From Halobaculum sp. CBA1158 (GTDB taxonomy: Archaea > Halobacteriota > Halobacteria > Halobacteriales > Haloferacaceae): 64,000 nt of DNA. The notes beneath the pieces were generated by a model. It did not search any database and was not told where the DNA came from. It was given only the letters and a program-made list of their open reading frames with translations. Made by a program: the position numbers and the translations under genes. Below, one piece after another: positions 1 through 64,000 of this stretch (position 1 is the stretch's first letter; each line of letters begins with the position of its first letter). The stretch covers positions 2,046,001 through 2,110,000 of the forward strand of contig NZ_CP090371.1 of NCBI RefSeq assembly GCF_021431925.1, written 5' to 3'.

Positions 1-993
1 TTCGCGGGCACCACCCCGGACAAGCGACTCCGGGAGGCCGCCCGCGCAGTCGAGCGCGCCGACGACCTCGCGGTCGACGCGTTCGTCCCCGTCGGCGGCG
101 GTTCCAGCCTCGACGTCGCCACCGTCGCCTCGGTCCTCCGGGCTCGCGACCTGTCGCTCGCGGACGCCCGGGCCGAGGTCGCAGAGACCGGGGGGATCTC
201 GACCCCGGACGATCCCGACGAGCTGACGCCGCTGTTCCCGGTCCCGACGACGCTGGCGGGCGCTGACCTGTCGGTGATCGCCGGCATCGCCGCCGCGGTC
301 GACGACGGCGACGGCGGAACGGAGGTCGTCTCCACGGGCGTCGGCGGGGCCGAGTTGATGCCCGAGGCGCTGTTCTACGACCCGGCGCTGTTCGAGACGA
401 CGCCGGAGCGCGTGCTCGCCGGGTCGGCCATGAACGGCTTCGACAAGGCGATCGAGTCGCTGTACGCCCGCACGAGGACGGCCGTCACGGACGCGACAGC
501 GACGCGGGCGATTCGGCTCCTCGCAGACGGTCTCCCGGAGATGGCGGATGACCCGACCGCGATGGACCGCGCGGTCGCGGGGATCGTGCTCGCGCAGTAC
601 GGCATCTCGCGACCCGGAGCCATGACGATCAACGTGATCCACGCGTTCGGGCACGGCCTGCGCGACGCGTTCGGCATCCAGCAGGGACTCGCGCACGCGG
701 CGGTCGCCCCGCACGCCCTCCGAGCGATGGCCGACGCCGGCGTCGACCTCTCGCTGCTGACGGCGGCGTTCGAGGTCGACACGGCGGAGGCGGCGATCGC
801 CGAGGTGGAACGCGTCCGCGACGCCCTCGATCTCCCGGCGTCGCTGTCGTCGCTCGAGGGCGTCGACGAGACGGGACCGGGACTCGACGAGGCCGCCCGC
901 GTCGCCGCCGCCGACTCGCTGCTGTCGTACGCGCCCGAGGAGTACGAGCTGACGGAGGCGGACGCGCGGGCGGTGTTGGAGGCGGCGCGATGA
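1..993 (+). CDS. Iron-containing alcohol dehydrogenase family protein (5' part missing)
   Basis: The frame is open from the first base, so the start lies before the window; 330 codons are visible. A GGGSSLD loop (bases about 103-123) is the nucleotide phosphate-binding signature of the iron-dependent alcohol dehydrogenase / dehydroquinate synthase superfamily. Further on, a His-rich segment with HAFGH and AFGIQQGLAHA fits the metal-ligand helices of that family. It would be a cytoplasmic NAD(P)-dependent oxidoreductase acting on an alcohol or aldehyde; the substrate cannot be read. Members of the family run to about 380-400 residues, so perhaps 50-60 residues are missing. The stop is followed by 85 bases and a new promoter, so it ends its transcription unit. 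Confidence 0.8.
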   Translation, partial: FAGTTPDKRLREAARAVERADDLAVDAFVPVGGGSSLDVATVASVLRARDLSLADARAEVAETGGISTPDDPDELTPLFPVPTTLAGADLSVIAGIAAAVDDGDGGTEVVSTGVGGAELMPEALFYDPALFETTPERVLAGSAMNGFDKAIESLYARTRTAVTDATATRAIRLLADGLPEMADDPTAMDRAVAGIVLAQYGISRPGAMTINVIHAFGHGLRDAFGIQQGLAHAAVAPHALRAMADAGVDLSLLTAAFEVDTAEAAIAEVERVRDALDLPASLSSLEGVDETGPGLDEAARVAAADSLLSYAPEEYELTEADARAVLEAAR

Positions 994-1050
994 GCGACGA
1001 GACCCGAACGCGCCGCACCGCGGTCCGACGGAGGGCTGGGTCGCAACCGT

Positions 1051-1056
1051 TATTTC
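1051..1056 (+). promoter_or_regulatory. TATA-like box of the histidine kinase gene
   Basis: A TATTTC element is centred about 26 bases before the ATG of the kinase gene. This is the spacing expected for a leaderless haloarchaeal transcript. Confidence 0.5.
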
Positions 1057-1078
1057 TCGCGACCCCAGGGACCCGTCA

Positions 1079-3010
1079 ATGAGCGAGCCGGGCGATCGAA
1101 CCGACGATCCGACCGAGGACGCTGCCCAGGAACTCGATCGAACGAGTGACGCCGTCGTCTCGCTCGACGAGGACTGGCGGGTGACTGCCTGGAACGGTCA
1201 GATGGCCGAACTGTCCGGCGTCTCGGCGGCCGAGGCCGTCGGCACGGAGGTCTGGACGGTGTTCGACGGCTACGACCTCTCGGAGTCCTCGTTCGCGTCG
1301 GCGCTTCGCGAGACCGCCGAAACGGGCGGCGAGCGCGCCATCGAGGCGACCCTCCCCGGCGTCGACGCCCGCGTCGAGGTGCGGATCTATCCCGATCCCA
1401 CGGGCGTGACCGCGTATCTCACCCCGTCGATGTCCCGGCTGCCGCACGACCGGGAACTGGAGCGGAGTCGGGAGGTCCTCCGGGCGCTTCACGACAGCGT
1501 GATCGTGCTCGACAGCGACCTCGTCGTCGAGTTCGCTCTGGTCCACCTCGACGGCGCGGACGACCTCGAGGGGCGCGGGGTCGAGGAGGCGATGACGTCG
1601 CTGACGAGCCCGGCGGACGCGAAGCGGTTCCTCGCGGCCGCGCGAGCGGTCCTCGACGGCGATTCCCTCGACGGCGATTCGGCCGCCTCCGAGGGCGGGT
1701 CGACCCGCCGAAGGGCGGGCGCAACGGCGGGCGGAGCGACCGGCGGGGCGACCGACGCGGGGTCCGGGACCGCCGAGGGAGGCAGCCGGCGACTGACGCT
1801 CCCGTACGGGAGCGACGAGGATCTTCAGTACGTCGATCACCGCCTGACTCGTGTCACCTTCGACGGCGAGGATCACGTCCTCGTCATCGGCCGCGACGTG
1901 ACCGAGCGGACCCGGTTCGAGCGGCGACTCCGCGCGCTCCAGAGCATCGCGCGCGAGCTGAACACGGCGACCAACGCCGACGACATCGCCTCGCGTGCCG
2001 TGTCGGCCGCTGCGGACGTGATCGATATGCCGCTGACCGGCGTGTGGCTGGTCGACGAATCGGGCGACGCGCTCGTCCCCGCGGCGGTGACCGTCTCTTC
2101 GGATGCGATGTTCGACGACCACCCCACCTTTCGCGGGGGCGAGAGTCTCGCGTGGGAGGCGTTCGAGGCCGACGAGTTCCGCCGGATCGACGACATGGAC
2201 GACGAGAACGAGCGACACAACCCCGACACGGTCGTCCGCTCGGAGCTGATCGCCCCGCTGGGCGACCACGGAGTGATGCTCACGGCGTCGCTGGAGCCGA
2301 ACGGGTTCGACGACGCCGACGTGGACCTCTTTCGCGCGCTGGCCGCCAGCGTCGAGGCGACGCTCGCGCGCACGGACCGCGAGCAGCGCCTCGAGGAACG
2401 GAACCGACAGCTCGAGCGGTTCGCGGACGTGGTCGCTCACGACATCCGCAACCCCCTCGGCGTCGCCGCCGGCCACCTGGACCTGGCTCGGGAGTCCGGA
2501 GACACGTCGCACCTCGATAGGGTTGACGGGGCCCTCGATCGGATCGAACGCCTCGTCGACGAACTGCTCGAACTCGCGCGCAACGAGACGGGCGACGCGG
2601 ACACGGAGTCGGTGGACCTGCCCGCGGTCGCGCGGGAGGCGTGGGCGACCGTCGAGACCGACGAGGCGACGCTGACGGTCGCCGACGGTCTCGGGAGGAT
2701 GGACTGGAACGAGGGACAGCTCACGCAGCTGTTCGAGAACTGCTACCGGAACGCGATCGAACACGCCGGCCCCGACGTGGCCGTGACGGTCGGTCCGCTC
2801 GACGGCGGCGGATTCTACGTCGCCGACGACGGTCCCGGCGTTCCGGAGGACGTGCGCGACCACGTGTTCGATCACGGCTTCACCACCGACCGGGAGGGGA
2901 CCGGCTTCGGCCTCGCGATCGTCGCGGAGGTCGCCGAGGCGCACGGCTTCGAGGCGTCGGCGACCGAGAGCGACGCCGGCGGCGCTCGCTTCGAGTTCCG
3001 GCCCGTATGA
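1079..3010 (+). CDS. PAS/GAF sensor histidine kinase (soluble)
   Basis: 643 residues with no membrane segment, so it is probably a cytoplasmic sensor that autophosphorylates and passes phosphate to an unlinked response regulator. Order of parts: a PAS-like domain (about 18-110), a second PAS-like domain (about 128-280) interrupted by a Gly/Ala/Ser-rich insert near 195-240, a GAF-like domain (about 285-435), then the kinase core. The H-box reads VVAHDIRNP with His454 as the likely phosphorylation site. The N-box (CYRNAIEH, Asn558), G1 (DDGPGVP) and G2 (GTGFGLA) of the ATPase domain are intact. The start is supported by the TATA-like box 26 bases upstream. No response regulator is adjacent, which is common for haloarchaeal kinases of this design. 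Confidence 0.9.
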   Translation: MSEPGDRTDDPTEDAAQELDRTSDAVVSLDEDWRVTAWNGQMAELSGVSAAEAVGTEVWTVFDGYDLSESSFASALRETAETGGERAIEATLPGVDARVEVRIYPDPTGVTAYLTPSMSRLPHDRELERSREVLRALHDSVIVLDSDLVVEFALVHLDGADDLEGRGVEEAMTSLTSPADAKRFLAAARAVLDGDSLDGDSAASEGGSTRRRAGATAGGATGGATDAGSGTAEGGSRRLTLPYGSDEDLQYVDHRLTRVTFDGEDHVLVIGRDVTERTRFERRLRALQSIARELNTATNADDIASRAVSAAADVIDMPLTGVWLVDESGDALVPAAVTVSSDAMFDDHPTFRGGESLAWEAFEADEFRRIDDMDDENERHNPDTVVRSELIAPLGDHGVMLTASLEPNGFDDADVDLFRALAASVEATLARTDREQRLEERNRQLERFADVVAHDIRNPLGVAAGHLDLARESGDTSHLDRVDGALDRIERLVDELLELARNETGDADTESVDLPAVAREAWATVETDEATLTVADGLGRMDWNEGQLTQLFENCYRNAIEHAGPDVAVTVGPLDGGGFYVADDGPGVPEDVRDHVFDHGFTTDREGTGFGLAIVAEVAEAHGFEASATESDAGGARFEFRPV

Positions 3011-3064
3011 GCGACTGGCGGGAACCGACAGACGTCACGAGATGCCACCCGTCACTGAGCGACT

Positions 3065-3143
3065 AAGCGACGCCAGCCGCCACAAGTGACGCCACGCGCC
3101 ACTAAATGACGCCACTCGCTACCAGGTGACAGCGCCCGATGCC
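3065..3143. repeat. Four imperfect 20-bp tandem repeats upstream of the P450 gene
   Basis: Successive units begin near 3065, 3084, 3104 and 3124. They share the pattern aagtgacgccacgcgccact with substitutions that accumulate towards the last unit. The block lies between the kinase stop and the P450 start, with the ATG about 70 bases further on. It may be a decayed tandem duplication or a set of operator copies; nothing shows which. Confidence 0.6.
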
Positions 3144-3212
3144 GATCGAAACCGTCCTGAACAGACTGTGCGTTCACGAACCGCTATTGTTCCGGAGGCG
3201 TTCGATCGGCGT

Positions 3213-4589
3213 ATGAGCGACACACAGGGTTCGCCGTTGCCCCCGGAGGCCGCTCCCGGTCCCGACGGCCTCCCCGTCGTCGGCTCGTTCCTCGAGAGCC
3301 GGTGCGACTTCTTCGCGTTCCGCGACCGCGTCGCCCGCGAGCACGGCGGCGTCGCACGCTACGAGATCCTCGGACAGTCGGTGTTCCTGCTCACCGACCC
3401 CGACGCGATCCGGCGGGTGCTCGTCGGAGAGAACGAGCGGTACGAGAAGGGAGAGCTGTTCCAACAGCAGCTCCGTCCGGTGCTCGGGAACGGCCTGCTC
3501 AACAGCGAGGGGGAGTTCTGGCGTCGCCAGCGCCACCTCATCCAGCCGGCGTTCACGCCCGACCGGATCGCGGGCTACGGCGACATGATGGTCGAGGCGA
3601 CCGAGCGTACGAGCGCCCGCTGGGACGACGGAGAGGTGCGCGACGTGCACCGGGACATGATGGGGCTGACGCTGGACATCGTCGCCCGCGCGCTCGCCGG
3701 CGTCGACATCCGGGACCGCACGCCCGCCATCGGCGGCGCGCTGGACACGGTGATGGAGCAGTCGGCCGGCGGGGCCCTCGTCGACCTCCTGCCGGCGTGG
3801 GTGCCGACGCCCGGACGCCAGGCGCTCGACGAGGCCGTGTCGAGCCTCGACCGGATCGTCGACGAACTGATCGTCGAGAAGCGTCGCGCGCTCCGAGCGG
3901 GCGAGGTCGAGTCGGACGATGACGTGGTGGCGGCGTTGCTGACGGCGACCGACGAGGACGGCGAGCACATGGCCGACGAGCAGGTCCGCGACGAGGTGAA
4001 GACGCTGCTGTTGGCGGGCCACGAGACCACGGCGCTGGCGCTGACCTTCACGCTGCACCTGCTCGCGCGCCATCCCGACGTCGAGGAGACGCTGCTGGCG
4101 GAACTGGAGAGCGAACTGGGCGACGAACCGGCAGGCGTCGACAGCGTCCGCGACCTGGAGTACCTGGACGACGTGATCACCGAGTCGATGCGGCTGCTGC
4201 CGCCGGTTCACGGGATCCTCCGCGAGCCGACCGAGGACGTCGAACTCGGCGGCTACCGGATTCCGGAGGGGACGCCGCTGGCGATCAGCCAGTGGGTCGT
4301 CCACCGCGACCCCGCCCACTACGACGATCCACTCGAGTTCCGCCCCGAGCGGTGGACCGACGAGATGGAGGCGGACCTCCACCCGCTGGCGTACTTCCCG
4401 TTCTCCTCGGGGCCGCGGCGGTGCGTCGGCGACCGGTTCGCGCTGCTGGAGGCGAAGCTGATCCTCGCGACGCTGCTGCGTCGGTACGCGTTCGAGGTCG
4501 TCGAGCCGGTCGACCTGGAGGGGTGTCTGGAGGCGAGCATCACGACGCGACCGACCGAGCCGGTTCGGATGCGGGTTCGCGACCGCTGA
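3213..4589 (+). CDS. Cytochrome P450 monooxygenase
   Basis: 458 residues. The three P450 hallmarks are present: the I-helix oxygen-binding motif AGHETT (268-273), the K-helix ESMR (Glu324/Arg327), and the haem loop FSSGPRRCVG with the axial thiolate Cys404. There is no membrane anchor, so it is a soluble P450 that would need ferredoxin-type redox partners, none of which is adjacent. The substrate is unknown; haloarchaeal P450s of this length are mostly uncharacterised. I chose the ATG that gives MSDTQGSPLPPEA rather than an in-frame GTG 87 bases upstream, because homology-like sequence (the proline-rich P450 N-terminus) starts there and a weak CTATTG element lies 27 bases before it. Confidence 0.92.
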   Translation: MSDTQGSPLPPEAAPGPDGLPVVGSFLESRCDFFAFRDRVAREHGGVARYEILGQSVFLLTDPDAIRRVLVGENERYEKGELFQQQLRPVLGNGLLNSEGEFWRRQRHLIQPAFTPDRIAGYGDMMVEATERTSARWDDGEVRDVHRDMMGLTLDIVARALAGVDIRDRTPAIGGALDTVMEQSAGGALVDLLPAWVPTPGRQALDEAVSSLDRIVDELIVEKRRALRAGEVESDDDVVAALLTATDEDGEHMADEQVRDEVKTLLLAGHETTALALTFTLHLLARHPDVEETLLAELESELGDEPAGVDSVRDLEYLDDVITESMRLLPPVHGILREPTEDVELGGYRIPEGTPLAISQWVVHRDPAHYDDPLEFRPERWTDEMEADLHPLAYFPFSSGPRRCVGDRFALLEAKLILATLLRRYAFEVVEPVDLEGCLEASITTRPTEPVRMRVRDR

Positions 4590-4708
4590 GCGTCGGTGTC
4601 GCCGTCAGCGGCGGCGACGACCCCTCCTCGACGATGGGTGGCAATACCGCGGGAGAAAAAATGAGTTATGAGCCTGCGGCCAGGTGATGCACGTAGCATC
4701 CACCATCC

Positions 4709-6157
4709 ATGTCGGGTAACTACGATCTCGTCATCGTCGGCGGAGGTATCAGCGGCGCGTCGCTGTTGTACACGACCGCGCGCTTCACCGACATCGAGTC
4801 GATCGCGCTGATCGAGAAGGAATCGGAGGTGGCGGCGATCAACTCCCACCACACGAACAACTCACAAACGCTCCACTTCGGCGACATCGAGACCAACTAC
4901 ACCCTCGAGAAGGCCGAGGAGGTGAAGGAGGGCGCGGAGCTGCTCGCCGGCTACCTGGAGAACCACGACGCCGACCGCGAGATGCACGCCAAGCGCAGCA
5001 AGATGGTGCTCGGCGTCGGCGACGAGGAGGTCGAGGCGCTCGAACGCCGCTACGACGACGAGGGGTTCGGCGACCTGTTCCCGAAACTCCGCCCGATCGA
5101 GCGCGAGGAGATCGCGGAGATCGAGCCCAAGGTCGTCGAGGGACGCGACCCAGACACGGACCTGCTGGCGTTGCAGACGCCCGACGGCTACGTCGTCGAC
5201 TACGGCGAGACGGCAAAGTCGTTCGTCGAAGAGGCCCGCGAGGAGGCTGCAGTCGACGTGTTCACCGGCACGAAAGTCACGGACGTCACCCCGACGCCGG
5301 ACGGGTACGCGATCGACACCGACGACGGTCGCTTCGAGTCAGCGGCGGCCGTCGTCGCCGCCGGGTCGCACAGCCTCCAGATCGCGAAGGAGCTCGGCTA
5401 CGGCAAAGACAAGGCGCTGCTCCCGGTCGCGGGGAGCTTCTTCCTCGCGGACGACCTCCTGAACGGGAAGGTGTACACCCTGCAGATGAAGAAGCTCCCG
5501 TTCGCGGCGATCCACGGCGACGCCGACGTGCACGACCCGAGCACGACCCGGTTCGGGCCGACCGCGAAGCTCGTGCCGGCGCTGGAGCGCGGCCGGATAT
5601 CGACGGTGTCTGACTTCCTCGACGTCTTCGGCCTCAACGCGGCGTCGTTCCTCAGCTACGCCAACATCCTCGCCGACCGGATCCTCTTGCCGTACGTCCT
5701 TCGGAACCTCGTGTATGACGTCCCGTCCGTCGGGCCGAAGCAGTTCCTCCCGCACGTCCAGAAGGTCGTTCCGAGCGTCGAACTCGACGACATCGAGCGG
5801 GCGAAGGGGTACGGCGGAGTCCGCCCACAGATCGTCGACACCGAGGCGAAGAGTCTCGACATGGGCGAGGCGAAGATCGTCGGGAAGGACATCATCTTCA
5901 ACATCACCCCCTCGCCGGGTGCGTCCACGTGCCTCAAGAACGCGATGCGCGACACCCGAACGGTCGTCGACTTCCTCGACGACTACTCCTTCGACGAGGA
6001 GGCCTTCCGTGCGGACACGATCGATCACTTCCCGACCGGCGAGGCAGACACCGCTGACGCCGACGCCACCGATTCCCCCGACGACGGCGACGACGGCGAC
6101 GACCCCGACGCCCCCGACGCCAACGAACCAGACGCGGCCCCCATCGAGGGCGAGTAG
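4709..6157 (+). CDS. FAD-dependent oxidoreductase, malate:quinone oxidoreductase-like
   Basis: 482 residues. An N-terminal Rossmann motif VGGGISGASL (about 10-19) binds FAD. The following segment NNSQTLHFGDIETNYT resembles the conserved NAGTGH...NYTP block of malate:quinone oxidoreductase, and GGVRPQIVD with a C-terminal PSPGASTCLKNA also fits that family, whose members pass electrons from malate to quinones at the membrane surface. The 2-hydroxyglutarate oxidase family is a related alternative. The last 45 or so residues are an Asp/Pro-rich low-complexity tail not expected in bacterial Mqo. The gene stands alone; a convincing TATA box at the usual distance was not seen. Confidence 0.8.
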   Translation: MSGNYDLVIVGGGISGASLLYTTARFTDIESIALIEKESEVAAINSHHTNNSQTLHFGDIETNYTLEKAEEVKEGAELLAGYLENHDADREMHAKRSKMVLGVGDEEVEALERRYDDEGFGDLFPKLRPIEREEIAEIEPKVVEGRDPDTDLLALQTPDGYVVDYGETAKSFVEEAREEAAVDVFTGTKVTDVTPTPDGYAIDTDDGRFESAAAVVAAGSHSLQIAKELGYGKDKALLPVAGSFFLADDLLNGKVYTLQMKKLPFAAIHGDADVHDPSTTRFGPTAKLVPALERGRISTVSDFLDVFGLNAASFLSYANILADRILLPYVLRNLVYDVPSVGPKQFLPHVQKVVPSVELDDIERAKGYGGVRPQIVDTEAKSLDMGEAKIVGKDIIFNITPSPGASTCLKNAMRDTRTVVDFLDDYSFDEEAFRADTIDHFPTGEADTADADATDSPDDGDDGDDPDAPDANEPDAAPIEGE

Positions 6158-6242
6158 GACGCATATACACCCGACGCGCGCGCCGTGACCGACCGGATCG
6201 ATCAGTTCGGGACGACACGACCGTTCGCCACCTTCGCCGCAT

Positions 6243-6248
6243 TTTATA
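6243..6248 (+). promoter_or_regulatory. TATA box of aroC
   Basis: TTTATA sits about 26 bases upstream of the ATG at 6272. It argues for a leaderless transcript and for that ATG over an in-frame GTG 87 bases upstream. Confidence 0.7.
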
Positions 6249-6271
6249 CCGCCGACTCCCCGAACACGGGC

Positions 6272-7459
6272 ATGAACGGAAACGAGTTCGGCCGGCTGTT
6301 CCGGCTGACCACCTACGGCGAGAGCCACGGCGAGGCGATGGGTTGTACGGTCTCGGGCGTCCCCGCCGGGGTCGAGTTGGACGAGGAGCGGATCCAGCGG
6401 GAACTCGATCGACGGAAGCCCGGCCAGTCGATGATCACGACCAGCCGCGGCGAGCCGGACGAGGTGGCGATCAACTCGGGGCTCCAGGACGGCTACACCA
6501 CGGGGACGCCGATCGGGATGGTGATCCAGAACAAGGACGCCCGCTCGGGTAAGTACGAGCCGTTCGTCACCGCGCCCCGCCCCAGCCACGGCGACTACAC
6601 CTACTCCGCGAAGTTCGGGACGCGGAACTGGGGCGGCGGCGGTCGGTCCTCCGCGCGCGAGACGGTGAACTGGGTCGCCGCCGGCGCGGTCGCGAAGGCG
6701 GTCCTCGACCAGAGCGACTACGACGTTGAGATCAAGGCGCACGTCAACCAGATCGGCGACATCGTCGCGCCCGACGTGACCTTCGAGGAGATGCTCGAAC
6801 ACAGCGAGGAGAACGAGGTCCGCTGCGCGCACCCGGAGACGGCCGCGGAGATGCGCGATCGCATCGACGAGTACCAGGAGGCCGGCGACTCCATCGGCGG
6901 GTCCGTCGAGTTCGAGGCGCGCGGCGTCCCCCGCGGACTTGGCGCGCCGCGGTTCGATTCGGTCCCCGCACGGCTCGGGCAGGCGATGATGTCGATCCCC
7001 GCGACGACGGCCTTCGAGTTCGGCCTCGGCCGCGACGCCCGCGAGGTAACGGGACACGACCGAAACGAGAACTGGGAGCTCGACGAGGGCGAGCACCCGG
7101 AGACGGTCAGCGAGGAGGGGGACCCTGTGCCCGTCGGCAACGACCACGGCGGCCTGCAGGGAGGGATCACTACCGGCGAGCCGATCTACGGCGAGGTGAC
7201 GTGGCACGCCCCGACCTCCATCCCGAAAGAGCAGACCACGGTGGACTGGGAGACCGGCGAGGAGAAACAGGTGCAGGTCGTGGGCCGCCACGATCCGGTG
7301 CTCCCGCCGCGGGCGGTTCCGGTCGTCGAGGCGATGCTCTACTGTACGGTGCTCGACTTCATGCTCCTGGGCGGCCGGATCAATCCGGACCGGCTGGACG
7401 ACCGCCCGGGCGAGTACGACACCGCGTATCACGCCGACCGACCGAACGACGACGGGTGA
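6272..7459 (+). CDS. aroC: Chorismate synthase
   Basis: 395 residues. The enzyme converts 5-enolpyruvylshikimate 3-phosphate to chorismate, the last common step of aromatic amino acid synthesis, using reduced flavin. Family signatures are plain: the N-terminal GRLFRLTTYGESHGEAMG, the GGGRSSARET block and the C-terminal NDHGGLQGG and RHDPVLPPRAVPVVEAM segments. Length is normal for archaeal AroC apart from a short acidic stretch. No other shikimate-pathway gene is adjacent. The TATA box about 26 bases upstream supports the ATG used here. Confidence 0.97.
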   Translation: MNGNEFGRLFRLTTYGESHGEAMGCTVSGVPAGVELDEERIQRELDRRKPGQSMITTSRGEPDEVAINSGLQDGYTTGTPIGMVIQNKDARSGKYEPFVTAPRPSHGDYTYSAKFGTRNWGGGGRSSARETVNWVAAGAVAKAVLDQSDYDVEIKAHVNQIGDIVAPDVTFEEMLEHSEENEVRCAHPETAAEMRDRIDEYQEAGDSIGGSVEFEARGVPRGLGAPRFDSVPARLGQAMMSIPATTAFEFGLGRDAREVTGHDRNENWELDEGEHPETVSEEGDPVPVGNDHGGLQGGITTGEPIYGEVTWHAPTSIPKEQTTVDWETGEEKQVQVVGRHDPVLPPRAVPVVEAMLYCTVLDFMLLGGRINPDRLDDRPGEYDTAYHADRPNDDG

Positions 7460-7468
7460 TTCTCCGGG

Positions 7469-8188
7469 TTACTGCTGGGACTCGACGAACTCCCGGATGT
7501 CCGCTGCCGACGATCCCTCGATCGGATCGGTTCCCCACCGGAACGCCGGTAACGCCTCGCCCTCCACGCCGCTGTCGCGGCCGAGTTGTCGGTCGGAGTA
7601 CGTCTGGTTGCGTCGCCGCCGCGTCTCGGCGGCCGCGACGACCGCGTCGGCGTCAATACCGACCTCGGTCGCGAGGTCGCGAAGCAGGTCGTAGGAGTAG
7701 TCGGGAGCCGACTCGACGAGCAGTTCGTGAAACCGCCACGCGTCCGCGCGGGAGCCGCGGGCGCGGACCTCGAACAGCGCGCTGGGAAGCACTACCGACC
7801 ACTCGTTGATCGGGATCGGGAACATGAGTAGGGTCGGGCGGGCGGCCTCGTCGGCGACGAGGTCCGAGAGTTTCGGGTACTCCTCACGCCACCACCGGAT
7901 CGACGGCTCGTGTGCGTAGTCGAAGTACACCGCGACGAGGGTGCCGCCGCCGGCGTAGATCTGCTCCACGCCGGCGTAGGGGGTGCGAGTGCCCTCGCGG
8001 TGGCTGAATGTCTCTGTCGCTTCGGCCGTGGTGAACTCGTCGGTGTGCCAGCCACCGCGAGGTTCGTCGGCGTCGCCGTCGCCGCGCAGCCAGCCGAGGC
8101 AGCCCGAGGTCCCGGCGAGCGTCGCGGTGCTCGCGGTCGCGAGGAAGCGTCTGCGCGTTCGCGTTGGACAACGGTCGGACTCGGTCAT
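7469..8188 (-). CDS. Tat lipoprotein with DsbA/thioredoxin-like fold lacking the CXXC motif
   Basis: 239 residues. The N-terminus carries a twin-arginine motif (TRRRFLATAS) and a lipobox ending TSGC with Cys30 as the lipid-modified residue, so it is exported folded and anchored outside the membrane. The body begins with LVAVYFDYA followed by HEPSIRWW, which aligns with the start of DsbA-like thioredoxin folds where a CPYC-type motif normally follows FDYA. Here that site is H-E-P-S, and Cys6 and Cys30 are the only cysteines in the protein. FPIPINEWS and the GVEGEALPAF segment resemble the rest of the fold. It is therefore likely a redox-inactive relative with a binding or chaperone role (inference). 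Its ATG overlaps the stop of the CAP-domain gene by an ATGA, so the two are translationally coupled. Confidence 0.75.
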   Translation of the reverse strand: MTESDRCPTRTRRRFLATASTATLAGTSGCLGWLRGDGDADEPRGGWHTDEFTTAEATETFSHREGTRTPYAGVEQIYAGGGTLVAVYFDYAHEPSIRWWREEYPKLSDLVADEAARPTLLMFPIPINEWSVVLPSALFEVRARGSRADAWRFHELLVESAPDYSYDLLRDLATEVGIDADAVVAAAETRRRRNQTYSDRQLGRDSGVEGEALPAFRWGTDPIEGSSAADIREFVESQQ

Positions 8189-8844
8189 TCTGTGTTATCC
8201 TCCGTCGGGTCCGCATCACAGAGGTTCATTGTAGCGTAGGCACGGCCGTCCTTGGCGACGTAGATGCCGATACCGACGGTAGTCATCTCTGGGTGGATCA
8301 TCGCAGCATTGTGTTCTGGGGATTGTATAAACCCGCGTAGATAAGCCTCCGCAAGTTCGTTTTCTGTCTCAGATTGGCCGTTTTTCCAATACATTCCGGC
8401 GATATTCTCCCGACTAATGTAACAATCGTACTCTGCTTCACGAAGCCTGTCCGAGAATGTTTCACCCTCGGGCGAGGTGTGGTTGAAATAATTCCGGGTA
8501 GCCATATCGTATGAGTGATGGCGAGCTATCATAGCGAGGCGGGGATCAAAGGTTAGGGAACCAGCATTATCTACAGATCTATATTCATTTAGTTTTTTAA
8601 ATAAAATGTTTTCAACTAATGTGACATTTAAATCAGTACGTTGTGTCTTATTCTGCAAAGGAGAAGGTGTTATTATGTTCTCATCAGCCTGTTGATGGCC
8701 AAATTTAGGCGATTCAGGCGTCTCATTATGAAATACTACCGGTTCCTGGCTACGAACGATTGGTTCCGGGTTAGATCCGACAGAAGATAGACATCCAGTC
8801 AGTAGGATCATTACAACGAGTGCGGTTGCATACCCTCTATTCAT
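8185..8844 (-). CDS. CAP/SCP-domain (PR-1-like) lipoprotein
   Basis: 219 residues. A hydrophobic N-terminus ends in LLTGC (Cys18), a Sec-type lipobox. After a low-complexity linker, the region from about 80 to 210 is a CAP domain: FDPRLAMIARHHSYDMA, NYFNHTSPEGETFSDRL, ENIAGMYW, a SPEHNAAMIHPEMTTVGIGI block and a closing TMNLC. The paired His and Glu residues of the CAP cleft appear present. CAP proteins are secreted and bind ligands or, in some cases, cut proteins; the role here is unknown. GC content is clearly lower than in neighbouring housekeeping genes. The start overlaps a 17-codon leader ORF, and the stop overlaps the DsbA-like gene. Confidence 0.85.
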   Translation of the reverse strand: MNRGYATALVVMILLTGCLSSVGSNPEPIVRSQEPVVFHNETPESPKFGHQQADENIITPSPLQNKTQRTDLNVTLVENILFKKLNEYRSVDNAGSLTFDPRLAMIARHHSYDMATRNYFNHTSPEGETFSDRLREAEYDCYISRENIAGMYWKNGQSETENELAEAYLRGFIQSPEHNAAMIHPEMTTVGIGIYVAKDGRAYATMNLCDADPTEDNTE

Positions 8845-8894
8845 ATTTTCACCATCGAGGGGCCCAGTACGATCCAGGCAGCTGTAATTACCAT
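8841..8894 (-). CDS. Putative 17-residue leader peptide coupled to the CAP gene
   Basis: The short frame encodes MVITAAWIVLGPSMVKI and stops with a TGA that overlaps the ATG of the CAP lipoprotein (ATGA). Its own ATG lies about 28 bases after a TATA-like AAATATATTTG element. This matches leaderless transcription starting at this codon. If it is translated, ribosomes ending here would hand over to the CAP gene. The peptide is hydrophobic but too short to classify. Chance is a real alternative for so short a frame. Confidence 0.4.
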   Translation of the reverse strand: MVITAAWIVLGPSMVKI

Positions 8895-8916
8895 GAATAG
8901 ACTACTAATTTACTGT

Positions 8917-8927
8917 ACAAATATATT
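8917..8927 (-). promoter_or_regulatory. TATA-like promoter of the CAP / DsbA-like operon
   Basis: An AT-rich AAATATATTTG element lies just after the stop codon of the PKD gene. It is centred about 28 bases before the leader ORF start, so the lipoprotein pair can be transcribed apart from the PKD gene. Confidence 0.5.
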
Positions 8928-8939
8928 TGCATCTAACTA

Positions 8940-11687
8940 TTAGCACATGACTGTGTCGTGGTGACTTTTATCCGATCCACACCGAACTTCGACTGTCCGA
9001 AGGGTCCCTGAGATATACGAACCAGTCTCTGGCTTCTTGAGTGAGTGCTCCGTTCTCACGGTACGTCCTTCACGCTCCCACAGCCATTCAGTCCAGGATT
9101 CCGTTTCCGCAAAGGATTCCATGGTGACGGTGAATTCGCGCTCGCTCGCGTACTCGTGGTAGTGAACTGTCCGGGTCCGTTCGACTTCAGTCAGGTACAG
9201 GTAGTCGGTGTCGTAGTAGGTGTAGCCACTATGGTCGTGGCCGGTGTACCAGACCTCGGTGTCGTATCTCCAGTTGGAGCACTCCCGTGAGAACCCGCCG
9301 TACGGACTCGGATTGAGATCCCAGTTCGTGCACGTCCTCGTGGTTCGGGTGTGTCGCTCACGGTCGTGATCATGGCCGTCGCCGACGACCACACGCTCGG
9401 TTCTAGTTTCACCAGTATAGCTCCATCCCGGGCGCTGATACTTGCTCGAAAGCCACCGATATTTGTCTTCGTAGTACGTCCGTTCCTCGGTCCGAACGTT
9501 CCGTTCCACGAGCTGCCAGTCGTCTCCTGCTCCGTCCGGATCCGACTGCCTGACGCGAGTGATCCGGCGAGATCGCTGCTCAACGCTTGTCCCCGTCGAT
9601 ACCCAGTTGTCCCCGAGCGTCGATGGCCGTCCAGCATCGGCCCTTACAGATACTGTTCGTCCTGTGAAGTACGTCCCGGAGTCGTGGACCGATCTCTTGA
9701 ACCAGCCTTCTCCTGTAGGTTGTTCATTGGATATGACACGTTCAATTGTATTACTGGTGGTCTCGTACCAGTACTCCGTGTAGGTCTTTGGTCGAACGTT
9801 GATGTCGACCGTTTTCAACGCCTCACCGTTCGGGCCTTGTGTCGAGATCAGTCTCGCCTTGTACGTTCCAGGATCGGAGTACGTATGAGATATATCGACA
9901 TTCACGCCGGCTGGTGTCCCTGAACCGCGAGTGATGGATCCGTCACCAAAAACGAGCCGGTAGTTCTGATGCGACCCGACTGTGAAAACGACACGTTCTC
10001 CTGGTTCGATCTCGAGACTGCCTTCCTGCGAGGTCCCCCCAGACTCCGTCGCGTGAAACACGATATGGTCATGTGTCTGTACTGAATGGACGCGGCTTAT
10101 CCACTTCTGTTCGCCTTGGTCACCATCTGCATCAACAGCCGAGAGCGAAACTTCCCTCGTGACCTTGCCGCCGCGCTCAGAGACGAACATGTGACGGATC
10201 TCTGTCTCTCGATCGCCGGAGAACCGACCGAGTGTATCAACGACAACCGCGGGATCGGTATCGTTTACTCGCCACGTTGCACGGACGATCTTCTGCTCTT
10301 CATGAGTGATTGTGGCGAGGAATTCGTAGGTTCCGAGTTCAACAGAGTCAGTTCCTGATGTCTGCGTACTGGAATCTGGGTCGTACGCAGACCTAATTGG
10401 AGAGATTTTTGGAACCGATCCACCAGGGAGGGATTCGATCGAATCGATAACTTTTGTCTCCTTCACCGCGGTCACGGTGTTCCCCTCGTCGTCCGTAACC
10501 GTCGCCGAGACTTCCACCGTGTCCCCGAGCATCCCGTCGATCCCGACGTTATTCACGAACCGATTCGCTTCTCGCTCCAACTGCGTCTGTCCCGGATCCC
10601 AACTGATCGTCAACTCTCCGCCGTCCGGATCGTACGCCTCCAGCGTGTACTCCTGTGTGCTTCCCACAGTCGCCGTGTCCGGTCCCTCGATCGAAACCAC
10701 CGGCGGACCCTCGTCGTACACTTCGACGGTCTTCGTCGCAGTCGTTCGCGCACCCTCGTCGTCGACGACGACGCCGCGAAGAGTGTAGGTCCCGATCTCC
10801 GAGAAGCCACATTCGACGACCGCACCCGTCTCGGAGCGATCGGGCCACAGTCGTCGAACGACGGTTCCGTCGGGGTCGTCGCCTCGAAGGACGAACGTCG
10901 CTTCGTGTCCGGACGCGACGCGGTCCGGCCCCTCGATCCTGGCAGTCGGTTCCTGGTTCGCCGGATCGACGGTCCCCGATCCGTCATCGGTGCCGTCGGT
11001 CGAGTCGGCCGCGCGAACGCGAACAGACTTCCTGAACGTGGCGGTCGCGCCGTCGTCGTCGGTAACGCGGACGCTGAAGGCGAACGTCTCGCCCGCGGGA
11101 AGATCGACGGTACGGTGGACCTCGCGACTCGACCGCCCGTCCGACCACGCGTACGACACGATCTCCCCGTCGGGATCGTACACGTTCGCCGTGAACGTCG
11201 CGGACTCCCCGCTGACTACGGTGTCCGGTCCGCCGATCCGGCCGGTCGGGGGTTCGTTTCGGGGCTCACTCGGGGTCGAGTTCGGCTCCGTCGAGGGATC
11301 GGATCCGGTATCCTCGTCGGATTCGGCGGCGAGAACGTCGACGTACAGCGTGTCACTTCGAGAGGCACCATCGTCGTCAGTAACGGTCAGCGTGACCTCG
11401 TACCGACCGACGCCGTCGGCGATGAAGGTGGTCGACGGTGCGGTCGGGTCCGCCGGAGTCGTCGTCGTTCCGTCGGGCGTCCGGATCGACCACTCGTGAG
11501 CGACGAGCCGACCGTCGGGGTCGAGCGAGCCACCCCCGTCGAGCCACACCGTGGCTCCGTGTTCGACGCGCTGATCGAGGCCGGCGTCCGCGAGCGGCGG
11601 ATCGTTCGCCGGCACGGAGTCTCCGACCGCCGGCGGCACGCCCGCCACCACGAGAGCGAGGGCGAGCGCGACCGGGATGAGTCTCAT
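8940..11687 (-). CDS. Secreted PKD-repeat surface protein with unusual aromatic C-terminus
   Basis: 915 residues starting with a Sec signal peptide (MRLIPVALALALVVAG, cleaved near residue 22). Four PKD-type beta-sandwich repeats follow (about 30-118, 145-230, 245-325, 328-415), each with the Y/V-x-W-x-D-G and V-T-D-D-x-G elements of PKD domains. One or two further Ig-like segments follow to about 650. The last 230 residues are of a type I do not recognise: rich in Tyr, Trp, Arg and His, with repeated short motifs such as TRTERVV and YDTEVWYTGHDH. No C-terminal membrane anchor or sortase-like signal is visible. The DNA changes from GC-rich in the PKD half to markedly less GC-rich in the C-terminal half, as if two parts of different origin were joined. 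The start is supported by a TATA box 33 bases upstream. PKD proteins usually serve adhesion or display. Confidence 0.85.
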   Translation of the reverse strand: MRLIPVALALALVVAGVPPAVGDSVPANDPPLADAGLDQRVEHGATVWLDGGGSLDPDGRLVAHEWSIRTPDGTTTTPADPTAPSTTFIADGVGRYEVTLTVTDDDGASRSDTLYVDVLAAESDEDTGSDPSTEPNSTPSEPRNEPPTGRIGGPDTVVSGESATFTANVYDPDGEIVSYAWSDGRSSREVHRTVDLPAGETFAFSVRVTDDDGATATFRKSVRVRAADSTDGTDDGSGTVDPANQEPTARIEGPDRVASGHEATFVLRGDDPDGTVVRRLWPDRSETGAVVECGFSEIGTYTLRGVVVDDEGARTTATKTVEVYDEGPPVVSIEGPDTATVGSTQEYTLEAYDPDGGELTISWDPGQTQLEREANRFVNNVGIDGMLGDTVEVSATVTDDEGNTVTAVKETKVIDSIESLPGGSVPKISPIRSAYDPDSSTQTSGTDSVELGTYEFLATITHEEQKIVRATWRVNDTDPAVVVDTLGRFSGDRETEIRHMFVSERGGKVTREVSLSAVDADGDQGEQKWISRVHSVQTHDHIVFHATESGGTSQEGSLEIEPGERVVFTVGSHQNYRLVFGDGSITRGSGTPAGVNVDISHTYSDPGTYKARLISTQGPNGEALKTVDINVRPKTYTEYWYETTSNTIERVISNEQPTGEGWFKRSVHDSGTYFTGRTVSVRADAGRPSTLGDNWVSTGTSVEQRSRRITRVRQSDPDGAGDDWQLVERNVRTEERTYYEDKYRWLSSKYQRPGWSYTGETRTERVVVGDGHDHDRERHTRTTRTCTNWDLNPSPYGGFSRECSNWRYDTEVWYTGHDHSGYTYYDTDYLYLTEVERTRTVHYHEYASEREFTVTMESFAETESWTEWLWEREGRTVRTEHSLKKPETGSYISGTLRTVEVRCGSDKSHHDTVMC

Positions 11688-11712
11688 ACGTGACGAGAGT
11701 TGTAGACAATTA

Positions 11713-11725
11713 CAATATAAAATTA
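11713..11725 (-). promoter_or_regulatory. TATA box of the PKD gene
   Basis: A very AT-rich stretch around 11704-11750, reading ATAATTTTATATTG on the minus strand, is centred about 33 bases before the PKD start codon. It is by far the strongest AT island in this part of the window. Confidence 0.6.
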
Positions 11726-11930
11726 TAGAATTTTCTTTAAAATTTGTGTCCGGCGACCCGTTCGGTCCTATCCTCGTCTCGATACCGCCTCCGATCCGTA
11801 TCGTCGGTTCGCCCGCGACCACTCGGATTCCGAAACCCTCACGATCGACCCTTTGCGAACCCATAGCAAGGCATTTGTCCCGGGCAGAACAACTGCCAAC
11901 TACTGCCCATCGGAGGGCCGATCAGTACTT

Positions 11931-13823
11931 ATGTCCGACGACGAACTCATCTGGCGGATCGCTGGCGGGTCGGGGGACGGTATCGCCTCGACCAGTCAGA
12001 ACTTCGCCAAGGCCCTGATGCGGTCGGGGCTCCACGTATTCACGCATCGTCACTACCCCTCGCGCATCCGGGGTGGCCACACCTACGTCGAGGTACGCGC
12101 CTCCGCCGATCCCGTCAAGTCACGCGGGGACGGCTACAACTTCCTGCTGGCGCTCGGCGACTCGTTCGCCCGCAACCCCCAGGAGGAGGCCTACTACGGA
12201 AACGAGGAGGTCAAACCGCTCTCGGAGAACCTCGACGAACTCCGAGAAGGCGGGGTCATCGTCTACGACTCCGGCCTGCTCGACCCCTCCGAGATCCCGG
12301 ACTTCGACGAGCGCGTCGAGGAGAACGACTGGCACGTGTACGACATCGACCTCCGGTCGCTCGCCCGCGATCAGGGTCGCGAGGTCATGCGAAACACCGC
12401 CGGCGTCGGCGTCACCTGCGCGATCACCGGCATCCCGCTCGACGCCATCGAGGAGTTGATGCGCGACGCGATGCCCGAGAAGATCCTCGAGCCGAACGTC
12501 GAGATCATGGAGACGGCGTCCGATCTCGTCCGCGAGGAGTACGACGTGGACGCGCCCGACGTGTCCGTCCCGACGGGCGAACACGACGAAGAGCAGGTCC
12601 TGATGTCCGGCTCCGACGCCATCGCCTACGGCGCGATCGACGAGGGCTGTCGCTTCATCGCGGGCTACCCCATGACGCCGTGGACCGAGGTGTTCACGAT
12701 CATGAGCCAGAACCTGCCCGAACTGGGCGGGATCTCCGAGCAGGTCGAAGACGAGATCGCCGCGGCCGCGCTCGCCATCGGCGCTTCCCACATGGGCGTC
12801 AAGGCGATGTCCGGCTCCTCCGGCGGCGGGTTCGCCCTGATGGGCGAGCCGCTCGGCCTCGCGGAGATGACCGAGACGCCGCTGGTGCTCATCGAGGCCA
12901 TGCGCGCCGGCCCGTCGACGGGGATGCCCACCAAGCCCGAACAGGCCGACCTCGAGCACGTCCTGTACACGTCGCAGGGCGACTCCCAGCGCGTCGTGCT
13001 CGCGCCCGGCACCGTCGCCGAGGCGTACGAGGCGTCTCGGCGGGCGTTCCAGCTCGCCTACGAGTACCAGATCCCGACGATGATCGTCTACGACCAGAAG
13101 CTGTCGGGAGAGCTGACGAACGTCCCGGCCTCGCACTTCGACCGCGAGCCGAACCCGGACATCGGTGCGACGCTCACCGAGGAGGAACTGGCCGACCAGC
13201 CCCACACGGCCGACGGCAAGTTCCACCGCTTCCAGCACGAGGGCGAGAACGGCGTCTCGCCGCGCTCGGTGCCCGGCCAGAAGGCCGGCCGCTACCTCGC
13301 GACCGGCAACGAGCACAACCCGGCCGGCCACATCAGCGAGGACCCGGACAACCGGGTCGCGCAGATGGACCGTCGTCAGCGCAAGCTCGACGCCATCCGC
13401 GAGGACCTCGACGGCGACGGACTGCTCGTCGAGCACGGCCCCGAGGAGGCCGAGTACGGCGTCCTCACCTTCGGCTCCCAGCAGGGGACCGTCGAGGAGG
13501 CGGTCGACCGACTCAACGAGGACGGCCACTCGGTGAAGGCGCTGACCGTCGCCGAACTCGCGCCGTACCCGGCCGACGCGGTCCGCGCGTTCCTCGACTC
13601 CGTCGACGAGGCGCTGGTCGTCGAGATGAACGCCTCGGCGCAGTTCCGCGGCCTGACCCAGAAGGAGCTCGGCACGCACGGGGAGATGCTCTCCTCGCTG
13701 CTGAAGTACAACGGCAACCCCTTCGAGCCGGCGGAGATCGTCGAAGGGTTCACCACGAAGATCGTCGACGACGGGGAGCTCCCCGGCAACGAGACGAAGT
13801 TCGTGCCCGCGGCAGGTGACTGA
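11931..13823 (+). CDS. korA: 2-oxoacid:ferredoxin oxidoreductase, alpha (gamma-alpha fused) subunit
   Basis: 630 residues. The N-terminal 190 residues form the gamma-type domain (IAGGSGDGIASTSQNFA, HYPSRIRGGHTYVEVR). The rest is the alpha subunit with GYPMTPWTEVFTIMSQ and AMSGSSGGGFALMGEPLG. With the beta subunit it oxidatively decarboxylates a 2-oxoacid to the acyl-CoA, reducing ferredoxin. In haloarchaea this replaces the 2-oxoacid dehydrogenase complexes. The sequence looks closest to the 2-oxoglutarate enzyme (KorA) of Halobacterium as I remember it; a pyruvate enzyme is the alternative. The ATG giving MSDDELIW is chosen because the gamma-domain consensus begins there. The beta gene follows 2 bases after the stop. 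Confidence 0.9.
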   Translation: MSDDELIWRIAGGSGDGIASTSQNFAKALMRSGLHVFTHRHYPSRIRGGHTYVEVRASADPVKSRGDGYNFLLALGDSFARNPQEEAYYGNEEVKPLSENLDELREGGVIVYDSGLLDPSEIPDFDERVEENDWHVYDIDLRSLARDQGREVMRNTAGVGVTCAITGIPLDAIEELMRDAMPEKILEPNVEIMETASDLVREEYDVDAPDVSVPTGEHDEEQVLMSGSDAIAYGAIDEGCRFIAGYPMTPWTEVFTIMSQNLPELGGISEQVEDEIAAAALAIGASHMGVKAMSGSSGGGFALMGEPLGLAEMTETPLVLIEAMRAGPSTGMPTKPEQADLEHVLYTSQGDSQRVVLAPGTVAEAYEASRRAFQLAYEYQIPTMIVYDQKLSGELTNVPASHFDREPNPDIGATLTEEELADQPHTADGKFHRFQHEGENGVSPRSVPGQKAGRYLATGNEHNPAGHISEDPDNRVAQMDRRQRKLDAIREDLDGDGLLVEHGPEEAEYGVLTFGSQQGTVEEAVDRLNEDGHSVKALTVAELAPYPADAVRAFLDSVDEALVVEMNASAQFRGLTQKELGTHGEMLSSLLKYNGNPFEPAEIVEGFTTKIVDDGELPGNETKFVPAAGD

Positions 13824-13825
13824 CA

Positions 13826-14764
13826 ATGAGCGCATTCAGTGCAATCGGCGAGGAACGAGAGATCGACCGCAACGAGTACACGCCCGAGATCGAACCGCAG
13901 CCGACGTGGTGTCCAGGCTGTGGCGACTTCGGCGTCCTGAAGGCGCTGAAGGGCGCGCTGCCGGAGGTCGGCCGCACGCCCGAAGAGACGCTTCTCGTGA
14001 CCGGAATCGGCTGCTCGGGTAAGCTGAACAGCTACCTCGACAGCTACGGATTCCACACGATCCACGGCCGCTCGCTGCCCGTCGCCCGCGCGGCGAAGCT
14101 CGCCAACCCCGACGTCGAGGTCGTCGCCGCCGGCGGCGACGGCGACGGCTACGGGATCGGCGGGAACCACTTCATGCACACCGCCCGGGAGAACCACGAT
14201 ATGACGTATATCGTGTTCAACAACGAGATCTTCGGCCTGACGAAGGGACAGACCTCCCCGACCAGTCCGAAGGGGCACAAGTCGAAGACCCAGCCCCACG
14301 GCTCGGCGAAGACGCCGATCCGACCCCTGTCGCTGTCGCTGACCTCGGGCGCGTCGTTCGTCGCCCGGACGGCCGCGGTCAACCCGAACCAGGCCCAGCG
14401 CATCCTCAAGGAGGCGATGGAGCACGACGGGTTCGCGCACATCGACTTCCTGACGCAGTGTCCGACGTGGAACAAGGACGCGAAACAGTACGTCCCCTAC
14501 ACGGACATCAACGAGTCCGACGACTACGACTTCGATCCGACGAATCGCGCCGACGCCCAGGAGCTCATGCGCGAGACCGAGGACAAACTGTACGAGGGCG
14601 AAGTCCTGACGGGCGTCTACTACCGCGAGGACGATCGGCCCTCCTACCAGGAGGAGAAACAGCAGATCGGCGAGATGCCCGACGAACCGCTCGCCGAGCG
14701 CTACTTCGACGGCGACTACGAGTGGGAGCGCTCGTACGACCGGTTCATCGACAAGCACAAGTGA
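13826..14764 (+). CDS. korB: 2-oxoacid:ferredoxin oxidoreductase, beta subunit
   Basis: 312 residues. This subunit binds thiamine diphosphate and the iron-sulfur cluster. Visible are the CPGCGDFG motif (Cys29, Cys32), a third conserved cysteine in GIGCSGK (Cys63), and the thiamine diphosphate/Mg motif GDGDGYGIGGNH (104-115). It lies immediately downstream of the alpha gene in the same operon. The C-terminal fifth is acidic. The substrate assignment (2-oxoglutarate rather than pyruvate) follows that of the alpha subunit and is less certain than the enzyme class. Confidence 0.93.
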   Translation: MSAFSAIGEEREIDRNEYTPEIEPQPTWCPGCGDFGVLKALKGALPEVGRTPEETLLVTGIGCSGKLNSYLDSYGFHTIHGRSLPVARAAKLANPDVEVVAAGGDGDGYGIGGNHFMHTARENHDMTYIVFNNEIFGLTKGQTSPTSPKGHKSKTQPHGSAKTPIRPLSLSLTSGASFVARTAAVNPNQAQRILKEAMEHDGFAHIDFLTQCPTWNKDAKQYVPYTDINESDDYDFDPTNRADAQELMRETEDKLYEGEVLTGVYYREDDRPSYQEEKQQIGEMPDEPLAERYFDGDYEWERSYDRFIDKHK

Positions 14765-14872
14765 GCCAGACGGGGGTTACGGCCGGCGAGACGGCCGATA
14801 CCCCCCGAATTCGGCAGTATCGTCGGTAGCTCGCCGCCGCGTCCGGCGGCGATCCGGGCGGTGACAATCGCG

Positions 14873-14882
14873 TTTTCTTCTT
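14873..14882 (+). terminator. Oligo-T stretch after korAB
   Basis: TTTTCTTCTT lies about 110 bases after the korB stop and just before the Lrp promoter. Pyrimidine/T-rich runs like this act as archaeal terminators. No strong hairpin is seen with it. Confidence 0.4.
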
Positions 14883-14920
14883 CGCAAGGTATTTTTTCGA
14901 CGGCGCGAAATATCCCTGTA

Positions 14921-15349
14921 ATGAGCACGACCTCTACGGCCGATCGCATCCTCGAAGCGCTCGAGGAGGATGCGCAGGCCTCCTACGCCGAGATCGCCGA
15001 CCGCGCCGGCGTCTCCAAGCCGACCGTCCGCAAATACATCAACCAACTGGAAGACGAGGGCGTCATCGTCGGCTACTCCGCGGAGATCGACCCGAAGAAG
15101 CTCTCGGGGCAGACGATCGCGCTCGTCGGTATCGAGGTCGACAGCGAGCGCTACGTGGAAGCAACGCGCGCCCTGAGAGAGTTGGACTCCGTCGTCTCGC
15201 TGTACACGTCCTCCGGCGACCACATGTTCATGGCCGAGGTCCGCGCGTCCGACGGCGACGAACTGGGCGATGTCATCTCGGAGGAGATCGGCGGCATCGA
15301 CGGCGTCACCGCCGCTCACCCGTCGGTACTGCAGGAGCGGCTCAAGTAA
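14921..15349 (+). CDS. Lrp/AsnC-family transcriptional regulator
   Basis: 142 residues. An N-terminal winged helix-turn-helix (ILEALEEDAQASYAEIADRAGVSKPTVRKYINQLEDEGVI) is followed by a RAM/ligand-binding domain with the glycine-rich turn SSGDHMFMAEV. It is a DNA-binding regulator that forms dimers or octamers and often senses amino acids. The sequence resembles haloarchaeal LrpA1, known in Halobacterium to respond to aspartate/glutamate metabolism, but I cannot settle the orthology by eye. A T-rich TATA-like element (TTTTTTC) 26 bases before the ATG marks its own promoter. Its position after korAB suggests a link to central carbon/nitrogen balance (inference). Confidence 0.9.
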   Translation: MSTTSTADRILEALEEDAQASYAEIADRAGVSKPTVRKYINQLEDEGVIVGYSAEIDPKKLSGQTIALVGIEVDSERYVEATRALRELDSVVSLYTSSGDHMFMAEVRASDGDELGDVISEEIGGIDGVTAAHPSVLQERLK

Positions 15350-15493
15350 CACGAGGGCGGTATCTCCCAAGCAACGGGGCAACGGGACAAGAGCAGCGGG
15401 ACGACGGGGTGACTTGGCGGACGGGGCGGTGAAGCGACGGAGCGACGGGAACCCCCGATCACTAACTATCCTCCCGGCATCGCGTCCGACAGG

Positions 15494-15700
15494 GTGAATC
15501 CCGTGTCTCACGCGCTACACGACGAGGGTACACTCACCGAGGCGTGCGAGCGGTGCGGTGCGGAAACCCCCCACGACGTGTCCGTGGAGATCCGAACGGA
15601 GGGATCAGGGCAGAACAAGGCGTTCTCCCGGGAGCCGTACCGGGTGGCGACCTGTGGTGCCTGCGGGCACGAGTCCGCCACGCGGATGAACGACCAGTAG
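15494..15700 (+). CDS. Small zinc-ribbon protein (DUF7835-like)
   Basis: 68 residues. Two Cys pairs, CERCG near residue 19 and CGACG near residue 54, form a zinc beta-ribbon. The spacing and the HDVSVEI and YRVATC flanks look like a conserved haloarchaeal small zinc-finger family. GTG starts are available at 15494 and 15503; the first is used here. Function unknown; such proteins often bind RNA, DNA or partner proteins. There is no clear promoter directly upstream, only a G-rich repetitive stretch. Confidence 0.7.
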   Translation: MNPVSHALHDEGTLTEACERCGAETPHDVSVEIRTEGSGQNKAFSREPYRVATCGACGHESATRMNDQ

Positions 15701-15717
15701 GGGCACCCTGTCACGCG

Positions 15718-15723
15718 TTTTTT
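15718..15723 (+). terminator. T6 terminator after the zinc-ribbon gene
   Basis: Six T residues follow a GC-rich stretch about 18 bases after the stop codon, which is the form of a simple archaeal intrinsic terminator. Confidence 0.45.
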
Positions 15724-15799
15724 CGACCGCGTCGAGAACGCCGTTCACTTCCGCCGCGCGTGGCGAAGGTTTTGGGCACTCCGGTCCTCAGGTGTCGAC

Positions 15800-17194
15800 A
15801 TGGACGAGCGGCTCCCCGGTGCGCCGACCGACGACCAGCGGGGGGGCCGCGTCGTGTTGCACGTCGACATGGACTGCTTTTACGCCTCCTGCGAGCGCCT
15901 GAAGGAGCCCGTCCTCGCGGAGGAGCCGGTCGTGGTCGGCATGGGGTACGAGCCCGGGGACACGATCGGCGCGGTCGCGACCGCGAGCTACGAGGCCCGC
16001 GCGTTCGGCGTCGAGTCGGCACAGCCCATCTCGGAGGCGCTGGATCGACTCCCCCGCGTCGCGGACGCCGACCCCGACGACCCGGACGCGCCCGACCCGG
16101 AGGCGGCCGGCCACTACCGCCCGGTCGACATGGAGTTCTACAAGGAGGTCGCCGCCGACGTGAAGGCGGTCCTGCACGATCTGGCCGACACGGTCCGGGA
16201 GGTGAGCATCGACGAGGCGTACCTCGACGTGACCGACCGGACGTCGTGGGCGACCGTCGGCGACAGCGACGGCGACGACGACGACGATCGAGGGGACGAC
16301 CGGACCCTCGCCGAAGGGTTCGCTCGACACGTCCGCCAGCGCATCGAGCGCGAGGCGGGCGTGCCCGCCAGCGTCGGCGTCGCGCCGAACATGGCGACCG
16401 CGAAGGTCGCGTCCGATCACGACAAGCCCGAGGGGCTGACCGTCGTCCGGCCGGGCGAAGCGGCCGAGTTCCTCGCGCCGCTTCCCGTCTCGGACATCCA
16501 CGGCGTCGGTCCCGTCACCGCGAGCGACCTCGCGGGGATGGGGATCGAGACCGCCGGCGACCTCGCGGACGCGGACCCGACGGAACTGGAGGCGCGGTTC
16601 GGGTCGCGCGGGCGGGAGTTCCACGAGCGCGCGAACGGCCGGGACGACCGCGAGGTGACGCCCACCGGCCGCCCGAAGTCGCTCTCGCGGGAGTCGGCCT
16701 TCGCCGAGGCGACCGACGACGACGAGGCGAAGCGAGAGAGGGTCCGCGCGCTCGCGGCGGACGTGGCCGACCGGGCGCGCTCGCGGGAGGCGATGTACCG
16801 CACCATCGGCGTGAAGGTGGTGCGCCCCCCGTTCGACGTGAACACGCGCGCCGACTCGCTGTCGGGGCCGGTCGACGACCCCGACCTCGTCGAGGAGGTG
16901 GCGCTCGACCTGCTCGAGGAGTTCGAGGGCGAGGCGGTCAGAAAGCTCGGCGTCCGGGTGTCGAAGCTCTCCTTCGCCGAAGCTGACCAGGCGACGCTCG
17001 GCGGCTACGAGGGCGACACCGGCGGCGACGCCGACGCGATCTCGACCACGAACACGGACGGCAACGCCGGCGGTGTGACGCGTCGATCGGCCGACGGCGA
17101 CGCGACGCTCGACGAGTGGACCGACGCGGACCACGACGCCGAGCGCGAGCGCCGGGGGCGACGGGGACAGGTCGACCTCGGCGAGTTCGAGTAA
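15800..17194 (+). CDS. dinB: DNA polymerase IV (Y-family translesion polymerase)
   Basis: 464 residues. The catalytic palm motifs are present: VLHVDMDCFYASCE near residue 20 and SIDEAYLDV near 135. Helix-hairpin-helix and little-finger regions follow (VSDIHGVGPVTASDLAGMGI; RESAFAEATDD). It copies past DNA lesions at low fidelity. The C-terminal end, after an acidic low-complexity linker, is GQVDLGEFE; QVDLGEF fits the QxxLxxF part of a PCNA-binding PIP box, so the linker probably tethers the polymerase to the sliding clamp. An acidic insert (DGDDDDDRGDD) around 155-165 is a halophile feature. The gene is monocistronic. Confidence 0.94.
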   Translation: MDERLPGAPTDDQRGGRVVLHVDMDCFYASCERLKEPVLAEEPVVVGMGYEPGDTIGAVATASYEARAFGVESAQPISEALDRLPRVADADPDDPDAPDPEAAGHYRPVDMEFYKEVAADVKAVLHDLADTVREVSIDEAYLDVTDRTSWATVGDSDGDDDDDRGDDRTLAEGFARHVRQRIEREAGVPASVGVAPNMATAKVASDHDKPEGLTVVRPGEAAEFLAPLPVSDIHGVGPVTASDLAGMGIETAGDLADADPTELEARFGSRGREFHERANGRDDREVTPTGRPKSLSRESAFAEATDDDEAKRERVRALAADVADRARSREAMYRTIGVKVVRPPFDVNTRADSLSGPVDDPDLVEEVALDLLEEFEGEAVRKLGVRVSKLSFAEADQATLGGYEGDTGGDADAISTTNTDGNAGGVTRRSADGDATLDEWTDADHDAERERRGRRGQVDLGEFE

Positions 17195-17264
17195 GGCCAG
17201 CGCCGGGGGCGACGCGCCGCCGGTCGGCGACGGACCTTTCGGGCACGGACGACACGGATCGGAC

Positions 17265-17666
17265 ATGGCAGGCGTCGCGACCGGACTGGTGCTCGGGAGC
17301 CTCGTCGGCGCTGTGGCAACGGCCGCGGGGTCGTACTTCGTGTTCCGCCGCCGCCGACGCGCCGAGACGGACCACCTCCGGCTCGCGTTCCGAACCGAAC
17401 TGGAGGCGCTGTCGTACGTGGCCGACCTGGCCGAGGAGGGGCGCTACGAGGCGCTCGCCGCGAGCGTCGAGCCCCCGCAGGTGTACGAGAACAACGCCGA
17501 CCGCGTGGGGCACCTGACGGACGACGAGGTCGAGGCGCTGGTCGCCTTCTACACGGACCTGTACTGGCTCCGCGACCAGCAGGACGTCGAGGACAAGAAG
17601 GACCGCGTCGACGAGGTCGCGAAGAAGTGGCACGAGGCTGTCGAGGCGGTCCGTGCGGCGTCCTGA
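17265..17666 (+). CDS. Small membrane-anchored protein, function unknown
   Basis: 133 residues. One N-terminal membrane helix (about 3-26, GLVLGSLVGAVATAAGSYFV) followed by RRRRR gives an N-out, C-in orientation by the positive-inside rule. The rest is a mostly helical soluble domain with AFRTELEALSYVADLAEEGRY and AFYTDLYWLRDQQDVEDKKD. I do not recognise a family. It lies between dinB and a convergent DehI-family gene, 5 bases from the latter's stop. Confidence 0.7.
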   Translation: MAGVATGLVLGSLVGAVATAAGSYFVFRRRRRAETDHLRLAFRTELEALSYVADLAEEGRYEALAASVEPPQVYENNADRVGHLTDDEVEALVAFYTDLYWLRDQQDVEDKKDRVDEVAKKWHEAVEAVRAAS

Positions 17667-17671
17667 TCCGG

Positions 17672-18544
17672 CTACGGCCGGCGCGGCCCGGACGCGCCGA
17701 CCGACTCCGCGAACACCGGCAGCGCCGGGATCACCGTCTCGACGGGGCCGCCGTTGAACTGCGCGAACAGCCCCGCGATGTCGTCGAACGCGTCGCCGTC
17801 GAAGCCGGCGGCGACGACTGCCTCCCGCGAGAGAGCGGGGCGATACGCCAGTCCCCCGACGTACTCGTCGACGACACTGCCCGCGTCGGCGACGGCGGCG
17901 TCGAAGTCGTCGGATCGCAGTTCGGGCTCCAGAGCGGTCCAGAGCCGCGAGAGGAAGCCGGGCCATTGCGCGAGACAGCGGTAGACGCTCGGGAGGCTGT
18001 CGTCGTCGAAGCCGTGGAACGCCCGGATTCCCGCGACCGCGTCGGCGGCCCCCTCGGGGACGGCGTCGACGGCGACCATCGAGGGGTCGAGCCCGCGGTC
18101 GGCGTCGAGACCGGCTGGATACGGCTCGGTCGCCGCCCGGTCGTCGGGAACGCCGCTCCCTACGTCGCCGCCGTTCGTCGCTCGGTCGACCAGCTCGAAC
18201 AGCACCGCGAGCCGCGGGGCGACGGCGTCGAAGGTGGCGATCTGCCCCCGAAGCTCCCGTACCTCGGCGGGTGCGAGGTCGAGAGCGCCGGGGCGGTACC
18301 GGGGGCAGTCGACGGCCGACAGCACCGCGTCGCGGTAGGCGACCGACGCCTCCGCGAACGCGCGCGTCCCGAAGGCGGGCTTCACCTGTCCCCACAGATA
18401 GCGGGTCAGGTCCGGGTGGTTCGCCGTCGCCGTCCGCCAGATCCAGTTGACGACCGGCGCGCGGAACGTCGCTCGGATGTCGTCGTACATGCCGGCGCGC
18501 CAGCCGGTCGCGTCGGCCGCGTGGAGTTCGAGGTTCGTGTCCAT
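17672..18544 (-). CDS. DehI-family protein (halocarboxylic acid dehalogenase fold)
   Basis: 290 residues. The chain has two related halves. The first has DIRATFRAPVVNWIWRTATA, HPDLTRYLWGQVKPAF and an A-Y-R-D-A-V helix. The second has SLPSVYRCLAQWPGFLSRLWTAL and a similar helix. This tandem helical repeat is the layout of group I (DehI) 2-haloacid dehalogenases, which hydrolyse D- and L-2-haloalkanoic acids by direct water attack. I cannot confirm the catalytic Asp and Asn by eye. An insert rich in Gly/Asp joins the halves. Whether it acts on organohalogens in brine is inference. A TATA-like ACTTAC lies 26 bases before the ATG. Confidence 0.7.
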   Translation of the reverse strand: MDTNLELHAADATGWRAGMYDDIRATFRAPVVNWIWRTATANHPDLTRYLWGQVKPAFGTRAFAEASVAYRDAVLSAVDCPRYRPGALDLAPAEVRELRGQIATFDAVAPRLAVLFELVDRATNGGDVGSGVPDDRAATEPYPAGLDADRGLDPSMVAVDAVPEGAADAVAGIRAFHGFDDDSLPSVYRCLAQWPGFLSRLWTALEPELRSDDFDAAVADAGSVVDEYVGGLAYRPALSREAVVAAGFDGDAFDDIAGLFAQFNGGPVETVIPALPVFAESVGASGPRRP

Positions 18545-18794
18545 GGATCGGAATCACCCGCCCGGGACGTAAGTCCATCCCGCACGTGTGCCGGGCGCGT
18601 CGTCACGCGTCGCCCAGCCCCCACGGGAGCGCCGCCGAGATCCGGCGACGAGGAGCGTGCCGCCGGCCCGGATCACGGTGTCCGGATCGGGGGTGAAAAG
18701 GAGTACGTCGTCGCGACCGCGGGCCGGCGGACGTCAGACGCGCGTCGGACGCGACGGCAGAGGTTTAAGCCCGGTCGCGAGCCAGGTGTCGGTA
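18545..18794. other. Divergent intergenic region (DehI-like / HerA-like)
   Basis: 250 bases with no convincing gene. It holds the DehI-family promoter near 18570 (minus strand) and the HerA-like promoter near 18766 (plus strand). Nothing else stands out. Confidence 0.5.
18764..18769 (+). promoter_or_regulatory. TATA box of the HerA-like gene
   Basis: TTTAAG is centred 28 bases before the ATG at 18795, which supports that start over in-frame codons upstream. Confidence 0.65.
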
Positions 18795-20699
18795 ATGAGC
18801 GACGAGACCATCACCGTCGCGGACGTGAGCGACGGGACCGGCGGCGAGTCCGGCCTGTCGGCGGGCACGCCCATCTCGCTCCCGGTGGTCGAGATCCTGA
18901 CCGGCAGAGGATTCATTACTGGGAAAAGCGGCTCGGGAAAAAGTAACACCGCCTCGGTGGTCATCGAGAAGCTCCTCGAGAACAGCTTCCCGGTGCTGAT
19001 CGTCGACAGCGACGGCGAGTACTACGGGCTGAAAGAGGAGTTCGAGATCCTCCACGTCGGCGCGGACGAGGAGTGCGACATCCAGGTCTCGGCCGAGCAC
19101 GCCGGCAAGATCGCCTCCCTCGCCTTAGAGGAGAACGTCCCGATCATCCTCGACGTCTCCGGCTACCTCGACGAGGACGAGGCGTCCGAGCTGATCCGCG
19201 AGACGGCCAGACAGCTGTTCGCCAAGGAGAAGAAGCTGAAGAAGCCGTTCCTGATGCTCGTGGAGGAGTGCCACGAGTACATCCCCGAGGGCGCGGGGAT
19301 GGACAAGACGGGCAAGACGCTGATCAAGATCGGCAAGCGCGGGCGCAAGCACGGCCTCGGGATCGTCGGCATCTCCCAGCGTCCGGCCGACGTGAAGAAG
19401 GACTTCATCACCCAATGCGACTGGCTCTGCTGGCACCGGCTCACCTGGGACAACGACACGAAGGTCGTCTCGCGCATCCTCGGCAGCGAGTACGGCGAGG
19501 CCATCGAGGACATGGACGACGGCGAGGCGTTCTTGATGACCGACTGGGCCGAGTCGATCAGACGGGTGCAGTTCCACCGCAAGCAGACGTTCGACGCCGG
19601 CGCGACGCCGGGTCTCGACGACTTCGAGCGCCCCGACCTCAAGTCCGTCTCCGGCGACCTCGTCTCCGAACTGCAGACGATCACCGACGAGCGCGAGCGC
19701 ACGGAGTCCGAACTCGCGGACCTCCGGCAGGAACTCGACAAGAAGAAACAGCGGATCACCCAGCTCGAACGCGAACTGGAGGAGGCGCGCGACATGTCGG
19801 AGATGGCGGACACCTTCGCCCAGGCGCTGCTGCAGAAGGCCGACGCGCCGTACCGCGGAGGAACCGGTCGCGGACGCGGGGCGGGAACCGCGGGAGCGTC
19901 GTCCGCGTCGGCGACACCCGAGAGCGACTCCGCCCCTGAGCCCCAGCGCCGCGACGGCGACGCGGCGTTCGGGGAACGCCTCACCGACGACCAGGCCGAG
20001 CTCCACGACTACGAGGCGGACGGTGACGCCGTGCGGGCCGTCGCCGCCGGCGACGCGCGCGAGAACGGGGCCGCCGGCACGGAGACGGCTGGAGCCGCCA
20101 GCGCCGACGCGAACGGGGTCGAGGCCGGGGGCGATGCGAAGCCATCGGAGTCGCCAGCGACCGAGACGGCGGCGGGTGACGCCGGCGGGGACGAGAGGAG
20201 ATCGACGGACGACGCTACGACGACATCCAGCGCGACGGACGGCGTCGTCCGCGAGGCGGTGCCGCCGACGGACGGTGTCGACATCTCTCCGGCGCGCTCG
20301 CGCTCGGGGTTCGCCGAGCACGAGGACGCCGCGGCGTTCCTCGCGAGCGACGAACTCCGGCACCGCGAGGCGGTCGTCGCGGGGTTCATCCGGGCGATCG
20401 AGTCGCTGGAGGCGGTGACCCGCGGGATGCTCGCGGCCTATCGTCGCGCCGGGCGGGCGACGCCGATCGAGGCGCACCTGGCGGCCGACGGGTCGGGCGA
20501 CCGGACGTACGCGTACGCCCGGAACAAGGTGCTCCGGCGGGCGGGGTTCGTCGACCACCGCAGCGAGGGGGAGTACGCCTACGCGCTCGATAGGCTGGTC
20601 AGACAAGTGTACGGCGACCACGCCGACGAACAGGAACTCGTCGAGGTGGTCGCCGAGATCGAGGCGACCGCGGGCCTCAACCCGGAGCGATCGCCGTGA
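18795..20699 (+). CDS. HerA/VirB4-like P-loop ATPase with coiled coil and winged-helix-like tail
   Basis: 634 residues. Walker A GKSGSGKS (43-50), Walker B LMLVEECHEY near residue 155, and the motor features KIGKRGRKHGLGIVGISQRP place it in the HerA/FtsK-related DNA translocase group. Residues about 300-345 are a coiled coil (ERERTESELADLRQELDKKK). A long Ala/Asp/Glu linker (about 360-500) separates it from a C-terminal domain with FLASDELRHREAVVAGFIRAIESL and KVLRRAGFVDHRSEGEY. Classical HerA sits with mre11-rad50-nurA; here those genes are absent and a 94-residue partner overlaps its stop. It may therefore be a haloarchaeal paralogue with a different job in DNA handling. Confidence 0.85.
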   Translation: MSDETITVADVSDGTGGESGLSAGTPISLPVVEILTGRGFITGKSGSGKSNTASVVIEKLLENSFPVLIVDSDGEYYGLKEEFEILHVGADEECDIQVSAEHAGKIASLALEENVPIILDVSGYLDEDEASELIRETARQLFAKEKKLKKPFLMLVEECHEYIPEGAGMDKTGKTLIKIGKRGRKHGLGIVGISQRPADVKKDFITQCDWLCWHRLTWDNDTKVVSRILGSEYGEAIEDMDDGEAFLMTDWAESIRRVQFHRKQTFDAGATPGLDDFERPDLKSVSGDLVSELQTITDERERTESELADLRQELDKKKQRITQLERELEEARDMSEMADTFAQALLQKADAPYRGGTGRGRGAGTAGASSASATPESDSAPEPQRRDGDAAFGERLTDDQAELHDYEADGDAVRAVAAGDARENGAAGTETAGAASADANGVEAGGDAKPSESPATETAAGDAGGDERRSTDDATTTSSATDGVVREAVPPTDGVDISPARSRSGFAEHEDAAAFLASDELRHREAVVAGFIRAIESLEAVTRGMLAAYRRAGRATPIEAHLAADGSGDRTYAYARNKVLRRAGFVDHRSEGEYAYALDRLVRQVYGDHADEQELVEVVAEIEATAGLNPERSP

Positions 20700-20980
20700 C
20701 TGTGAAGCTCCCGCCCAGCGGCGAGGACCGCTGGCGACTCGCGCCCCACGCGCGCGTCATCGTCTACGAGACCGACGACGGCAACGAACTGCTCACGGTG
20801 TACGACTGCGGCGCAGCACAAAAGCCCCCGACTGCGCAGGTGATCGGCAACCTCGTGCGCGTGAACGCGGCCCACGAACTCGAGCGCGGGCCGACGGGCT
20901 ACGCCGTGAGCATGCGCGAGTCGGCGGAGCTGGTGCGACAGGACGCCGACCACTACCTGATCGAGGCGGACGAACGGTAG
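20696..20980 (+). CDS. Small protein coupled to the HerA-like ATPase
   Basis: 94 residues, with a GTG start overlapping the ATPase stop by 4 bases (GTGA), so the two are translationally coupled. It has the look of a small alpha/beta protein (HARVIVYETDDGNELLTVYDCG, VIGNLVRVNAAHELE) with no membrane segment or known motif. The coupling implies that it works with the ATPase, but its role is unknown. Confidence 0.7.
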   Translation: MTVKLPPSGEDRWRLAPHARVIVYETDDGNELLTVYDCGAAQKPPTAQVIGNLVRVNAAHELERGPTGYAVSMRESAELVRQDADHYLIEADER

Positions 20981-21010
20981 AGGGCGACGGGAAGTCGGGA
21001 CGGCGTTTCG

Positions 21011-22486
21011 CTACCTGTTACCTTTGCCCTTGCCTTTGCCGCCGTTTCCGGCTCCGTTGCCGCCGGCCGCACGCACGAGCGCCTCGAGGTCGAGGTGACC
21101 CGACCCGTGGTAGCGCTCGCCCTCCTCGGGCATCGTGGCGGTCTCCTGGATGAGTCCCTCCACCTCGTCGGGGGTGGCGTCTGGCCGGAGCGACCTGACG
21201 AGCGCGACCGCGCCCGCGACCTGCGGGGCGGCCATCGAGGTGCCGGCCTTCCAGCCGTAGCCGGAGGTGACGGTCCCGTCGTCGTCGGTCGTGTTGATCG
21301 TCGAGTACACGAGGTCGTTGTACGCGTTCGGATTCGTCGCGATCGCGTCGAGGTCGGCGTTGCCGCCGGCCGCGCTCACGTCGACCGCGCTGCCGTAGTT
21401 CGTGTAGAACGCGGGCTCGGTCGTCGGCTCCTCCAGTCGGTTGCCCGTCAGCCACTTGGCCTCGTTGTCCGAGTGCTTGCCGCCCCAGCCGTAGCCGATC
21501 GGGCCGGTCGCGGCGACGCCGAAGACGCCGTCCGCCTCCGTCGGGAGGCTGAGTTGATTCGGCGCGTCCATGTCGAGGGAGGCGTTGCCGGCGGAGTTGA
21601 CGATGACCGTTCCCTGCGAACGGACCTCCGTCGCGACCTGGCTGATGATCTGCTCGAGTTCGAGCAGCACCGGGTACTCCTCGGTGTCCGAAACCGTGTA
21701 TCCGACGCTGTAGTTGATGGCGTCACAGCCGATCTCGGCGGCGTACATCCACGCCGCGAGGCCGTCGCCGGCGTACCCCTGCAGCCCGGAGAACATCCGG
21801 ATCGCGACGAGTTCCGTGTCCGGAGCCGTCCCGAGCACGCCGCCGCCGGGGCCGTCATTGCTGTTCGTCGCCGCGATCGTGCCGGCGACGTGCGTGCCGT
21901 GGTTGCCCGCGCCGTTGGGGCGGAAGTCGTAGCCGTCGCCGGTGATGTTCGTCGAGAGGTCCTCGTTGACGACGCCTTCGAGGTCCGGGTGGCCGTCGTA
22001 GACGCCGGAGTCGACGACGGCGATGCGGGTTCCCTCGCCGGTCGTCACGTCGTGGATCGACCGCCCGCCGCCGGGCTTGTCGGTGAGATCGGCGTTCAGG
22101 TCCTGGACGCGCTTGTCCCACTGGTACTCCGAGTTGCTCGGCGGGCCGTCGTGGTTGTGGCTCGCGCTGTTTTCGGACGCGCGGGGACCCTCCGCCTCGA
22201 CGACCGCGCCGCTCCCGTCGTCGCTCCGGTCGATCCGGACGTCGGGAGCCGTCGCCGCCGCGCTCCCGACCGTCGACTGGTCGCCGCGAGCCACCAGGAC
22301 GTCCGCCTTCGAGAGGTCGTGAATTATCTCCACGTCGTCGGGGATTTCGCTTCGGGAAACCTCGGTGAGGTTGACGAGGAACCGTTCGTCGGCGGCCGAC
22401 GCCGTCGCCGACCCCGCACCCAGGGACACACCTGCGGCCGCGGCCCCGAACGCCTTCAGGACGCGCCGCCTGCTATGGTTTGACAT
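21011..22486 (-). CDS. Tat-exported subtilisin-like serine protease (S8 family)
   Basis: 491 residues from the ATG giving MSNHSRRRVLKAFG, a twin-arginine signal with cleavage near residue 31. A short I9-like propeptide (about 32-90) precedes the catalytic domain. The triad is visible: Asp159 in AVVDSGVYDGHPD, His196 in GNHGTHVAGTIAA and Ser417 in AGTSMAAPQVAGAVAL, with oxyanion Asn301 in VNSAGN. It is a secreted halolysin-type protease but lacks a long PPC/PKD tail, ending in a Gly/Lys-rich stretch GNGGKGKGKGNR. An upstream ATG at 22498 is possible. A TATA-like TATTATAC about 30 bases upstream favours the start used. Confidence 0.93.
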   Translation of the reverse strand: MSNHSRRRVLKAFGAAAAGVSLGAGSATASAADERFLVNLTEVSRSEIPDDVEIIHDLSKADVLVARGDQSTVGSAAATAPDVRIDRSDDGSGAVVEAEGPRASENSASHNHDGPPSNSEYQWDKRVQDLNADLTDKPGGGRSIHDVTTGEGTRIAVVDSGVYDGHPDLEGVVNEDLSTNITGDGYDFRPNGAGNHGTHVAGTIAATNSNDGPGGGVLGTAPDTELVAIRMFSGLQGYAGDGLAAWMYAAEIGCDAINYSVGYTVSDTEEYPVLLELEQIISQVATEVRSQGTVIVNSAGNASLDMDAPNQLSLPTEADGVFGVAATGPIGYGWGGKHSDNEAKWLTGNRLEEPTTEPAFYTNYGSAVDVSAAGGNADLDAIATNPNAYNDLVYSTINTTDDDGTVTSGYGWKAGTSMAAPQVAGAVALVRSLRPDATPDEVEGLIQETATMPEEGERYHGSGHLDLEALVRAAGGNGAGNGGKGKGKGNR

Positions 22487-22820
22487 CGCGAGCTTCATTC
22501 TGAAACAAACTTGTATAATACATTCCATTTCGATCGTAAACTATACTCGAATTCGTTCGAGTTTTTGATCCGGCGTGTTCCACGCCACGTCGGCCCACAC
22601 CCGGACAAGACTCTTTTGTCGCCGTCCGAACGGGAAAGACGAATGAAGACCCACATCGCCTCCGAGTGACCGTCGCGCCGGCGAGGGCGCGGCGGTCGCC
22701 GCGGCGGGAGCGGACGGGCGATTGCTCCCGGGCAGAGACGGACGACGGGGCGAGGCGGTCGCGGTCGGTCGTCGTCGGGGCTCGCACCCCGGCGGGGGGC
22801 GATCGGCGGCCACGACACAC
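22487..22820. other. Divergent intergenic region between subtilase and hflX
   Basis: 334 bases. Near 22517 is the subtilase promoter (minus strand). On the plus strand, TTTTGT at 22614-22619 lies 27 bases before an ATG at 22643 that opens an 8-codon ORF (MKTHIASE, stop at 22669). The remaining 150 bases up to the hflX GTG are very GC-rich and would form a structured leader. No larger gene is seen. Confidence 0.5.
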
Positions 22821-24263
22821 GTGAACGTACGAGACAGACTCACGGGCGGGTCGGCGGTGGTCGCCGCCCGCGACGCGGAATCGACGCCCGACACGACGGA
22901 GATCCGGCGGCTCGCCACCGCCGCCGGCTACGAAGTGGTCGGCGAGGTGACACAGCGGCGCGAGGAGGACCGTCGGTACCACCTCGGTGCCGGGAAGGCG
23001 CGCGACCTCGCGACGACCGTCGCCGAGGCGGGGGCCGACGCGGTCGTCGTCGACGGGGACCTCACGCCGGGGCAGTACACGGACCTGCTGGAGGTGCTCC
23101 CGCCGGAGACGGCGCTCGTCGACCGCTACCGACTGGTGCTCGAGATATTCGCCGAGGGTGCGGGCTCGCCGGCGGCGACGACGCAGGTGCGGCTGGCGAC
23201 GCTGCGCTACGAGCTTCCGCGGGTGCGGCGCGCGACCGAGGAGTCGCTGCTCAACGCCGCGACCGAGAAAGGATCGCCCGTCCTCGACGTGCAGCGGCGG
23301 ATCGACGGGTTGGAGAACAGGCTGGCGGAGCTGACCGACGCCGCCGCCGACCGCCGCGAGCGACGCCGCGAGGAGGGGTTCGATCTGGTCGCGGTGGCCG
23401 GGTACACGAACGCCGGGAAGTCGACGCTGCTGCGTCGGCTCGCGGACGACCTCGACGTGGAGCGGTCCGTCGACGACGGCGAGCGTCCGGCCGGCGACGG
23501 TCACGGTGAACACGACGGACGAGACGGAAATGCCGGACGAGACGAACACGACGGACGCGACGAACACGGCCTCGGCGGCGGCGACCACGACGACGTCCCC
23601 GAGACGGCGACGACCGCAGATCGGCTGTTCGAGACGCTGGAGACGACGACGAGACGGGCGACGATCGGCGGCCGACGGGTCCTGGTCACCGACACCGTCG
23701 GGCTCGTCGCGGACCTCCCGCACGACCTCGTGCGGTCGTTCTCTGCGACGCTCGACGAGATCGCAGCGAGCGACGCGGTGCTCGCGGTGGTCGACGCGAG
23801 CGCCGCCGAGGACCGACTCAGGCGGCGGGTGGAGACGACCGTCGGCGTGCTCGCGGGCGACGCGACCGGGCCCGTGATCCCGGTCCTCGCCAAGGCCGAC
23901 CGGCTGGACGACGCCGAACGAGAGACCGCCGCGACGGTCGTCGCGGACGCGCTCGGCGGCGTCGACGTGGAGACGCGCGATCCGGTAGCCGTCAGCGCGC
24001 TCGACGGCGAGGGGGTCGACGACCTCCGCTCGGCCGTGTGCGAGGCGCTCCCGTCGGCGACCGCGAGGCTCGACCTGCCGAACACGGGCGAGACGCAGGC
24101 GCTGGTCTCGTGGCTCCACGACCGCGGCGACGCGACGGTTCGCTACGAGGGAGACGCCGTCGCGGTCCGCTTCGCGGGCAAGCCGGCGGTCGTCGCGGAG
24201 GCGAGGCGGCGCGCCGACGACATCGGCGGAGACGCCACCGGTTCCACCGGACCGCCGGAGTAG
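22821..24263 (+). CDS. hflX: HflX-family GTPase
   Basis: 480 residues. The N-terminal HflX domain is clear (AAGYEVVGEVTQRREEDRRY, HLGAGKARDL, RYELPRVRRATEESL), followed by a coiled-coil linker and the GTPase domain. G1 is GYTNAGKST (194-202) and G3 is DTVGLVADLPHDLV. HflX binds ribosomes and splits or rescues stalled ones. Two oddities: about 50 residues rich in Asp, Gly and His are inserted between the P-loop helix and switch I (near 213-265), and the G4 motif, normally NKxD, reads AKAD (357-360), which could lower guanine specificity. The GTG start is chosen because family sequence begins right after it. Confidence 0.9.
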   Translation: MNVRDRLTGGSAVVAARDAESTPDTTEIRRLATAAGYEVVGEVTQRREEDRRYHLGAGKARDLATTVAEAGADAVVVDGDLTPGQYTDLLEVLPPETALVDRYRLVLEIFAEGAGSPAATTQVRLATLRYELPRVRRATEESLLNAATEKGSPVLDVQRRIDGLENRLAELTDAAADRRERRREEGFDLVAVAGYTNAGKSTLLRRLADDLDVERSVDDGERPAGDGHGEHDGRDGNAGRDEHDGRDEHGLGGGDHDDVPETATTADRLFETLETTTRRATIGGRRVLVTDTVGLVADLPHDLVRSFSATLDEIAASDAVLAVVDASAAEDRLRRRVETTVGVLAGDATGPVIPVLAKADRLDDAERETAATVVADALGGVDVETRDPVAVSALDGEGVDDLRSAVCEALPSATARLDLPNTGETQALVSWLHDRGDATVRYEGDAVAVRFAGKPAVVAEARRRADDIGGDATGSTGPPE

Positions 24264-24399
24264 CGCTCCGTACGGCCCGTATCCGTCGCCGTCGGTTGGA
24301 TGCCTTGCCGTCGATCGGACGCGTCGTCGGCCGACCGCGTCGACCCGTCGACGGCGCGTCGACGGAAGGCCCATTCCCGTCGAGACCCTTCGACGGGAT

Positions 24400-24780
24400 A
24401 TGACCGAGGAGGCCGGCGAGTCGCCGGCGACGCTCGAGTTGCCCACCGGCGAGACGGTCGAGACGGGGACGGTGTTCAGCTTCAACGGCTATCCCTACCG
24501 GTTCGTCCCGCTGGATCACCCGGAGTACCGATTCAGGCTCGCGCCCCTGTACTGGGGCGGCGGCGACATGGACGTTCCGTTCGCCGACCGCGACGAACTC
24601 GTCGAACAATGGGGACCGGAATCGCGGGGCGTCCTCACCGACGAGGAGTGGCGCGACTGGCTGATCGAGGCGCGCGCGGACGATCGCTTCGGCGAGGACG
24701 AACTCGACGCCGTCGAGCGCGAACTGCTCGGCGAGGAGGGCGGCCTCCTCGACCGCATCTCGCGGGCGTTTCGGGGCTGA
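24400..24780 (+). CDS. Conserved-looking acidic protein, function unknown
   Basis: 126 residues and strongly acidic, with no membrane segment. The N-terminal half looks like a small beta domain (ETVETGTVFSFNGYPYRFVP, RLAPLYWGGGDMDVPFADRDE). The C-terminal half is helical (LTDEEWRDWLIEARADDRFG). I recognise no family. Codon use and acidity are like those of neighbouring genes. It lies between hflX and a convergent zinc-ribbon gene. Confidence 0.65.
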   Translation: MTEEAGESPATLELPTGETVETGTVFSFNGYPYRFVPLDHPEYRFRLAPLYWGGGDMDVPFADRDELVEQWGPESRGVLTDEEWRDWLIEARADDRFGEDELDAVERELLGEEGGLLDRISRAFRG

Positions 24781-24807
24781 GTCTCCCCCCGTGGGTGCCG
24801 GTGGTCG

Positions 24808-25584
24808 TCACGCCTCCCGCATTCGTACGTCGCAGTCGAGACATATCTCGATCCCCGCGGTCCAGTTCACCTCAGAGCGGCCGCAGTCGGGACAGACGTA
24901 GTCCGCGTTCCCGTGCTCGGTCGTTCCGCGCGGCGGGGCGAGGAACCCGGCGTCGGCGACCGCCTCGGCGACCCGCGGCACCCGCGATCGCTTGAACCGC
25001 GAGCGGTGTGCGAGGTACTCGGTCGCGTCGGGGTCGGGGCCGTGGAGGTCGTCCCAGTCGAAGTCGTGGCCGGTGTGTCGCGCGGCCTGTTGGGGGCCGA
25101 GCCGGATCGCCTCGAACAGCGGGTCCGTCGCCCGGGACAGTGGGTCCGACTCGTCGGCGTCGCGATACAGTTCCGTCGCGCGATCGTACGCGTCGGCCCC
25201 GGCGTCGTCCAGTCCGGCCGCGGCGGCGAGGTCGCCCGTCCCCTCGAACCAGCAGGCGCGCTCGGCGTCCGTCTCGACCACGTCCACGTAGTCGGCGGCG
25301 ACGGCGCTTCCCTCGCGAGCGCGCAGTCGGGCGCGTCGGTCCGCGCCGGCCGCCCGGTACGCGAACGCCGCGAGCAGGAGGTACCGGAGCCCGTATCCCG
25401 CGTACCCGGCGCTGTTCCCGAGGACGCCCCTGTCGTGTCCCTCCGCCTCGCGGCCGGCGAGGGTGCCGCGGCCGACCAGCGTGTAGAGGTCGCCGGCGCG
25501 GGTCGGCTGGCGGTCGACGAGCGCGCGGACCGCCTCGTCGCGTCGGGCGGTCGGGTCGGATCCGTCGGGGTCGGTCATCGACAT
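24808..25584 (-). CDS. Hypothetical protein with C-terminal zinc ribbon
   Basis: 258 residues from the ATG giving MSMTDPDGSD. The body is alpha-helical and Ala/Arg/Asp-rich (LYTLVGRGTLAGREAEGHDRG, YLLLAAFAYRAAGADRRARLR) and resembles a tetratricopeptide-like helical array. The last 40 residues hold CPDCGR and CLDCDVR, a four-Cys zinc ribbon. This combination suggests a scaffold or nucleic-acid-associated role, but no family is recognised. The frame remains open upstream over hisC; that extension is antisense to a real gene and was not used. Confidence 0.7.
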   Translation of the reverse strand: MSMTDPDGSDPTARRDEAVRALVDRQPTRAGDLYTLVGRGTLAGREAEGHDRGVLGNSAGYAGYGLRYLLLAAFAYRAAGADRRARLRAREGSAVAADYVDVVETDAERACWFEGTGDLAAAAGLDDAGADAYDRATELYRDADESDPLSRATDPLFEAIRLGPQQAARHTGHDFDWDDLHGPDPDATEYLAHRSRFKRSRVPRVAEAVADAGFLAPPRGTTEHGNADYVCPDCGRSEVNWTAGIEICLDCDVRMREA

Positions 25585-25683
25585 CGGTACGGCCGCGAGC
25601 CCCCTGAACCTCCGGGTCGGCGAGGCTCCGCCGACCGCCGCGGAGCGACCCCTCAAGGCCCCGCGGCGACCGGAGTACGCATC

Positions 25684-25689
25684 CTTAAG
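25684..25689 (+). promoter_or_regulatory. TATA-like box of the hisC operon
   Basis: CTTAAG centred 27 bases before the hisC ATG marks the promoter of the hisC, adenylate kinase-like and phosphatidyltransferase operon. Confidence 0.6.
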
Positions 25690-25713
25690 AAGCGCCCACC
25701 ACTTCCCAGAGAC

Positions 25714-26808
25714 ATGAACACGCGCGACCTCTCGGCGAACGCGCCGTACGTCCCCGGCAGGGGCGTCGAGGAGGTGGCCCGCGACCTCGGGCTCGATCCC
25801 GACGACCTGGTGAAGCTCTCCTCGAACGAGAACCCGCACGGCCCCTCGCCGAGGGCCGCCGAGGCCGCGAGGGCGGCGACCGAGGAGGCGCACGTCTACC
25901 CGAAGTCCGCGCACGCGGACCTCACCGAGCGGCTCGCGAGCGAGTGGGACCTCGCGCCCGAACAGGTGTGGGTGAGTCCCGGCGCGGACGGCGCGCTCGA
26001 TTACCTCTCGCGGGCGATGTTGGATCCCGGTGACCGGGTGCTCGTTCCCGATCCCGGCTTCGCCTACTACCCGATGAGCGCCCGGTACCACCACGGCGAG
26101 GCCGCGACGTATCCGCTCCGGAAGGCCGACGGCTTCGCACAGACCGCCGACGCGGTCCTCGACGCCTACGACGGCGAGCGGATCGTCTACGTCACCACCC
26201 CCCACAACCCCACCGGCACGGAACTCCCGCGGGAGGAGCTTCGCGCCCTGCTCGCGGGCGTCGACGAGGAGACGCTCGTCGTCGTCGACGAGGCGTACGG
26301 CGAGTACGCCGAGACCCCCTCCGCGGCGGACCTGCTCGACGAGCACGAGAACGTCGCCGTCACGCGGACGTTCTCGAAGGCGTACGGCCTCGCGGGCCTG
26401 CGGATCGGCTACGCGCTCGTCCCCGAGGCGTGGGGCGAGGCGTACGCCCGCGTGAACACGCCCTTCGCGGCCAACGCCGTCGCGCTCGACGCCGCACTCG
26501 CCGCGCTCGACGACGACGAGCACGTCGAGCGAACGGTCGAGACGGCCCGGTGGGCCCGGGAGTACATCGCCGACGAACTGGACGCGCCGACGTTCGACAG
26601 CGCCGGCAACTTCGTCCTCGCCGAGGTCGGCGACGGGGCGGCCGTCGCCGAGCGCGCACAGGAACGGGGCGTCATCGTCCGCGACACCGGCTCGTTCGGC
26701 CTGCCCGAGTGCGTCCGGATCTCCTGCGGCACCGAGGCCGAGACCCGCGAGGCCGTGGCGACGCTGAACGAGGTGCTCGCGGACCTGGAACGCGGGGCCG
26801 AGGCGTGA
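25714..26808 (+). CDS. hisC: Histidinol-phosphate aminotransferase
   Basis: 364 residues, fold-type I PLP aminotransferase. It converts imidazole acetol phosphate and glutamate to histidinol phosphate. Landmarks are the N-terminal LSSNENPHGPSP, the PHNPTGTELP loop, VVVDEAYGEYA, and the PLP lysine Lys222 in TFSKAYGLAGLRIGY; the substrate-phosphate segment VRISCGTEAE is near the C-terminus. No other his gene is nearby, as is usual in haloarchaea where his genes are scattered. Its stop overlaps the next gene by 4 bases (GTGA). Confidence 0.93.
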   Translation: MNTRDLSANAPYVPGRGVEEVARDLGLDPDDLVKLSSNENPHGPSPRAAEAARAATEEAHVYPKSAHADLTERLASEWDLAPEQVWVSPGADGALDYLSRAMLDPGDRVLVPDPGFAYYPMSARYHHGEAATYPLRKADGFAQTADAVLDAYDGERIVYVTTPHNPTGTELPREELRALLAGVDEETLVVVDEAYGEYAETPSAADLLDEHENVAVTRTFSKAYGLAGLRIGYALVPEAWGEAYARVNTPFAANAVALDAALAALDDDEHVERTVETARWAREYIADELDAPTFDSAGNFVLAEVGDGAAVAERAQERGVIVRDTGSFGLPECVRISCGTEAETREAVATLNEVLADLERGAEA

Positions 26809-27434
26809 CGGGCGCGAGCGACGGAGCCGACGGCGGCCGAAGCGACGACGATCGCGGCGGCGACGGCCGCGATTCGGACGACGATCACGGCGGCGACGGC
26901 CGCGATGCGGACGGTAGCCCCGTCCACCGCCTCGCGGTCACGGGTACCCCCGGAACCGGGAAGACGACGGCGACGGACCTGCTCGCCGGCGAGCGAGAGG
27001 TCGAGGTGGTTCACCTCAACGACCTGATCCGCGAGGAGGGACTGTACGCCGAGCGCGACGAGGAGCGCGACTCCCTGGTCGCAGATCTGGACGCCGTCGC
27101 CGACCGCCTCGGCGACTGGACGGGCGTCGTCGACTCCCACCTCGCGCACCACCTCGACGCCGACCGCGTCGCCGTCCTGCGGTGTCGACCTGACGTGCTC
27201 GAGCGGCGGCTGATCGAGCGCGGAGAGGGCGAGGCGAGCGCGCGGGAGAACCGCGAGAGCGAGGCGCTCGACGTGATCCTCGGCGAGGCGGTCGAGCGGT
27301 TCGGCGAGGAGCGGGTGTACGAGATCGACACGACCGACCGCGACGCCGAGCGGGTCGCGGCCGAACTGGGCGGCGTGCTCGACGGCGACCGCGAGCCGTC
27401 GGCCGGCGAGGTCGACTTCGTGGAGTACCTATGA
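26805..27434 (+). CDS. Adenylate kinase of the AK6/Fap7 type with repeat-expanded N-terminus
   Basis: 209 residues counted from the GTG that overlaps the hisC stop. The P-loop VTGTPGTGKTTA lies near residues 46-57, followed by the HLNDLIREEGLY segment and the VDSHLAHHL and CRPDVLERRL motifs of the AK6/Fap7 group, linked to nucleotide balance and small-subunit ribosome maturation. Family members normally begin within a few residues of the P-loop. Here about 40 Asp/Gly/Arg-rich residues precede it, encoded by two 33-bp tandem units (26844-26909). No better start codon exists near the P-loop, so the extension seems real. The next gene overlaps by 4 bases. Confidence 0.85.
   Translation: MTGASDGADGGRSDDDRGGDGRDSDDDHGGDGRDADGSPVHRLAVTGTPGTGKTTATDLLAGEREVEVVHLNDLIREEGLYAERDEERDSLVADLDAVADRLGDWTGVVDSHLAHHLDADRVAVLRCRPDVLERRLIERGEGEASARENRESEALDVILGEAVERFGEERVYEIDTTDRDAERVAAELGGVLDGDREPSAGEVDFVEYL
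26844..26909 (+). repeat. Two tandem 33-bp units inside the adenylate kinase-like gene
   Basis: Units at 26844-26876 and 26877-26909 differ at only two bases and encode an Asp/Gly-rich duplicate in frame. This looks like a recent slippage or unequal-crossover duplication. Confidence 0.8.
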
Positions 27435-28048
27435 CGCTCGACGGACTCAGACCGCTCGCGGAGAAGGGGCTGTCGCCGTTCGTCCGCGCGGCCGACGGGC
27501 TGGGACTGTCCCCCGACGGCGTGAGCGCGCTGGCGTTCGTCTGCGCCGTCGCCGCGGGCGTCGCGTTCGGGCTCGCACCGCCGGCGGAGGCCCCCCTGTT
27601 CTACGTCGCGGGCTCGGCGCTCGTGTTCGCGAACGGCTGGCTCGACCTGGTCGACGGCGCGCTCGCGCGAGCGCAGGGCACCGACTCCTCCGGCGGCGAC
27701 CTGCTGGATCACGTGCTCGACCGCTACGCCGACATCGCCGTCATCGTCGGACTCGCGGCCGGGATCGGTCGATACGGGCTCGGGCTCGCGGCGGTGACGG
27801 GCGTGTTGATGACCTCGTATCTCGGCACGCAGATCCAGGCGGTCGGCATCGGCCGCGAGTACGGTGGCCTGCTCGGGCGTGCCGACCGCCTCGCGCTCGT
27901 GGGCCTCGTCGGCGTCGTCGCCGCCGCGGTCCCCCGCCCGCTCGTGGCGGGCCTCGGCGCGGTCGGCCTGCTGCTCGCGCTGTTCGCGGTCGTCGGTCAC
28001 CTTACCGCTATACAGCGGTTCTGGGGCGCGTGGAGCGATCTGAATTGA
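27431..28048 (+). CDS. CDP-alcohol phosphatidyltransferase family membrane enzyme
   Basis: 205 residues with about six membrane helices. The family signature DLVDGALARAQG followed by GGDLLDHVLD matches D-x2-D-G-x2-A-R-x8-9-G-x3-D-x3-D, with the first Asp near residue 72. Such enzymes transfer a phosphorylated alcohol onto CDP-archaeol; archaetidylinositol phosphate or archaetidylglycerol phosphate synthase are the likely options. Its ATG overlaps the stop of the adenylate kinase-like gene by 4 bases (ATGA), so it is the last gene of the hisC operon. Confidence 0.88.
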   Translation: MTLDGLRPLAEKGLSPFVRAADGLGLSPDGVSALAFVCAVAAGVAFGLAPPAEAPLFYVAGSALVFANGWLDLVDGALARAQGTDSSGGDLLDHVLDRYADIAVIVGLAAGIGRYGLGLAAVTGVLMTSYLGTQIQAVGIGREYGGLLGRADRLALVGLVGVVAAAVPRPLVAGLGAVGLLLALFAVVGHLTAIQRFWGAWSDLN

Positions 28049-28145
28049 CGGTCGCGACGCCCCTCGACCGCTCGCCCTCTCAGCTGCTCGACCCCCGGAC
28101 CTCGGGCGTCGCCTCGGCGCGGGCGCGGGTCGATCCCTGACGAAC

Positions 28146-28152
28146 GTTTTTG
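28146..28152 (+). promoter_or_regulatory. TATA-like box of the DUF7504/CHAT operon
   Basis: GTTTTTG centred about 27 bases before the ATG at 28176, the spacing of a leaderless promoter. Confidence 0.5.
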
Positions 28153-28175
28153 TTCTCCCGTGCGGATGCGGGTGT

Positions 28176-28916
28176 ATGAACGGTATCACGGGCCACCGAG
28201 GCGAGCGATCGGAGCTCACTCGTGGCTCGCCGTCGACGCTGTCGGCGGCGCTCGCCCGCCTCGACGACGGGTGTTGCGTGCTCGTCACCGGCGACGTGCC
28301 CGACGACGCCTACCAGCTGGCGGCGTCGCGCTACTTCGGCGAACCGGACCGCGAACGCCGACGCGTGCTCGCGCTCACGCGGGGCGCGAACGACGACGAC
28401 GCCTGGCTTCCCGACGGTGTCGACGCGGCCGACGACGACGCCGCGGTGATCCACGTCGACGACCCGGCCCGCGACCCGACGGACGTTCGGCCGGGAAGCG
28501 CGGATCCGGACAGCGTGGATCTCGACGATAGCGACGACACCTCGGCCGACGAACTTCGGGAGCGACTCTTCGACGCCGTCGATCGATTCGCGGACGCGGA
28601 CGGTCGACTCGAACTCCGCGTCGGGGTGTACCGCGTCGACACGCTGTGTGCGACCCTGGGCAGCGATACGACCCGTGAACTCCTCCGCGATCTGGCGTCG
28701 GAGACGCGTGATCGCGGCGGGATGGCTCACTTGCACCTCCCGCGGTCCAGCGGGGATCGCCCGCGCGACGACCCCGTCGTCGACGACGTCGCCGCCGCGC
28801 TCGGCGAACATCTCGACGTGATCGTCGAGCTCCGGTGCCGCGAGCGCGCGTCGGGCCCCGAGGAGCGCTGGCACATCCTCGGATGGGGTCGGACCGAGTG
28901 GAACTCCCTCCGGTGA
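28176..28916 (+). CDS. DUF7504-like protein with degenerate P-loop fold
   Basis: 246 residues, acidic and soluble. The segment GCCVLVTGDVPDDAYQLAAS has the strand-loop-helix look of a RecA/KaiC-like core, but the loop has no GKS/GKT, so nucleotide binding is probably lost. Later strands (RRRVLALTRG, LELRVGVYRV, GGMAHLHLP, LDVIVELRC) fit the same fold. I recall this as the haloarchaeal DUF7504 family; function unknown. The stop is 4 bases before the ATG of the CHAT-like protease gene, so they form an operon and probably act together, perhaps with this protein sensing or regulating the protease (inference). Confidence 0.75.
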   Translation: MNGITGHRGERSELTRGSPSTLSAALARLDDGCCVLVTGDVPDDAYQLAASRYFGEPDRERRRVLALTRGANDDDAWLPDGVDAADDDAAVIHVDDPARDPTDVRPGSADPDSVDLDDSDDTSADELRERLFDAVDRFADADGRLELRVGVYRVDTLCATLGSDTTRELLRDLASETRDRGGMAHLHLPRSSGDRPRDDPVVDDVAAALGEHLDVIVELRCRERASGPEERWHILGWGRTEWNSLR

Positions 28917-28920
28917 CCAC

Positions 28921-31278
28921 ATGGACGGACGACACCGCGGAGACTCCCGGCGACTCGACGACGACCCCGACGACGCGCTCGTTCGACTCGAGCCGGGAGC
29001 CGCCGCCGCCCCCGGCGCGTACGACATCGTCGACTCCGTCGAGGAGGTCCGGCTCCCCATCGGGATGGCGACCGACGACACGAGGGGAGTGACGACCGCC
29101 CGGCGCGTCGACGCGGCCGACCGCTTCCCCGCGCCGGTCGACGGCACCTGGGCCGTGGACGCGACGGCGGTGACGCCGCTTTGCACCGCCGACGTGTACG
29201 TGCGCGCCCCCGACAACACCGTGGTCGCGACCGCGACTGCGGAGGCTCCGGCGCGGGTGCCGGCCGGCCCGCACGTGCTGGAACTGTCGACGGCCCCCGT
29301 CAAGACGTACGTCCGCGTGGTCGGTCCGGCGCGCGTCTCCTACGCCGATCGCTACCCGCGAGTCTCCGTCAAGGATCCGACCGACGCCGACGACCGCTTC
29401 GACGGTATCGCCGCCGACGGCGACGGGTACGCGGCCTCCCACGACGGCGCGGACCCCGCCGGCGACGGCGCTCGGATCCTGCTCGGGGCGCGCTCGCGGC
29501 GGATGTCGCCCCCGGGCACCGTCACCGTTCCGGACGGCCCGGCGGGAGTGGCGCAGGCGATCTCGACGTTCGGCTCCGCGCTGGCGACGACCTCCCCCGA
29601 GCGGTCGTTCCCGACGCTCAGGGGGCACCCGCCGCTGATCGAGCGGGGCGAGAAGTTCGACGCGCCCCGGTTCGTCGAGCGCGTCGACACCGGCGTCACC
29701 CTGGGACTCCCGTTCGAGTACGGCGCGCTGTACGCCGCGACGCCGCTGGCGTTCTATCTCTCGGCGACGATCGAGGAGAGCGACCGACCGTATCTCCGGG
29801 CCGGCGAAATCAGACGCGACCTACCCTCCGACCCGGACGCGCTCTCGGAGGCGCTCTCGGCGTTGCTTCGACATTGCTTCACGCTGGATTGTGCCACCCG
29901 TGCCTGTGCTGTGGGGCTGTACGACGTGGAACTACGCGTTCACGAGGTGCTGACCGAGCGGCTCGACCCGCCGTGGGAGGAGTGGTACGAGGCGTCGCTG
30001 GCCGAGCGGACGGGGCAGTACCTGACTGTGCCGACGACGGCGACGCTCGACTGCCTCGACTGGCCGCACACGACCGACGTGGCTCCGGCCGCGGAGAACG
30101 TCTCGATTCTCCCGTTCCTCGCCTCCGACCTGTCGGCGGTCCGCTCGCCCGCTCCCGAGCCGGAGACGACCAGCGACGGCGACGTGGTAGAGCTGAACGA
30201 GTTCGTTCGCGCCTCTCGCGACGCTGTGTCCTCGGCCGCGCTCACCCGCAGCGCCGGCGAGGGCGACCCGACCGTCGTCGGAATGCTCCCGACGGCCGAC
30301 GCCCTCGGCGACGGTCGCGCGCCGACGACGCGCGGGCCGACCCAGAACGCGACCGACGACAGCGACCGGGTCGTCACCCCCCGCGAGGCCGACAGCATCG
30401 CGCAGTCGTGGGTCGGCCCGGGCTTCCCGATGCGGGCGGCCAAGCCGACCGTCGAGGCGTACCGCCGCCGCCTCGACCGCACGCCCGCCGAGGACCTCAC
30501 CATCGGCGTCACCGTCGTCTGCAACGACGAGGCGATGGTCGACGAGTTGGGCGACACCTACGGCTTCCGGGATCACGTCACCTTCGACATCCGCGAGGAA
30601 CTCGACCTCACCGTCGCTGAGCTTCGCGACCTGCTCGCCGAGGACCACGACTTCTTCCACTACGTCGGCCACGTCGACGAGCGCGGCATGGAGTGCGCCG
30701 ACGGCTTCCTCGACCTCCGGACGCTCGAGTCGACCGGCGTCGACGCGTTCCTCCTGAACGCCTGTACCTCCTACCGACAGGGGATGGGACTGGTGGAGGC
30801 GGGCGCGCTCGGGGGGGTCGTCTCGCTGACGGACCTCCCGAACTCGCTCGCGACCCGGGTCGGCCGGGACCTGGCGCGACTGTTCGACGCCGGCTTCCCC
30901 CTGTATGCGGCTCTCGACGTGGTGGGGACCGGCCCGTTCGCGGGGAACGCGTACAGTATCGTGGGGGATCCGTTGGTGCAGTTGTGTCAGTGTGCGAGTG
31001 GTACACCACATGTGGTTCAATTCGGTTCTTACGATGATGACGTGTTTGAGTTCGTTCCGAAATACTACACGACAAGACCGTTCGGTATGGGGACAATGTC
31101 AAATGCCCATTTTGACCCGGGAGAAGTGCAGTATATATCAAGTGGAACCGGAGATACTATTCGTATTGCTAAATCGGAATTAGAATCGTCATTCAGCCTC
31201 GGTAATTCACCGATACAGATACAAGGAGAAATCTACTGGTCGAGCGAAGTGGACTTGACAGATGTGTTAGAAACTTAG
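28921..31278 (+). CDS. CHAT-like (caspase-fold) cysteine protease with variable C-terminal tail
   Basis: 785 residues, no signal peptide. The region 560-690 has the caspase/CHAT layout: a strand ending HDFFHYVGH with His584, then VDAFLLNACTSY with Cys615, then ALGGVVSLTDLPN and FAGNAYSIVGDPLVQL, where CHAT domains typically end near a GDP. His584/Cys615 would be the catalytic dyad. The first 550 residues are an uncharacterised mixed alpha/beta region with a beta-rich start (about 40-130). From about residue 690 the DNA turns sharply AT-rich and the protein becomes beta-rich and aromatic (FGSYDDDVFEFVPKYY). CHAT proteases act in programmed death, in CRISPR-linked and other defence, and in separase-like cleavage. 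The target here is unknown. Confidence 0.8.
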   Translation: MDGRHRGDSRRLDDDPDDALVRLEPGAAAAPGAYDIVDSVEEVRLPIGMATDDTRGVTTARRVDAADRFPAPVDGTWAVDATAVTPLCTADVYVRAPDNTVVATATAEAPARVPAGPHVLELSTAPVKTYVRVVGPARVSYADRYPRVSVKDPTDADDRFDGIAADGDGYAASHDGADPAGDGARILLGARSRRMSPPGTVTVPDGPAGVAQAISTFGSALATTSPERSFPTLRGHPPLIERGEKFDAPRFVERVDTGVTLGLPFEYGALYAATPLAFYLSATIEESDRPYLRAGEIRRDLPSDPDALSEALSALLRHCFTLDCATRACAVGLYDVELRVHEVLTERLDPPWEEWYEASLAERTGQYLTVPTTATLDCLDWPHTTDVAPAAENVSILPFLASDLSAVRSPAPEPETTSDGDVVELNEFVRASRDAVSSAALTRSAGEGDPTVVGMLPTADALGDGRAPTTRGPTQNATDDSDRVVTPREADSIAQSWVGPGFPMRAAKPTVEAYRRRLDRTPAEDLTIGVTVVCNDEAMVDELGDTYGFRDHVTFDIREELDLTVAELRDLLAEDHDFFHYVGHVDERGMECADGFLDLRTLESTGVDAFLLNACTSYRQGMGLVEAGALGGVVSLTDLPNSLATRVGRDLARLFDAGFPLYAALDVVGTGPFAGNAYSIVGDPLVQLCQCASGTPHVVQFGSYDDDVFEFVPKYYTTRPFGMGTMSNAHFDPGEVQYISSGTGDTIRIAKSELESSFSLGNSPIQIQGEIYWSSEVDLTDVLET

Positions 31279-31415
31279 GGACCCGCAGTTGCGCTCACGT
31301 TAGCCGCCACCGCACTTCCCGCGCTCGACAGCAACAGGACGAGCGTGAACAGCGCGCCCATCATCCGCGGGTGCTCGGACAGCCATGCCGACATCGTGGT
31401 GTCGCTTTCGGACAT
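31275..31415 (-). CDS. DUF7503-like small membrane peptide
   Basis: 46 residues: an N-terminal MSESDTTMSAWLSEHPRMMG, one membrane helix (GALFTLVLLLSSAGSAVAA) and a short Ala/Thr tail. It reads convergently with the CHAT-like gene and the two stop codons overlap. The form (acidic start, SEHPRMMGALFT, small-residue-rich helix) matches what I recall as the haloarchaeal DUF7503 family, which goes with DUF7504. An AT-rich GATATATTG lies about 35 bases upstream. A single-pass peptide of this size could anchor or inhibit a partner, or act as a membrane toxin; none of this can be read directly. Confidence 0.8.
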   Translation of the reverse strand: MSESDTTMSAWLSEHPRMMGALFTLVLLLSSAGSAVAANVSATAGP

Positions 31416-31445
31416 CGTACATGCGTCATGACTTGGTTTTTGAAT

Positions 31446-31454
31446 CAATATATC
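31446..31454 (-). promoter_or_regulatory. TATA-like promoter of the DUF7503-like gene
   Basis: GATATATTG on the minus strand, centred about 35 bases before the start codon, in an AT-rich patch shared with the divergent mbf1 gene. Confidence 0.5.
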
Positions 31455-31569
31455 TGAAAGATTCTGATATCAGCGAACGCGAACCAACTATCGATACGTA
31501 GAGTATAAAAATAAGTCGTCACAACGGAGTGGCGCACGATTTATCCCTCGGTGCGCGCTACCGGTCGGT

Positions 31570-32088
31570 ATGCCCCAGTGTGAGATGTGCGGTGCCGAGA
31601 AGGCGTCGCTCACCACCACGAAAGTCGAGGGCGCGGAGTTGGAGCTTTGCGGCGACTGCTCGGACTTCGGGACCGAGGTCCGCACCGAGAGCTCCTCGTC
31701 GGCGTCGACGAAGTACTCGACGTCCTCCTCGGGGTCGTCCGACTCCTCCTCCTCGTCGAGTTCTTCCTCGTCGTCGTCACAGCGCCGCCGCGACATGTTC
31801 GACGACATGGAGGCGGTCGCGTCCGACTACGACGACCGCATTCGGCAGGCCCGCGAGGCCACCAGCATGAGCCAGGAGGACCTCGCGAAGGACATCAACG
31901 AGAAGGCCTCCGTCATTCGTAAGCTGGAGCGCGGCGACATCCTCCCCTCTGACGACGTGCAGGCGAAACTCGAGAAGAAGCTCGGCATCTCGCTGGTCGA
32001 GGGGAAAGACGTCGACGACGCCGACTGGGAGAGCACCTCTTCGGGGAGCATGACCCTCGGCGACGTGGTCAAGCGCAACGACGGCTAA
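31570..32088 (+). CDS. Multiprotein bridging factor 1 (aMBF1)
   Basis: 172 residues. An N-terminal zinc ribbon (CEMCGAEK, CGDCSDFG) is followed by a serine-rich linker with a run of twelve Ser near residues 59-72, then the conserved Cro-type helix-turn-helix (IRQAREATSMSQEDLAKDINEKASVIRKLERG). This is the archaeal MBF1 architecture: a cytoplasmic transcription or ribosome-associated factor. The Ser run is longer than a linker needs and is encoded by mixed TCC/TCG/AGT codons, so it is not a simple DNA repeat. The gene is monocistronic. Confidence 0.92.
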   Translation: MPQCEMCGAEKASLTTTKVEGAELELCGDCSDFGTEVRTESSSSASTKYSTSSSGSSDSSSSSSSSSSSSQRRRDMFDDMEAVASDYDDRIRQAREATSMSQEDLAKDINEKASVIRKLERGDILPSDDVQAKLEKKLGISLVEGKDVDDADWESTSSGSMTLGDVVKRNDG

Positions 32089-32159
32089 CGTTCGCCGCAA
32101 ACGAATAACGTTCGCCGCGAACAAAGCGACTTTTCGCCCCCCGGCGCGTGCTGTGTCGT

Positions 32160-32819
32160 GTGACCGACTCCGACACCCTGATCCTCGTCAACCTCAAGGC
32201 GTACCCCTGCGATCCCGTCGCGGTCGCGGAGGCGTGCGCGAGCGTCGCCGGCGACACCGGCGCGCGGATCGCCGTCGCCCCGCAGGCGGCCCACCTCGCG
32301 GCCGTCGCCGACACCGGCGTCGAGACGTGGGCACAGCACGTCTCGCCGGTCGAACACGGCAGCCACACCGGGTCGACGCTCGCCGAGGCCGTCGCCGACG
32401 CGGGCGCGACGGGAACGCTGATCAACCACTCCGAGAACCGCCTGAAGCTGGCCGACATCGACGCCTCCCTGGCCGCCGCCGAGCGCGCCGACCTGGAGAC
32501 GGTCGTGTGCGCCAACAACCCCGCGCAGTCGGGCGCGGCCGCCGCGCTCGGTCCCGACGCCGTCGCCGTCGAGCCGCCCGAACTCATCGGCGGCGACGTG
32601 TCGGTCGCGAGCGCCGACCCGGCGATCGTAGAGGACTCCGTGGCCGCCGTCGAGGCCGTCGACGCCGACGTGGACCTGTTCTGCGGCGCGGGCGTCTCGA
32701 CCGGCGAGGACGTGGCCGCCGCCGGCGAGTTGGGCGCGACGGGCGTGCTGCTCGCCTCCGGCGTCGCGAAGGCGGACGACCCCGAGGCGGTGCTTCGAGA
32801 CCTCGTGTCCGGGCTGTAA
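32160..32819 (+). CDS. tpiA: Triosephosphate isomerase
   Basis: 219 residues from the GTG giving [15 protein letters not shown]. Catalytic residues of the archaeal short TIM are present: Lys13 in VNLKAY, His90 in LINHSE and Glu138 in [11 protein letters not shown]. It interconverts dihydroxyacetone phosphate and glyceraldehyde 3-phosphate in central carbon metabolism. The length matches archaeal TIMs, which are about 30 residues shorter than bacterial ones. A GACTTTT element lies 30 bases upstream of the GTG. Confidence 0.96.
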
Positions 32820-32823
32820 GCGA

Positions 32824-33186
32824 CTACTCCCGCGTGCGGTTCTGTTCGCGCTCGGCCCGCTCGTCGATCTCCCGGAGCGCCTGCTCCTGCTCGCTCCGGG
32901 TGATCCCACCGGCCTCGGCGAAGCGACCCTCGTACTGCCAGTCGGGCACGAGTGACCAGCCGTCGCCCTCGTCGCCCTCCCCGCTCTCACTACCGGGGGC
33001 ACCCTCGCCACCGAAGACACGGCCCCTCACGATCGTCCGGAGTCGGGCGACCAGGAGCACCGCGACCAGCGCGATCGTCGCCCCGGCGATCGCGATCCCG
33101 GCGCGCTCGTCGACGGTCCAGAGCACGGAGGCGACGATCGGGGCGACGAGCAGCGACACGAGGGCCAGCGCGACGGCTCGACGCAT
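32824..33186 (-). CDS. Small two-helix membrane protein, function unknown
   Basis: 120 residues from MRRAVALA. Two N-terminal membrane helices (about 3-25 and 30-47) are followed by a cytoplasmic tail with WSLVPDWQYEGRFAEAGGITRSEQEQALREIDERAE. The tail looks like the short domain of haloarchaeal membrane proteins of unknown role. It is convergent with tpiA (5 bases apart). A TTTTGC element about 28 bases upstream supports the start. Confidence 0.7.
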   Translation of the reverse strand: MRRAVALALVSLLVAPIVASVLWTVDERAGIAIAGATIALVAVLLVARLRTIVRGRVFGGEGAPGSESGEGDEGDGWSLVPDWQYEGRFAEAGGITRSEQEQALREIDERAEREQNRTRE

Positions 33187-33284
33187 CAGTCCACGGTAGA
33201 CGCGATGGGGCAAAAGGCGTACCGCCGAGCGCGCTCGGTCCGAATCCGACCGGACCGGCGTTCTCGCTCCGAGACGAACGAGAG

Positions 33285-34022
33285 CTACGCTTGGCGCACG
33301 TCGTGTTCGAGGACGCCGACGCCCTCGACCTCGATTTCGACCCGATCGCCGTCCGAGAGCGGGCCCACGCCGGCGGGCGTCCCGGTGGCGACCACGTCGC
33401 CGGATTCCAGCGTCAGGTACGTCGTGATCTCCTCGACGAGTTCGGGGATGGAGAACATGAAGTAGTCGCGCGAGGACGACTGCTTCGTCTCGCCGTTCAC
33501 GCGGAGTTCGACCCCGGCGTCCGCGGGGACGTGTTCGGAGTCGGCGATGCAGGGGCCGATCGGCGCGGAGCCGTCGAACGCCTTACCGCGGACCCAGTTT
33601 TGCTCCTGGTTCTGGTCGTCGCGGTTCGACACGTCGTCGAGGCAGGTGAAGCCCGCGACGTAGTCCATCGCGTCCTCGGCGGCGACGTTGCGCGCCTGCT
33701 CGCCGATCACGAACGCGATCTCGGCCTCGTGGTCCACGCGCTCTTTCCCGGCCGGGAGGGTGACAGTCGAGTGGGGGTCGGCGACCGAGTTCGGGGGCTT
33801 CAGGAACAGCAGCGGCCGGTCCGGGACCTCGTTGCCGAGTTCCTCCGCGTGGTCGGCGTAGTTGCGACCGACGCAGACGATCTTGGACGGCTCACACGGC
33901 GCGAGCAGGTCCACGTCGTCGTCCGCCGCGTCGAACGCCTCGCCGGCGGCGGTGACGACGCCGTCGTCGTAGGTACCCGTCCGGACGGTTCCCGCGGGAT
34001 CGCGGATCCGAGCGTAGCGCAT
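33285..34022 (-). CDS. Fumarylacetoacetate hydrolase family protein
   Basis: 245 residues. The FAH C-terminal-domain fold is evident: KIVCVGRNYADHAEELGN, FLKPPNSV, the metal ligands in VDHEAEIAFVIG, the DVSNRDDQ loop and the KAFDGSAPIGPC segment, ending GDVVATGTPAGVGP. Such enzymes hydrolyse or decarboxylate 2,4-dioxo acids from aromatic or oxaloacetate breakdown (fumarylpyruvate hydrolase, oxaloacetate decarboxylase and acylpyruvase are all possible). The substrate cannot be assigned. A TATA-like element lies about 27 bases before the start. Confidence 0.9.
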   Translation of the reverse strand: MRYARIRDPAGTVRTGTYDDGVVTAAGEAFDAADDDVDLLAPCEPSKIVCVGRNYADHAEELGNEVPDRPLLFLKPPNSVADPHSTVTLPAGKERVDHEAEIAFVIGEQARNVAAEDAMDYVAGFTCLDDVSNRDDQNQEQNWVRGKAFDGSAPIGPCIADSEHVPADAGVELRVNGETKQSSSRDYFMFSIPELVEEITTYLTLESGDVVATGTPAGVGPLSDGDRVEIEVEGVGVLEHDVRQA

Positions 34023-34147
34023 TACCGGAGCGTCGGTCGGCCGGCGTTTAGGCGTTGTGAGACCGGCGAGGCGGACGGGTCGCCGAGCGGTACCGGCCGT
34101 CGGCGTCAAGAATCGAATGCGGACCGCGTGGAGCCGGATCGGCCGGC

Positions 34148-34762
34148 TTACAGCTCGACGGCGCTCTTCTGCCCGAGCGACTGCGGGACCGTGAAGCGGA
34201 TCTCGGTGGTCGCGCCGGCCATCGTGTTGATCTTGATCGTCACTTCCTCACCCTCCTCGAGGTTCGAGGGGGCGTTGGTGTCACCGAAGCCGTTGTCGTT
34301 CAGATCGAACACGATGTTGAAGCGGTCGTCGGGGTCGTTCAGGACGGTCGTCGAGTCGTCGGCGTTCTTCACCGCGACGGTGGAGAACGTCCAGTCTGTG
34401 TCGCCGGAGTCCTCGTGAGTGAGCGTCTCAGTACCGTCCGGTCCGATCCAGTTGATCGTCGCGTTCGCGAGGTCGATCTCGCCGGCACCCGGAGCCTGCG
34501 TCACGGTCACGTTGACCGTTTTGATGCTGTTCGGATCGGTGCTTTCGTTCACGTTACCGACGGTGACGACCTCCTGGAGCCGGTCGCTGACCTGTTTACT
34601 ACTCTGTTCGCCCGTTTCCTGTGACTTGCTCTGGAGGAAGCCGGCGGTGTTGATCAGGACGCCGGCGGCGATCGCCGCCACCAGCACCATCGCGATGAAC
34701 ACGATGAGCGTCCCGATTCCCACCTGCCCCCGCTCTTCCTCGTCGGTGATGAACTCGAACAT
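34148..34762 (-). CDS. Archaellin (archaeal flagellin)
   Basis: 204 residues from [18 protein letters not shown] class III signal peptide ends ERG before QVGIG, the site cut by the archaellin/prepilin peptidase, and is followed by the hydrophobic filament helix [26 protein letters not shown]. The rest is an acidic beta-rich outer domain with NES/NVT/NAT-type N-glycosylation sequons and the conserved C-terminal [10 protein letters not shown]. It would polymerise into the archaellum. No other archaellum gene lies beside it; a second archaellin ends the window. A GTATTTGTAG promoter element lies about 60 bases upstream. Confidence 0.92.
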
Positions 34763-34870
34763 CTTGATCTCTACTCCCACGCGTTCTCACGCGTCGGTTG
34801 TCGACGGGGAAGGGGTACCACTACAAATACTTCAGCCGCAAAGAATCAGTTCTGGATCCGAGGGCGTGGG

Positions 34871-36373
34871 TCAGCGAACAGTCGCGTCGGTGAGCCTCGC
34901 GAGACGTTCCGCGGCGTCGTCGTCGAGTCCGGCCTCGGTGACGCGCCAGCGCCAGTTCCCCTCGGCCGTGCCGGGCGTGTTGAACCGGGCGTGGCTGTCG
35001 AGGCCGAGCAGGTCCTGCATCGTCGTTACGGCCAGCGTGGCCTCGGAGTTCCACACCGCCTCGATCAGGTCCCACTCGATCTCGACGCCGTCGGTGCCGA
35101 GGTTGTAGTGGAGGCACTCGCGTTGTCGGTCGCCGAGCGACTCGTAGTAGCCGACGGCCGTGTCGGTGTCGTGCGTCGACGTGTACGCGACGCAGTCCTC
35201 CGGGTAGTGCATCGGCTGGTAGAGGTGTCCCTGCTGGCACCAGTCGGCGTAGTGGGGCACCCGCATCCCAGGGACGTCGAAGGCCTCCCTGAGCGCGGCG
35301 CTCTCGGCGTCGAGAAAGCCCAGGTCCTCGGCGACGAACGGGAGCTCGCCGAACGCCTCGCGGACGGTCTCGAAGAAGTCGCGTCCGGGTCCCTCGCGCC
35401 ACTCGCCGTCCACCGGGTCGTCGCTGTCGGCCGGGATCGCCCAGAACTCGTCGAACCCCTTGAAGTGGTCGAGGCGGGCGTAGTCGACGAGCGAGAACAG
35501 TCGCTCCAGTCGGTCGAGCCACCAACTGTATCCCGTCTCCGCGAGGTGCGCCCAGTCGTACACGGGATTCCCCCAGCGCTGGCCGTCGTCGCCGGGGTTC
35601 GGCGGGACGCCCGCGACCGCGGCGGGGCGGCCGTCGTCGGTCAGGTCGAACGCCTCGGGCGCGGCCCACACGTCCGCCGAGTCGAGCGCGACGTAGATCG
35701 GGAGGTCACCGAGGATCTCGACGCCGCGGTCGGCGGCGGCCGCGCGCAGGTCCGTCCACTGGCGGTCGAACGTCCACTGACAGAACGCGCGAAAGTCGAT
35801 CTCGTCGGCCAGCTTCTCGCGGTACTCCGCGAGCGCGTCGCGATCGCGGGTGCGGACGGGCGCGGGCCACTCGGTCCAGGGGTCGCCGTCGAACTCCCGC
35901 TTGAGCGCGCGAAACAGCGCGTAGTCGACGAGCCAGTCGTCTTCCGCCTCGCGGTAGGCCGCGAACGCCTCGCGCTCGTCGTCGCCGGCGGACTCCCGGA
36001 AGCGGTCGAAGGCGGTCCGCAGGCGGTCGGTCGTGAACGCCTCGACGGCGTCGTAGTTCGTCTCGTGCGGGGAGAAGCCGGGGTCCGGTGCCCCCGACGG
36101 GTCGACCTCGTCGTCGGTGAGGTACCCCCGGTCTGCGAGCGCGCGGAGGTCGACGAGCAGGGGGTTGCCCGCGAACCCCGAGTACGTCTGGTACGGCGAG
36201 TGCCCGTGAACGTCGACCGTGGGTCCGAGCGGGCACACCTGCCAGACGCTCTGGTCGCCGCGATCGAGGAACTCGAGGAACGAGCGCGCGCCCGCGCCGA
36301 GGTCGCCGATCCCGTGGGGACCGGGGAGGGCCGTGGGGTGGAGCAGGACGCCGCTTCGTCGGTCGAACCGCAT
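34871..36373 (-). CDS. malQ: 4-alpha-glucanotransferase (amylomaltase, GH77)
   Basis: 500 residues, no signal peptide. The GH77 start (GVLLHPTALPGPHGIGDLG) and SPYQTYSGFAGNPLLVDL are clear. Catalytic residues are Asp302 (ARLDHFKGF, nucleophile), Glu349 (VAEDLG, acid/base) and Asp402 (TSTHDTDT). The enzyme moves alpha-1,4-glucan segments between maltodextrins. It is the minus-strand member of a divergent pair with the GT4 gene, and a TGATAC promoter element lies about 27 bases before its start. It opens the alpha-glucan gene cluster that runs to 45284. Confidence 0.94.
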   Translation of the reverse strand: MRFDRRSGVLLHPTALPGPHGIGDLGAGARSFLEFLDRGDQSVWQVCPLGPTVDVHGHSPYQTYSGFAGNPLLVDLRALADRGYLTDDEVDPSGAPDPGFSPHETNYDAVEAFTTDRLRTAFDRFRESAGDDEREAFAAYREAEDDWLVDYALFRALKREFDGDPWTEWPAPVRTRDRDALAEYREKLADEIDFRAFCQWTFDRQWTDLRAAAADRGVEILGDLPIYVALDSADVWAAPEAFDLTDDGRPAAVAGVPPNPGDDGQRWGNPVYDWAHLAETGYSWWLDRLERLFSLVDYARLDHFKGFDEFWAIPADSDDPVDGEWREGPGRDFFETVREAFGELPFVAEDLGFLDAESAALREAFDVPGMRVPHYADWCQQGHLYQPMHYPEDCVAYTSTHDTDTAVGYYESLGDRQRECLHYNLGTDGVEIEWDLIEAVWNSEATLAVTTMQDLLGLDSHARFNTPGTAEGNWRWRVTEAGLDDDAAERLARLTDATVR

Positions 36374-36521
36374 GCACGGTCCCTCACGCCGGGGACGTAT
36401 CAGTTGTCGGGTCGAACGGTCGTCCGTTCGATCGCGAGCGACACCGCCGCCTCCGCGACGACCGCGAACCCACCCGATCGACGCCTAGTGACTAAGTACC
36501 GTACACCCAAACCTCCACGCG

Positions 36522-37676
36522 ATGCCGCACAAGGTCCTGATGCTGGGGTGGGGATTCCCGCCGAACGTGACCGGGGGACTCGACACAGCGGTCGGCGAAC
36601 TGTTCGAGCGCCTCCGCGAGCGCGACGGCATCGAGGTGGAGTTGGTGCTCCCCGCGGAGTACGCCCCGGCGGACCGGGACGGGATCCACGGCGTTCCAAC
36701 CGGCGAGGGCGACATCATCACCCGGATCGGCCGGTTATCGGGGGCGTTCGTCGAGCGCGCGGCCGACGCGGACATCGTCCACACGAACGACTGGTTCGGC
36801 TACAATCCCGGGTCGCGCGCGCAGGCGAACCACGATGTGGAGTGGGTCACGACGTTTCACTCGCTGTCCTCGGACCGCAACGCCGACCCGCCCGAGCGCG
36901 AGACGCGCACGGAGCAGCGCGTCGTCAATCGGTCGGACCACCTGCTCGCGGTCAGCGAGTTCACCGCCCGCAAGATCGCCCGCGAGTACGGCGGCGACGC
37001 GGAGGTGCTGTACAACGGCTTCTCCGCCGTCGAGACGACCGGCCGGGACCTGAAGGCCGACCTGGAGATCGACGGGGAGATGCTGTTCTTCGTCGGCCGC
37101 CACACCGATCAAAAGGGGCTGTCGTACCTGCTGTACGCGCTCTCGAAGATCGGGCGCGACGACGTGACGCTCGTGGTCGGCGGCACGGGCCACCTCACCG
37201 ACCAACTGAAGCGGTTCGCCGAACTGCTCGACCTCGAGGACAGGGTTCGGTTCGTCGGCTACGTCCCCGAGGAGGAACTGGGCGACTACTACGCGAGCGC
37301 GGATCTCTTCGTCTCGCCGTCGCTTGCGGAGCCCTTCGGAATCACCATCGTCGAGGCGCTGTCGGCGGGGACGCGCGTCGTCGCCGGCCCGAGCGGTGCC
37401 GCGGAGCTGCTCCCCGAGGACTGCCTGATCGAGGTCGAACCGGACTCCGACGCCATCGCCGCCGGGATCGAGCGCGGCCTCGCGATGGACACGCCCCTGG
37501 AGTACGAGATCCGGACCTGGGAGGAGGTCGCCGACGAACACGTCGCCTTCTACGAGCGGATCCTCGCGGACGACGACGGGGACGAGAAGACGGGACGGGG
37601 GGACGCCGACAGAGGGAACCACCCCGCCGGCGACCGGGAGACCGAACGTGGCGACGACGAGTCGGCGGCTACCTGA
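36522..37676 (+). CDS. GT4-family glycosyltransferase, glycogen-synthase-like
   Basis: 384 residues. A GT-B fold: N-terminal GWGFPPNVTGGLDTAVGELF (substrate loop of glycogen-synthase-like GT4/GT5 enzymes), IVHTNDWFGYNPG, FFVGRHTDQKGLSYLL, and the EPFGITIVEALSAG motif that binds the nucleotide sugar. It probably extends alpha-glucan from UDP- or ADP-glucose, given its place between malQ and two amylolytic genes; another glucosyl transfer is possible. The last 40 residues are Asp/Gly/Arg-rich disorder. An ACTAAGTACC element 29 bases upstream is its promoter. Its 3' end overlaps the convergent next gene by 8 bases. Confidence 0.85.
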   Translation: MPHKVLMLGWGFPPNVTGGLDTAVGELFERLRERDGIEVELVLPAEYAPADRDGIHGVPTGEGDIITRIGRLSGAFVERAADADIVHTNDWFGYNPGSRAQANHDVEWVTTFHSLSSDRNADPPERETRTEQRVVNRSDHLLAVSEFTARKIAREYGGDAEVLYNGFSAVETTGRDLKADLEIDGEMLFFVGRHTDQKGLSYLLYALSKIGRDDVTLVVGGTGHLTDQLKRFAELLDLEDRVRFVGYVPEEELGDYYASADLFVSPSLAEPFGITIVEALSAGTRVVAGPSGAAELLPEDCLIEVEPDSDAIAAGIERGLAMDTPLEYEIRTWEEVADEHVAFYERILADDDGDEKTGRGDADRGNHPAGDRETERGDDESAAT

Positions 37677-38163
37677 GTAGTCTGAAGTCAGTCACCGGTT
37701 CGGGGTGAACGATCCGGAAGCCGTCGGCGGTCGGCTCGAGCCCCTCGCCGCCGTCCGGCGGGCCACCGCGCTGGTAGGGACTGTCGGACTCCCCCGGGGA
37801 CTGATACGGGCTGTCCCTGCTCCCCGGTGACTGGTACGGATCGTCCGAGGTCGCCGACTGATACGGGCTGTCGGACGGCCCGGGGCCGGTGCCGTGGGCG
37901 TCGCTCTCCGTCCCGGCGGAGGCCGGCGGTCGGTCGAAGTCCTCCGGGGGGAGGTAGATCCGCTCGCCGCCGGCCGAGCGCACGACGACGGCCGCGTCGC
38001 GGTCGCCGGTCACGGTGACGACCGTGCGGCCGTCGGCGATGTCGATGTCGACGGACACCGGCGGGTCTGGGCCGTCGGTACCGGCGTTCCGGTGATCGCC
38101 CTCGGCGGGGGCGTCGGTGGCGTCGGTGCCGTCGTCGCGGTCGTCGCGGTCGTCGCCCTGCAT
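37669..38163 (-). CDS. Acidic protein with SPYQS repeats, function unknown
   Basis: 164 residues, no membrane segment. The N-terminal third is acidic; a short beta region VSVDIDIADGRTVVTVTG follows, with RIYLPPEDFDRP. Four repeats of the type DSPYQSPG (about residues 100-135) come next, then GLEPTADGFRIVHPEPVTDF at the end. The intact first and last segments around the repeats suggest a real conserved family with a variable repeat region. It sits inside the alpha-glucan cluster but reads against it. A CTTAG element lies about 27 bases upstream. Confidence 0.65.
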   Translation of the reverse strand: MQGDDRDDRDDGTDATDAPAEGDHRNAGTDGPDPPVSVDIDIADGRTVVTVTGDRDAAVVVRSAGGERIYLPPEDFDRPPASAGTESDAHGTGPGPSDSPYQSATSDDPYQSPGSRDSPYQSPGESDSPYQRGGPPDGGEGLEPTADGFRIVHPEPVTDFRLLR

Positions 38164-38291
38164 ATCGGTGGCGTCCCCCGCCGATCACTTAGCGGTTCCC
38201 CGGACCCACCCGGCCGGCCGTGTGGCGGTGGCGGTCGATCACCTCAGGTCGCGGCGAAAGAGCGAAACGGGTCCCCGACGACGACCCGGAC

Positions 38292-40556
38292 ATGAGACAC
38301 CCGGGTCGCCCGCGCGTGTGCGCCGTGGGCGAGGCCGTCGAGATCGCGCCGCGCGATCCCGACCCGAGCGCCGACTACGGTTGGAGCATCGCCCGCGCGC
38401 CGGCCGGCTCGACTGCCGCCGTCGACCCCGACGCCGCGGTGCAATGGTTCGAACCGGACCGCCCCGGCCGCTACCGCCTCCGACTCCGGACGCCCGAGAC
38501 GACCCACGAGCTGACCGTCCGCGCGTTCGACGAGGGGCTCTCGCCCGACGGCGACGAGGCGACCGGACCGCCGGCGTACTCCGGCGACGCCGGCGACGAT
38601 CACGACGCCCTCGCGGGGAAGGTCGCCGGCGACGACCCCGACGGCACCGGCGCGTCGGGTGGATCCGGGCTCCCGACCGACGCCGGCGGCGATCCCGAGG
38701 GAGCCGCCGACCGCCCCCGGGTCCACCTCGAGACCGCGGTGACGGACGAGGCTGTGGTGATCGAGGCGGACGTGCGACCTCGCGGCCGATCCGCCGGCCG
38801 CGACGCCGACCGCGCCGGCGACGCCGACGGGGCGACGGCCGCGGCCCCGCGCGTGGAGTTCCTGATCGACGACCGCGACGACCTGTCGACCGCGGCGGCG
38901 ACCGTCGACGGGCGGACGCTCACTATCCCTCGCGAGCGACTCGGCGCGCGCGCCCGGGTGTACGCCGTGCCCGTGACCGACGACGCCTACGGCGTTACCG
39001 ACGCGGTCGACGTTCGGCGGGCACGCGCCGGGGGAGACGCCCGCGACGGCGACAGCGACCTCGACGGTGACAGCAACCGCAACGGCGACAGCGACCGCAA
39101 CGCCGGCAGCGACCTCGACGGCGACCGCAACGCAGACGCCGACGGCGACGCGTTCGAGGTGGATCGGCCGTTCGATCCGCCATCGTGGGCGCTGGACACG
39201 CGGATCTACGAGGTGTACGTGCGGACGTTCGACGACTCGGAGGCGGCCGGTTCGCACCTCGACGCGGTCCGTGAACGGCTCGGGGAACTGGAGGAACTCG
39301 GCGTCGACACGCTGTGGCTCACGCCGGTGTTGGAGCACGACGGCGCGCCCCACGGCTACAACATCACGGACTTCTTCTCGGTCGCGGCGGACCTGGGCGG
39401 ACGCGAGGCGTACGAGGCGCTCGTCGACGCGGCCCACGACCGCGGCATGCGGGTGCTGTTCGACCTCGTGTGCAACCACTCCGCGCGCGAGCACCCCTTC
39501 TTCGAGGACGCCTACGGGAACCCCGACAGCCCGTACCGCTCGTGGTACGAGTGGGACGAAGGCGGCGAGCCGGGGACGTACTTCGACTGGGAGCGGATCG
39601 CCAACTTCGACTTCTCGTCGCTGGCGGTGCGTCGGCACCTGCTCGACGCCGTCGACGAGTGGGCTCCGCTGGTCGACGGCTTTCGGTGCGACATGGCGTG
39701 GGCCGTGCCCAACGGCTTCTGGACGGAGGTCCACGACCGGGTGAAGGCCCGCGACGCGGAGTTCCTCCTGCTCGACGAGACGATCCCGTACATCCCGGAC
39801 TTCCAGGCGGGGCTGTTCGACATGCACTTCGACTCGACGACGGCGTTCGCGCTCCGGGAGGTCGGCGACGGCAACCGCGCGGCCGAGGGCGTCCTCGAGG
39901 CCGTCGAGGAGCGCCGCCGGGTCGGCTTCCCCGAGCACGCGTCGTTCATGCTGTACCACGAGAACCACGACGAGCCGCGGTACCTCGCCTCCTACGGCGA
40001 CGCGGCCGCCCTCGCCGCCGCCGGCGCGCTCGCGACCCTCCCCGGCGCGCCGATGGTGTACGCCGGCCAGGAACTCGGACAGCTCGGCCGGCGCGACCGC
40101 ATCGACCGCTCGGCCCCTCGCGAGGACCTCCGCGAGCACTACCGCCGCCTGCTCGCGCTCCGCGACGAGCGTCCGGCGTTGGCCCACAGGGCGGCGCTCT
40201 CGCGGGTCGAGTACGCGGTCCGCGACGGCGACCCGCGGTCGGTCGTCGCCTTCCGCCGGGAAGCGGTCGCCGAGGGCGACGGGTCCGACGACGACGGCCG
40301 ATCGGGGGACGCGGTCGTCGTCGTGCTCAACTTCGCCGAGGAGACCGCACGGGTCCGCGTCGACGCGCCCGCGACGGCGACCGACCTCGTCACGGGCGAG
40401 CGCGTCGCCGCCGACGGCCCGGGATCGGGGACGGAACCCGCCGCCGGCGACGAGGCGAGCGCGGCCGCCGCCGGCGACGACGGCGACGGCGACGACGACG
40501 GCGCGGGCGTGGCCGTCGCGGTCGACGACGTGGTCGTGTTGCCCGTGCGGCGCTGA
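38292..40556 (+). CDS. GH13 alpha-amylase-family enzyme with long N-terminal extension
   Basis: 754 residues, no signal peptide. The first 295 residues carry two beta-sandwich-like parts (about 10-80 and 135-255), the second resembling an amylase N-domain, separated by acidic linkers. The barrel follows: DTLWLTPVLEHDGAPHGYNI, DLVCNHS (region I), GFRCDMAW with nucleophile Asp467, LLLDETIP with Glu496, and ENHDEP with Asp560. A C-terminal beta domain holds another Asp/Gly insert. It would hydrolyse or rearrange alpha-1,4-glucan. Asn/Asp/Gly-rich repeats (bases about 39046-39150) form the linker before the barrel. The ATG used gives MRHPGRPRVC; a GTG 72 bases upstream is possible. Confidence 0.9.
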   Translation: MRHPGRPRVCAVGEAVEIAPRDPDPSADYGWSIARAPAGSTAAVDPDAAVQWFEPDRPGRYRLRLRTPETTHELTVRAFDEGLSPDGDEATGPPAYSGDAGDDHDALAGKVAGDDPDGTGASGGSGLPTDAGGDPEGAADRPRVHLETAVTDEAVVIEADVRPRGRSAGRDADRAGDADGATAAAPRVEFLIDDRDDLSTAAATVDGRTLTIPRERLGARARVYAVPVTDDAYGVTDAVDVRRARAGGDARDGDSDLDGDSNRNGDSDRNAGSDLDGDRNADADGDAFEVDRPFDPPSWALDTRIYEVYVRTFDDSEAAGSHLDAVRERLGELEELGVDTLWLTPVLEHDGAPHGYNITDFFSVAADLGGREAYEALVDAAHDRGMRVLFDLVCNHSAREHPFFEDAYGNPDSPYRSWYEWDEGGEPGTYFDWERIANFDFSSLAVRRHLLDAVDEWAPLVDGFRCDMAWAVPNGFWTEVHDRVKARDAEFLLLDETIPYIPDFQAGLFDMHFDSTTAFALREVGDGNRAAEGVLEAVEERRRVGFPEHASFMLYHENHDEPRYLASYGDAAALAAAGALATLPGAPMVYAGQELGQLGRRDRIDRSAPREDLREHYRRLLALRDERPALAHRAALSRVEYAVRDGDPRSVVAFRREAVAEGDGSDDDGRSGDAVVVVLNFAEETARVRVDAPATATDLVTGERVAADGPGSGTEPAAGDEASAAAAGDDGDGDDDGAGVAVAVDDVVVLPVRR

Positions 40557-40610
40557 GCGAACGGCGCGTCGCGACCGACGACCGTGCCATCGCCACGCAC
40601 ACCGCTGAGA

Positions 40611-40616
40611 CTTTAA
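40611..40616 (+). promoter_or_regulatory. TATA-like box of the GH15 fusion gene
   Basis: CTTTAA centred about 28 bases before the ATG at 40641, so the giant GH15 gene can be transcribed apart from the GH13 gene. Confidence 0.6.
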
Positions 40617-40640
40617 CCACGGACCTGGTTTCACGGGTGA

Positions 40641-43600
40641 ATGCGGCTGCGAACGGCACTCAACGACTACAAGCGCGCGGGCGGGCACGGCGCGGCCGGA
40701 ACCGCGAGCACCGTCCGCGGCGGGTTCTCCGGACGGGGCGAGCGACTGGTCCATGTCGACCCTGCGGGCGGGATCCGCGACTTCTCGGCGGCGCTGTCGG
40801 GCCTGTCGGGGATCGACCGCTCCCGCTTCGGGATCGAAACGGGCGAGCGCACCTACTGGTTCGACGACCTGGAGACGGTCCGCCAGCACCACTACCGGGA
40901 GACGACGCTCGTCGAGACGGAGTACGACGCCGGCGAGTTCACCGTCCACCAGTACGACCTCACCCTCGGGCGAGCGCACGCGACCCACGTCGAGCTTCGG
41001 GGGTCGGTCCCCTCGGAGGCGCGGCTCGTGGCGTTTCTCACGTTCGCGCCGGAGGGCCGGGAGACGCGCGTCGGCCGGCTCATCCACGAGGGCGACGGCC
41101 CGGCCGGCGGCGACGCGATGGAGGTGTTCCACCGCGAGGAACACGACTACGTCACAGCCTCCACCGGCCTCGACGACGTGCGCGCGCAGGTCCCCGAGCG
41201 CTTCGAGGAGATACTCGACCCCGAGCCGGTGTCGCTCCCCCGCGAGGGCGCGCTCAACCGCTACGAGGACACGCACCTCAGCGGCGACGCGGTCGTCACC
41301 GCCCCCTTGGAGCGCGCGGGACGCGGTCTCCGGACGACGCTGGTCACGCTCCTGGCGGACAACGGCCAACACGACCGCGAACGCGTGCTCGCGGATCTCC
41401 GGGAGTGCGCCCGCGAGCACGCCGGGGCCGACGAACTCCGGACCGTCGCCCACGAGCTCGCCGCCGTCGCCGTCGACGAGGACGGCCCCCGGCGCGGCAC
41501 CGTGAGAGCGGACCTGCGGGCGCTGGACCTGCTCGCGGCCCCGTCGGGTGCCCGGATCGCGGGGCCGGAGTTCGACCCGTTCTTCCGCGACTCCGGCGGG
41601 TACGGCTACACCTGGTTCCGCGACGACGCCCGGATCAGCGGGCAGTTGCTCGCGGCCGACGAGCCGCTCGGGCTGGGCGTCGAGACCGCAGAACTGGCCC
41701 GCAGCGCCCGCTTCTACTGCGAGACCCAGCGACCGGACGGCTCGTGGCCCCACAGGGTGTGGGCCTCGGACGGCTCGCTGGCCCCCGGCTGGGCGAACGC
41801 CCGCGTCGAGGGACGGGCCGACTCCGACGAGTACCAGGCCGACCAGACCGCGACGACGGTCGCGTTCCTCGCGGCGCTGTTGCGCGAGCGCGGCGACGAG
41901 CTGTCGGCCGACGACGAGACGCGGATCCGCGCGGCCGTCGCCGCCGGCGTCGACTCGCTCGACGAGAGCCGCCGGGGCGACGGCCTGCCCGAGCGGTGTC
42001 AGAACCTCTGGGAGGACTCGGCCGGCCGGTTCGCCCACACGGCCGCGACGTTCCTCGAGGCGTACGCCGCCGTCGCCCGCGCGCCCGTGGACGCGACGCT
42101 GCGAGAGCGGGCTCGCGAGGGCGCGAGCGCGACGTTCGACGGGCTGGAGCGACTGTGGGACGCCGACGAGGGGCGGTACGCCCGTCGCCTCGCCGACGGC
42201 GAGCGCGACGGCCGCCTCGACGCCGCGACGGTCGCGCTCGTGGAGGCCGCCGCCGCGTACGACGCCGTCGAGGGGCTGTCGCTCGCGGACGACGACCTCG
42301 ACCGGCTGGTCGACCACGTCGAGGCGACGCTGGCCGGGCTGTATCGAGATCCCGACGACTCGGCCGTCGCGGGGCTGATCCGCTACGAGGGCGACGGCTG
42401 GCGTACTGACGGGCAGGACGGCGAGAAGGTGTGGACGCTCGCGACGGGGATGGGCGCGACCGGCGCGGCGACGCTCGGGGGGCTGCTCGCCGACCGCGGC
42501 CGCGGCGAGACGGCCGATCGGCTGTTCGAGCAGGCGGCCGACCTCTACGAACTCCTGGAGGAGAACGGCCCGCTGACGACGGCGATGGGGTATCTCCCCG
42601 AGCAGTGGTACGACGACGGGACGGCCGACAGCGCGACGCCGCTGGGGTACGCCCACGGCTTCCGCCTGCGGGCGACGGCCGCGCTCGCCGAGCGCGACGC
42701 CCTCCCGAGCGCGGCGGCGTCGCCGTCGCCCCCGACCGACCGGCCGCGGTGGACGACCGGCGAGAAGTACGGCGTCGGCACCGCCGCCGACCACGACGCC
42801 GACGAGCCCTCGCGGATGTGGTTCACCCTGACGCAGGGGGCGCTGACGGAGGTGCGGTTCCCGCGAGTGGACCTGATGAACCTCAGGACGCTGGATTTCA
42901 TCGTCTCGGCGACCGACGAGGAGTACACCGTCCGCACCCACGTCGAGGGGCCGCGGACGACCGACGACACCGTCGAACGTCGGGTGGAGCCGACGGCCGA
43001 CGACGCGCTGCTGTTCCGGCACGTCGTCGCGGAGACGGGCGACGGACGCGGACACGAGTGGGAGCTGACCGTCGAGTACGCGGTCGACCCGAGCCACGAC
43101 GCGCTGGTGGCCGACATCGACTTCCGCGCGGTCGACGACGCGGAGTACGACGTGTTCGCGGTCGCCGACGCCGCGCTCACGAACACGGGGACGCGCGACC
43201 GGGCCCTGCGGCTCGGCACGCCCGGGAGCCATCACCTCGTCGCCCGCGACGCCGGCGCGTACACCGGCGAGGGCGGGGAGGGTCGCCTCGTCGACGAGAA
43301 CGGCGACGGCTACTCCGTGGCGGTCGCGATGGCGACGGCCGACCGCTTCGACTGGGCGACGGTGTGTGCCGCCGGCGGCGACGACCTCACGACGCTGTTC
43401 ACCGAGGGGACCGTCCCCGAGACCCGCGAGTCGATCGACGACGACAACGTCGTGCTCGTCGGTCGGGTCGGCACCGGCCGGCGGACCGCCGAGACGCTCG
43501 CGCTCGGGTTCGCCCGGCAGGCGGACGCCGCCGCGGCGCTCGGGGAGGCCGCCGGGGCGCTGGCCCACGGGTACGAGGGCGTGCGCGAGTCGTACCGCGA

Positions 43601-45284
43601 CACCTGGCGGGCGTTCCTCGCGGACAAGCCCCTGCCGGCGTCCGTCGCCGGCGACGACGCGCTCGCGAACCAGTACCGGACGGCGCTGATGACGCTGCGG
43701 GCCGTCGAGGACAAGACCTACCGCGGCGCGTCGGTCGCCTCGCCGTCGGTGCCGTGGGGGGAGGCCGTCGACGCCGCCGAGCGGAAGGGGTACGGCTACA
43801 ACTTCGTGTGGGCCCGGGACCTCTATCAGGTGTTCACGGCGGCCGAGCTCACCGGGGACCTGGAGACGGCCGCGAACCAACTGGCGTATATCTACGAGTA
43901 CCAGCAGGACGAGGACGGCTTCATCCCGCAGAACACCTACCTCAACGGGGTCACCCGCTGGGGCGGCGAGCAGATGGACAACATCTCGTTCCCGGCGGTG
44001 ATGGCGTATCACCTCTGGGCGGACGGCCTCGACTTCGAGGACGTGGCGTACGACTTCGAGCACGTCCGTCGGTCGGCCGACTACGTCGCCCGCAACGGCC
44101 CCGAGAGCGCACAGGAGCGCTGGGAGGAGGAGGCCGGCTACTCGCCGTCGTCGATCGCCGCCGAGATCGCGGGGCTCGCGTGCGCGGGCAAGCTCGCGCT
44201 CGAAGTCGGCGACGAGGCGAGCGCGCTCGTGTGGCTGGCGCTGTCGGACCGCTGGGCCGACGAGGTGGAGTCGTGGACGGCGACCGAGACCGGCACGGAG
44301 CGCCACGAGCACACCCCCTACTACGTGCGGGTCACCCGCGACGGCGACCCGGAAGCGGGCCACCTGCGGACGCTCGCGAACGACGGCCCGCGCCTCGACG
44401 AGCGCGACGTGATCGACGCCGGCTTTCTCGAACTCGTGCGACTGGGGATCAAGCCGTGGGACGACGAGACCGTCCGCAACTCCGTGCGCGAGGTCGACGA
44501 CACCATCCGCGTCGACCTGCCGGCCGGGGCCGCCTTCTACCGCTACAACGGCGACGGATACGGCGAGCGCGACGAGGAGAACGTGGGCGCGCCGTGGTCG
44601 GTCGACAACCACGGGAAGGGTCGGCTGTGGCCGCTGCTCACCGGCGAACGCGGCGAGTACGAACTGCACGCGTTTGACGACGACCGCGCGGTCGACGCCG
44701 ATGCGGACGACGCCGATGCGGACGACGCCGATGCGGACGACGCCGATGCGGACGACGAGGGTGGCTCCGGACGCGACCCGGCGCTGGAGCCGACGGAGCT
44801 GTTGCGGACGATGCAGCGGTTCGCCAACTCCGGCCGGATGATCGCAGAGCAGGTGTGGGACCGCGACTACCCGACCGAGTACGACTGGGGCTACGGCGAG
44901 GGCACCGGGAGCGCGACGCCGCTGGCGTGGTCGATGGCGCAGTTCGTCCGACTCGCCCACGGCATCGACGCCGACGAGCCCGCCGAGACGCCGGCGTTCG
45001 TCCGCGAGCGCTTCCTGGAGCGCCGCCTCCACGAGGGCGACGAGAAGCCCGCCCTGCGCGTCGACACGAACTTCCAGGGCAACACCGTCGTCGTCTCCGG
45101 CGAGACGACCGGTGCGCGCGTCGCCGTGACGACGCCCGTCGACAGCGCCGCGGTCGACCCCGAGGGCGGGCGCTTCGAGGTCCGCCTCGACATCGGCTAC
45201 GGCGAGAACGACATCACCGTCGCCGCCGCCGCCGACGAGGACGTCGAGCGGGCCGCCACGACCGTCACCCGATTCACCGTTTGA
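40641..45284 (+). CDS. Tandem fusion of two GH15 modules (glucoamylase + glucodextranase-type)
   Basis: 1547 residues with no signal peptide. Module 1 (about 1-690) is an archaeal GH15 glucoamylase: a beta-sandwich start, then FRDSGGYGYTWFRDDARISG, GSWPHRVW and LWEDSAGRF with Glu458 as probable general acid. Module 2 (about 705-1465) begins with a glucodextranase-like N-domain (RWTTGEKYGVGTAADHD) and has NFVWARDLYQVFTAAEL, RWEEEAGYSPSS with Glu1162 and AEQVWDRDYPTEYDWG with Glu1403. A beta-sandwich closes the chain. Both modules appear to have intact catalytic acids. They would release glucose from maltodextrin or glycogen ends. An exact 15-bp x4 repeat (44697-44756) codes an Asp/Ala linker inside module 2. 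Confidence 0.9.
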   Translation: MRLRTALNDYKRAGGHGAAGTASTVRGGFSGRGERLVHVDPAGGIRDFSAALSGLSGIDRSRFGIETGERTYWFDDLETVRQHHYRETTLVETEYDAGEFTVHQYDLTLGRAHATHVELRGSVPSEARLVAFLTFAPEGRETRVGRLIHEGDGPAGGDAMEVFHREEHDYVTASTGLDDVRAQVPERFEEILDPEPVSLPREGALNRYEDTHLSGDAVVTAPLERAGRGLRTTLVTLLADNGQHDRERVLADLRECAREHAGADELRTVAHELAAVAVDEDGPRRGTVRADLRALDLLAAPSGARIAGPEFDPFFRDSGGYGYTWFRDDARISGQLLAADEPLGLGVETAELARSARFYCETQRPDGSWPHRVWASDGSLAPGWANARVEGRADSDEYQADQTATTVAFLAALLRERGDELSADDETRIRAAVAAGVDSLDESRRGDGLPERCQNLWEDSAGRFAHTAATFLEAYAAVARAPVDATLRERAREGASATFDGLERLWDADEGRYARRLADGERDGRLDAATVALVEAAAAYDAVEGLSLADDDLDRLVDHVEATLAGLYRDPDDSAVAGLIRYEGDGWRTDGQDGEKVWTLATGMGATGAATLGGLLADRGRGETADRLFEQAADLYELLEENGPLTTAMGYLPEQWYDDGTADSATPLGYAHGFRLRATAALAERDALPSAAASPSPPTDRPRWTTGEKYGVGTAADHDADEPSRMWFTLTQGALTEVRFPRVDLMNLRTLDFIVSATDEEYTVRTHVEGPRTTDDTVERRVEPTADDALLFRHVVAETGDGRGHEWELTVEYAVDPSHDALVADIDFRAVDDAEYDVFAVADAALTNTGTRDRALRLGTPGSHHLVARDAGAYTGEGGEGRLVDENGDGYSVAVAMATADRFDWATVCAAGGDDLTTLFTEGTVPETRESIDDDNVVLVGRVGTGRRTAETLALGFARQADAAAALGEAAGALAHGYEGVRESYRDTWRAFLADKPLPASVAGDDALANQYRTALMTLRAVEDKTYRGASVASPSVPWGEAVDAAERKGYGYNFVWARDLYQVFTAAELTGDLETAANQLAYIYEYQQDEDGFIPQNTYLNGVTRWGGEQMDNISFPAVMAYHLWADGLDFEDVAYDFEHVRRSADYVARNGPESAQERWEEEAGYSPSSIAAEIAGLACAGKLALEVGDEASALVWLALSDRWADEVESWTATETGTERHEHTPYYVRVTRDGDPEAGHLRTLANDGPRLDERDVIDAGFLELVRLGIKPWDDETVRNSVREVDDTIRVDLPAGAAFYRYNGDGYGERDEENVGAPWSVDNHGKGRLWPLLTGERGEYELHAFDDDRAVDADADDADADDADADDADADDEGGSGRDPALEPTELLRTMQRFANSGRMIAEQVWDRDYPTEYDWGYGEGTGSATPLAWSMAQFVRLAHGIDADEPAETPAFVRERFLERRLHEGDEKPALRVDTNFQGNTVVVSGETTGARVAVTTPVDSAAVDPEGGRFEVRLDIGYGENDITVAAAADEDVERAATTVTRFTV
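44697..44756 (+). repeat. Four perfect 15-bp tandem units inside the GH15 fusion gene
   Basis: gccgatgcggacgac is repeated four times without error, coding ADADD units in a surface loop of the second GH15 module. The perfection points to recent expansion. Confidence 0.9.
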
Positions 45285-45399
45285 TCGGAAGACAGCGGAT
45301 CGGCGCGCGCGATCTCCCTAGTAGTTCCTAGTACTGTTGTGAAGACGTTCAAATAACATCCCGGGAACCTTTATGACGATAGATCGGGAGTGGTGGGGT

Positions 45400-45870
45400 A
45401 TGCACGAGCCGGAGACGACGTACGTCGGAAAGGCGTGCGCGTACATCACTCGCGGCGGCTCGGAGTTGCTGGTGTTCGAGGGGCCCGGTCACGACGGGCT
45501 GCAGATCCCGAAGGGAACGATCGAGCCGGGCGAACGACCCCGCCCGGCGCTGTATCGCGAGGTTCGCGAGGAGAGCGGGCTGGCGACGCTTTCGGGCGTG
45601 GAGCGGCTGGCGACGGACGTGTGGACCAGGCGGGAGTCGCCGCCGAAGGCGTACGTGCGCCACTTCTATCACGCCCGAGTGCACGAGCCCCGGGACTCGT
45701 GGACCCACGTCGTTCGCGACGGCGGCGACGAGCACGGGAGCGAGTTCGAGTTCTCGTGGGTCCCGCTGTCGACGGCGCGCGGGCGGGAGTTCGCGCTCGA
45801 CCTCGACGACTACGTCGGCCACCTCTCGGGCCGGACGACCACCCCCGCGGTCGCCGAGCCGGCGGACTGA
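45400..45870 (+). CDS. Nudix hydrolase
   Basis: 156 residues from MHEPETTYVG. The Nudix box is complete: GTIEPGERPRPALYREVREE with SGL following, fitting G-x5-E-x7-R-E-U-x-E-E-x-G-U. It hydrolyses a nucleoside diphosphate linked to another moiety; the substrate is unknown. The in-frame ATG at 45373 (MTIDREWWG) is an alternative, but it lies inside the likely TATA element CTTTAT at 45368-45373, which is spaced 30 bases before the ATG at 45400. I therefore prefer the later start. The C-terminus has an FEFSWVPL strand typical of the family. Confidence 0.88.
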   Translation: MHEPETTYVGKACAYITRGGSELLVFEGPGHDGLQIPKGTIEPGERPRPALYREVREESGLATLSGVERLATDVWTRRESPPKAYVRHFYHARVHEPRDSWTHVVRDGGDEHGSEFEFSWVPLSTARGREFALDLDDYVGHLSGRTTTPAVAEPAD

Positions 45871-46000
45871 TCGGTATCCGCGTCTGCGCCGCCGACCGCG
45901 ATCGCGACCGCACCGCCGACCGTGAGCGCAACTGCGCCGCCGCCGACTCTCCGTCGGGACCGGTTTTATGTGCGATTCGCCCGAACGCGAGGACGTACCC

Positions 46001-46726
46001 ATGGCTTCGATGGACCTCACCTGGCACGGCCACTCCACCTGGACGGTCGAGATCGAGGACACGACCTTCCTGATCGACCCGTTCTTCGACAACCCCCACA
46101 CGGACACCGACCCCGAGGAGGTCGACCCGGACCACGTCCTGCTCACGCACGGCCACGCCGACCACATCGCCGACGTGGACCGCTACCGCGGGGCCCACGT
46201 CGTCGGCACGCCCGAGGTCACGGGCTACGTGACCGACGAGTACGGCGTCGAGGACACGACGGGGATGAACCTCGGCGGCACCGTCGAGTTGGGCGACGCG
46301 TTCGTGACGATGGTCCGGGCGGACCACACGAACGGCCTCGACACCGGCTACGGTGCCTCCGGCGGAACCCCCGGGGGCTACGTCATCTCCGAGACGAAGC
46401 CGACCCAGGAGGCCGACCCCGACAGCACGACGTTCTACCACGCCGGCGACACGGCCCTCATGTCGGAGATGAAGGACGTGATCGCGCCGTTCCTCGAGCC
46501 CGATGCCGCGGCCGTGCCCGCGGGCGACCACTTCACGATGGGCCCGGCGCAGGCCGCCATCGCCGTCGACTGGCTCGACGTGGACTACGCGTTCCCGATG
46601 CACTACGACTCGTTCCCCCCGATCGAGATCGACACCGACGACTTCGTCCGCGAGGTGCGCGCGACCGGCAGCGACGCCGAACCCGTCGTCCTCGGCGACG
46701 ACGAGACGTTCACGATCGGAGAGTAG
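46001..46726 (+). CDS. Metallo-beta-lactamase-fold hydrolase (UPF0173-like)
   Basis: 241 residues. [10 protein letters not shown] at the start and [11 protein letters not shown] (the HxHxDH zinc site) place it with the UPF0173 metal-dependent hydrolases; later ligands appear in [17 protein letters not shown] and [10 protein letters not shown] cytoplasmic two-metal hydrolase of unknown substrate. The ATG giving [12 protein letters not shown] is used; an upstream in-frame ATG at 45968 falls inside the TTTTAT promoter element (45964-45969), which lies 34 bases before the chosen start. Confidence 0.92.
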
Positions 46727-46857
46727 ACTCCCGCCTCAGCCGGGCCGGTCGGGTCGCCGCCCGCGGTCGGCCGCGTGGTCGACTCCGTCGGGTGTGCCTC
46801 GGCCGCACGCCGGAGTAACAAGGTTTACGCGCCGACGGACCGTCGCATTACCCGCAC

Positions 46858-47256
46858 ATGTCCGACATCGAGACTTCCACGGTCAGCGAGGAAGGATTCA
46901 CCAGCACGAGCGAGGTCGGCGACTTCGAGTTGACGATCGACGCGCTCGGCGAGGACGGCCCGGACCCCAACTCCGTGCTCGTCGCCGATTACGCCTCCTG
47001 CTTCCTGCCGGCGTTCCGCGTGGGCGGCCAGCAGCGCGGGCACGAGGACCTCGGGCGAGTCCAGATCGACGCCGAGGCCGACCTGGACGACGACGACGAC
47101 CTCGCGGCGATCCGCTTCGACATCCACGTCGAGGCCGACCTGGACGAGGAGACGCTCGCGGACATCGTCGAGCGCGCCGAGGGGATCTGTCACGTCCACG
47201 CGGCGCTTCGCGAGGGGCTCCACGCCGACATCACGGCCCACGCCGACGCCTTCTGA
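46858..47256 (+). CDS. OsmC-family protein
   Basis: 132 residues. The OsmC/Ohr fold is suggested by VGDFELTIDALGEDGPDPNSVLVADYASCFLPAFRVGG, where the cysteine follows the helix start, and by the second conserved cysteine in AEGICHVHAAL. Such proteins reduce organic hydroperoxides through the two cysteines. The sequence has an Asp/Glu-rich loop in the middle. It is monocistronic, with GTTTAC about 32 bases upstream. A perfect hairpin (47266-47284) follows the stop. Confidence 0.85.
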   Translation: MSDIETSTVSEEGFTSTSEVGDFELTIDALGEDGPDPNSVLVADYASCFLPAFRVGGQQRGHEDLGRVQIDAEADLDDDDDLAAIRFDIHVEADLDEETLADIVERAEGICHVHAALREGLHADITAHADAF

Positions 47257-47265
47257 GGCCGCGCT

Positions 47266-47284
47266 CGCGACCGTCGCGGTCGCG
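47266..47284. terminator. Hairpin after the OsmC-like gene
   Basis: CGCGACCG, a TCG loop and CGGTCGCG form a perfect 8-bp stem 10 bases after the stop codon. There is no T-run after it, so it may be an mRNA 3' stabilising structure rather than an intrinsic terminator. Confidence 0.4.
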
Positions 47285-47353
47285 TCGCTCTCACGGTTCT
47301 TCGGTCGCGTGATTCGACGAACGGACAGCGCCCGCGCCGCGCGAGCGACGCGC

Positions 47354-47506
47354 TCAGCGTCCGCGGAGGTCGTCGCCGCGGTAGGTTCGGTACGTCATCG
47401 CTTCGCCGTCGATGATCACGACCTCGTCGTCGGTCCGATCGCTCACGACCCCGACGGGGTCGGCCGGCTCGTCGCGGAAGACGTACGGTGAGTCGCGCTC
47501 TTCCAT
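47354..47506 (-). CDS. Small 50-residue acidic protein, function unknown
   Basis: The frame begins MEERDSPYVFRDEPADP and ends TYRGDDLRGR, with a central VVIIDGEAMTYRTY. Composition, strand-like alternation and acidity look like a true haloarchaeal small protein. Its promoter is unusually clear: TATAA at 47531-47535 (reading ACTTATATTGGG on the minus strand), 27 bases before the ATG. I recognise no family for certain. It lies between the OsmC-like gene and a HAD phosphatase gene that reads the same way. Confidence 0.7.
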   Translation of the reverse strand: MEERDSPYVFRDEPADPVGVVSDRTDDEVVIIDGEAMTYRTYRGDDLRGR

Positions 47507-47526
47507 GGTAGTGAGTAGCACATTAC

Positions 47527-47538
47527 CCAATATAAGTC
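47527..47538 (-). promoter_or_regulatory. TATA box of the small acidic protein gene
   Basis: ACTTATATTGGG is centred 27 bases before the ATG at 47506. It is one of the best TATA boxes in the window. Confidence 0.7.
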
Positions 47539-47610
47539 TTTGTCAGACAGTACCACGCGTGATTCTTGCAGGGCGGTTCGGTCGACGCCGCGAACCCGGC
47601 CCTCGGCGGG

Positions 47611-48438
47611 CTACCCGCCGGTGTCGGTGCGGGTGTCGATGTCGGCGTCGGCCTCCGTCTCCGCCGCGAGGACGCGGTCGATGTCCGCGAGACTGTCGAG
47701 CACGTAGTCGGGGTCGTGATCGGAGGCGGCCACGTCGCCGCGGTCGGTGACGCCGGTGCACACGAGGGCGGTCGTCGCGCCGGCAGTCTCGCCGAGCGCG
47801 ATGTCGGTGTCGAGGCGGTCGCCGACGACGAGACACTCCGCGGGCGGGTGACCCAGTCGGTCGAACACCAGGTCCCGAGCGGTCGCCGACGGCTTCCCGA
47901 GCACGGCGTCGGGATCGTGATCGAGCACGCCGCGAACGGCGTTGATCAGGGCACCCGATCCCGGGACGTCGCGGTCGGGAGCGGGGATGACGCGGTCGGG
48001 GTCCGTGCCGACGTACGGCGTGCCGTCGCCGAGGGCCCACAGCGCCCCCGCGAGGTCGTCGTACGTGAACGACCGGTCGACGGAGACGACGCCGGCGTCG
48101 GCCGCGTCGTGGTCGTCGACGACGCGCAGGTCCGCCGCGGTCAACTGGTCGACGAGGCCGGCCTCTCCGACGACGTACAGCGCGTCGTCCGGGTGGTGCT
48201 CGCGGAGGTACGCGACCGTGCTGTCGGCGGCGGTCAGCACCGCCGGTTCGGTCGCGTCGATCCCGGCGCGCGCGAGGCGATCGACGTACGCCGGCGGCCC
48301 CTTCGTGGGGTTGTTCGAGCAGAACAGCACGTCCGCGCCGGACTCGCGTAGGCGGTCGACGGCCGCCGGCGCGCCGGGGATCGGGTCGTCGCCGCGGACG
48401 ACGGTTCCGTCGACGTCGAGCACGACTCCGCGTATCAC
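47611..48438 (-). CDS. HAD-IIA family phosphatase (NagD-like)
   Basis: 275 residues from a GTG (IRGVVLDVDGTVVRGDDP). HAD motifs: DVDGT with nucleophile Asp near residue 8, CSNNPTKGP (motif II), and VVGDRLDTDIALGETAGA (motif IV); the lysine is in GKPSA. The C2 cap type and length match NagD / phosphoglycolate- or nitrophenylphosphate-phosphatase relatives. It removes phosphate from a small metabolite, not identified. The Asp/Thr-rich tail is disordered. Confidence 0.9.
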   Translation of the reverse strand: MIRGVVLDVDGTVVRGDDPIPGAPAAVDRLRESGADVLFCSNNPTKGPPAYVDRLARAGIDATEPAVLTAADSTVAYLREHHPDDALYVVGEAGLVDQLTAADLRVVDDHDAADAGVVSVDRSFTYDDLAGALWALGDGTPYVGTDPDRVIPAPDRDVPGSGALINAVRGVLDHDPDAVLGKPSATARDLVFDRLGHPPAECLVVGDRLDTDIALGETAGATTALVCTGVTDRGDVAASDHDPDYVLDSLADIDRVLAAETEADADIDTRTDTGG

Positions 48439-48614
48439 GACCGTCGTTCGGGCGGCGCGCTGTTGAACCCGTCGGCGACGCCGACGCTGAGCGGTCACCG
48501 GCGGGACGAAGCGGTCGCGGCCGAGGCGAAGCAGGGAACGGTGACGACCACCGCGGGCGTAACGGATCCGAGAACGGTAACGCGTATGTGTCGCCGGTAC
48601 TCGGATCGGACACA

Positions 48615-49373
48615 GTGACCGCCGCGCAGCTGACGTTGGTGCAGATCGACAACTACGGCCCGTGGACCGTGACCCCGGAGCCCCGTCGGGAGATGGACCT
48701 CCAGACGCTCCAGTCGCGCCTGTTCGCGGACCTGGCACAGTACATCGGCAACCGGGGCGGCTACGTCTTCTTCACCCGCTTCGACAACATGGTGGCCGTG
48801 ACGAACGGCCTCGACCGCCGCGACCACGAACTCCTCCAGGAGTCCGTCGGGAACCGCTTCCCCGTCAGCGTGAGCCTCGGAATCGGCGTCGACGAGGTGC
48901 CGATCGAGGCGCTGGAGACGGCGACCGAACGGGTACAGGCGGCCGGATCCGCCCAGTCCGCCGAGCGCAGCGAGGCGCTCGCGGGCGAGTTCCGCGACGG
49001 CGACGCCGCCGGCGACGACGACGTGTCGATCGCCCACTTCGACGTGAACGACGCGACCGGCAAGTACACCGACCGGCTCAACGAGTTCGACTCGTTCATC
49101 AACATCGAACACGGCTACGCGTCGCTGATGCGATACATGCGCGAGGAGCACGGCGCGCTCTCGTTCTTCGTCGGGGGCGACAACGTCATCGCCGCGTGTC
49201 CGGATCTCACGCGCGGGGACTACCTGGCCGCGATCGACCACGTCGCCGACGACGCGGACGTCCAACTCAAGGTCGGCGTCGGCGAGGGCGCGACGCCCCA
49301 CGAGGCCGGCTACGACGCCAAGCACGCCTTGGAGGACTGCCGCTACGAGGGGACGCTCGTCGAGTTCGCCTGA
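48615..49373 (+). CDS. gch3: GTP cyclohydrolase III
   Basis: 252 residues from a GTG. The sequence follows archaeal GCH III: LVQIDNYGPWTVTPEPRREMDLQ at the start, YVFFTRFDNMVAVTNGL, a second cyclase-like half with FFVGGDNVIAACP, and VGVGEGATPHEAGYDAKHALE. It opens GTP to the formamidopyrimidine nucleotide used for riboflavin and coenzyme F420 precursors. The tandem nucleotidyl-cyclase-like halves, each with an acidic metal site, are seen. An acidic loop (GDGDAAGDDD-like, near 138-146) is a halophile insert. Confidence 0.92.
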   Translation: MTAAQLTLVQIDNYGPWTVTPEPRREMDLQTLQSRLFADLAQYIGNRGGYVFFTRFDNMVAVTNGLDRRDHELLQESVGNRFPVSVSLGIGVDEVPIEALETATERVQAAGSAQSAERSEALAGEFRDGDAAGDDDVSIAHFDVNDATGKYTDRLNEFDSFINIEHGYASLMRYMREEHGALSFFVGGDNVIAACPDLTRGDYLAAIDHVADDADVQLKVGVGEGATPHEAGYDAKHALEDCRYEGTLVEFA

Positions 49374-49503
49374 GCCGGCGTCGTTCGACTCCCGCCAGCT
49401 GGACCTCGCGGTACTCCGCGAGCGCCGTCGCGACCGCGAGTGCTCGACCGCCGGACCCCACCGCGTCGATACGCTTGTGTAGCGCGCGTGCCGAGGAAGC
49501 ACG

Positions 49504-50388
49504 ATGACCGAACGCGACTCGACGGACGTGACGCCCGGCGACTCCGGCGACCCCGTCGCCGACGATCGCCGGCGGGAACGCGCCCGCGGGAGCCTGCTCG
49601 GCCTCGCCTGCGGCGACGCGCTCGGTCGCCCGGTCGACGGGAGCACGGCCGCGGCCGTCCGCGAGCGTCACGGCCGGGTGACGGAGCTGCTCGGCGGCGA
49701 CCGCCCGGCCGGTACCACGACCGACGCCACGGCGACCGCCGTCGCCGCCGGCCACGCGCGTCTCGACGGGTACCGGAGCGACAACGGGTCACACGAGGTC
49801 CCCGACGGCGACCGTGACGCCCATGCCGACCGTGTCAGGCCTGAGGATCCGGCGATCCTGCTCGCCGGGGTGCCCGCCGGACTGGGGCCCGGAGCCCCCG
49901 CGGAGCGGGCGGAGGCGGCGGCGCGGGCGGTACGAACCGTCGTGTCCGGCGACGTCCCGCCCGAGCCGATCGCCGGAGCGGTCGTGCTCGCGGTCGTCGT
50001 GGGGGCGTTCGTCGACGGCGCGTCGGTCGAGGAGGCGCGCGCCGACGCACGAACGGTCGCACTCGACCGCGACGCCCCGGTCTCGGTCCGCGAGACGATC
50101 GCGGTCGTCGGCGACCGCGGCGCTGTGCGGATCGACGCCGGCGGCGACCCAAGAGCGACCCTGGAGACGGCCCTGCACGAAGCGCTCGTCGCCGACGATC
50201 CCGAGGAAGCGATCGTGTCGGCCGCGAGCCGCGGCGGGGCCGCGAGCGCCCTGGGAGCCGTCGCGGGCGCGGTCGCCGGCGCTCGCGACGGCGAGGCGGC
50301 GGTTCCGGCGCGCTGGCTGAACGAACTCGACGGCGCGCCCGATCTCCGCCGGCTCGCGGACGCCCTCGTCGAGGACGAGGGTCCCTGA
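49504..50388 (+). CDS. ADP-ribosylglycohydrolase-family protein, probably inactive
   Basis: 294 residues. The N-terminal GSLLGLACGDALGRPVDG and the C-terminal ASRGGAASALGAVAGAVAGA are the two ends of the DraG/ARH fold. Active members bind two Mg ions through a TDDT motif near residue 60-90 and a GGDxDT motif near the C-terminus. Here these read TTTDATAT and GGAASA, so most metal ligands are gone. The middle is shortened and rich in Ala/Val. It probably binds rather than cleaves ADP-ribose-like ligands, or it is decaying. It stands between gch3 and a PHP gene in the same direction. Confidence 0.75.
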   Translation: MTERDSTDVTPGDSGDPVADDRRRERARGSLLGLACGDALGRPVDGSTAAAVRERHGRVTELLGGDRPAGTTTDATATAVAAGHARLDGYRSDNGSHEVPDGDRDAHADRVRPEDPAILLAGVPAGLGPGAPAERAEAAARAVRTVVSGDVPPEPIAGAVVLAVVVGAFVDGASVEEARADARTVALDRDAPVSVRETIAVVGDRGAVRIDAGGDPRATLETALHEALVADDPEEAIVSAASRGGAASALGAVAGAVAGARDGEAAVPARWLNELDGAPDLRRLADALVEDEGP

Positions 50389-50472
50389 ACGGGTCCCGAT
50401 CCCGGGTCCCCGCGTGTGGATCGGTGTCGCGTCTCCCGAAGCTTCGAGAGGGGGGCCGCCCACCGTCGGCGT

Positions 50473-51252
50473 ATGGAACACGACTACCACGTCCACTCGA
50501 CGTACTCGGACGGGTACTTCATCGAGTTCATGGCCGACAGCGCCGCCGAGGCGGGACTGTCGGCGATCGGGATCGCAGACCACTGCGTCGTCTCCGAGGA
50601 CCCCGCAGAGGACCAGTACCGCCGCGAGATGGGGTTCAACCTCGACGTCACCTACGAGCGGCGGCGCGACGCAATCGAGGCGATCCGCGAGCGCGCCGAC
50701 GTGGAGATCTTCGACGCCGTCGAACTCGACTACGAGCCCCACGACGAGGCCGCGATCGCGTCGTTCCTCGAGGAGGCCGAGTTCGACTACGCCGTCGGAA
50801 GCGTCCACGACCTGGAGGGCGTGAACGTCCACGTCCGAGAGTACTTCGCCGACAGGTCGGAGGCCGAGCGCCGAGCGCTGGTGGACGAGTACTTCGAGAA
50901 ACTCGTCGCGCTGGCGGACTCGGAGCTGTTCGCGATCGCCGCCCACCCCGACCTCGTGGAGCGGAATCCCGCGTTGCGGGGGCTCGCGACCGAGGACCAC
51001 TACGAGCGAGCGGCGGCGGCGTTCGCGGACTCGCGGACCGTCCCCGAGCTGAACGCCGGGCGCGTGCTCGACGACTACGGCGGGCTCCACCCCGCACCCG
51101 AGTTCCTGGACGCCCTCGCCGACCACGGCGTCGGTGTCGCCGTCGGCACCGACAGCCATCGACCCGAGTCGATCGGCCCCCGCGTCGAGCGCATCGAGGC
51201 CGAACTGGCCGAGCGCGGGCTGGAGCCCGTGCGCGTGATGGACGCCGTCTGA
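50473..51252 (+). CDS. PHP-domain phosphoesterase (histidinol-phosphatase-like)
   Basis: 259 residues from MEHDYHVHSTYSDG. PHP metal-site motifs: HVHSTYSDG (I), IADHCVV (II), the Glu in AVELDYEP, and GSVHDLEG, AIAHPD and VGTDSHRPESIG. The length and the DYAVGSVHDLEG region match histidinol phosphatase of the PHP type (HisK-like), but related archaeal PHP enzymes act on other phosphates. If it is HisK, it would follow HisC (25714-26808) in histidine synthesis. It is cytoplasmic and ends 12 bases from the convergent aeIF1A gene. Confidence 0.88.
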   Translation: MEHDYHVHSTYSDGYFIEFMADSAAEAGLSAIGIADHCVVSEDPAEDQYRREMGFNLDVTYERRRDAIEAIRERADVEIFDAVELDYEPHDEAAIASFLEEAEFDYAVGSVHDLEGVNVHVREYFADRSEAERRALVDEYFEKLVALADSELFAIAAHPDLVERNPALRGLATEDHYERAAAAFADSRTVPELNAGRVLDDYGGLHPAPEFLDALADHGVGVAVGTDSHRPESIGPRVERIEAELAERGLEPVRVMDAV

Positions 51253-51264
51253 GAAGTCGAGTCG

Positions 51265-51552
51265 CTACTGGATGTGGCCTTCCTCGCGGAGCTGCTGGGC
51301 GTCGTCGGACTCGTATCGCCAGACGACCTCCGCCTTCTCGTCTTGCCAGTCCCACGGCTCGGCGATGACGATGTCGCCCTCCTTCACCCACGTCCGGAAC
51401 CGCATCCGGCCGGGGATGCGACCCATGCGCTCCTCGCCGTCGGCACAGCGCAGGGTGACGCGCCGGCCGCCGAGCATGTCCGTCACGGTAGCGAACACCT
51501 GGTTGTCGTCGGGCATTCGAAGGGGCTTGCGCCCCGATGTGTCGTCGCTCAT
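51265..51552 (-). CDS. eif1A: Translation initiation factor 1A (aeIF1A)
   Basis: 95 residues. The OB-fold core is unmistakable: [65 protein letters not shown]. It binds the small ribosomal subunit A site and helps start-codon selection. The length fits the archaeal family. A CTTATCC TATA-like element lies about 25 bases upstream of the ATG, so the mRNA is leaderless or nearly so. Confidence 0.96.
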
Positions 51553-51811
51553 GCGGGAGAGTTGGGCACGGAATGGGATAAGTACGTGTATTCGGTCGTA
51601 GCCGTCGGTCGGTTCCTCCTGAGGCGCGCTCCCGACACCGGGAGTTAATACCCTGCGAGGTGCCCGAACTAGCCGCGCAGCCGCCAGAACATCGTCCAAC
51701 TCATCCTCAGCGAGGACCTCGCGTATCCAACCCCTGTCTCGCTGGACCCCCGTTTAACAGGGACGATACAGCGGGGGAGAGACTTTATTCCATAACGACG
51801 AACGACCGAGT
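51553..51811. other. Intergenic region between aeIF1A and the toxin-antitoxin pair
   Basis: 259 bases. It holds the aeIF1A promoter near 51577 (minus strand) and the TA promoter CTTTATT at 51783-51789 (plus strand). A further GTTAATA at 51641-51647 and GTTTAACAGG near 51743 look like promoter elements without a gene behind them. I see no convincing coding frame; a short RNA is possible. Confidence 0.35.
51783..51789 (+). promoter_or_regulatory. TATA box of the DUF433/DUF5615 operon
   Basis: CTTTATT is centred about 26 bases before the GTG at 51812. Confidence 0.6.
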
Positions 51812-52141
51812 GTGAGCGAGACGACTTCGTCGAACGGCGGGGACGCCCCCCGGATCGTCCGAACCGAGGACGTGCTCGGCGGCGACCCACGGATCGACGG
51901 AACGCGCATCAGCGTGCTGTTCGTGTACGAGCGCGTCGAGGGCCGCGGGCTCGAACCCCGGGCGGTCGCCGACCGCCACGATCTCGACGTGGCCGATGTC
52001 TACCGGGCGCTCGCGTACTACCACGAGCACCCCAGCGAGATGGCGGCGATCCGCGATGAGCGCGAGCAGAACCTCGACGCGGCTCGCTCCGACCCCGCGG
52101 TCGCGACCGGACCCGAGGACGCCCCGGAGACGACGGAGTAG
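51812..52141 (+). CDS. DUF433 antitoxin-like protein
   Basis: 109 residues from a GTG. The DUF433 domain is seen in VRTEDVLGGDPRIDGTRISV followed by VADRHDLDVADVYRALAYYHEHP, a small helix-turn-helix-like domain found in antitoxins paired with PIN-like DUF5615 proteins. The tail is acidic. The partner follows 6 bases after the stop, in the order antitoxin then toxin. It would neutralise the toxin and may repress the operon. This is by family knowledge; no operator repeat was seen. Confidence 0.85.
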   Translation: MSETTSSNGGDAPRIVRTEDVLGGDPRIDGTRISVLFVYERVEGRGLEPRAVADRHDLDVADVYRALAYYHEHPSEMAAIRDEREQNLDAARSDPAVATGPEDAPETTE

Positions 52142-52147
52142 TCTCAC

Positions 52148-52498
52148 GTGCCGCTGACGCTGCGCCTGTTGTTCGACGAGGACACCGAGAAGCAGTTCGC
52201 ACGGCTGTGCGAGCGCGACGGTCACGACGTCGAGCGCGTCGTCGACGTGCCGGAACTGGGCGACGGCGCGAAGGACCCCGACGTTCGCGCCTACGGCCGT
52301 CGCGAGAACCGGATCATCGTCTGCCACGACGACGACCACACCCAGGTTTCCACCGACGAGCACGCCGGCGTGTTCCACATCCCCGAGCAGCGTCTCTCGT
52401 CGTTCGACCAGTATCGGATCCTCTCCGCGGTTTGCAAGTCGTACCCGAACTGCGAGAGCCTCCAGCCGGTCGTCTATCTGACCCAGGACTGGCTGTAA
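52148..52498 (+). CDS. DUF5615 PIN-like toxin
   Basis: 116 residues from a GTG. The start LRLLFDEDTEKQFARLCERDGHDV carries the first acidic residues of a PIN-like nuclease fold. Others lie in VPELGDGAKDPDVRAYGRRENRIIVCHDDDH, where a pair of Asp residues follows the IIVCH strand. It is expected to be an RNase held in check by the DUF433 protein just upstream. The end is 68 bases from the 3' end of the tRNA-Trp gene on the other strand. Confidence 0.85.
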   Translation: MPLTLRLLFDEDTEKQFARLCERDGHDVERVVDVPELGDGAKDPDVRAYGRRENRIIVCHDDDHTQVSTDEHAGVFHIPEQRLSSFDQYRILSAVCKSYPNCESLQPVVYLTQDWL

Positions 52499-52566
52499 CC
52501 ACCGCTTCGTTTCTTACTGAACCCACTCAGAAACCCAAGACTACGCGACGTGAACGCACGAGAGAA

Positions 52567-52744
52567 TGGGGTCGGAGGGATTTGAACCCCCGATCGACTG
52601 ATATCTCCGGTCGGCACCTCGGTACTCCAGAGGGTCGTCGTCGCGTCCGATGATCAGTCGGACGCTCGGTATATCAGTCTGGAGTTCGTCACCGGGCGCG
52701 TTGCCTCTGGAGTCAGTCGCCATACCGGGCTTGGCCACGACCCC
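52567..52744 (-). tRNA. tRNA-Trp(CCA) with intron
   Basis: The mature tRNA folds from two exons. The acceptor stem is GGGGTCG with CGACCCC and discriminator A. The anticodon stem is ACTGA with TCAGT around CTCCAGA, anticodon CCA. The T arm is GGGGG, TTCAAAT, CCCTC. The 5' exon is 52744-52707, the intron is about 104 bases (52706-52603) at the canonical position 37/38, and the 3' exon is 52602-52567. The flanks form a bulge-helix-bulge for splicing. This follows the Haloferax volcanii tRNA-Trp gene, whose intron doubles as a box C/D guide RNA. No CCA is encoded. Confidence 0.95.
52603..52706 (-). ncRNA. tRNA-Trp intron, probable box C/D methylation guide
   Basis: Within the intron are GTGACGA near its 5' end (box C-like), CTGA elements (D and D' candidates) and TGATCAT (C'-like). 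In Haloferax the matching intron guides 2'-O-methylation of its own pre-tRNA at positions 34 and 39. The boxes and the exon-complementary stretches appear conserved here, so the same role is likely. Confidence 0.65.
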
Positions 52745-52858
52745 GTGCAGTCGCTCTTACCTCGGAGCGCCGTAAAGGGATTTCGATTCCCAGCCTCCCG
52801 TTGTCTGCCCGGCGGTACGTCGTCGTCGAGCCGGCCACGTCGCCGGTCGTCGGCGTCG

Positions 52859-53083
52859 TCACTCGCGGTCGGTCTCCCCCCACTCGCAGTCCTGACACTT
52901 GTAGGCGGTGACGAACTCCGTGACGCTGGGCATGTACCCTACCGAGAGCACGTCGCCGCCGCAGTCGGGGCAGTCGCGGTCGGCGTCCTCGATGTCCTCG
53001 GCGTCCATCACCGACCCGCCCTCGACCAACTCCGCGAGTCGCTTCGGCGTCACCATGCGTCCCTCGACGACGCGGTTGCTCAT
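52859..53083 (-). CDS. DUF5795-like small zinc-ribbon protein
   Basis: 74 residues. MSNRVVEGRMVTPKRLAELVEGG and DAEDIEDADRDCPDCGGDVL with YKCQDCEWGE give a four-Cys zinc ribbon (CPDC...CQDC). I recall this arrangement as the haloarchaeal DUF5795 family, next to a DUF5794 gene as it is here. Function unknown. A CTTTTAC element 28 bases before the ATG gives it its own promoter. Confidence 0.8.
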   Translation of the reverse strand: MSNRVVEGRMVTPKRLAELVEGGSVMDAEDIEDADRDCPDCGGDVLSVGYMPSVTEFVTAYKCQDCEWGETDRE

Positions 53084-53134
53084 ACCGCGGCATCGGCGCG
53101 CCCGGCGTAAAAGCCCGCGGTCCCGCGATCCCCG

Positions 53135-54175
53135 TTACAGCCAGGGCTCGCGCGACTGACCGTCGGCGTCGTTCGCGTCGTCCTCGTCCTCGCCGGCGTC
53201 AGGCGTCGACCCCGAGTCGACGGGGTCGATTCCGGCCGCCGGTGCCGGCGCGGTCGGCGGGGCGGTATCGGTGGCGTCGTCGGCCGCCGCGCCGGAGGCG
53301 GGCACGTCGTCCGTATCGGGTACCTCGCCGCCGCCGTCGGTCGTCACGCCGGCCGGCGTCGACGGCGCGTCGGCGACGTCGTCGGTCGCGCCCGGTGCAG
53401 GCGGCCCGTCCGAGTCGGAGTCGGCGGTGGCGTCGCCGGCGGCCTCCGACTTCGGGTCGTAGGAGAACAGCCCGGTGACGCAGAGCACGCCCAGCGCGAC
53501 GGGCTGTTCGGTCGGGAGCAGTCCCAGCACCGACAGCGCGAGGATACCCAGCGCGACCGCCGAACCGAAGCGGAAGCGGTCGATGTCGACGCGGTCGCGG
53601 AGGTGCTCGCCCGCCAGCGCGATCGACAGCGCGAAGCCGACGCCGACGCCGGCGGCCGCGCCGGCGCGGACGAGCAGTCCCGGGTCCATCGAGACGACCA
53701 ACTCCGCGCCGGTGGGCTGGAACGACGCCAGCAGACCGAGCCCGATGATCGCACCAGGGCTCGGGAGGTACTCGCCGATCTCGGCGCTGGCCGTCTTGGC
53801 CGCAACCGCGAGTATCACGAGGCCGGCGAAGCGGTGGAACACCTCGGTGTTCAGCATGCTCTGGATCGTCTCGGCGAGGGCGGCCTCCGCCATCGCCACC
53901 GGAACGAGGACGACGCCGAGCGCGAGCACGGACGTCGCCTTCTCCCGCGGCGTGCCCTCCATCTCGGCGAGGACGACCGCCATCGTCGCCGATCCGCCGA
54001 AGATGAGCAGGCCGGTCTCGATGATGCCGAACGGGACCGTGAGCGCGCCCGCGATGACGAGCGCGGGGAAGATGCCGTCGACCAGCGGGAGCGCCATCAC
54101 CGTCGCCAGCAGCCGAGTCGCCCCGCCCACGCGTCGCTCCAGGCGGAGCGCGATGGGGTGTGCTGAGGTGCTCAC
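53135..54175 (-). CDS. DUF5794-like multi-pass membrane protein
   Basis: 346 residues. About seven membrane helices fill the first 240 residues (MALPLVDGIFPALVIAGAL, ETGLLIFGGSATMAVVLAEM and so on). A 100-residue cytoplasmic or outer tail rich in Asp, Pro and Ala follows, ending QSREPWL. The helical part, with PTGAELVVSMDPGLLVRAG, looks like the haloarchaeal DUF5794 family; function unknown. No TATA element is seen directly upstream. The nearest is beyond the 67-codon frame at 54179-54382, so the two may share a transcript. Confidence 0.8.
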   Translation of the reverse strand: MSTSAHPIALRLERRVGGATRLLATVMALPLVDGIFPALVIAGALTVPFGIIETGLLIFGGSATMAVVLAEMEGTPREKATSVLALGVVLVPVAMAEAALAETIQSMLNTEVFHRFAGLVILAVAAKTASAEIGEYLPSPGAIIGLGLLASFQPTGAELVVSMDPGLLVRAGAAAGVGVGFALSIALAGEHLRDRVDIDRFRFGSAVALGILALSVLGLLPTEQPVALGVLCVTGLFSYDPKSEAAGDATADSDSDGPPAPGATDDVADAPSTPAGVTTDGGGEVPDTDDVPASGAAADDATDTAPPTAPAPAAGIDPVDSGSTPDAGEDEDDANDADGQSREPWL

Positions 54176-54178
54176 GAC

Positions 54179-54382
54179 TCAGCGATACGACCCGGCATGA
54201 CCCGTGACCGGACGGGAACCTGGTGACGACCCTGAGGCGACGGACGCTCGGGAGGGGAACTCGACGCCGCGTTCCCCGGTGCACCAGTCGAGTCCGCGTT
54301 TGAACGGGATAAATGTCGCGAGCGTCGCGATGGCGCTCACTCGGCTGACGACACCCGTTGCATTGCGGGACTCGGAGTCCAT
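54179..54382 (-). CDS. Possible 67-residue protein upstream of the DUF5794-like gene
   Basis: The frame starts MDSESRNATGVVSRVSAIATLATFIPFKRGLDWCTGERG and ends 3 bases before the DUF5794-like start. Its ATG is preceded at 28 bases by TTATTAAG, a good TATA box that otherwise would have no gene behind it. The first 35 residues look like a plausible amphipathic or short membrane segment, the rest like disorder. It could instead be a 200-base leader of the next gene. Confidence 0.4.
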   Translation of the reverse strand: MDSESRNATGVVSRVSAIATLATFIPFKRGLDWCTGERGVEFPSRASVASGSSPGSRPVTGHAGSYR

Positions 54383-54627
54383 ACCACTACTCAAACCCAG
54401 GTGAGACTTAATAATTGCGTGGGACGTGCCCACACAGTACGAGAGACCTCTCGGCGGAGTATAAAAAATACTGTTACGGACCGTCGGGAACTCGGGTGAG
54501 TCACCGTCGGACCGTCGGAACTCAGCGCGAGTTCGGCAAGTGTTGCGATCGGTTCCCCCGGTCTACTCACAGGGATCTGTGCACGGTCGTGTGTGATTCG
54601 TTGTCCAAGGAAAGCGATTCTCGCAAC

Positions 54628-54634
54628 GTTTTTG
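54628..54634 (+). promoter_or_regulatory. TATA-like box of guaB
   Basis: GTTTTTG centred 27 bases before the guaB ATG. Confidence 0.55.
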
Positions 54635-54657
54635 CGGTGGCCACGACCACCGATCAT

Positions 54658-56151
54658 ATGGCGAACGACGATCACGGCGGCGGTCAGTTCTCGCGGAAAC
54701 TCGAGGTACCGACGGCGCTGACGTTCGACGACGTCCTGCTTCGACCCAAGGAGAGCCGGGTGGAACCCGACGAGGCGGACGTGTCGACGCGCGTGTCCAC
54801 CAACGTCGAGTTGACGATCCCGGTGCTCTCGGCGGCGATGGACACCGTCACCGAGTCCGGATTGGCCATCGCGATGGCCCGCGAGGGCGGCCTCGGCGTG
54901 CTCCACCGCAACATGAGCGTCGAGGAGACGGTCGCGGAGGTCGAGCGCGTCAAGCGCGCCGACGAACTCGTGATCCGTCGCGAGAACGTCGTGACGGCCT
55001 CCCCCGACCAGCCCGTGCGCGAGGTCGACGCGATGATGGAGTACGAGGGCGTCTCGGGCGCGCCCGTCGTCGACGATGACGACCGCGTGCTGGGCATCAT
55101 CTCGGGCACCGACATCCGGCCGTACCTGGAGGTCGGCGAGTCCGACGCCGTCCGCGAGGCGATGACCGACGAGGTCATCACCGCCGGCGAGGACGTCGAC
55201 GCCCGGGCGGCCCTGGAGCTGATGTACGACCACAAGATCGAACGCGTACCCGTCGTCGACGACGACGACCGCCTCGTGGGGCTGGTCACGATGCAGGGCG
55301 TGCTCGCGCGGCGCGAGCACACCGACGCCGCCCGCGACGACGAGGGCGCGCTCCGCATCGGCGTCGCCGTCGGTCCGTTCGAGGAGGAGCGCGCCGTCGC
55401 CGCCGACGACGCCGGGGCTGACGTCCTGTTCATCGACTGCGCGCACGCCCACAACCTCAACGTCCTCGACTCCGCGGAGGCGATCAAAGCCGAGGTCGAC
55501 GCCGACGTGGTCGTCGGCAACGTCGGCACCCGGGAGGCCGCCGAGGCCGCCGTCGAGTTCGCCGACGGCCTCAAGGTCGGCATCGGCCCGGGCTCGATCT
55601 GTACCACGCGCGTCGTGAGCGGCGCGGGGATGCCGCAGATCACCGCGGTGGCGCAGGTGGCCGACGTGGCCCAGCGCCACGACGTTCCCGTCATCGCCGA
55701 CGGCGGTATCCGCTACTCCGGCGACGCGATCAAGGCGATCGCCGCCGGCGCGGACGCTGTGATGCTCGGGTCGTACTTCGCGGGCACCGACGAGGCCCCC
55801 GGCCGCGTCATCACGATGAACGGCAAGCGCTACAAGCAGTACCGCGGCATGGGCTCGGTCGGTGCGATGTCGGAGGGCGGCGGCGACCGCTACCTCAAGG
55901 ACGCCGAGGAGGACGAGGAGTTCGTCCCCGAGGGCGTCGAGGCGGCGACGCCGTACAAGGGGCCGCTCTCCTCGGAACTGCACCAGCTCGTCGGCGGCAT
56001 GCGCTCGGGAATGGGCTACGTCGGGGCGGAGACCCTGCCCGGCTTCAAGCAGCGCGCCGAGTTCGTCCGCGTCTCCCAGGCGGGCCAGACCGAGGGCCAC
56101 CCCCACGACGTGACGATCACGGACGAGGCCCCGAACTACTCGCCCGAGTAA
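54658..56151 (+). CDS. guaB: Inosine-5'-monophosphate dehydrogenase
   Basis: 497 residues. The enzyme oxidises IMP to XMP with NAD, the committed step to guanine nucleotides. The barrel start [12 protein letters not shown] and [19 protein letters not shown] are clear. Two CBS domains (about 95-215) are inserted as in bacterial enzymes. The catalytic loop [13 protein letters not shown] holds Cys315, followed by [24 protein letters not shown] and the flap [10 protein letters not shown]. Several in-frame start codons exist upstream, but the ATG used has a TATA-like box 27 bases before it and begins the family sequence. Confidence 0.97.
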
Positions 56152-56482
56152 CGGGCGTCTCACGGTACCTCGCTCGTGGTCGCGGTACCGTTGCCATGGC
56201 GGTGACCCCGTTCCTGTGGTCGCGGTGCCGTTCCCGTGATCGCGGTGCCGCGCAGATCGAATTGCATGATACCACCACCCATGGCTACTGCTAGCACGGG
56301 ACTTCGACGGCCGGTAAGCTTTCACGGTCGCCTGCCGTGTACTTGTTCAGGTGGCTGGTGGCCACCGCGGTTCGTGGGGCAACAGCGAGCGTGACGCGAA
56401 CCGTCACCCAACCCCATCCGTTTTGCCAACAGAATCCCTCCATCGGATACGATTAAGTACCCGGCGTCGAGAAAGGATACCA
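56152..56482. other. Intergenic region after guaB
   Basis: 331 bases with no convincing gene on either strand. It holds three 20-bp direct repeats at 56175-56254 and, at its end, the promoter of the response regulator (ATTAAG at 56452-56457). Confidence 0.45.
56175..56254. repeat. Three imperfect 20-bp direct repeats after guaB
   Basis: Units at 56175-56194, 56215-56234 and 56235-56254 share the core tggtcgcggtgccgtt; the last two are directly tandem. They begin about 25 bases past the guaB stop and may be a decayed duplication. Confidence 0.55.
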
Positions 56483-56608
56483 ATGGCCGGACGGCGGCGG
56501 TACATCTCGAAGTCCTCCCGGCAAGGAGCCGACCGATCGCCGGACGACAAGGGGTATCTTGATATGGACTCGTCCGCCAAGGACGGACGAACCGACGGAG
56601 CACGATAG
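56483..56608 (+). CDS. Possible 41-residue upstream ORF of the response regulator
   Basis: The frame reads MAGRRRYISKSSRQGADRSP and ends with TAG exactly one base before the ATG of the response regulator. The promoter ATTAAG (56452-56457) is 29 bases before this ATG, so the transcript would start at it. The basic N-terminus and acidic end are unremarkable. It could be a real small protein, a coupling leader, or chance. Confidence 0.4.
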   Translation: MAGRRRYISKSSRQGADRSPDDKGYLDMDSSAKDGRTDGAR

Positions 56609-57277
56609 ATGAGCGAGGACACCGACGCCGACGAGTCCGCCGCGAGCGAGGACCCACCGGTGGTGTTCGTGGTCGAGGACGAGCCGGATCTGGCGGATCT
56701 GTACGCCGCCTGGCTGGGTACTGACTACGACGTGCGTAGCGCCTACGGCGGTCACGAGGCGCTGGAGGAACTCTCCGACGACATCGACGTGATCCTCCTC
56801 GATCGGCGGATGCCGGGGCTGTCGGGCGACGAGGTGCTCGACGAGGTTCGCGATCGCGGCATCGACGCCCGCGTCGCGATGGTCACGGCCGTCGAGCCGG
56901 ACTTCGACATCGTCGCGATGGGGTTCGACGACTACCTCGTCAAGCCCGTCACCCGCGAGGCGCTGTTGGACACCGTCGAGGGGCTGTACAGCCGCTCGGC
57001 GTACGACTCGCGGATGCAGGAGTTCTTCGCCGTCAGCTCGAAGATGGCCGTCCTGGAGTCCGAGAAGGGCCGCGCCGCCCTCGAGGAGTCCGAGGAGTAC
57101 GCGGAGTTGGAGGCCCGCGCCGCAGAGCTTCGGGAGGAACTCGACGAGGACGTCTCCGGCTTCGGCGAGGACGAGTTCGAACGGGCGTTTCGCGACGTGG
57201 GGGGCGAGCCCGCGGACCCGGACGAGATCGACGACGACGAGGACCTGTTCGACGACGGCGACTTCGAGGACCTCTGA
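56609..57277 (+). CDS. HalX-type response regulator
   Basis: 222 residues. The receiver domain (about 18-130) has VVFVVEDEPDLADLY, phosphoacceptor Asp65 in ILLDRRMPG and Lys112 in YLVKPV. The C-terminal helical part (SRMQEFFAVSSKMAVLESEKG) is the HalX domain, found only in haloarchaea, followed by a very acidic tail. It receives phosphate from an unlinked kinase and its output is unknown. No kinase is adjacent. The gene follows the 41-codon frame without a gap. Confidence 0.9.
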   Translation: MSEDTDADESAASEDPPVVFVVEDEPDLADLYAAWLGTDYDVRSAYGGHEALEELSDDIDVILLDRRMPGLSGDEVLDEVRDRGIDARVAMVTAVEPDFDIVAMGFDDYLVKPVTREALLDTVEGLYSRSAYDSRMQEFFAVSSKMAVLESEKGRAALEESEEYAELEARAAELREELDEDVSGFGEDEFERAFRDVGGEPADPDEIDDDEDLFDDGDFEDL

Positions 57278-57342
57278 GCCGATCGCGAGGCCGACGATCG
57301 CCCGCGAGACGCGCCGGTCCCCCGTGAGACAGCGACGGTCGC

Positions 57343-58656
57343 CTACGAGAGGAACCGTTCCAGCCGCCGCGTCGCTTCCTTGAGTTCGTCGAGGCCCGTG
57401 GCGTACGAGATCCGAATGTGGCCTTCCCCGCCCTCGCCGAAGGCCGTGCCGGGGACCGCGGCCACGCCCTCCTCCTCCAGTAGCTCCGTCGCGAACGCGC
57501 GGGCGTCGCCGTCGGGGGCGACGTCGGCGACCCGCGGAAACGCGTAGAACGCGCCGCCCGGCTCAGACACCTCCAGGCCGAGTTCGCGCAGCCGCGAGAC
57601 GACGTAGCGACGCCGGCGGTCGTACTCCCGACGCATCCGCGTCACGTCGTCGTCACACCGGTCCAGCGCCGCGAGTGCGGCGTGTTGGGCGGTCGTCGGT
57701 GCCGACAGCATCGTGTACTGGTGGACCTTCGTCATCGCGTCGACGGCGGACTCAGGGCCCATCGCGTACCCCAGCCGGAGCCCCGTCATCGCGTACGCCT
57801 TCGAGAAGCCGTTGATCACGACGGTCCGCTCGCGCATCCCGGGGCGGGTGGCGATCGACTGGTGGTCGCCGTCGTAGGTGAGCGCGGCGTAGATCTCGTC
57901 GGCGACGACGAGCAGGTCGTGCTCGCGACAGAAGTCGGCGACGGCGTCCATCTCGTCGGCGTCCATCGTCGCGCCCGTGGGGTTGTTCGGGTAACACAAC
58001 ACGAGCACCTCGGCCTCGTCGACGCCGGCCTCGTACAGCGCCTCGGGGGTGAGCGCCCAGTCGTCCTCGTGGCGGGTGTGCACCGGAAGCGGCTCGCCGC
58101 CGGCGAAGCGCACGCCCGGTTCGTACGAGACGTACGTGGGGGTGGGAAGCGCGACCGCGTCGCCGGGGTTCACGAACGCGCGGAACGCCAGATCGACCGC
58201 CTCGGAGGCCCCGGTCGTGACGAGGATCTCCGAGTCGGGGTCGTACGACTGGTCGTAGCGGGCGACGCGCTCGGCGATCGCCCGCCGGAGGTCGTCGGTG
58301 CCGCGGTTGGCGGTGTAGCTCGTCTGGCCGCGCTCCAGCGAGTCGACGGCCGCCGAGCGCGCGGGCCAGGGCGCGCTGAAGTCGGGTTCGCCGACGCCCA
58401 GGGAGATCACGTCGTCGCGCTCCTCGGCGACCTCGAAGAACTCGCGGATCCCCGAGGGCGGCACCGAGGCGACGCGGTCGGCCGGCGCGAACCGGGAGTC
58501 GCCGTCGCCGGTGCGGTCGCCGTCGCCGGTACCGTCCCGGTCGCCGGCGGTCGTCTCGTCGGCCCCGCGGGCGGTCCCGCCGTCCGGCGTCGGGTCGTCG
58601 GGAGCCGGCTCGTCCGAGGTCGGGGGGTCAGGGGCCGGGTCGTCGCCCCCGCTCAT
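57343..58656 (-). CDS. Class I/II PLP-dependent aminotransferase
   Basis: 437 residues. The aminotransferase core begins near residue 60 (GIREFFEVAEERDDVISLGVGEPDF) and shows YPNNPTGATMD, VVADEIYAALTYDG and the PLP lysine in NGFSKAYAMTGLRLGYA. It resembles archaeal aspartate/aromatic aminotransferases; the substrate is open. The first 55 residues are a Pro/Asp/Gly-rich extension with repeats (DGTGDGDRTGDGD) not needed for the fold. The start overlaps the stop of the Lrp gene by an ATGA, so the regulator and enzyme are one operon, which suggests regulation by its amino-acid product (inference). Confidence 0.92.
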   Translation of the reverse strand: MSGGDDPAPDPPTSDEPAPDDPTPDGGTARGADETTAGDRDGTGDGDRTGDGDSRFAPADRVASVPPSGIREFFEVAEERDDVISLGVGEPDFSAPWPARSAAVDSLERGQTSYTANRGTDDLRRAIAERVARYDQSYDPDSEILVTTGASEAVDLAFRAFVNPGDAVALPTPTYVSYEPGVRFAGGEPLPVHTRHEDDWALTPEALYEAGVDEAEVLVLCYPNNPTGATMDADEMDAVADFCREHDLLVVADEIYAALTYDGDHQSIATRPGMRERTVVINGFSKAYAMTGLRLGYAMGPESAVDAMTKVHQYTMLSAPTTAQHAALAALDRCDDDVTRMRREYDRRRRYVVSRLRELGLEVSEPGGAFYAFPRVADVAPDGDARAFATELLEEEGVAAVPGTAFGEGGEGHIRISYATGLDELKEATRRLERFLS

Positions 58657-59144
58657 GGCGTCACGGAGAGTCGGTCGTCGTCGTCGCCGTCGAGGAAGCG
58701 GATCCCGCGCTCCTTGTACGTCTCCATCACGTAGTGGGTCACCGTCTTCGTCACAGCCGGCAGCGGCGCGACCTCCTCGGAGACGAACCGCGACACGTCG
58801 CCCATCGAGGAGCCGGAGACGTGGACCGCGAAGTCGTAGTCCCCCGACATCAGCCGGAGCGAGTCGACCGCGGGCGACTCGGCGATTCGGCGGGCCACGT
58901 CGTCGTAGTCGGTCTCGCGGTCGAGTTCGACGTTCACTTCCACGATGGCGCTGATGTGCTCCTCGTCGAGCTCCTCCCAGTCGACGATGGCGGTGTAGCC
59001 GCGCAGGGCACCCGCCCCCTCCAGATCGGCCAGCGTCTCCTCCACGACGGCCTCGTCGAGCCCGGTCTGGCGTGCGAGATCGGCCGTTGACTCGCGGGCG
59101 TCGGCCACGAGCGCGTCGATCAGGGTTCGGGTTGCCTCGTCCAT
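58653..59144 (-). CDS. Lrp/AsnC-family regulator coupled to an aminotransferase
   Basis: 163 residues. An N-terminal helix-turn-helix (LVADARESTADLARQTGLDEAVVEETLADLEGAGAL) is followed by the RAM domain (SAIVEVNVELD, SGDYDFAVHVSGSSMGDVSRFV). It probably regulates the aminotransferase gene with which its stop overlaps. Unlike the Lrp at 14921-15349 it has no GDHMFMAEV-type turn, so it is a different subgroup. No clear TATA box is seen upstream. Confidence 0.9.
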   Translation of the reverse strand: MDEATRTLIDALVADARESTADLARQTGLDEAVVEETLADLEGAGALRGYTAIVDWEELDEEHISAIVEVNVELDRETDYDDVARRIAESPAVDSLRLMSGDYDFAVHVSGSSMGDVSRFVSEEVAPLPAVTKTVTHYVMETYKERGIRFLDGDDDDRLSVTP

Positions 59145-59405
59145 GTGCCCGACTGCGCTCCCCCGGGCAAAGCGGTTTCGCCCGGTGCGATATCCGCGAA
59201 CACGCCACACGGTCCGTGCTGGCCCTCGACGAACCACGCACGCAACGGTCCTCCGACCTCCCTGACGGACCGCGCCCGCAACGACCCCCCCAACGGACCG
59301 CGCCCGCAACGATCCGCCGGCCGATGGACCGCGCTCGCGACCTGGAGCCTCGACCGACAGTATCGATCCGAACCGCTCATACCGCCTACTTCCCCAGGTC
59401 CGGTC
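59145..59405. other. Divergent intergenic region with short repeats
   Basis: 261 bases, GC-rich, between the Lrp operon and a membrane protein gene. It contains three copies of a roughly 18-20-base element at 59267-59342 and no convincing gene. Confidence 0.45.
59267..59342. repeat. Three copies of an 18-20-bp element in the intergenic region
   Basis: ggaccgcgcccgcaacgacc at 59267, a near copy at 59295 and a shorter variant ggaccgcgctcgcgacc at 59326, spaced 28 and 31 bases apart. They could be operator sites or slippage products. Confidence 0.55.
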
Positions 59406-59831
59406 ATGAACTACCTCGTGTGGTCGGTAGTGGCGATGGCGGCGTACTCGCTGGTCGCCCCGCTGATGCGGCTGGCGACCGCCGGAACGGGCGCGATCCC
59501 GAGTACGGTCGCGGCGTTCGTCTCGAACACGGTGCTCGTGTTCGCGACGCTCGCCGTCATCAGCGTGTCCGGTGAGGGCGTCGTCGAGCACCTCGGCGAT
59601 CCGCGAATGCGGTACGTCGTGGCGGCGGGCGTCTGTCTCGCCGTCGGCATCATCGCGTACTACCACGCGCTGTCGCTCGGGCGCGTCTCGATCGTCGCGC
59701 CGATCTTCGCCATGTTCTTCGTCGCCTCCTCCGCGGTCGGCGTCGTCGCGCTCGACGAGCCGGTCACCGGCCGGAAGCTCCTCGGCGTCGGCTTCGCGGT
59801 CGTCGCGGTCGTCCTCGTCGCCGGCGAGTGA
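59406..59831 (+). CDS. EamA-like membrane transporter half
   Basis: 141 residues with five hydrophobic segments starting NYLVWSVVAMAAYSLVAPLM, including IIAYYHALSLGRVSIVAPIFAMF and ALDEPVTGRKLLGVGFAVVAVVLV. This is the five-helix EamA unit of the drug/metabolite transporter group, present once rather than as the usual pair, so it would have to dimerise like small multidrug resistance proteins. The substrate is unknown. The ATG used gives the first helix a normal start; no good TATA box was found. Confidence 0.8.
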   Translation: MNYLVWSVVAMAAYSLVAPLMRLATAGTGAIPSTVAAFVSNTVLVFATLAVISVSGEGVVEHLGDPRMRYVVAAGVCLAVGIIAYYHALSLGRVSIVAPIFAMFFVASSAVGVVALDEPVTGRKLLGVGFAVVAVVLVAGE

Positions 59832-59890
59832 GCCCGCCTTCGGCGACGACTCCACAACTTTATATCGGATAGCAGAGCCACGCATATTTG

Positions 59891-60259
59891 ATGCCGTCTC
59901 CCGATGCGGTCGGTCGCCCGCGGTCGCCGAGCACGAACGGATCCGGTCGCGAGCGTCGTCGCCGCCGTGACGCCGACGCGACCGCCGGCGACGACGTCCC
60001 GTTCGGGCGGTGGCTGCCGGTCGCGGTCGGGACCGCCGTCGCGGCGACGCTGTTCGCGCGAGCGATCGCGACCGGGGCCGGCGGTGCCGCCGCCGCGCTG
60101 GACCCGGCGACGCTGGAGGCGCTCGGACTGACCGCGCCGCTGCGGTCGGTCGCCGCCGCCGGCGACGCGGCGGCCCGGGTCGGTGCGACGACAGCGGCGG
60201 TCGGCGTCGCGTACGGCCTCGCCAGCGCGGTCGCGTGGGCACTCCTCCGGCGGACGTGA
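59891..60259 (+). CDS. Small membrane protein, function unknown
   Basis: 122 residues. A basic, disordered N-terminus (about 1-40, GSGRERRRRRDADA) is followed by one helix (LPVAVGTAVAATLFARAIA) and a second near the C-terminus (ATTAAVGVAYGLASAVAWALL). I recognise no family. The promoter is good: CTTTATAT centred about 30 bases before the ATG. Confidence 0.65.
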   Translation: MPSPDAVGRPRSPSTNGSGRERRRRRDADATAGDDVPFGRWLPVAVGTAVAATLFARAIATGAGGAAAALDPATLEALGLTAPLRSVAAAGDAAARVGATTAAVGVAYGLASAVAWALLRRT

Positions 60260-60326
60260 GCGCTCGAGGCGCTCGGATTCGTCGCCTTTCAGCGACCTTT
60301 TGTACGGCCGTATCGAACCGTCGGGC

Positions 60327-60545
60327 ATGGCCGACTTCGAGAAGGACGACAGCGTCGTCCTCAGCGACGAGCACAGCGAGTTCGACGGCGAGACCGGAAC
60401 CGTGACGCAGGTGATGGAGACGATGTTCGGCGATGCGACCTACACGGTCAGCTTCGAGGAAGGGACCGAGCAGGGCGTTCCCGCCGACCAGCTCGAGGCC
60501 GCCGACGGCGACGACAGCGAGACCGCCGACGGCGACGAGGAGTAG
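60327..60545 (+). CDS. Small SH3-like protein (DUF1918-like)
   Basis: 72 residues. FEKDDSVVLSDEHSEFDGETGTVTQVMETMFGDATYTVSFEEGTEQGVPADQLE reads as a small KOW/SH3-like beta-barrel, followed by an acidic tail. It matches the haloarchaeal proteins I recall as annotated DUF1918. Function unknown. TTTTGT centred 27 bases upstream is its promoter. Confidence 0.75.
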   Translation: MADFEKDDSVVLSDEHSEFDGETGTVTQVMETMFGDATYTVSFEEGTEQGVPADQLEAADGDDSETADGDEE

Positions 60546-60625
60546 TCCGCGCCGCCCGCCGCTGACGGGGAGGGCTCCCGTCGTGGCATCAACGCGTTTA
60601 GGGATCGAGGTTCCCAGCCACGGGT

Positions 60626-61123
60626 ATGGTTCGGTTCCCCGACCGCAGGCGAACCGCGGTCGCCGTGCTCGTCGCCGTCGCCGTGGCGACGGGGACGCTG
60701 CTCGTTCCGGTGCTCTCCAGTCACATCGCCGTCGCGCGTAGCGACCGGATCGGCGTCGCCGCGCCCGACGCCTCCGTGCTCGACGGGGGCGACCGCGTCG
60801 AAGTGACGCTGCGCGTCGACAACCCCACCCCGCGGGCGGTGAGAGTGCCCGAGCAGCCATCGGCGTCCGGGATCGTGTTGTTCGCCGACGGTGAGGGCAA
60901 CCCCGGCGATCGGATCACCGACTCGCGCGGCGTCGAGATATCGGGCGCGACCGTCCCCGCCGGCGGAACGGCGACGCTGACGCTCACGCTCGACGTCGTC
61001 GGGGAGTATCGCCCGATCGACCGCGAGTCCGTCCTCGGGAACGACCTCGGGGGGTCGCTGCCGATCGAGATCGCGGGCTTCGAGACGACGGTCGGGCTGA
61101 ACGCGACCGTGGGGGCCGCCTGA
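60626..61123 (+). CDS. Secreted or anchored beta-sandwich protein, function unknown
   Basis: 165 residues. A signal peptide or membrane anchor (RRTAVAVLVAVAVATGTLLVP) is followed by a beta-rich domain with VEVTLRVDNPTPRAVRVPEQ and GGTATLTLTLDVVGEYRPID, of the CARDB/LEA-2-like immunoglobulin type. It overlaps the next membrane gene by one base (TGATG), so the pair is co-translated. GTTTAG about 28 bases upstream is its promoter. Confidence 0.7.
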   Translation: MVRFPDRRRTAVAVLVAVAVATGTLLVPVLSSHIAVARSDRIGVAAPDASVLDGGDRVEVTLRVDNPTPRAVRVPEQPSASGIVLFADGEGNPGDRITDSRGVEISGATVPAGGTATLTLTLDVVGEYRPIDRESVLGNDLGGSLPIEIAGFETTVGLNATVGAA

Positions 61124-61554
61124 TGGGCGAGGTCAGGCGCGCCACCTCGCGCGCGGAGACGCTCGCGCTCGGGGTCGGACTCGCCGTGCTCGGCGGCTCG
61201 CTCACCTTCGTCTGGATCCAGGGTACCGGTCGCTACCCCGCGGCGCTGCCGGTCCCGACGTGGGTGCCGGCCGCGTTGACGCTGCTGGCCGGCGTGGCGC
61301 TGTCGCTGTTGCGCCTGGAGCTTCCCAGCGCGACGGGCGTGCTCATCGTCGTGTTGCCGCTGTCGTATGCGGTGTACATGCTGCTCGTGCTGTCGCCGCA
61401 GCTGCTCGCGGGCTGGGCGATCAACGACCTCCTGTTGATCTTCACCTACGGCGCTGGCGGGCAGGGGTTCCTCGCGTGGCTCGTCTCGTTCCCGATGGTG
61501 TTCGTCGCCGGCTTCGGGACGCACCTCGTCGCCGACGAACTGATAAACGGGTGA
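61123..61554 (+). CDS. Multi-pass membrane protein, function unknown
   Basis: 143 residues with four or five membrane helices (TLALGVGLAVLGGSLTFVWI, VPAALTLLAGVALSLL, TGVLIVVLPLSYAVYMLLVL, NDLLLIFTYGAG, FPMVFVAGFGTHLVA). No family is recognised. Overlap with the upstream secreted-domain gene implies that they act together at the membrane. Confidence 0.7.
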   Translation: MGEVRRATSRAETLALGVGLAVLGGSLTFVWIQGTGRYPAALPVPTWVPAALTLLAGVALSLLRLELPSATGVLIVVLPLSYAVYMLLVLSPQLLAGWAINDLLLIFTYGAGGQGFLAWLVSFPMVFVAGFGTHLVADELING

Positions 61555-61696
61555 GTCAGGACGCGAGAAGAAGGGGCCGCGACGGGTGCAACAGGCGCGA
61601 CGGGTGCAACTGGTTACGGCGAACACGGCGAATACAACGCGCACGACCAGCGCCCGGGACTCCAACGCTTTTCACGCCGACCCGCCTATCGGGGGT

Positions 61697-62158
61697 ATGA
61701 GTTCCGTTCCCTTCCACTACGTCGATCTGCGGACGTTCTGCTACGCCACCGAGGACGAGAAGCGCGTCGAGGACGCCCTCCGGACGTTCCTCCCCGAGGA
61801 GTTCGAGATCGAGCGCGTGGTCAACGCCGGCCACCACGGCGACCGGATCGTCGTACGCTCGGCGCGCGTCGAGCGCGCCGACGACGTGCGCCACGTGCTC
61901 GCGAAGCTGTCGGAGTTGACCGAGTGGGACCGCGTGCTCACGGAACTCGACGAGCGCGTCGACGACAACAACTCCCTGTTCCTCCGCCTCGACAAGCAGG
62001 CCGCGTTCAAGGGCGACGTCGAACTCGGGACGGGGATCACCATCCGCGCGAAGGTGGAAGCGTACCCCGCGAAACACGAGAAGGCCGTCGCGAACGCCCG
62101 CGAGACGTTCGAGGAACTCTCCGAGAACGCCGGCGGCTCCGGCGGCGAGGCGGCGTAG
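61697..62158 (+). CDS. Exosome-associated RNA-binding protein (COG1325-like)
   Basis: 153 residues. FHYVDLRTFCYATEDEKRVEDALRTFLPEE, AGHHGDRIVVRSARVERADDVRHVLAKL and LFLRLDKQAAFKGDVELGTG match the archaeal family described as a predicted exosome subunit with an RNA-binding fold. It probably acts in RNA processing. The Gly/Glu-rich C-terminus is disordered. An upstream start is possible but would add a Thr/Arg-rich stretch unlike the family. Confidence 0.85.
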   Translation: MSSVPFHYVDLRTFCYATEDEKRVEDALRTFLPEEFEIERVVNAGHHGDRIVVRSARVERADDVRHVLAKLSELTEWDRVLTELDERVDDNNSLFLRLDKQAAFKGDVELGTGITIRAKVEAYPAKHEKAVANARETFEELSENAGGSGGEAA

Positions 62159-62176
62159 GAGCGTCGACGGAGGGAT

Positions 62177-62746
62177 CTACTCCGCGGGCCACTTGATCGA
62201 ACAGCCGCGGCTCGGCCCCGGATCCAGGGTCACGTCCTCGCCGGCGAGCACGGCGTCGATGGCGTCCTCGATGTAGACCTCCGTCGCCTCGTCGTCGGGG
62301 TTGAGCGCGTCGTCGAGTCGGCCGTGATACGCCAGCCGGAAGTCGCCGTCGCCGTCGGCGGTGCGCAGGAGGAACGGGTCCGGGGTGCAGACCGCGCCGT
62401 ACGCGCGGGCCGCCTCGGCGGTCTCGTCGCGGAGGTACGCGTCGTAGGCGACCCGCCCCGAGTCGACGTACTCCCGCATCCGCTCGATCGAGTCCTCGGG
62501 GTACTCGTCGGCGTCGTTGGGGTTGATCCCGACGACCGCGCAGTCGTCGTACTCGGCGGCGACGCGGTTCAAGAGGTCGAACTTCGCCTGCGCGTACGGA
62601 CAGTGGTTGCACGTGAACACGACGAGCACGGCGTCGTGGTCGGCGAAGTCCGCGAGCGCGTGGGTGTCGCCGTCGACGCCCGGGAGCGCGAAGTCGGGTG
62701 CCGGATCGTTGCGGGCGAGTTCGGAGTCGGAGTCGGTCTGGACCAT
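62177..62746 (-). CDS. Thioredoxin-fold peroxiredoxin-like protein
   Basis: 189 residues. An AhpC/TSA-like start (DPAPDFALPGVDGDTHALADF) is followed by the strand-loop VVFTCNHCPYAQAKF with a CxxC (C-N-H-C), then YGAVCTPDPFLL with a third cysteine before the cis-proline. This is the thioredoxin-like group often annotated as thiol:disulfide or redoxin proteins. No signal peptide, so cytoplasmic. It is convergent with the RNA-binding gene. Confidence 0.88.
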   Translation of the reverse strand: MVQTDSDSELARNDPAPDFALPGVDGDTHALADFADHDAVLVVFTCNHCPYAQAKFDLLNRVAAEYDDCAVVGINPNDADEYPEDSIERMREYVDSGRVAYDAYLRDETAEAARAYGAVCTPDPFLLRTADGDGDFRLAYHGRLDDALNPDDEATEVYIEDAIDAVLAGEDVTLDPGPSRGCSIKWPAE

Positions 62747-62849
62747 GAGTGAACGGTGGATAGTGTGGATCGGAGAAAGTTGTTGGGTCGGTAGTGGGTG
62801 GGCCGCTGCGCCATAGGAAATATGGTAGGTGCGATCACCAATCAGAGAG

Positions 62850-63287
62850 ATGGCCAGGTTGTCCCGTGCCGTGATGGTGCTTGGAGTATGTTGTATCGTA
62901 CTCGGCGCGATAACCGGGGGCGTGGGGTTCTATTTCGCGTCGCAGTCCGACTGTGAATCCGGGTCTCAGCTGAGTGTGGCTCAGATTAGTGAGGATCAGA
63001 CAGCTGGGTCGAACACCGAACTGAGAGAGTATGGCGATCTCTCGGATCCCGAACAGAGAATATTCCGGGATCTTCTGGGATCAACCCGGCAGAATTTCGA
63101 CACCTATGACAACAGTTCAGCAGCAAATGAGCTCGTAAATACGGTAGTAATCTACCGGGGCGAGCGGTACGTAACGAGAGCAGTAATAGTAGATTGTTAT
63201 AACAGGGGAGAGGACATCCAAGGTCTCGGCGAACTGATCGCCATTGTAGGTCTGATTCTGTTTGTACCAGCGTATCGCTATAGATAG
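62850..63287 (+). CDS. Two-helix membrane protein of lower GC, function unknown
   Basis: 145 residues from MARLSRAVMVLG. Helix 1 (about 7-30) and helix 2 near the C-terminus flank an outer domain with Cys in DCESGS and VDCYNRG, which may form a disulfide, and LREYGDLSDPEQRIFRDLLGS. The GC content is well below that of the neighbours. The domain is reminiscent of small haloarchaeal DUF families of this layout, but I cannot assign one. A TATA-like AAATATGG lies 29 bases upstream. Confidence 0.75.
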   Translation: MARLSRAVMVLGVCCIVLGAITGGVGFYFASQSDCESGSQLSVAQISEDQTAGSNTELREYGDLSDPEQRIFRDLLGSTRQNFDTYDNSSAANELVNTVVIYRGERYVTRAVIVDCYNRGEDIQGLGELIAIVGLILFVPAYRYR

Positions 63288-63707
63288 ACTCGAGTACGAG
63301 TGATCGAACGGTCGGTCTCTTGTCTGCAGGGTCGTGTATCGATACGACCTCCACAAGACGAGAAATCCCTCAGGAGGAGGTACTTATTCCCGATTGTGCA
63401 CGTCCACGTCGACAGTTCCTGTTCCGTGTAGCTGAATTTCGTTCAGGATCCGTATCCGTCCGTGATCAAGCGATTTGGTGGCTCTTCTTCGCTCGAACCT
63501 CCCACCTAGTCCGCCGCCGACGGCGACCGATGGAACGGTTTCGTCGCGATCGACTCCCGAAGCCGTGGCAGCGTGTTTCAGTCGCGTTTGTGAGCCGTGG
63601 AAGAAGCCGTTTGGTAGAATCGGGTCAGTCGCCGAAAAGCTGCAAAGAGAGAGCCACAGTCGTCGGCGGGACGCCACGGACGGGCGACCCACCCGGGCAG
63701 AGAGACG
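63288..63707. other. Intergenic region before the second archaellin stop
   Basis: 420 bases of intermediate GC. On the minus strand a frame ending ILNEIQLHGTGTVDVDVHNRE (stop near 63384) reads sensibly only in its last 30 residues, as if it were the end of a broken gene; the rest is not protein-like. No promoter or RNA gene is evident. Confidence 0.35.
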
Positions 63708-64000
63708 TTACAGTTCGACGGCCTGTTTGTTTCCGAGCGACTCGGGCACCGTGAACCGGATGGTCGTCGTCGCGCCGGACATCGTGTTCACCTTGATCGT
63801 GGCCTCCTCGCCCTCACCGAGCCCCTCGATGAACGTGTTCCCGGATCCGTCGGCTTCCGGCTGTGCGCGGAAGTTACTCACGTTGAACGACATGACGATC
63901 CGGTCGTCGGGATCGTTGATCACGGGCGCAGAGTCGTCCGCGTCCTTCACTGCCGACGTCGAGAAGTACTTCGTGCTGTCGTCGGCCGTCGCGTTGTATC
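63708..64000 (-). CDS. Archaellin, second copy (5' part beyond the window)
   Basis: The C-terminal 97 codons are seen; the frame runs off the window end. The end NTMSGATTTIRFTVPESLGNKQAVEL-type sequence and the AVKDADDSAPVINDPDDR block match the archaellin at 34148-34762 closely, so it is a paralogue. The missing part should hold the signal peptide and filament helix. Other archaellum genes may follow beyond the window. Confidence 0.9.
   Translation of the reverse strand, partial: YNATADDSTKYFSTSAVKDADDSAPVINDPDDRIVMSFNVSNFRAQPEADGSGNTFIEGLGEGEEATIKVNTMSGATTTIRFTVPESLGNKQAVEL

Follow-up and report, generated by a model that had tools for sequence, protein, structure and literature searches.

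The 64,000-nucleotide window analysed here (Halobaculum sp. CBA1158, contig NZ_CP090371.1) encodes a lipoprotein which had been read, from the letters alone, as a DsbA-fold protein that has lost its redox motif. The question raised by this locus is what such a protein could be: a disulfide enzyme in decay, an enzyme with another chemistry, or a protein whose former active site now serves to bind a partner.

The HxxS protein and its fold

The gene (239 aa, 7469..8188) had been correctly located by this sequence-only reading, except that it lies on the minus strand; the plus-strand frame across 7469-8188 is interrupted by stops. Its assignment rests on the open reading frame, on 13 orthologs and on their dN/dS. 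The product begins with a Tat-type (twin-arginine) signal peptide and a lipobox (8099..8188, minus), the codon of the lipobox Cys30 being at 8099-8101 (minus). As judged from the protein and from its orthologs, in which the RR pair and the G-C of the lipobox are nearly invariant, it fits a putative haloarchaeal Tat lipoprotein, where a twin-arginine signal is followed by a lipobox Cys (rule for haloarchaea as given in PMC2945643). The only cysteines of the 239-aa protein are Cys7 and Cys30; the latter had been placed correctly, the former one residue too early, at position 6. As Cys7 is upstream of the twin-arginine signal core, the processed lipoprotein would retain only the lipid-carrying Cys30 and should be without a free thiol.

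Minus-strand translation bears out that HEPS follows FDYA where a CPxC is expected: residues 89-96 are FDYAHEPS, and HEPS itself (residues 93-96; 7901..7912, minus) stands at the place of the CxxC. Its outer two residues, His93 and Ser96, are invariant in 13/13 orthologs, while the inner ones vary, with E in 8, R in 3, K in 1 and D in 1 at position 94, and P in 9, E in 2 and A in 2 at position 95. In all the CxxC-type homologs examined, the two cysteines of the motif fall in the His93 and Ser96 columns, and not one ortholog has a CxxC. An HxxS common to all 13 orthologs, with variable inner residues, is due neither to chance nor to a local mutation; a sequencing error in the window is ruled out on the same grounds. 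The orthologs come from 11/11 Halobaculum genomes and, in a second genus (g16), from 2/3 of those searched. In a profile search of the class, the HxxS type was recovered in 12/391 genomes, belonging to 2/86 genera; the thirteenth ortholog genome, G058, is not among the matches listed. Within the family, 128/148 genomes show some match, many of them to the signal peptide alone.

Conservation extends beyond the motif. WWREEYP (residues 99-105; 7874..7894, minus), on the first helix past the motif, has its WWREE and Pro invariant in 13/13 orthologs, and RRRRNQ (residues 190-195; 7604..7621, minus) is invariant in 13/13 and absent in the aligned CxxC relatives. In the cis-proline-type loop (residues 212-219; 7532..7555, minus), Pro214 is invariant and is preceded in the 13 orthologs by Leu or Ile rather than by Thr; the consensus of this loop in DsbA is a small residue and V/T before the Pro (PMC13269488). 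His154 is invariant too. Invariant positions are enriched at the former active-site face, with 16/25 in residues 89-105 and 212-219 compared to 39/135 elsewhere between residues 80 and 239 (p 0.001 by Fisher's test, a value which is only indicative, as the segments were picked from the known fold layout after the alignment was seen).

An AlphaFold2 model was computed from a 30-row alignment in which CxxC relatives and orthologs were mixed. Its mean pLDDT is 76.7 overall; block means lie at 82-98 for residues 81 to 239, and confidence is low for the signal peptide and linker. The best structural match is BdbD (3eu3; Z 18.8, rmsd 2.1 over 165 residues, 20% identity), and the top ranks are occupied throughout by DsbA-type proteins, including MdbA (Foldseek and VIA-align 2); the copper-linked, DsbA-like ScsC proteins are also among the fold matches. 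The protein is thus clearly predicted to have the DsbA fold, a thioredoxin fold with a helical insertion, and the earlier assignment to a DsbA-like rather than an unrelated fold holds. A common fold by itself shows no function. At the sequence level, Pfam DSBA (PF01323) scores 17.6 bits, below its gathering cut-off of 25.6, and reaches E 1 in 6/13 orthologs (best E 0.0035); Thioredoxin_4 matches 2/13 (best E 2.3e-05). When profiles are compared, the HxxS profile matches the CxxC lipoproteins with a probability of 99.6 and E 1e-23, in an alignment that spans the signal peptide too. Sequence matches to solved structures were limited to two, with E 0.92 and 1.2, both to an unrelated enzyme, and were discarded.

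The fixed outer and free inner positions of the motif resemble those of a catalytic site and could speak for a new enzyme, in which His/Ser chemistry would stand in place of cysteine chemistry. In principle, GST kappa offers a precedent, with a DsbA-like fold and a non-Cys residue at the motif (PMC2757866). It is, however, a glutathione enzyme whose catalytic Ser comes first in the motif, whereas the HxxS protein is exported and has His first (13/13) and Ser last. Glutathione-type cofactors would moreover be improbable given the extracellular location, and no pathway enzyme genes lie nearby among the neighbours compared. We regard a new enzyme as quite unlikely.

Origin and age of the replacement

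The most likely family of origin is that of the haloarchaeal DsbA-like Tat lipoproteins with a CPHC or CGHC motif (L014-L030, L093-L107 and 59 more). They share with the HxxS protein the Tat signal, the lipobox, the DsbA fold, the Pro at the cis-Pro position and the domain length, with 24-32% identity between the HxxS protein and 17 aligned members. They differ from it in that CxxC and the TP of the cis-Pro loop are kept, and in that most of those in the tree have a second Cys pair; the HxxS proteins have instead HxxS, L/I-P and no second Cys pair. CxxC is retained in 90/90 distinct CxxC-type homologs, mostly as CPHC or CGHC, and TP is present in the 60/60 further ones. This count unites sets of 17, 15 and 60 loci, in which L100, a second copy of L099, and L142, which has the location of L105, were not counted separately; excluded from it were matches to the signal peptide only, such as L108, loci devoid of a DsbA-like ORF (L109-L111), and matches falling short of the motif or unfetched. 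A general loss of CxxC across the family, for which the sequence-only reading had suggested a check, is therefore ruled out, the loss being limited to one clade. L099 and L100 are identical CPHC DsbA-like genes located about 408 kb apart in genome G103 (contig C2, at 38 kb and 447 kb), and could correspond to a true duplication or to the end overlap of a circular contig.

A tree built from 45 domains places all 13 HxxS rows in a single clade (support 100/100), which groups with the CPHC paralogs of Halobaculum (support 95/85). With 4.9 changes per column, the stem of this clade is very long, and long-branch effects may bear on the exact point of attachment among these paralogs. The two non-Halobaculum HxxS rows nest within the Halobaculum ones, which may reflect a rooting artefact or a transfer. 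The second Cys pair is absent in the 8 Halobaculum CPHC paralogs and present in the 23 other CxxC-type lipoprotein rows, in agreement with the former being the closest relatives of the HxxS clade. CPHC paralogs are found in 8/11 Halobaculum genomes and are absent from the window's own genome; PF01323 is present in 11/11 genomes of the genus.

Among the 66 ortholog pairs, the 14 closest give a dN/dS of 0.18-0.30, and the median pN/pS over all 66 is 0.37. The single clade on a long stem, the CxxC kept elsewhere and the low dN/dS together show that HxxS is an old, selected replacement of CxxC and not decay. A functionless former oxidoreductase would be consistent with the mature window protein having no remaining cysteine, with a second copy of the gene being a stop-containing remnant in G087 and with the frame being broken in G032. 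The reading frame is, however, open in the other 12 orthologs, and invariance peaks at the former active site. The dN/dS of the closest pairs rules out pseudogene decay for the clade, so that this reading of the window protein is hardly credible; G032 and the G087 remnant may be exceptions. In G032, a change of frame separates the HxxS signal peptide from the remainder of the protein, a single event in an assembly of uncertain base quality. Decay is the usual fate of enzymes that lose their chemistry. In this case a fixed His/Ser pair took the place of the redox pair and was then maintained by selection across the whole genus.

The PKD-CAP-HxxS gene neighbourhood

On the minus strand of the window, a PKD surface protein gene is followed by a CAP lipoprotein gene and by the HxxS gene. 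The run is flanked on one side by a gene which we take, from its sequence, to be aroC, and on the other by presumed KorA-KorB genes. The CAP-domain lipoprotein gene (219 aa; 8185..8844, minus) was delimited from its Pfam match, its junction and an ortholog alignment. Its product is a member of the CAP superfamily (Pfam CAP, E 5.2e-18, 66.4 bits versus a cut-off of 21.1) and has two conserved Cys; membership of NCBIfam DalA was rejected (41.9 bits versus a cut-off of 200). The stop TGA of the CAP gene and the start ATG of the HxxS gene overlap as ATGA (8185-8188), which fits the co-translation proposed for the two.

The first gene of the run encodes a secreted PKD-domain surface protein (8940..11687, minus, 11687 being a chosen start), identified by Pfam PKD_4 (E 5.6e-33) and by synteny. 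Read by eye, it has a signal peptide and no obvious anchor, and would thus suit two lipoprotein partners. It ends in a C-terminal extension of about 280 aa (8940..9791, minus), for which no Pfam family scores above cut-off beyond the PKD domains. The extension contains four invariant Cys (codons at 9330-9332, 9279-9281, 8979-8981 and 8943-8945, minus), an invariant His, invariant His-Asp clusters and many His, Trp and Tyr (10 rows, alignment A4); all 12 extension-bearing rows have the four cysteines. A structure predicted from 10 sequences had a mean pLDDT of 42.6 and was not used. In G108 (L034:8112-8230) and G058 (L056:5297-5312), the PKD gene appears frame-shifted, with pieces in different frames, through a sequencing error or a real break.

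When the window is compared with 12 loci of 12 other genomes, the order PKD-CAP-HxxS is found in 12/12 genomes with an intact HxxS gene, G032 being the sole exception. Adjacency to aroC is not universal, this gene being about 18 kb distant in G016. The CAP and HxxS genes adjoin only PKD proteins bearing the four-Cys extension (12 genomes), and a search with the C-terminal half of the PKD protein retrieved 13/391 genomes, which are the 12 HxxS-bearing ones of the class profile search and G019. Three relatives are informative. In G032, the PKD reading frame stops before the Cys/His-rich part and the CAP gene is gone. In G019, a clean 629-aa PKD protein occupies the corresponding chromosomal site, between KorA and aroC, and ends just before the extension (L110:3685-5574), and neither a CAP nor an HxxS gene follows this short PKD gene, which suggests that the extension is gained or lost as a module. 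In G040, the stretch between aroC and KorA measures about 1 kb and contains no PKD, CAP or HxxS gene. These patterns indicate that, in a sample as small as this one, the extension, CAP and HxxS are present or lost jointly, the linkage consisting of few independent events (12 related genomes and the three relatives). A second, broken HxxS remnant with a stop is located between KorA and the PKD gene of G087 (L054:5750-6136), next to a large, presumably helicase-like ORF named by eye, and looks like a duplicated, decayed copy.

The composition of the extension raises the possibility that the HxxS protein binds a metal or small ligand, with His93 and for example His154, both invariant, holding a metal that would perhaps be loaded onto the extension, as by a metallochaperone. 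The four Cys and the His-Asp clusters of the partner are in keeping with this, as are the copper-linked ScsC proteins among the fold matches. One His and one Ser in a loop nevertheless make a poor metal site alone, and metal transport genes are not seen among the neighbours compared; we consider such a role unlikely.

The conserved cysteines of the CAP protein and of the extension could also make both of them substrates of a disulfide enzyme, for which the HxxS protein would hold them as an accessory subunit. The enzyme could be a CPHC lipoprotein, of the kind that most Halobaculum genomes encode, or a pair found in the window's genome, in which a CPYC DsbA-like protein adjoins an ORF that we take, from its sequence, to be DsbB-like. 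However, neither a gene fusion nor adjacency to redox genes is seen, and as the window's genome has no CPHC paralog, the CPHC lipoprotein cannot be the general partner, so that we hold an accessory subunit to be very unlikely. The CPYC/DsbB-like pair is likely the oxidising pair of this genome and is on another contig than the window (L048, G000 contig C3, 1017-3101, minus); the DsbA-like protein has a zinc-finger-like N-terminus, is preceded by a presumed CtaA-like ORF, named by eye, and is followed by the DsbB-like one. The same genome encodes what we take, from its sequence, to be a cytosolic FrnE-like protein.

Proposed role and comparison with known systems

With a probability of roughly one in two, we propose that the HxxS protein is a Tat-exported pseudo-oxidoreductase, which would bind the PKD extension and assemble or tether it without redox chemistry. 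This proposal builds on what was computed, namely the fold, the loss and replacement of CxxC, the age of this replacement, purifying selection, gene order and coordinated presence and loss; that oxidation has candidate enzymes of its own in this genome also speaks for it. The HxxS protein most likely goes back to the duplication of a normal haloarchaeal DsbA-like lipoprotein of the CPHC type, the redox centre of which would have been permanently swapped for the invariant His-x-x-Ser. The protein would be exported by the Tat route, hence already folded, and anchored via Cys30. The former active-site face, made up of the HxxS loop, the WWREE helix and the cis-Pro loop, would most likely be a non-covalent binding surface for an operon partner, above all the Cys/His-rich extension and perhaps CAP. 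The extension would thereby be helped to fold, assemble or remain at the cell surface with the CAP lipoprotein. Direct contact with the partner, the use of this face and the role as chaperone or tether are inferred from the computed results; the invariance of His and Ser would fit metal binding or catalysis equally well. The linkage with the PKD extension and CAP, together with purifying selection, strengthens the suggestion of the sequence-only reading that the protein is no oxidase but a chaperone or ligand-binding partner, and stops short of proving it. More doubtful is the further idea of a single surface complex made up of the extension and the two lipoproteins, CAP and HxxS, in which the redox-dead DsbA would be the private maturation factor of the extension and its old groove the docking or metal-loading site.

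Encoded in genomes that also have CPHC sister proteins, and next to a conserved candidate partner, the protein is well suited to studying how a disulfide enzyme can become one that binds. The locus also hints at a haloarchaeal surface module not described so far. In the open-access library searched, subscription papers and preprints being outside this scope, no DsbA-type HxxS lipoprotein of haloarchaea with conserved operon partners was found, nor a paper combining haloarchaea with thioredoxin-type DsbA lipoproteins or an HxxS motif with thioredoxin; among the papers listed on Dsb and thioredoxin-fold proteins, this variant is named in no title.

The protein belongs to the DsbA lineage by descent and fold, yet it is not a DsbA oxidase, since the defining CxxC was tested for and is absent. 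Its predicted fold is that of DsbA oxidases (PF01323) such as BdbD of Bacillus subtilis, but it lacks the motif cysteines and falls below the Pfam cut-off. Redox-inactive relatives of disulfide enzymes are already known: ERp29 is a relative of PDI acting as a chaperone or escort (according to PMC7506106), and ERp27 is a further one, by the title of a cited reference. Both are alike in being redox-inactive, and unlike in being proteins of the eukaryotic ER, from the PDI rather than the DsbA line, with no client in an operon. The YjbH adaptor, which brings Spx to ClpXP, is cytosolic and uses a DsbA-like fold in a protein-binding role. The YjbH-Spx complex is itself among the fold matches (Z 12.5), and YjbH keeps its CxxC in Bacillus and Listeria (PMC7889195).
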